Shown one piece after another: positions 1-15,204 of a DNA stretch of 15,204 nt. The notes beneath the pieces are model-generated. The model saw only the letters and a list, made by a program, of their open reading frames with translations. It searched no databases and was not told the DNA's origin. The stretch is from contig WYEI01000272.1 in NCBI GenBank assembly GCA_009903905.1, positions 1-15,204 on the forward strand, given 5' to 3'. Origin of the DNA: Pyrobaculum sp. (GTDB taxonomy: Archaea; Thermoproteota; Thermoprotei; Thermoproteales; Thermoproteaceae). Numbering within the stretch: the first letter of the stretch is position 1; each line of letters starts with the position of its first letter. The position numbers were made by a program, and so were the translations under genes.

Positions 1-2
1 TC

Positions 3-390
3 TCCCTAAGGTTCAGCCACTTCCTAACCCACTCTACGCCGAATGTCTATAGCAGGGATTTCCTCAAGCGTATAGTTGTTTTTAAACCGGCGCATGGGGT
101 GTGGCGTAGACGCAAAGAAGCCGCCTCAGCCGAACTCTCGGCGGCGCCATACTCCGCGCATCATAAGCTGTATTCAGAAGCCGTTGTCTCCTCCGCCGCG
201 GCGTTGGCGGAGGTTGGACGGTTCAGGGAGGCTGTTGAGTACGTGCAGAGGGCGGCGAGGGCGCTGTATGAGGTTGCTAGATGAAGTATTCGAGCAGGTT
301 AAGGTGGCGGCTCAGCGCCTTGTTGAGCTGTTTGTGGAGGCGGTGACGCGGGTGCTTGCTTGGATCAATGTTGAAGTTGCCTGCGGCTAA
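3..390 (+). pseudogene. PaREP-family (PaREP8/PaREP1-like) remnant, frameshifted
   Basis: Two overlapping reading frames join into one protein if a single base (T at 282) is removed. Frame 3 gives a helical stretch ending in ALYEVAR and then a stop; the next frame continues with EVFEQVKVAAQRLVELF and ends at 390. Frame 3 is open back to the window start, with a GTG at 99 as the first plausible internal start, so the 5' end may lie outside. The helical pattern with repeated Ala and the REVFEQVKV segment is what I remember from the PaREP repeat proteins of Pyrobaculum, which have no known function and are often broken. The C-terminus loses resemblance after about 366, suggesting a second break. 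The family name is from memory and moderately certain; the frameshift is visible directly. Confidence 0.5.
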
Positions 391-504
391 GCGGAGTCCA
401 GCTATGCTAAACGCCATCAGCCACCTGCCCATGACCCGCGCCACCACGTAGGGCACAGCCCTCAAGATGCTGAGATCCACCGCGACGCCCCCCGGCACAG
501 CCAC
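277..504 (-). other. Unrecognised minus-strand reading frame, possibly a decayed gene
   Basis: A 75-codon frame begins at a GTG at 504 and stays open upstream to about 585, inside the end of the Lrp gene, adding residues such as GLFLFDIYAALDP. Residues 1-40 look protein-like: hydrophobic, with evenly spread charge. The last 35 codons are antisense to the PaREP remnant and are probably not real. No TATA box sits 25 nt above the GTG. I do not recognise a family. It may be the stump of a gene that once followed the Lrp regulator, or chance. Confidence 0.22.
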
Positions 505-562
505 GGGGTCCAGCGCGGCGTAGATGTCGAAGAGAAAAAGCCCGCTGTCTGACCCTTCTCCC

Positions 563-1069
563 TCAAGCGGGAGACGCCGGGGGCATCACGCGCTTCCTCC
601 AGTCGTCAATAATCTCGAGGACCATCAAGGTCTCGGTCCTCTGTATGTCGGGGTTAGACGCGAGGTACGCGACCAAGAAAGTGGAAAGTTGCTTTACGTC
701 TCTGGCCCAGACCTTAAACAGCAAGTCGTAGGGGCCTGTGATTATGTACGCCTCCTCCACAAAGGGCATCCCCCTCTCCCCGTTGCAGTCTGCCAGCACC
801 TTCTCTGCCACCTCCTGTTGAAGCGGCTTGGCCTCCTTTGCGGCGGCGCCCCTCCGGACGCTGACGAGCACGAAGGCGAGCAACCTATACCCCAGGGCGA
901 AGGGGTTGGGCACGGCCTTGTATCCCATGATAACGCCCTCGTGCTCAAGCCTCTTGATACGCGCGGCGATTGTGGTCTTGGGCCTGCCCAGCTCTTCGCT
1001 GAGCTCCTGCAGAGTCTTTCTGCCGTCTGCCTGCAGCAACACAACAAGCCTCCGGTCCACCTCGTCCAT
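563..1069 (-). CDS. Lrp/AsnC-family transcriptional regulator
   Basis: A 168-residue DNA-binding regulator. Residues 1-60 form the N-terminal helix-turn-helix: it opens with MDEVDRRLVVLLQADGR, then LQELSEELGRPKTTIAARIKRLEHEGVI, the usual Lrp/AsnC pattern. Residues 62-155 form the RAM/effector domain, with the characteristic TGPYDLLFKVWARD at 111-124 that makes the beta-sheet dimer. The length is slightly above the usual 150. Such proteins work as dimers or octamers, often sensing amino acids. The target and ligand cannot be told from sequence. The ATG at 1069 is chosen because a TATA box is centred 24-25 nt upstream. It is transcribed divergently from the S3Ae gene. An insertion around residues 73-105, between the DNA-binding domain and the TGPYD motif, is longer than usual. 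Confidence 0.9.
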   Translation of the reverse strand: MDEVDRRLVVLLQADGRKTLQELSEELGRPKTTIAARIKRLEHEGVIMGYKAVPNPFALGYRLLAFVLVSVRRGAAAKEAKPLQQEVAEKVLADCNGERGMPFVEEAYIITGPYDLLFKVWARDVKQLSTFLVAYLASNPDIQRTETLMVLEIIDDWRKRVMPPASPA

Positions 1070-1087
1070 ACGCCAGATTTTTCACCT

Positions 1088-1098
1088 CAATATATAGC
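1088..1098 (-). promoter_or_regulatory. TATA box of the Lrp gene
   Basis: The minus strand reads GCTATATATTG, centred 24-25 nt before the ATG at 1069. This spacing places transcription start at the start codon, giving a leaderless mRNA. Confidence 0.65.
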
Positions 1099-1157
1099 TT
1101 AACCCCGCGGGCACAAAGAGACCGGCCGCCCGATCCACCACGCCGTGTGCCACAGGC

Positions 1158-1170
1158 AAAAATTTATATT
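1158..1170 (+). promoter_or_regulatory. TATA box of rps3ae
   Basis: AAAAATTTATATT lies about 26 nt before the ATG at 1193 and supports that start over the upstream in-frame codons at 1145 and 1178. Confidence 0.65.
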
Positions 1171-1192
1171 CTACGAGATGTTGTCCCCGTCA

Positions 1193-1858
1193 ATGGCAGA
1201 GAAGCAGAAGGCCGTCGCTAAGCAGGAAAAGGTGGCGATCTCCAAGCGCGACCCGTGGGCGTTGAAGAAGTGGTTCAGCGTCCACGCGCCTTCTTACCTC
1301 GGCGGGGTTTTCATAGCCGAGGTCCCCGCCTCCGAGGCACAGATGCTGTTGATGCGGACGCTTGAGGTTTCTCTCTACGACCTCACAAAAGACATCTCGC
1401 ACCTCCCGATAAAGCTACGTTTCCAGATCCACCGGGTAGACGGGTTGCGGGCCTCCACCAGGTTTAAGGGGTTGGAACTCACCCGCGACTACCTCAGATC
1501 CCTCGTGAGGAGGGGCACCAGCAAAGTCGCCGCCGTGACGGAGGTCAAGACAAAAGACGGCTGGGTCATGAGGATCGCCGTCTTGGCCGTGACCACTCAC
1601 CGAATTGGATCTGCGCAGAAGTCAGCCATGAGGAAGAGGATGATAGATGCCCTCGTGAAGAAGGCGGCTGAGATGGATATAGCCCAGTTCCTAAAGGAGG
1701 CGCTGGAGGGGACCCTGGCAGCAGACCTCTTTGTGGCAGGCAAGAAGGTGGCCCCGCTCAGGAAGGTGGAGCTGGCTAAAATAAAGGTGTTGAGGTACCC
1801 GCCCGAGGAGGAGCAGGTCGCGGTGAAGGAGGTCGCGGCAGAGGCCGCAGTCTCTTAA
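1193..1858 (+). CDS. rps3ae: 30S ribosomal protein S3Ae (eS1)
   Basis: A 221-residue basic protein of the small ribosomal subunit platform, the archaeal/eukaryotic eS1 protein near the mRNA exit. Family marks include DPWALKKWFSVHAPSYL (residues 20-36), then LTKDISHLPIKLRFQIHRVDG and the C-terminal part with LRKVELAKIKVLRYP. An upstream in-frame ATG-less extension from 1145 would add 16 residues unlike the family; the TATA box at 1158-1170 selects the ATG at 1193. The gene ends in TTAA, where its stop codon and that of the convergent KH gene overlap. In many archaea rps3ae sits next to pcc1, recJ and rps15, which here lie about 4.6 kb away, so the cluster has been rearranged. Confidence 0.95.
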   Translation: MAEKQKAVAKQEKVAISKRDPWALKKWFSVHAPSYLGGVFIAEVPASEAQMLLMRTLEVSLYDLTKDISHLPIKLRFQIHRVDGLRASTRFKGLELTRDYLRSLVRRGTSKVAAVTEVKTKDGWVMRIAVLAVTTHRIGSAQKSAMRKRMIDALVKKAAEMDIAQFLKEALEGTLAADLFVAGKKVAPLRKVELAKIKVLRYPPEEEQVAVKEVAAEAAVS

Positions 1859-2379
1859 CGCCCCTTTGTGCTTTGTATAAATCTGTACACAGTGTCGTGT
1901 TTCTTCCCCTCTATTAACATCTCCACCGCGCGTTTAGCGATCTCCACGTTCTCCAGCTTGCCTAGGATCGCCACGTAGTTGTCCCCTACTACCATGTCCA
2001 CCTCGGCCAGCTGTTCAATGGTGTGGCGTGCCCTACCCCCCTCCCCAATTATCCGCCCCAGGATACGCCGCAGGTGGTTGGGCTTGTCCGTATACTCCTT
2101 CAGGTTAATCACGGCCAGGACGTAGTCCTCGTTCTCCAGTTGCAGGGCCTGGTCTGGGGCGAAGCCCAGCGCCACGGCCTTGGCCATCTCTCTGAGCTTC
2201 AACACTGCGTCTACCGTGGCGTCGGGCCCCGGCGTAATTTTTATATAAAGCCCCCTCTCGTCGACCTCCACCCGGGCTCCGTATCTTCCGTCTGTCAGTT
2301 TTGCAAATTCCCTAGCCGCCCTCAGCCGTTTCTCCTCTATGGGCTCTAGTATGGTGCCGCGGAGGTACTCCGAAGCCAC
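1855..2379 (-). CDS. KH-domain RNA-binding protein, archaeal Dim2/Pno1 (Krr1-like)
   Basis: A 174-residue protein with two KH domains. The second is clear: RILGRIIGEGGRARHTIEQL (about residues 104-123) carries the RNA-binding GEGG loop, followed by VVGDNYVAILG and a helix with IAKRAVEMLIEG. The first KH (about 30-75) lacks the GxxG loop, as in Pno1/Dim2. In eukaryotes Pno1 binds the 3' end of small-subunit rRNA during maturation; the archaeal homologue is known to interact with aIF2-alpha and with RIO kinases. It is divergently paired with RIO1 here, which supports a shared role in 30S biogenesis. The start is GTG at 2379, 24-25 nt from the TATA palindrome. It overlaps the end of rps3ae by 4 nt. 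Confidence 0.88.
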   Translation of the reverse strand: MASEYLRGTILEPIEEKRLRAAREFAKLTDGRYGARVEVDERGLYIKITPGPDATVDAVLKLREMAKAVALGFAPDQALQLENEDYVLAVINLKEYTDKPNHLRRILGRIIGEGGRARHTIEQLAEVDMVVGDNYVAILGKLENVEIAKRAVEMLIEGKKHDTVYRFIQSTKGR

Positions 2380-2397
2380 GGCTCTTAGGGATAAGGG

Positions 2398-2410
2398 ATT
2401 TAAATTTATG
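2398..2410. promoter_or_regulatory. Shared palindromic TATA box for the KH gene and rio1
   Basis: TAAATTTA at 2401-2408 reads the same on both strands and is flanked by more A/T. Its centre is 24-25 nt from the KH GTG start (2379) and 20-21 nt from the RIO1 GTG start (2424). No second box is seen in the 44-nt gap. Confidence 0.55.
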
Positions 2411-2423
2411 TGGATAGAGTCCT

Positions 2424-3227
2424 GTGGGGCGTTTCAGGACTGAGAGAGACAGCGACTACTTCAAGGTGTTAGACGACGCCATAAATGCATATACGTGGGC
2501 CGCCGTCGTGAAGTTGCAGGAGAGGAAGGTGGTGGAGGAGGTGCTGGGCCCCGTGGGGCAGGGCAAGGAGGCTAAGCTGGTCTTGGCCAGGAGGGGCGAC
2601 GGGACCTACGCCGTGTTGAAGATCTTCTACCCCGTGCCGGTGAGGTTTGTGAAGAGTAGGTACAGCTACCTCCTGGGCGACCCTAGGTTTAGGGGGCTGA
2701 AGATAAGCGACCAGTTGCACCTTGTGGAGACCTGGTGCAGGAAGGAATTCGGCAACCTCTCCCGCGCCTACTCCGCCGGCGTCCGCGTGCCGAAGCCCTA
2801 CGGCTTCTACCGCAACGTGCTCGTAATGCAGTTCATCGGCGTAGACAGAAATCCCGCCCCCCTTCTGGCTGAGGTAGGACTTGAAGGCATAGACGACGTA
2901 GATCACGTGTTCTACGAGGTGGTGAAAAACTTGGAGAAGACTTACGTCGCGGCTGGGTTGGTGCACGGCGATTTAAGTCCATTCAACGTCCTGTATGACG
3001 GCGAAAACCCCTGGTTTATTGACTGGGGCTCCGCCGTGAGGCGGGGCCACCCGAAGGAGCTGGAGTACCTTAGACGCGACGTGGAGCGGGTGCTTGAGTT
3101 TTTCGGCAACCCCCTCCCGCCTCATGAGTTGTTTAAGAGGTTGGTGGAGAGGGGGGCTTGGCGTGGTCGTGTAGACGTGGATGACGAGGGGTGGCTACTG
3201 GTAGGCGGCCGCCGCCTCTTGGAATAG
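2424..3227 (+). CDS. rio1: RIO1-family serine protein kinase/ATPase
   Basis: A 267-residue atypical kinase. Visible features are the glycine-containing nucleotide loop GPVGQGKEAKLVLA (42-55), the ATP-binding lysine in YAVLKIF (K66), the flexible-loop segment around 79-115 ending CRKEFGNLSRAYSAGVRVPKP typical of RIO1 rather than RIO2, the catalytic loop VHGDLSPFNVLY (D183, N188) and the metal-binding FIDWGSAV (D200). RIO1 acts late in small-subunit maturation, releasing assembly factors such as Dim2/Pno1, and the gene for that partner is the divergent neighbour. The metal-binding motif has Trp after Asp, a mild variation. The start is GTG at 2424. The 3' end overlaps the convergent iorB by 33 nt. 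Confidence 0.93.
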   Translation: MGRFRTERDSDYFKVLDDAINAYTWAAVVKLQERKVVEEVLGPVGQGKEAKLVLARRGDGTYAVLKIFYPVPVRFVKSRYSYLLGDPRFRGLKISDQLHLVETWCRKEFGNLSRAYSAGVRVPKPYGFYRNVLVMQFIGVDRNPAPLLAEVGLEGIDDVDHVFYEVVKNLEKTYVAAGLVHGDLSPFNVLYDGENPWFIDWGSAVRRGHPKELEYLRRDVERVLEFFGNPLPPHELFKRLVERGAWRGRVDVDDEGWLLVGGRRLLE

Positions 3228-3746
3228 TTGCATGCCTTTGCGAAACGCCGCCTGGTTTCTCTCGTCAAGGCTAGGCGGCATGGGCAGGCCGAGTAGCTGG
3301 GAGACGAAGCCGAGCATCACGGAGTTCTCATAGAGAGCCGAGCCGAGCCCCAGCGCCGCTTCGTAACACGGCACTATATACGTCTTTGGCCAGCTCTTTC
3401 TGATGGCGTCTACCACTTCGCCGAGTTCATACCACCGGCCGGGGGGCTGGATCACCCTCTTGTTTATCACCAACACGCCGCCGGGCTTGAGGTAGCGGAA
3501 GCCCCTAAGCGCCTCCACGGCCTCCAGCGCGATTATTAAATCCGCGCCGGCCTCCTCGACTATTGGGGCGTAGACCTCCCTCCCGAACCTTACGTGGACC
3601 TCCACGGATCCCCCACGCTGGCTCATCCCGTGTACCTCGGCGATGCGCACATCGTACCCCTCGGCCAAGGCGGCTTCGCCTATCCACCTCGCAAGCGTTA
3701 AAGCCCCCTGGCCCCCGACTCCCACGATTACTATGCTTGTTGCCAT
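3195..3746 (-). CDS. iorB: Indolepyruvate ferredoxin oxidoreductase, beta subunit
   Basis: A 183-residue gamma-type domain of 2-oxoacid:ferredoxin oxidoreductases. It begins ATSIVIVGVGGQGALTLARWI, the typical glycine-rich start, followed by VRIAEVHGMSQRGGSVEVHVRFG, which is diagnostic of IorB. With IorA it oxidatively decarboxylates aryl pyruvates (from Trp, Phe, Tyr) to aryl-acetyl-CoA, reducing ferredoxin. The ATG at 3746 is chosen; an open extension to 3830 is only antisense-frame overlap with the end of iorA and does not resemble the family. It overlaps iorA by 16 nt, so the two are translated from one message. The 3' end overlaps rio1. Confidence 0.93.
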   Translation of the reverse strand: MATSIVIVGVGGQGALTLARWIGEAALAEGYDVRIAEVHGMSQRGGSVEVHVRFGREVYAPIVEEAGADLIIALEAVEALRGFRYLKPGGVLVINKRVIQPPGRWYELGEVVDAIRKSWPKTYIVPCYEAALGLGSALYENSVMLGFVSQLLGLPMPPSLDERNQAAFRKGMQLFQEAAAAYQ

Positions 3747-5506
3747 AGCTCCAGCCACTGGTCCCTCCTCCCCTCGGGCACGAAGGCGCCGAAGGGACAC
3801 ACCTCCGCGCACATGCCGCAGCCGACACACAGCGCCGGGTCCACGTAGGCCTTCTTGTCAGGTCGCTTGGAGATGGCGCTACACTTGAGGAGGTTGTAGC
3901 ATATTCCGCAACCGGTACACCTGTCCGGATCCACGCGGTACCTAGGCCACTGGACCCCCGCCCTCCTCGCCTTCCTAGCCGCCATCAGGGTACACGGCCT
4001 TCTAGACACCACGACAGCCGGCTTGCCCGCCTTGACCACCTCCACCGCCTTCTTCACCGTCTCCACAGATCTCTTGATGTCCACCGGGTCTATCACAAAG
4101 GTGGGGAGGCCCAAGGCCTCCGTGATCTTCTCCACCGGCACTGCTCTGCTGGGGCTGGGCTGGCCCCCCGTCATGGCGGTATATGCGTTGTCCATAACCA
4201 CGATGAGGATGGGCACCTGCCTCGTGGCCACGTCGACTAGTTGCGGCAGCACGGCGTGGTAAAACGTGGAGTCGCCGACTGTGGCGACCACGAACTGCCT
4301 CCCCGCAATTGAAATGCCGGCGCCCAGCCCCACGGAGGAGCCCATGTGGGTGATCAAGTCCTGCTGGCCCATGTTGATGCCGAGGGAGTAGCAACCTATG
4401 TCGCCTGACCACAACGGGTTGAGGCCCGCGGTGGCTAGCCTAAGTATGTAGAAGGTGCCCATGTGGGGGCACCCGGGGCAGAGGGCCGGGGGCCTCGGCG
4501 CAGGCTCCACAGGCGGCTTAGGGGGTTGCGGCGGGTCGTAGGGCAGGTCCAGCGCCTTGGCGAGCCCCGCCGCCACCTTGCCTATATCCAACTCGCCGTA
4601 TTTTGGAAAGTAGCCGTCAAGCTTGCCCTTGGTCGCCACGCCCATGGCCCTTAGCTGAAACTCCACCACTGGGTCGCCCTCCTCCACCACGATTACAGAT
4701 TTCGCCAACTCCGCCACTTTCCGGGGGACGGGAATCGGCATTCCCAGCTTCACCACGGTGGCGCTGATCCTCAGCCGCCTCAGCGCCTCCTTGACGTAGT
4801 TGTAGGCGACTCCGGAGGCAACCACCGCCACATCTCCAGATCCCTCCACTGAGACATACTCGCCGGCCACGTCCCGCATCTTCTCCCACTTCTCCACCAG
4901 CTCCTTCCTCCGCTCCCTGGCGTTGGCAGGCACGAGGTTGAACCTCTTCACATCTCTTGTGAATCTGCCCCACTTGGGAGGGGCCGGGGGCTCCAGCTCC
5001 ACCGGCGCCCTCACGTGGCTCACCCTAGTGACGCTCCTGAGCATAACCGGGTGCTTCAGCCTCTCGCTTAGCTCAAACGCGGCCTTGGCCATTTTGCACG
5101 CCTCGGCGGGGTTGCTCGGCTCCAGCACAGGCACGTAGGACTGGAGCCCGTACCACCTGGTGTCTTGCTCGTTCTGTGAGGAGTGCATCCACGGGTCGTC
5201 TGCTGTTACGATGAGGAAGCCGCCCTCTACGCCTGTGTACGCCGCGCTGTGTAGCGGGTCAGCCGCTACGTTTAGCCCCACGTGTTTCATGGCCGTCAAG
5301 GCCCTGGCGCCGGCGAGGGCGGCGCCGTAGGCCAGCTCGAAGGCTGTCTTCTCGTTTGTAGCCCAGTGGACGAAGCGGTCTTTAAACTCCTCCAGAGTCT
5401 CCAGGATCTCTGTAGACGGCGTGCCTGGGTAGGCCGTAGCCGCCGCGACGCCGCCGCTTAAGGCGCCGTAGGCGATGGCCTCGTTGCCCAGAAGAAGCAA
5501 CCGCAT
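3731..5506 (-). CDS. iorA: Indolepyruvate ferredoxin oxidoreductase, alpha subunit
   Basis: A 591-residue catalytic subunit, cytoplasmic. The N-terminal pyrimidine-binding domain starts GNEAIAYGALSGGVAAATAYPGTPSTEI. The thiamine-diphosphate domain holds GDIGCYSLGINMGQQDLITH, then VATVGDSTFYHAVLPQLVDV and VVMDNAYTAMTGGQPSP, the GDS...DN cofactor and metal motif. The C-terminus has two iron-sulfur cluster motifs: CTGCGICYNLLKC (about 530-542) and CVGCGMCAEVCP (about 560-571). The first has an extra residue before its fourth Cys and no following Pro, as in other IorA proteins. It is the first gene of the iorA-iorB operon. The start ATG at 5506 lies 24-25 nt from a strong TATA box. Role: peptide and amino-acid fermentation or auxin-like aryl acid formation. 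Confidence 0.95.
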   Translation of the reverse strand: MRLLLLGNEAIAYGALSGGVAAATAYPGTPSTEILETLEEFKDRFVHWATNEKTAFELAYGAALAGARALTAMKHVGLNVAADPLHSAAYTGVEGGFLIVTADDPWMHSSQNEQDTRWYGLQSYVPVLEPSNPAEACKMAKAAFELSERLKHPVMLRSVTRVSHVRAPVELEPPAPPKWGRFTRDVKRFNLVPANARERRKELVEKWEKMRDVAGEYVSVEGSGDVAVVASGVAYNYVKEALRRLRISATVVKLGMPIPVPRKVAELAKSVIVVEEGDPVVEFQLRAMGVATKGKLDGYFPKYGELDIGKVAAGLAKALDLPYDPPQPPKPPVEPAPRPPALCPGCPHMGTFYILRLATAGLNPLWSGDIGCYSLGINMGQQDLITHMGSSVGLGAGISIAGRQFVVATVGDSTFYHAVLPQLVDVATRQVPILIVVMDNAYTAMTGGQPSPSRAVPVEKITEALGLPTFVIDPVDIKRSVETVKKAVEVVKAGKPAVVVSRRPCTLMAARKARRAGVQWPRYRVDPDRCTGCGICYNLLKCSAISKRPDKKAYVDPALCVGCGMCAEVCPFGAFVPEGRRDQWLELWQQA

Positions 5507-5525
5507 GTATACATAATCATATATA

Positions 5526-5535
5526 GTTTATAAAG
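5526..5535 (-). promoter_or_regulatory. TATA box of the iorAB operon
   Basis: The minus strand reads CTTTATAAAC, centred 24-25 nt from the iorA ATG at 5506. Confidence 0.7.
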
Positions 5536-5560
5536 TTTTCAATAGATAGAAGACACAAGG

Positions 5561-5569
5561 CTTAAATAC
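5561..5569 (+). promoter_or_regulatory. TATA box of the TFS-like gene
   Basis: CTTAAATAC is centred 24 nt before the ATG at 5589, giving a leaderless message. Confidence 0.6.
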
Positions 5570-5588
5570 CTGTGCGATATAAGACGGG

Positions 5589-5858
5589 ATGCGGTTTTGC
5601 CCCAGAGACGGCACTTTGATGGTGCCCCAGAGGAAAAACAACACAACAGTGTTGAAATGCCCCAAGTGCGGGTACGAGGTGAAGCTCACAGAAAAGGCGA
5701 AGGAGGCGTATAGACAGAAGTCGGAGGTCGCCGAGGAGAAGAAAAGAGGCGTAATGGTGGCTGAGGAGAAGAGGATTGAGTACGACAAGGAGGAGATGGA
5801 GGAGCTCCGGAGGCAACTCCTCGAAAACCTACAGGAGTCCGAGCGGGAGAGCGACTAG
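5589..5858 (+). CDS. Short TFS/RpoM-like zinc-ribbon protein lacking the catalytic C-terminal ribbon
   Basis: An 89-residue protein whose first 32 residues match the N-terminal zinc ribbon of archaeal transcription factor S / RPB9 (MRFCPRDGTLMVPQR ... VLKCPKCGYEVKL). Only three cysteines are present: C4, C24 and C27; the usual second Cys is Asp7 (CPRD instead of CPxC). Residues 35-89 are highly charged and helical, probably a coiled coil. TFS proteins are about 105-110 residues and end in a second ribbon with the acidic hairpin that stimulates RNA cleavage; none is present here. It could bind RNA polymerase or another partner through the first ribbon without cleavage activity. TATA spacing supports the ATG at 5589. 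Confidence 0.75.
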   Translation: MRFCPRDGTLMVPQRKNNTTVLKCPKCGYEVKLTEKAKEAYRQKSEVAEEKKRGVMVAEEKRIEYDKEEMEELRRQLLENLQESERESD

Positions 5859-5859
5859 C

Positions 5860-5910
5860 TCAGCCTGGTTCAGGACCTATCACCGGTCAGTAGCCGTCTC
5901 TCATCACGGT
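5860..5910 (-). ncRNA. Candidate C/D box guide sRNA
   Basis: On the minus strand the order and spacing fit an archaeal C/D sRNA: box C GTGATGA (5907-5901), a 10-nt guide (5900-5891), box D' CTGA (5890-5887), a 3-nt spacer, a C' box GTGATAG (5883-5877, five of seven matches), a 13-nt guide (5876-5864) and box D CTGA (5863-5860). A T/A-rich segment on the minus strand at about 5926-5936 could be its promoter. It lies in the 95-nt gap between two plus-strand genes and touches the stop codon of the first. The terminal stem is weak and the C' box is imperfect. These RNAs guide 2'-O-methylation with fibrillarin, Nop5 and L7Ae; I could not assign a target. Confidence 0.45.
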
Positions 5911-5923
5911 TCTTAGGCGTATA

Positions 5924-5934
5924 AAGATTTAAGG
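5924..5934 (+). promoter_or_regulatory. TATA-like box of the DUF151 gene
   Basis: AGATTTAAGGG is centred about 25 nt before the ATG at 5954. The same A/T-rich stretch read on the other strand sits about 20 nt from the candidate C/D RNA. Confidence 0.5.
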
Positions 5935-5953
5935 GCGTTAAATAGTAACTACA

Positions 5954-6415
5954 ATGGTTAAATACCTCAAGGCCAAGCTTGTGAGCCTGGTTGAGACGGT
6001 GGATTCCTACGGCCAGCTCGTCGGCATAATGCTGATAGGGGCCGAGGAGTGGGGCGACAAGGCGGTGCCCATCATAATAGGGGCGGCCGAGACCCTCTCC
6101 ATCAAGAAGGGGCTTGGCGAGGTGGATTTCCCACGTCCCCTAACCCACGACCTCTTCGTAGACGTGCTGGAGGCCCTGGGGGCCGCCGTGGAGAAGATCA
6201 CAATAGACGCGCTGGTCTCCAACACCTACACCGCCACTGTCTACGTCAAGGACCGGGAGGGGAGGATGCACACCTTCGACTCCAGGCCCAGCGACGCTGT
6301 GGCCATCGCGGTGAGGGTAAACGCGCCCATCTACATAGCAGACACCCTGGAGAAACACGCAGAAGACGTGGGGAGGTACATGGCGCCGCCCAGCGGAAAA
6401 GTCACAGAGGAGTGA
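5954..6415 (+). CDS. Bifunctional nuclease (DUF151) family protein
   Basis: A 153-residue protein of the BFN/DUF151 family. Marks are the internal VPIIIGAAETLSIKKGL (38-54), the THDLFVDVLEALGAAVEKI segment and the diagnostic DSRPSDAVAIAVRVNAPIYIA (about 107-127). Plant members have RNase and DNase activity; the archaeal and bacterial role is not settled. The start ATG at 5954 matches the TATA spacing. It ends one base before the convergent pcc1 stop. Confidence 0.88.
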   Translation: MVKYLKAKLVSLVETVDSYGQLVGIMLIGAEEWGDKAVPIIIGAAETLSIKKGLGEVDFPRPLTHDLFVDVLEALGAAVEKITIDALVSNTYTATVYVKDREGRMHTFDSRPSDAVAIAVRVNAPIYIADTLEKHAEDVGRYMAPPSGKVTEE

Positions 6416-6416
6416 C

Positions 6417-6662
6417 CTAAGCTTTCCCCCGAAGCGCGGCCTCGATTAGCTGGAGGGCCCGCACTATTTCGTCAAGTGTGTTTTTCAGAGTGAGGAGATC
6501 CTCCGGCTTCTCTACCACGTACTTCACATGGATATGCCACAGCCCCCCGGCGCATATGTGTCGAATCTCCATGCCCCTGGGGATGTCCACATCGTCGGGC
6601 CTCACCGCGTCTATGAAGCCGCAGTCCAGCGGCGTCGCTATTTCAGCCTCTACCTCTTTCAT
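6417..6662 (-). CDS. pcc1: KEOPS complex subunit Pcc1-like protein
   Basis: An 81-residue protein. The C-terminal half, with LLTLKNTLDEIVRALQLIEAAL, and the preceding beta hairpin around RPDDVDIPRGMEIRHICAGG resemble Pcc1, the small dimerising subunit of the KEOPS complex that makes t6A37 in ANN-decoding tRNAs. The ATG at 6662 is chosen because it gives the family length; the frame runs open to 6701 but that part is inside the upstream gene. It overlaps the RecJ-like gene by 20 nt, so it is probably co-transcribed with it. The S15-RecJ-Pcc1 order is a known archaeal neighbourhood and supports the call. KEOPS would modify the split tRNA-Asn in this window, since it carries A37 after a GUU anticodon. 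Confidence 0.72.
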   Translation of the reverse strand: MKEVEAEIATPLDCGFIDAVRPDDVDIPRGMEIRHICAGGLWHIHVKYVVEKPEDLLTLKNTLDEIVRALQLIEAALRGKA

Positions 6663-7707
6663 AGATCTGCAGGAAATCCACGTATTTCCCGCTCTCCACA
6701 TACGTCACCAGGTGGGTGGGAAAAAGCAACGTCTGCCCCACCTCAGCCAAGGCCTCCGCCATTTTCTTCAAGCCGGCCCGCTGGGCCGGAGGCGCCACCA
6801 CGGCTACAAGCGACCCGCGGGATGTCTCGTGACGCAACGCAACCCAGTCGCTCAGCTTCAGGTAGTGGGAAAGGTAAGGCGGTATCTTATACACGTAGAA
6901 GGGGTTCTGCACAGGCACCACGCCCTCCTTAACCCTCTTCACAACCATGTAGAAAACCTCGGCGAAGTTAGACACATACGTCTCCACGTCTTTATCCACA
7001 AACCCCGCCACGTCGGCCTCAAGCCGCGCCGCCACGTCCGCGGGCTTGAAAGCGGGGGAATAGGGCCGCACAGCCTTGTCTAAAACCGCCGTGTGGAAAC
7101 CCTCGTTAAACACGGCACCCAGCGCCCAGTCCAGGAGCGACACCACCTCCTCCTGCGTCATGGAGGCAATAACCCCGCCGCCCTCCACCTGGCGGCCTGT
7201 GACGCCCGGCACCACTGGCAACGTGGAGAGAGAAAGCGCCTTCCTCGCCGGCAGGGACTCCAGAAACGGAAAAACCACAGCGAGCCGCTCATCCCCCTTC
7301 AAGATCTCCCGGGGGAACTGGCACCTGTACTCGCAGTAGTCCACACTCCACGCGTAGTGGCCTACATAAAGCGCCTTGTGTATGTGCTCCTCCAGCGGAG
7401 ACAGCGTCTGGATGATCACCGCGGCGTAGTAGCTCAGCGACGTGAAGTCGGAGCTGTATCTGCTGTCGTCCACGCCCACCTCACCCTCGGTTATGTACAT
7501 CCCATCGCACCTAAACCCCACACATACCCCCCTCTGCGGCGGCCAATCCACCACAGACACATGCACCGTCTCCCCCAAGGCCGCCGCCAGCGCATACGCG
7601 GCGAGGTACGCATCCACAGACCTCCTGACGTATATCGCCAATGGGTTCTGCTTCAGGTACTCCAGCACCCTGTCGATGTGGTCAATGACGAAATTCCTAA
7701 ACTCCAC
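6643..7707 (-). CDS. Diverged, probably inactive RecJ/Cdc45-like (DHH superfamily) protein
   Basis: A 354-residue protein with no motif that identifies it alone. Position is the main clue: between rps15 and pcc1, where most archaea carry recJ/Cdc45. The N-terminal YVRRSVDAYLAAYALAAAL (about 25-43) aligns by eye with DHH motif I, normally HxDADGxxAAxxL; the first Asp would be Ser and the second is kept. No DHH triad or C-terminal GGH-type motif is visible, so catalytic activity is unlikely. Archaeal RecJ homologues associate with GINS and MCM, and crenarchaeal forms are known to lose nuclease motifs. The GTG start at 7707 has a TATA box centred 23 nt upstream. Alternative: a Thermoproteales-specific protein unrelated to RecJ. 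Gene reality is near certain; the function is inference. Confidence 0.55.
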   Translation of the reverse strand: MEFRNFVIDHIDRVLEYLKQNPLAIYVRRSVDAYLAAYALAAALGETVHVSVVDWPPQRGVCVGFRCDGMYITEGEVGVDDSRYSSDFTSLSYYAAVIIQTLSPLEEHIHKALYVGHYAWSVDYCEYRCQFPREILKGDERLAVVFPFLESLPARKALSLSTLPVVPGVTGRQVEGGGVIASMTQEEVVSLLDWALGAVFNEGFHTAVLDKAVRPYSPAFKPADVAARLEADVAGFVDKDVETYVSNFAEVFYMVVKRVKEGVVPVQNPFYVYKIPPYLSHYLKLSDWVALRHETSRGSLVAVVAPPAQRAGLKKMAEALAEVGQTLLFPTHLVTYVESGKYVDFLQIYERGRG

Positions 7708-7723
7708 GTAAAAACACCAGCCG

Positions 7724-7735
7724 GCTTTTTAAAGG
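7724..7735 (-). promoter_or_regulatory. TATA box of the RecJ-like gene
   Basis: The minus strand reads CCTTTAAAAAGC, centred about 23 nt from the GTG at 7707, within the 28-nt gap after rps15. Confidence 0.55.
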
Positions 7736-8191
7736 TTAAGTCGCCAGATGCGACAAAGCCTGCGGATTGTAGACAAAATCCTTCGGCAACTTGCCAACTC
7801 TTTTGTAATACTTCACCAGCCTGTGGATCTTGGACTCGACCAGCTGCAGTCCTCTCCGCGACGCCATGTCCTTCGGGTGCTCCTCCAGGTGCTTCCTTAT
7901 CCTCAACGCCCTGCGGATCAAGTTAAGCAAGTCCTCCGGGAGCTCCTGCCTAACCCCGTGCTCCTCCAAGATCCTGGTTAGCTTCTTGCCTGTTATTGGC
8001 TTAACCAGCGGTATGCCGTATTGATCCCTCAAAATCAAGCCGATCTGAGAAGGCAGGAAACCGCGGCGGGCTAGCTCCACCGCTAGTTGCTCCACCTCGT
8101 CCGGCGTATACTGGATCCAGGTGGGCACAGTGGGGTGGGCAGGCCTCACCGAACGCGATCTGCCCTTCTTATCGCGAGATCTATGAGGCAC
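7736..8191 (-). CDS. rps15: 30S ribosomal protein S15 (uS15)
   Basis: A 151-residue archaeal-type S15, which binds the central domain of 16S rRNA early in assembly. Marks are the N-terminal extension with [20 protein letters not shown] (24-43), the [21 protein letters not shown] segment, the [14 protein letters not shown] stretch, and the core [20 protein letters not shown] followed by [13 protein letters not shown]. Length matches the archaeal/eukaryotic family. The GTG start at 8191 has a TATA box 23-24 nt upstream, so the mRNA should be leaderless. It is the first gene of the rps15-recJ-like-pcc1 block. Confidence 0.96.
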
Positions 8192-8210
8192 GACGCCAGT
8201 AATCCAGCCA

Positions 8211-8220
8211 TTTATAAACT
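8211..8220 (-). promoter_or_regulatory. TATA box of rps15
   Basis: The minus strand reads AGTTTATAAA, centred 23-24 nt from the GTG at 8191. Confidence 0.7.
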
Positions 8221-8226
8221 TTAACA

Positions 8227-8236
8227 GTTTTTAAAG
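8227..8236 (+). promoter_or_regulatory. Upstream TATA box, alternative start of the methyltransferase gene
   Basis: GTTTTTAAAG is centred 23-24 nt before an in-frame ATG at 8255, which would add 24 residues to the methyltransferase. Confidence 0.45.
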
Positions 8237-8295
8237 GGCGTAGATATACCGCCCATGGGCCAGCCGCCTCCGTGGCCTTGGGACTTGCCCCTTGC

Positions 8296-8306
8296 AAATT
8301 TATATT
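8296..8306 (+). promoter_or_regulatory. Proximal TATA box of the methyltransferase gene
   Basis: AAATTTATATT is centred about 26 nt before the in-frame ATG at 8327. Confidence 0.55.
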
Positions 8307-8326
8307 CTGTTGATATCATTGGGTTT

Positions 8327-8986
8327 ATGTACGACGTACCCTTCGTGGCTACGCCCGAGGTGGTTGTCCGCAGGATGCTTCAGCTGGCCCGGGTTAGACC
8401 CGGGGAGGTGCTGTACGACTTGGGGTCGGGGGATGGGAGGATTGTAATAGCCGCGGCCAAGGAGTTCGGGGCCCGGGCTTTCGGCGTTGAGATCCGGAAG
8501 GACCTCTACGAGCAGTCCACGGCCCGCATAAAAGACCTGGGGCTTTCAGACATGGCGGCGATTATAAACGCCAGCTTCTACGAAGTGCCTCTTACAGACG
8601 CCGACGTGGTCACCATGTATCTGCTCACGACGGTTAACGAGAGGCTTAAGCCGAAGCTCGAGAAGGAGCTTAGGCCCGCCACGCGGGTGGTTACGCACGA
8701 CTTCGAGGTCCCCGGCTGGCGCCCCGTGGTGGTGGAGGAGGTCTACGAGGAGTGGCGGAGCCACAAGCTCTACCTCTACAAGATCCCCGGCAAGGAGGTC
8801 CCCATCCCCGGCAAGGTGAGGGCAGTCGAGGACAAGTGGCTTGGGCAGGTGGCTCAGCATATAGACGGGGCCGCCTCCCTCGAGGAGATAGCCACTAAGC
8901 TGGGCGTCACCATTAGGCAGGTGCGGGAGGCTTTGGAGGAGCTGAGGAAGCTCGGCGTGGTGGAGGAGGTGAAGATCATTAAATGA
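8327..8986 (+). CDS. aKMT-type protein lysine methyltransferase with C-terminal winged helix
   Basis: A 219-residue protein in two parts. Residues 1-153 match the crenarchaeal lysine methyltransferase aKMT: VPFVATPEVVVRRMLQLA, the SAM-binding YDLGSGDGRIVIAAAKEFG (30-48), then VVTMYLLTTVNERLKPKLEK and VVTHDFEVPGW. In Sulfolobus aKMT methylates Cren7 and many other proteins and is only about 160 residues. Here a linker and a winged-helix-like domain follow (about 168-219, LGQVAQHIDGAASLEEIATK then VREALEELRKLGVVEEVKI). The start at 8327 fits aKMT length and a TATA box, and the 24 codons before it are A/T-rich and unlike the gene; an ATG at 8255 with its own TATA box is a real alternative (243 residues). 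The stop overlaps the next start as ATGA. Confidence 0.82.
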   Translation: MYDVPFVATPEVVVRRMLQLARVRPGEVLYDLGSGDGRIVIAAAKEFGARAFGVEIRKDLYEQSTARIKDLGLSDMAAIINASFYEVPLTDADVVTMYLLTTVNERLKPKLEKELRPATRVVTHDFEVPGWRPVVVEEVYEEWRSHKLYLYKIPGKEVPIPGKVRAVEDKWLGQVAQHIDGAASLEEIATKLGVTIRQVREALEELRKLGVVEEVKIIK

Positions 8987-9861
8987 AGGAAGTAATAGAG
9001 CTTTACCGGAGGATCGGCGGCTTCCAAGCGCTTCATGCCGCCGAGGCCTACGACGTCCTCAAGGAAGCTGTTGAGCAGGCGGATCTCCGCTTCTTCTCCT
9101 TCACCGGCAACCTGGTAGCCACTGGGGTTAGGGAGGTTATCGCAGACGCGCTTAGGAGGGGACTATTCAACGTGGTGGTGACGACAGCCGGCGCGCTGGA
9201 TCACGACATCGCCAAGGCTATGGGGGCGAGGTACATGGCCGGCTCCTTTGACCTCGACGATGTGGAGCTGGGGGCCCGGGGCCTCCACAGGCTGGGCAAC
9301 GTGGTGATTAGGAAGGAGGAATACGGACCCTTGGTGGAGAGGTTCGTGCTGAGGTTCTGCGAGAGGCTGTGGGGCAGGTCCGTCGCTACCTACGAGCTGG
9401 CGGAGGAAATGGGCAGGGAGTTGCCCGAGGACTCCGTATTGGGCGCGGCGGCTAGAGCCGGCGTGAAGATCTTCGTCCCCGGCATAGTAGACGGCGCCGT
9501 AGGCACCGCCTTGTTGACATGCAACGACCTCGCCAGGGCCAGGAGGGGCGGGTCCCGGCTTGTGGTAGACGTGTTGAGAGACGAGGAGGCGCTGAGGGAA
9601 CTTGTACACAGCGGCAAGAAACTGGCGGCCCTCATCGTGGGGGGTGGCATAAGCAAACACCACGTCATCTGGTGGGCCCAGTTCAGGGGCGGTCTAGACT
9701 ACGCGGTCTACGTCTCGACGGCGGCGGAATACGACGGCTCCCTCAGTGGGGCAAGGCCTAGGGAGGCGGTTAGCTGGGGCAAGGTGAAGCCCTCCGCAAG
9801 AACCGTCTACGTCTTTGCAGACGCCACGCTTGTCCTGCCCATCCTCCTCAAGAGCCTTTGA
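8983..9861 (+). CDS. dys: Deoxyhypusine synthase
   Basis: A 292-residue NAD-dependent enzyme that transfers the aminobutyl group of spermidine to one lysine of aIF5A, the first hypusine step. Family marks are FFSFTGNLVATGVREVIADALRRG (37-60), VVVTTAGALDHDIAKAMG (64-81), the FVPGIVDGAVGTALL segment, and the catalytic GGGISKHHVIWWAQFRGG with Lys225. The ending YAVYVSTAAEYDGSLSGARP and AVSWGKV is also conserved. The length is a little short for the family (about 310-370), mostly at the N-terminus. It overlaps the methyltransferase by 4 nt and is followed 1 nt later by the GT4 gene, so it is an operon member. Confidence 0.94.
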   Translation: MKEVIELYRRIGGFQALHAAEAYDVLKEAVEQADLRFFSFTGNLVATGVREVIADALRRGLFNVVVTTAGALDHDIAKAMGARYMAGSFDLDDVELGARGLHRLGNVVIRKEEYGPLVERFVLRFCERLWGRSVATYELAEEMGRELPEDSVLGAAARAGVKIFVPGIVDGAVGTALLTCNDLARARRGGSRLVVDVLRDEEALRELVHSGKKLAALIVGGGISKHHVIWWAQFRGGLDYAVYVSTAAEYDGSLSGARPREAVSWGKVKPSARTVYVFADATLVLPILLKSL

Positions 9862-9862
9862 T

Positions 9863-10822
9863 ATGTTTCTGGAGGCGGTCTCCGCAGTGGCGGCTTTTGG
9901 CGCCGGCGTTCTCTTTGGGATGTGGTGGGTGCCGTATCAGAAGAGGAGGGGCATCACCTCGCGCGACATCTACAAGGGGATAGACGGCGTCCCGCGGGCG
10001 GGCGGCTTGATCGCCTTGGTGGCCGCGGCTGTGGGCTACTGCATCATCTCGGCGTCTGTGTGGGCGGCTGTGCCGCTTCTGGTCGTGGCGCTCGCCGTTG
10101 GGCTGCTGGGTCTCGTGGACGACCTGCGGGGGGTACACGAATACGCCAGGGTCCTCTTCCCCGTGCTTCTTGCGTTTGTGCTTGCCAGGGCTGTGGACGT
10201 CAGGCTCACGATACCTGCGGTGGGCCTCTTCTACGGGGCCACCGGGTGGCTAGCCGTGTTGGCCATACCGGTTATGACAAACGCCTTCAACATGCTGGAC
10301 CCAGTCAACGGCTTCCTTCCGGCGGCTAACGTGGCGGTGGCCGCCTCGCTTGCCGCCGTGGCGGCCGTGAGGGGGCAGGTAGACGCCGTCTACCTGCTGA
10401 TGATACACATAGCCGCCTCGCTTGCCCTCTACCTCTACAACAAGTACCCGGCGAAGACCTTCAACGGAAATGTGGGGAGCTACTTCCTAGGGGCAAGCCT
10501 CTCGACGCTGGCCGTGTTGTATGACCTAGTGCCGTATCTCATCTTGGCCGGACTCCCCTTTGTGGTCAACGGCGCGTTGATAATCTTCTCCTCCGGCGGC
10601 ATAAAAGCTAGGGAGAAGATCGCGAGGCCGACATATCTCAGAGACGGGGTCGTGTATCAAGACTGCTCCTCGCCCATCATCTCGCTTGTGAGAGTCGCGG
10701 TTTCGGACAGGGCCATGGGGGAATACGACGTATTCAAGACGTTGACTGTAGCGGTGGCGGCGTCTTCGGCCCTCACGGCGGCCCTCGCGTTTTTCCTAGG
10801 ACTGCTGGATATGCCCATATGA
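9863..10822 (+). CDS. GT4-family UDP-sugar:polyprenyl-phosphate sugar-1-phosphate transferase (MraY/Alg7-like)
   Basis: A 319-residue membrane protein with about ten hydrophobic segments. Motifs in order: GVPRAGGLIAL, LLGLVDDLRGV (the DD pair that binds Mg and UDP-sugar), NAFNMLDPVNGF, YNKYPAKTFNGNVGSYFLG, and a late cytoplasmic loop with RPTYLRDGVVYQD. The family loads a sugar phosphate from UDP-sugar onto a lipid carrier, starting N-glycan or surface-polymer synthesis. Two motif changes stand out: the third motif is normally GDxG with an essential Asp, here GNVG, and NMxDGxNG is NMLDPVNG. It may have altered chemistry or be inactive. The ATG at 9863 is chosen since the longer frame from 9815 overlaps dys without family likeness. 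Confidence 0.82.
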   Translation: MFLEAVSAVAAFGAGVLFGMWWVPYQKRRGITSRDIYKGIDGVPRAGGLIALVAAAVGYCIISASVWAAVPLLVVALAVGLLGLVDDLRGVHEYARVLFPVLLAFVLARAVDVRLTIPAVGLFYGATGWLAVLAIPVMTNAFNMLDPVNGFLPAANVAVAASLAAVAAVRGQVDAVYLLMIHIAASLALYLYNKYPAKTFNGNVGSYFLGASLSTLAVLYDLVPYLILAGLPFVVNGALIIFSSGGIKAREKIARPTYLRDGVVYQDCSSPIISLVRVAVSDRAMGEYDVFKTLTVAVAASSALTAALAFFLGLLDMPI

Positions 10823-11034
10823 AGAGGGTCCTCCTCCTACTGTTTTCCTCCTACGCCGTCTTGACAGCGCTTTTTGTGATCGCGTCGGCGTTTCTGCCCA
10901 TCCTAAGGAAGAGGATTGCGGCCGGCTTCGCCGTGGGCGACGTGGCGATTGTCGTTGCGGTTTTTCTCTACGGGCTGTTTATATATATTACAGGTCTCTT
11001 ACTGATACGTGCCAGTTGCAAAGATAGACGTTGA
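10819..11034 (+). CDS. Small two-helix membrane protein, unknown function
   Basis: A 71-residue protein starting in a 4-nt ATGA overlap with the GT4 gene, which argues that it is real. Two hydrophobic segments, about residues 3-29 and 38-62, are separated by a basic LRKRIAAGF turn; the C-terminus RASCKDRR is basic, so both ends are probably cytoplasmic. No family recognised. It may serve the neighbouring membrane transferase. Confidence 0.68.
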   Translation: MKRVLLLLFSSYAVLTALFVIASAFLPILRKRIAAGFAVGDVAIVVAVFLYGLFIYITGLLLIRASCKDRR

Positions 11035-11155
11035 GACCTTGAGGTGCATAGCCGGCGTGTCCCGCTGGGAGCTCTGCATAAGGCTGAAAAACGCGAGGCG
11101 GGATCTCGCGGAGCTGGAGGCGAGAGTTGAAAAACTGCTCCAGGCGGCGCCGTGA
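11009..11155 (+). CDS. Small 48-residue predicted coiled-coil protein
   Basis: A frame from GTG 11009 to TGA 11153-11155. It starts inside the end of the upstream membrane gene (26-nt overlap) and its stop overlaps the GTPase start as GTGA. An in-frame stop at 11003 rules out a longer form. Residues 18-45 (SRWELCIRLKNARRDLAELE and on to VEKLL) form a charged amphipathic helix. Without it the run of close-packed genes would have a 117-nt gap. No family recognised; it may be a partner of the GTPase. Confidence 0.55.
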   Translation: MPVAKIDVETLRCIAGVSRWELCIRLKNARRDLAELEARVEKLLQAAP

Positions 11156-11637
11156 GGCGGTACTCGGTGGCGGTTCTGGGGGTGGGGGGCGTGGGGAAAA
11201 CCACCTACGTGTTTAGACTGCTGGGCCTCTCCCTCAAGCCCAGGGCCACGCTGAGGCCCGGCATATACCGCCTCTACCTGAGGGACAAGGAGGTGGACTT
11301 CATAGACGTGCCGGGCCAGGTGGCCACAGAGGTTGCCAGAAACTTCGCCAAGGCCTGGACCTTCTATGTGGACCTCATGATATATATGTACGACCTTACG
11401 GATCAGTCGTCGCTTTACGCGATTGCGGAGCTACACAGCGCCCTGCTTGACAGAGGCATCACCCCCTACAGGAGGGTGGTGCTGATAGGCAACAAGCGGG
11501 ACCTCGCGGAGGAGCTGGGGCTCTTCGTCGAGGGGGATGAGATCGCAAACGCCGTCGGCGCCGCCAAGATCTACTACATGTCGGCGCTTAAAGACAATAT
11601 AGATATTTTATATAAACCCCTTGAGGAAAATGTATGA
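11152..11637 (+). CDS. Small Ras/Arf-like GTPase
   Basis: A 161-residue P-loop GTPase. G1 is GVGGVGKTT (10-18), a possible G2 Thr is in RATLRPG (T33), G3 is DVPGQ (52-56), G4 is NKRD (114-117) and G5 is probably SAL (144-146). The DxxGQ form of G3 recalls the Arf and MglA groups. No lipidation motif is visible. Archaeal proteins of this type are known but mostly uncharacterised; roles in membrane or surface organisation are suggested. The GTG start overlaps the stop of the 48-residue gene by GTGA, and its own stop overlaps the next ATG as ATGA. Its neighbours, a membrane transferase and a small membrane protein, hint at a surface-related role. Confidence 0.85.
   Translation: MRRYSVAVLGVGGVGKTTYVFRLLGLSLKPRATLRPGIYRLYLRDKEVDFIDVPGQVATEVARNFAKAWTFYVDLMIYMYDLTDQSSLYAIAELHSALLDRGITPYRRVVLIGNKRDLAEELGLFVEGDEIANAVGAAKIYYMSALKDNIDILYKPLEENV
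11605..11617 (+). promoter_or_regulatory. Internal TATA box before the 281-residue gene
   Basis: ATTTTATATAAAC is centred about 23 nt before the ATG at 11634, inside the GTPase coding region, so the next gene may also be transcribed alone. Confidence 0.5.
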
Positions 11638-12479
11638 TACCCCGCGACGACATCGTCGCAGGCATCGCCAACACGCCCCTGGTGGCCCTCCTCTCGGAGC
11701 TGGAAGAGGTGAAGCCAAGCCCCAGGCTGAGACCCCTCCTCGACTTCCTCACGGACATAGGCCTCCTACAGAGAAAAGGCGACAAGTACAAAAAGGCCCA
11801 GCACCCCCCCAGGCCGTACGACGTTTCACCCCTCGCCGAGGTCGTCTCGGATCTTTTCCAACAGGTGGTGTTCCCGTACCTCGTCTCGGGGAGACGCGTC
11901 GCCAGGCTCGCCACGGAGCTTCAGAGGGCGCTCTACACATACACGACGGCGTTTCAAAACATGCGCGTCGTGGTGGCGCAGGAGCTGATGCGCTACGGCG
12001 GGTTGACGCTGGTCGCGGGGTGGTTCCCCTGCGGCTTCTCCTCGGAGCTCATGTCCATCGCGGGGAGAGACGTGGTCATCGTGGAGGAGCGGGAGGAGCT
12101 GGTGGCTCTGGAGATGGACAGGCTCTCCCTCATACCACTCGCCCCGGCGCCGCTGGGGCAGGAGCTAGCCGCCGCCAGCTTCCACGCCTTCGAAAACCTG
12201 CCGCTGAATGAGATAAAGGTAGCGGCGGAGAAATACGGAAAGTTCAACCTAGCCGTGGCCTGCCAGAGAGGCGCCGACTTAAACGCCCTGAGAGAGGTGG
12301 CCGAGGAGGTGTTCTACATAAAGCCGAGGGACTCCGTTGTGTCCTTCCTAAACGCAACCCTCCTAGACGCCCTAGGCCTAACCCGCCCCCTAGACGAGGA
12401 GAAGGCACTTAAGAAGGCAGAGAAGGAGGAGGTGGGGCCCTTCGACGTCTACATCCTACGGGGAGCAGGCCCAGCCTGA
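11634..12479 (+). CDS. Unrecognised 281-residue protein, possible methyltransferase-like fold
   Basis: The gene is clearly real: it starts in an ATGA overlap with the GTPase and keeps GC-rich codon use throughout. Residues 28-55 (SPRLRPLLDFLTDIGLLQRK) look like a winged helix. Residues 121-165, LTLVAGWFPCGFSSELMSIA then RDVVIVEEREELVALEMDRL, resemble the first Rossmann strand, glycine loop and second strand of a SAM-dependent methyltransferase, although the GxGxG loop is degenerate. The order winged helix then Rossmann recalls small-molecule O-methyltransferases. A substrate cannot be inferred. The last 24 nt overlap the convergent phosphatase gene. Confidence 0.6.
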   Translation: MIPRDDIVAGIANTPLVALLSELEEVKPSPRLRPLLDFLTDIGLLQRKGDKYKKAQHPPRPYDVSPLAEVVSDLFQQVVFPYLVSGRRVARLATELQRALYTYTTAFQNMRVVVAQELMRYGGLTLVAGWFPCGFSSELMSIAGRDVVIVEEREELVALEMDRLSLIPLAPAPLGQELAAASFHAFENLPLNEIKVAAEKYGKFNLAVACQRGADLNALREVAEEVFYIKPRDSVVSFLNATLLDALGLTRPLDEEKALKKAEKEEVGPFDVYILRGAGPA

Positions 12480-13142
12480 GAGGATTAAGTCCACCGCCTC
12501 TCTGAACCCCACCCCGCTCGGCCCCTCCACCACCACGCGGGCCGCCTTCTTAGCCGCCCCAGTGGCGTTCCCCACCGCAATCCCCCAGGCGGTTTTCAAC
12601 ATGCCCACATCCACGTCGCTGTCTCCCACCGCGGCCACCTGGAAGCAGGGAACGCCGAGCCTCTCGCAGAGCCACCTGACGGCCGTCCCCTTGTCCACCC
12701 CCGCCGGCCTCACATGTATCGCGTAGCCGCTAGACTCCACCACGTAGTTGCCGCCGACTGCCGCCGCAATTCTCCCCACGGCGTCCTCCGCCAGGGGGAT
12801 ATACGCCAGATCGTACTTCCGGCATTTATTCTGGGGGCTCGGCGCCGCGGCGCCCGTGGCCAGCACCGCCTTGTCCACAGCCGCCATATCGCCGCTACAC
12901 AGCTCGTGGGTCTCGCCGTCGAGGTATATAAGGCAACCGTTTTCAGCAACCACGTCCCTTATGCCCAGGTACCTGGCTATGGTCAGGGCGAAGTCCAGCC
13001 CGTTCGCCGTGGCGAGGACAACGCGCAGACCCGCGTCGCGCGCCCTCCTAAGCGCCAGAAGCGCCTCCGCAGACAGCTCATACGTGTTGCGGCTCAGAGT
13101 CAAAGTCCCGTCTAGATCCACCACCAAAACCCTACAGTTCAC
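12456..13142 (-). CDS. Archaeal phosphoglycolate phosphatase, HAD family
   Basis: A 228-residue HAD hydrolase with a C2 cap. Motif I is DLDGTLT (D9, D11), motif II is ATAN (T45), the lysine of motif III is in GVDKGTAVRWL (K151), and motif IV is GDSDVDVGML (173-182), followed by GIAVGNAT. This pattern and length match the archaeal phosphoglycolate phosphatase group related to sucrose-phosphate phosphatase and Cof-type enzymes; phosphoglycolate as substrate is from family knowledge. The GTG start at 13142 has a TATA box 24 nt upstream, overlapping the end of the upstream gene. Confidence 0.85.
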   Translation of the reverse strand: MNCRVLVVDLDGTLTLSRNTYELSAEALLALRRARDAGLRVVLATANGLDFALTIARYLGIRDVVAENGCLIYLDGETHELCSGDMAAVDKAVLATGAAAPSPQNKCRKYDLAYIPLAEDAVGRIAAAVGGNYVVESSGYAIHVRPAGVDKGTAVRWLCERLGVPCFQVAAVGDSDVDVGMLKTAWGIAVGNATGAAKKAARVVVEGPSGVGFREAVDLILSGWACSP

Positions 13143-13161
13143 AAACCGCCAGAAAAACCAC

Positions 13162-13170
13162 GTTTAAATC
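13162..13170 (-). promoter_or_regulatory. TATA box of the phosphatase gene
   Basis: The minus strand reads GATTTAAAC, centred 24 nt from the GTG at 13142. Confidence 0.6.
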
Positions 13171-13682
13171 CTAACAGGCAGGAAATGCTCCACCAGCGGC
13201 AAGGCATCCTCCACAGACTCGCCACACCTCACCGGAGCATACCTACTCCGCACAAGGCATCTGGCCAGCTCGGGGTCGCCCAGCACCCTCAAGGCCTCGG
13301 GGCCCGCCGCGCGGTCCGCCGGCCTCCACCTCCCCTCCTCCCTCTGCACCTCCACAAAGCCGTAGGCCACCTCGGCGACGCCCGCGGGATACGCCACGAC
13401 ATACAGCGGAGACAAGTCGCACCTCTCAGCCCAGCAGTTTAGCATCGCCAGATGCGGCTCACCATTGAAAACACCGTAGACTTCAGAAAGCGGGACGAGC
13501 TGGACCTCATACGTCGAGTCCCTGGCCTTAATTATGAGCTTTGGAGGCATCAAGGTATCCCGGGCCAAAGTCACGTGGGTCACCACCGCCCTCCCGCCGC
13601 GCCGCCCAACGAGCACCGGCATCTTAGCCCTAGGCACAGGAACAGGCGGCCACAACGTAGCCACATACCCAGGGCCGAGCAC
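13164..13682 (-). CDS. Unknown 172-residue protein; predicted natural start at 13721 is interrupted by TAG
   Basis: No family recognised. It is probably soluble, with a Pro-rich N-terminus (LWPPVPVPRAKMPVLVGRRG) and three Cys residues between about 83 and 153. The open frame starts at GTG 13682. The only TATA box is centred 23-24 nt before an ATG at 13721, which is in the same frame and would be the expected leaderless start, but its third codon is TAG (13715-13713). The codons between the TAG and the GTG read SRIVTRDGWA and look protein-like. So the gene may be freshly inactivated, or translated from the GTG with a 39-nt leader unlike the other genes here. It lies upstream of the phosphatase with a 21-nt gap. 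Confidence 0.6.
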   Translation of the reverse strand: MLGPGYVATLWPPVPVPRAKMPVLVGRRGGRAVVTHVTLARDTLMPPKLIIKARDSTYEVQLVPLSEVYGVFNGEPHLAMLNCWAERCDLSPLYVVAYPAGVAEVAYGFVEVQREEGRWRPADRAAGPEALRVLGDPELARCLVRSRYAPVRCGESVEDALPLVEHFLPVRI

Positions 13683-13738
13683 AGCCCACCCATCCCTAGT
13701 AACAATCCGGCTCTAAACCATACCCAACCCATACAGAC

Positions 13739-13750
13739 AATATAAAAATA
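13739..13750 (-). promoter_or_regulatory. TATA box of the unknown 172-residue gene
   Basis: The minus strand reads TATTTTTATATT, centred 23-24 nt from the ATG at 13721 and about 62 nt from the GTG at 13682. Confidence 0.6.
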
Positions 13751-13776
13751 CTGCCATAACAAGAAGAAGGCATGGA

Positions 13777-13860
13777 CGCCGCCGCCGGGATTTTTAGGCG
13801 GCCTCTAGCCTGAACCCGGGACCTACGGGTTAACAGCATCGGCGCAGCGATCTGCGGGGG
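13777..13860 (-). tRNA. 3' half of split tRNA-Asn(GUU), with trans-splicing leader and T-loop intron
   Basis: Leader 13860-13838 starts CCCCCGCAGATC and is complementary to the trailer of the 5' half at 14832-14893. The exon starts at G31 (13837). It continues with anticodon loop CTGTTAA (13836-13830, anticodon GTT for Asn), 3' anticodon stem CCCGT, variable AGGTC, T stem CCGGG, T loop TTC, an 18-nt intron (13811-13794), AAAT, CCCGG, acceptor CGGCGGC (13784-13778) and discriminator G (13777), which is the usual one for archaeal Asn. The 5 nt upstream of the loop in the genome cannot form an anticodon stem; only residues from the 5' half can. CCA is not encoded. The last four leader bases before the bulge (GCCG, 13843-13840) pair exactly with CGGC of the 5' exon. 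Confidence 0.88.
13794..13811 (-). other. 18-nt intron in the T loop of tRNA-Asn
   Basis: The T stem halves CCGGG and CCCGG are separated by TTC, 18 extra bases and AAAT. Removing the 18 bases gives the regular loop TTCAAAT. The intron can form a short GGC/GCC hairpin, and GGGT/GCCT can make the four-pair central helix of a bulge-helix-bulge (two G-C, two G-U). The exact edges may shift by a base because of the A run. Confidence 0.78.
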
Positions 13861-13879
13861 TGTGTCTTTGTTTTTATGT

Positions 13880-13889
13880 GTTTTTAAGT
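13880..13889 (-). promoter_or_regulatory. TATA box of the tRNA-Asn 3' half
   Basis: The minus strand reads ACTTAAAAAC, centred 24-25 nt before 13860, the first base of the pairing leader. It implies independent transcription of this half. Confidence 0.6.
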
Positions 13890-13957
13890 TTTTTCGTTGA
13901 GTGTTTTGGCTGTATTGGGGTCTTGCGCGAGTCTTTCGAGCAGATGATGTGTTATTA

Positions 13958-14434
13958 TTAGGCGTCTTCCTCCCTTACTTTTATGTGGTTTTTCCACCGC
14001 TCAAATTCGTAGCTCAGTATTTCTCTTAGCCTGTTTTCCAACGCCATCTTTATCTCTACACTCAGCTGTGGGTCGCCGTATTTTTCGGCTTTGAGCCTGA
14101 TCCCGCCTATGTTGACCGCCTTGGTGCCGGAGTGGAAGCGGTGTAGCGCCTCTTCTGCCGCCTTTTTCTTCTCTTCGTCTCCGGTCTGCGTCACGTGTTC
14201 GAGGTACCGTTTCACAGCTTCTTTCTCCTTTGGCGTAAGCTTTTCTAGCTCGTCTTTCGGCACCGCCACCTCGAAGCTGGAGGCGCCTTTGCTTATTACT
14301 GAGGCGTTTATGCCGGAGAGCCTAAGCCGGCGTCTAAACTTCTCAGCCTCCTCCAACACAGAAAACCGCGCCACGGCATTTACAGTGGGCATCTTCCTGC
14401 CCTCTTTCATCACATACGTCAGCCTCAGCTTCAT
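13958..14434 (-). CDS. PaREP2-like repeat-family protein
   Basis: A 158-residue protein rich in charged residues. It starts MKLRLTYVMKEGRKMPTVNA, then has a small alpha-beta unit (AEKFRRRLRLSGINASVISK, then FEVAVPKDELEKLTPKEKEA), then KAVNIGGIRLKAEKYGDPQL and a helical end with YEFERWKNHIKVREEDA. I associate this pattern with the PaREP2 families of Pyrobaculum, multi-copy proteins of unknown function that are often broken; this rests on memory. An ATG at 14434 is taken; a TTG one codon upstream is possible. No TATA box is seen 25 nt above. It lies between the two tRNA-Asn halves, on the same strand, and is lower in GC than the genes to the left. Confidence 0.6.
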   Translation of the reverse strand: MKLRLTYVMKEGRKMPTVNAVARFSVLEEAEKFRRRLRLSGINASVISKGASSFEVAVPKDELEKLTPKEKEAVKRYLEHVTQTGDEEKKKAAEEALHRFHSGTKAVNIGGIRLKAEKYGDPQLSVEIKMALENRLREILSYEFERWKNHIKVREEDA

Positions 14435-14475
14435 CAACGCAGGATTTTTGCGCCCAAAACGGCGTAGCGAGGGGG

Positions 14476-14598
14476 GTGCGGCTGGAGCTGGCCTTCAGCA
14501 GATTTGAAGTATATGAGGGTAAGGTAAGAGAGGTGCACCGCCCCAAGGGCCTGCTGGCCTACGCCGCGGCGGCGAGAGAATACGTGAGGATGCTCTAG
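14476..14598 (+). CDS. Possible 40-residue small protein or remnant
   Basis: From GTG 14476 the frame reads VRLELAFSRFEVYEGKVREV then HRPKGLLAYAAAAREYVRML and stops at 14598. The amino-acid pattern looks coding, and the frame stays open some way upstream (including DFCAQNGVARG), so it may be the tail of a larger, decayed protein. The TATA evidence is weak. No family recognised. Confidence 0.28.
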   Translation: MRLELAFSRFEVYEGKVREVHRPKGLLAYAAAAREYVRML

Positions 14599-14831
14599 CT
14601 CCTCTGAGGCCGCTGGCGCTGTTTTCGCGTCTCGTGCGGAGCCCAACTCTAGTGTAAAATTCTTTCTCTGTCGGCTTAAACTGTTTTTCCTTTCGGCGTG
14701 TTACATATTTCGTGTTTTGCCAAAGCTGGATGACCGGCGCGAGTGCAGAGGAAGGGTAGACAGATTGACTAAATTGACTATGAACGCCGTGGACTATGTA
14801 AGAATATAGAGAAGATGACGTGCATGATGAT
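14599..14831. other. Gene-poor stretch before the tRNA 5' half
   Basis: Lower in GC than the flanks. No reading frame here has a start codon, a promoter and protein-like composition together. A short tandem repeat of AATTGACTA-like units occurs at 14763-14780. I see no other structured element. Confidence 0.4.
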
Positions 14832-14837
14832 AAAAAA
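14832..14837 (-). terminator. Oligo-T terminator of the tRNA-Asn 5' half
   Basis: Six T on the minus strand directly follow the GC-rich trailer (GGGGGGCCGC) of the 5' half. Short T runs end archaeal transcripts, so the 5' half RNA should stop here, about 970 nt before the 3' half. Confidence 0.6.
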
Positions 14838-14893
14838 GCGGCCCCCCGCAGATCCGCTCCTCCGCCGCTCTAACCGGGCTGAGCTACGGCGGC
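14838..14893 (-). tRNA. 5' half of split tRNA-Asn(GUU), with trans-splicing trailer
   Basis: Exon 14893-14862 reads acceptor GCCGCCG, TA, D stem GCTC, D loop AGCCCGGTTA, D stem GAGC, G26 and GCGG (residues 27-30). The acceptor pairs at all seven positions with CGGCGGC of the 3' half at 13784-13778. Residues 27-30 plus G31 of the 3' half pair with CCCGU (one G-U, four Watson-Crick). The exon ends in CGGC plus bulge GG; the trailer begins A, then GGAGCG and GATCTGCGGGGG, which pairs with the 3' half leader over 16 bp with one mismatch and one bulged G. No T arm or anticodon follows locally, so this is not a whole tRNA. G1 lies 24-25 nt from a TATA box. Confidence 0.88.
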
Positions 14894-14911
14894 CGCTCTC
14901 CACATTGGGTA

Positions 14912-14923
14912 GACTTTATAAAG
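14912..14923 (-). promoter_or_regulatory. TATA box of the tRNA-Asn 5' half
   Basis: The minus strand reads CTTTATAAAGTC, centred 24-25 nt before G1 of the tRNA at 14893. Transcription would start at the mature 5' end, in line with the leaderless tRNAs and minimal RNase P described for Pyrobaculum. Confidence 0.7.
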
Positions 14924-14956
14924 TTTTTGCGTATTGTGTTTTATACTTAGCTTTCT

Positions 14957-15023
14957 TTAGGATTCACGGGCTGTTTCTGCGTCTTGGAAGTAGTGCTCGG
15001 CGAAAGCCTTTTGTGTGCATTAT
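14957..15023 (-). pseudogene. Short coding-like fragment, possibly a decayed gene tail
   Basis: On the minus strand a frame reads CTQKAFAEHYFQDAETARES and stops at 14959-14957. It has no start codon and an in-frame stop immediately upstream. The helical character slightly recalls HEPN or PaREP1-type proteins, but it is too short to assign. A TATA-like GTATATAAT lies at its upstream edge. Confidence 0.2.
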
Positions 15024-15061
15024 ATACCTGTGTTTTTGCTCAGATGAACCGGCCGTAGAAC

Positions 15062-15204
15062 TTAGTTTTCTTCTTCCGGGGCTAGTAGTATCTTTGCGTA
15101 TTCTGCGAGGGAGTTTCTTAGGTTTGCGTCTTCGGTTTGGAGGGCTGTGGCGAGTAGCACCTGTGCTAGCACTATTTTCCGGTCTTCTTGTGGTAGCGCG
15201 TTTA
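15062..15204 (-). CDS. C-terminal part of an unknown gene, cut by the window edge
   Basis: The minus strand holds an open frame running in from beyond 15204 and ending in TAA at 15064-15062. The 46 visible residues, NALPQEDRKIVLAQVLLATA then LQTEDANLRNSLAEYAKILL and APEEEN, form amphipathic helices with an acidic end, clearly protein-like. No family recognised from this piece. Confidence 0.55.
   Translation of the reverse strand, partial: NALPQEDRKIVLAQVLLATALQTEDANLRNSLAEYAKILLAPEEEN

Follow-up and report, generated by a model that had tools for sequence, protein, structure and literature searches.

The window analysed here, a 15,204-nt stretch of contig WYEI01000272.1 (assembly GCA_009903905.1, Pyrobaculum sp., a heat-loving archaeon), contains two pieces, both on the minus strand and 1024 nt apart, which are best read as the halves of one tRNA-Asn(GUU) gene. 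The 5′ half (14862–14893, 32 nt) supplies nucleotides 1–30 and is the same in the relative Pyrobaculum sp. WP30; about 25 nt upstream of it lies TTTATAAAG (14914–14922, minus strand), which we take to be an archaeal TATA-like box. The 3′ half (13777–13837, 61 nt) consists of a first part running from nucleotide 31 to the T loop and including the GUU anticodon (13812–13837), an 18-nt T-loop insert (13794–13811), likely a second bulge-helix-bulge (BHB) intron whose exact ends are ambiguous, and a last part reaching G73 (13777–13793). ARAGORN calls no tRNA in the unaltered window, nor in the 5′ half by itself; once joined at 30/31, the halves are recognized as tRNA-Asn(gtt) with or without the insert, the removal of which leaves a molecule of 75 nt. 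An earlier note on this DNA had placed both half-genes at these positions and joined them at 30/31, and its coordinates are right; its tally of the arms skipped the insert at 13811–13794, and it mentioned neither the complementarity of trailer and leader nor the T6 run and the TATA-like box before the 3′ exon that are described below. Similar T-loop inserts are present in tRNA-Asn, tRNA-Arg(CCG) and tRNA-Lys(CUU) of WP30. Downstream of the tRNA lie a phosphatase gene (12456–13142) and a 172-aa ORF (13164–13682), and upstream a flanking gene with a match at about 15083–15202. A known RNA family for the locus was rejected: the two matches fall below the gathering score and neither is to a tRNA family.

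The spacer between the halves is composite. Directly behind the 5′ half lies its trailer (14838–14861, minus strand), the left arm of an intron at 30/31, complementary to the leader of the 3′ half (13838–13860, minus strand), which pairing and junction analysis identify as the right arm of the same intron. The trailer is followed by a T6 run (14832–14837, minus strand), likely a transcription terminator, and by the left arm of an element (14599–14831, minus strand) that is homologous to the spacers of the other split WP30 tRNAs and to the Thr locus of Thermoproteus sp. CP80. Next come a 150-bp repeat (14449–14598, plus strand), also found elsewhere in WP30 and read as the 3′-end remnant of the element's opposite-strand gene, and a 159-aa ORF (13958–14437, minus strand), the C-terminal remnant of a 1043-aa LAGLIDADG-like protein that is intact in WP30. 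A second TATA-like box, CTTAAAAAC (13880–13888, minus strand), stands 51 nt before the 3′ exon and is likely the promoter of the 3′ half.

The predicted duplex of trailer and leader reaches −34.7 kcal/mol, against a mean of −18.1 (sd 3.3) and a lowest value of −31.1 among 500 shuffles, and when the window halves are cofolded, acceptor stem, junction helix and tail duplex all form together. Energy alone proves little, because some other GC-rich stretches of the window match the leader in the strength of their pairing with the trailer: among the 4336 28-nt stretches scored, the leader was not the strongest partner, and at least four stretches outside the trailer's own complement (near 13293, 13300, 10115 and 14875) gave −34.8 to −39.3, versus −33.5 for the leader. 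The argument is carried instead by position and by the pattern of cognate pairing. Across six paired loci (Asn of the window, Trp, Arg, Thr and Lys of WP30, and Asn of a further genome of the genus, G007), the cognate duplex is the best by row and by column in all six, and its energy lies below all 500 leader shuffles in five; for Arg at least one shuffle is lower. Inspected by eye, the window junction has the form of a BHB, in which CGGC (25–28) pairs with GCCG of the leader and the flanks are GG/A and AU/G. When ten BHB pairs are compared over six distinct junctions, 88% of the cells are standard pairs and two of the pairs change on both sides (G-C to A-U and C-G to U-A), a sliding partner yielding none. 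In the shuffle control that number of both-side changes was reached in 51 of 500 trials, a weak result, the count of standard cells in 5 of 500 and the covariation score likewise in 5 of 500; one inner pair is non-standard in five of the six junctions and one central pair in two. A chance origin of the halves was rejected in view of the same layout in four other WP30 tRNAs, with cognate pairing and co-varying junction pairs.

WP30 (CP012158.1) is the nearest genome compared, with 59% of the sampled words in common. It possesses the same split tRNA-Asn, extending over 3847 nt end to end versus 1117 nt in the window; exons, trailer and leader are identical in the two except for one base of the T-loop insert, and the aligned locus as a whole is 86–89% identical. 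Five WP30 tRNAs are split at 30/31 and have homologous spacers, namely Asn, Trp-CCA, Arg-CCG, Thr-GGU and Lys-CUU. The joined isotypes from WP30 and the window are recognized by ARAGORN in three of five cases as they stand and in all five without T-loop inserts (WP30 Trp and Thr are called as joined, Arg and Lys only after the inserts are set aside). Among 19 family genomes, the exact exon-trailer pattern is listed only in WP30 (six places) and CP80 (one), and in the named genome collection all seven matching stretches belong to the same two, in a scan that may omit the window's own or a very near genome. Two irregularities were seen among these tRNAs: split tRNA-Arg(CCG) of WP30 (L063) has a C-C mismatch at 1-72 and may be decaying, and split tRNA-Thr(GGU) of WP30 and CP80 (L064, L066, L068) has, by eye, C rather than U at position 33 of the anticodon loop.

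The spacer of tRNA-Asn in WP30 encodes the intact 1043-aa ORF, for which dN/dS against two CP80 copies is about 0.30; together with the near-identity of the exons, this value points to constraint on both ORF and exons. The predicted fold of the protein matches LAGLIDADG homing endonucleases, two LAGLIDADG-like motifs can be recognized (GWLASDE and LVAYYLGDG, register placed by eye), and D490 and D600 are invariant in one alignment (A1), the same columns being invariant in another (A2). No Pfam or NCBIfam profile exceeded its cut-off with this ORF family, the best being LAGLIDADG_3 at E 0.08; a SPOR label from Pfam (E 0.003–0.0075, below cut-off) was set aside. The intact spacer ORF is predicted to encode a LAGLIDADG homing-endonuclease-like protein. 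CP80 ORFs corresponding to the element's opposite-strand gene gave no Pfam match. The full ORF has been lost from the window copy and from four of the five WP30 copies, which retain exons, pairing arms, T-run and box, and the 1-kb spacer of the window is likely a decayed copy of what is probably a mobile intron element. The split tRNA-Asn proposed in the earlier note is supported, the note having missed the likely cause, a mobile-intron family that splits several tRNAs.

Relatives of the parts of this element are found more widely. The 150-bp repeat recurs at many other WP30 sites, mostly with no match to a tRNA half, and ORFs related to the LAGLIDADG-like domain (residues about 460–770), many of about 400–550 aa, are scattered through genomes of the order. 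An origin from a virus or provirus was considered and rejected: exact searches of viral contigs gave 0 matches, 20 pattern matches included no relative, and a viral fold library returned mixed weak rows for the element protein, a few of them LAGLIDADG.

Comparison of the locus with sister species, which the earlier note had proposed as a check, finds tRNA-Asn split likewise in WP30 and contiguous in three other genomes (G004, G005 and G010). The contiguous gene is flanked in G005 by the phosphatase gene, the 172-aa ORF and the upstream gene in the same order as in the window; in G010 the phosphatase gene and the 172-aa ORF are matched alongside it, and in G004 the phosphatase gene and the upstream gene. 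Both G005 and G010 have a short cis intron at 30/31, which starts with AGGA like the window trailer; no intron was found at 30/31 of tRNA-Asn in G004. Judged by the shared flanks, the element is present and absent at the same host site across genomes. Compared with G004, the tRNA-Asn of G008 has the opposite orientation with respect to the genes that flank it (L017 against L018).

Short introns at 30/31 also occur in Lys-UUU, Arg-CCU, Arg-GCG, Cys-GCA and Arg-UCU of WP30 (anticodons read by eye), and in all of these GAGCGGCGG precedes the site; in WP30 Arg-UCG the letters of GAGCGGCGG are present and there is no intron at 30/31. The Arg-UCU intron (L071, about 418–559) measures about 45 nt at 30/31, has the long stem seen in the split tRNAs and resembles an element site in an empty or collapsed state. 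Of 129 homologues of the spacer ORF, 91 have EK[T/A] as their last residues; this is consistent with a stop codon within the CTTAAAAA box, such as the one visible in the CP80 Thr DNA. Seven, all metagenome proteins, read past the box, and all seven do so into a tRNA 3′ half (two Asn and five Arg-GCG, judged against translated DNA of WP30 and the window); the remaining 31 are truncated or end differently. The tail of P0001 continues into the window's own downstream flank, so that this protein, whose ORF is nearly full, comes from the same locus. In P0028, P0054 and P0111 the tail runs on into a flank like that of WP30 Arg-GCG, itself with a short intron only; Arg-GCG therefore appears to be filled in some populations and unfilled in others, the filled state being known from protein tails alone.

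Two genomes show other arrangements. In G007 (130 contigs) the tRNA-Asn halves lie on contigs C20 (L118; at about 13.3 kb of 35 kb) and C74 (L160; at about 5.8 kb of 18 kb); each half has other genes as its neighbours, and no element was seen beside either. Their tails are unlike the window's and are complementary to each other (−51.7 kcal/mol). Because the tails differ and other genes stand beside the halves, tRNA-Asn was probably split at 30/31 at least twice, or a split made by the element was later scattered. If the assembly is right, and with 130 contigs misassembly is possible, the separate contigs favour trans-splicing in that genome. In CP80 the two halves of Thr-GGU are on separate contigs, and each is no more than a few kb away from an end of its contig. 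The 3′ segment of a third CP80 tRNA, perhaps Tyr (L067, about 2650–2840), follows an element copy and has a further long interruption behind the anticodon; its split may lie outside 30/31, and its 5′ half was looked for in CP80 and not found.

On balance we lean towards an explanation in which a selfish homing-endonuclease intron brings along a terminator and a promoter, inserts at 30/31 of tRNA genes by recognizing a sequence common to many tRNAs, and converts each host gene into an obligate pair of half-transcripts; to obtain its tRNAs for Asn, Trp, Arg, Thr and Lys, the host would then depend on trans-splicing. The starting state would be that of the sister genomes, in which tRNA-Asn is contiguous at the orthologous locus and, in two of them, has a short intron at 30/31. 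A 30/31 intron spreading among tRNAs would have acquired, or been built around, a homing-type gene, and an element whose spacer is homologous to those of the other split tRNAs would have entered the intron at the Asn site, its arms becoming trailer and leader. The homing-type protein would then spread the intron among tRNA genes that carry GAGCGRCGG before position 31. In decayed copies the full ORF has gone and exons, pairing arms, T-run and box have been kept; since all of these are needed, the tRNA would stay split after the gene has decayed.

The order of events could also be the reverse, the tRNA having been split first or by ordinary rearrangement, with the homing-type gene a passenger in a locus already split or intron-bearing. 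Archaeal tRNA introns are reported in a review to move between tRNAs, and the split tRNA-Asn of G007, with no element seen beside its halves, also fits such a course. Against it, homologous spacer, T-run and box recur jointly in five WP30 tRNAs at the same nucleotide; Arg-GCG seems to be filled in metagenomes, whereas in WP30 it has just a short intron next to a similar downstream flank; and the dN/dS of the ORF is about 0.30. We consider this order rather improbable.

In archaea, TATA-like boxes act as promoters and T-runs as terminators. A run of five or six T starts 21–24 nt past the 5′ exon in seven of eight trailers, the exception being G007, and in seven of nine leaders CTTAAA precedes the 3′ exon at −50 or −51; of the other two, one has it at −55 and the second, whose exon start is uncertain, at −61. 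Transcription starting about 25 nt past the box would yield a leader of about 25 nt. With a T-run directly past the trailer and a TATA-like box shortly ahead of the leader, the spacer would make each half its own transcript, and separate transcription of the window halves is likely. The arms of the two transcripts would pair, the BHB would form, and the tRNA splicing endonuclease would cut and a ligase join the exons; that this happens in trans rather than in cis is predicted from T-run, promoter-like box and intervening ORF. We hold with reasonable confidence that the window contains the halves of one tRNA-Asn(GUU), likely separate transcripts and predicted to be trans-spliced at 30/31, around a decayed element of predicted LAGLIDADG type. 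Alternatively, the 1024-nt spacer could be an oversized ordinary intron, read through in one long precursor and removed in cis at the same BHB. Such a precursor would suit halves that share one strand and stand in the proper order, as well as the short cis intron at 30/31 in sister genomes, and a read-through form of A. pernix tRNA-Asp was seen at very low abundance (PMC3218864). It sits poorly with the T-runs and boxes just described, with a 1043-aa ORF between the WP30 halves and with G007 halves on different contigs, and we judge it distinctly unlikely.

Whether the cell has another source of this tRNA was addressed in the complete genome of WP30, a relative of the window's own, in which a search allowing up to one mismatch in the anticodon part found no intact copy of any of the five split tRNAs. 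The Asn anticodon arm occurs there in one tRNA, the split copy (judging from its flanks, a further one-mismatch match, at 357940, belongs to no tRNA), and the split gene is therefore the only source of tRNA-Asn found in WP30; Lys-CUU likewise occurs once, and the anticodon parts of Trp, Thr-GGU and Arg-CCG occur at the split loci only. An Rfam tRNA search of WP30 gave 28 matches, which do not amount to a full tRNA inventory. It is very improbable that the gene is disrupted and dead and that the cell relies on an intact tRNA-Asn encoded elsewhere: the search for intact copies, which covered WP30, found no other tRNA-Asn, and exons, trailer and leader have been kept between the window and WP30, bar that one insert base, in a locus only 86–89% identical.

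The origin of split tRNAs is debated, the choice lying between relics of ancient half-genes and late breakage by an unnamed mobile agent (PMC3218864), and a mobile-element model for tRNA disruption has already been proposed (PMC3293823). At the Asn locus and its counterparts a candidate splitting agent can be read in the sequence: several tRNAs have sites of one element family, some of them filled, some empty and some decayed. If this reading is true, the late, mobile origin becomes directly testable, a homing-type gene is placed in archaeal tRNA introns, and an essential gene can be broken up by a selfish intron that the cell tolerates, since the splicing motif goes on working in two pieces. 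A search of the open-licence literature of PMC, in which subscription papers are mostly missing, turned up neither a description of split tRNAs in WP30 nor one of a homing gene in an archaeal tRNA intron. In PMC3218864, the five Pyrobaculum genomes then sequenced had no split tRNA, and Table 1 is without Asn.

The nearest known counterparts share much of this architecture. Split tRNA-Lys(CUU) of Staphylothermus and Nanoarchaeum equitans (PMC3218864) is joined at 30/31 through a BHB with pairing tails, as here, and WP30 has the same tRNA split at the same position. For the Desulfurococcales, PMC3218864 reports one split tRNA per genome and leaves unnamed what does the splitting, whereas WP30 has five with a homologous homing-type spacer. 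Split tRNA-Asp of A. pernix (PMC3218864) resembles the window in its adjacent halves on one strand, with a promoter inside the former intron and a start predicted 20–25 nt before the 3′ exon, giving likewise a predicted leader of about 25 nt; it differs in its 121-nt spacer and its junction at 37/38, and no element is described for it. Archaeal rRNA BHB introns with LAGLIDADG genes, from the same order (PMC4496867), also combine the BHB motif with an intron-borne homing-type gene and occur side by side as coding, remnant and short hairpin forms; they are hosted by rRNA and excised from a precursor, whereas here the hosts are several tRNA genes, which the intron seems to divide into two transcription units each. 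The translocatable tRNA introns of Thermoproteales (Fujishima 2010, via PMC10714607, PMC3293823 and PMC4390854) are, as here, alike at one position in different tRNAs, but according to the citing passages contain no gene, in contrast to the element described here. Split tRNAs and homing-type genes in rRNA introns are thus already known; in the present case several tRNAs of one genome share a homing-type spacer.
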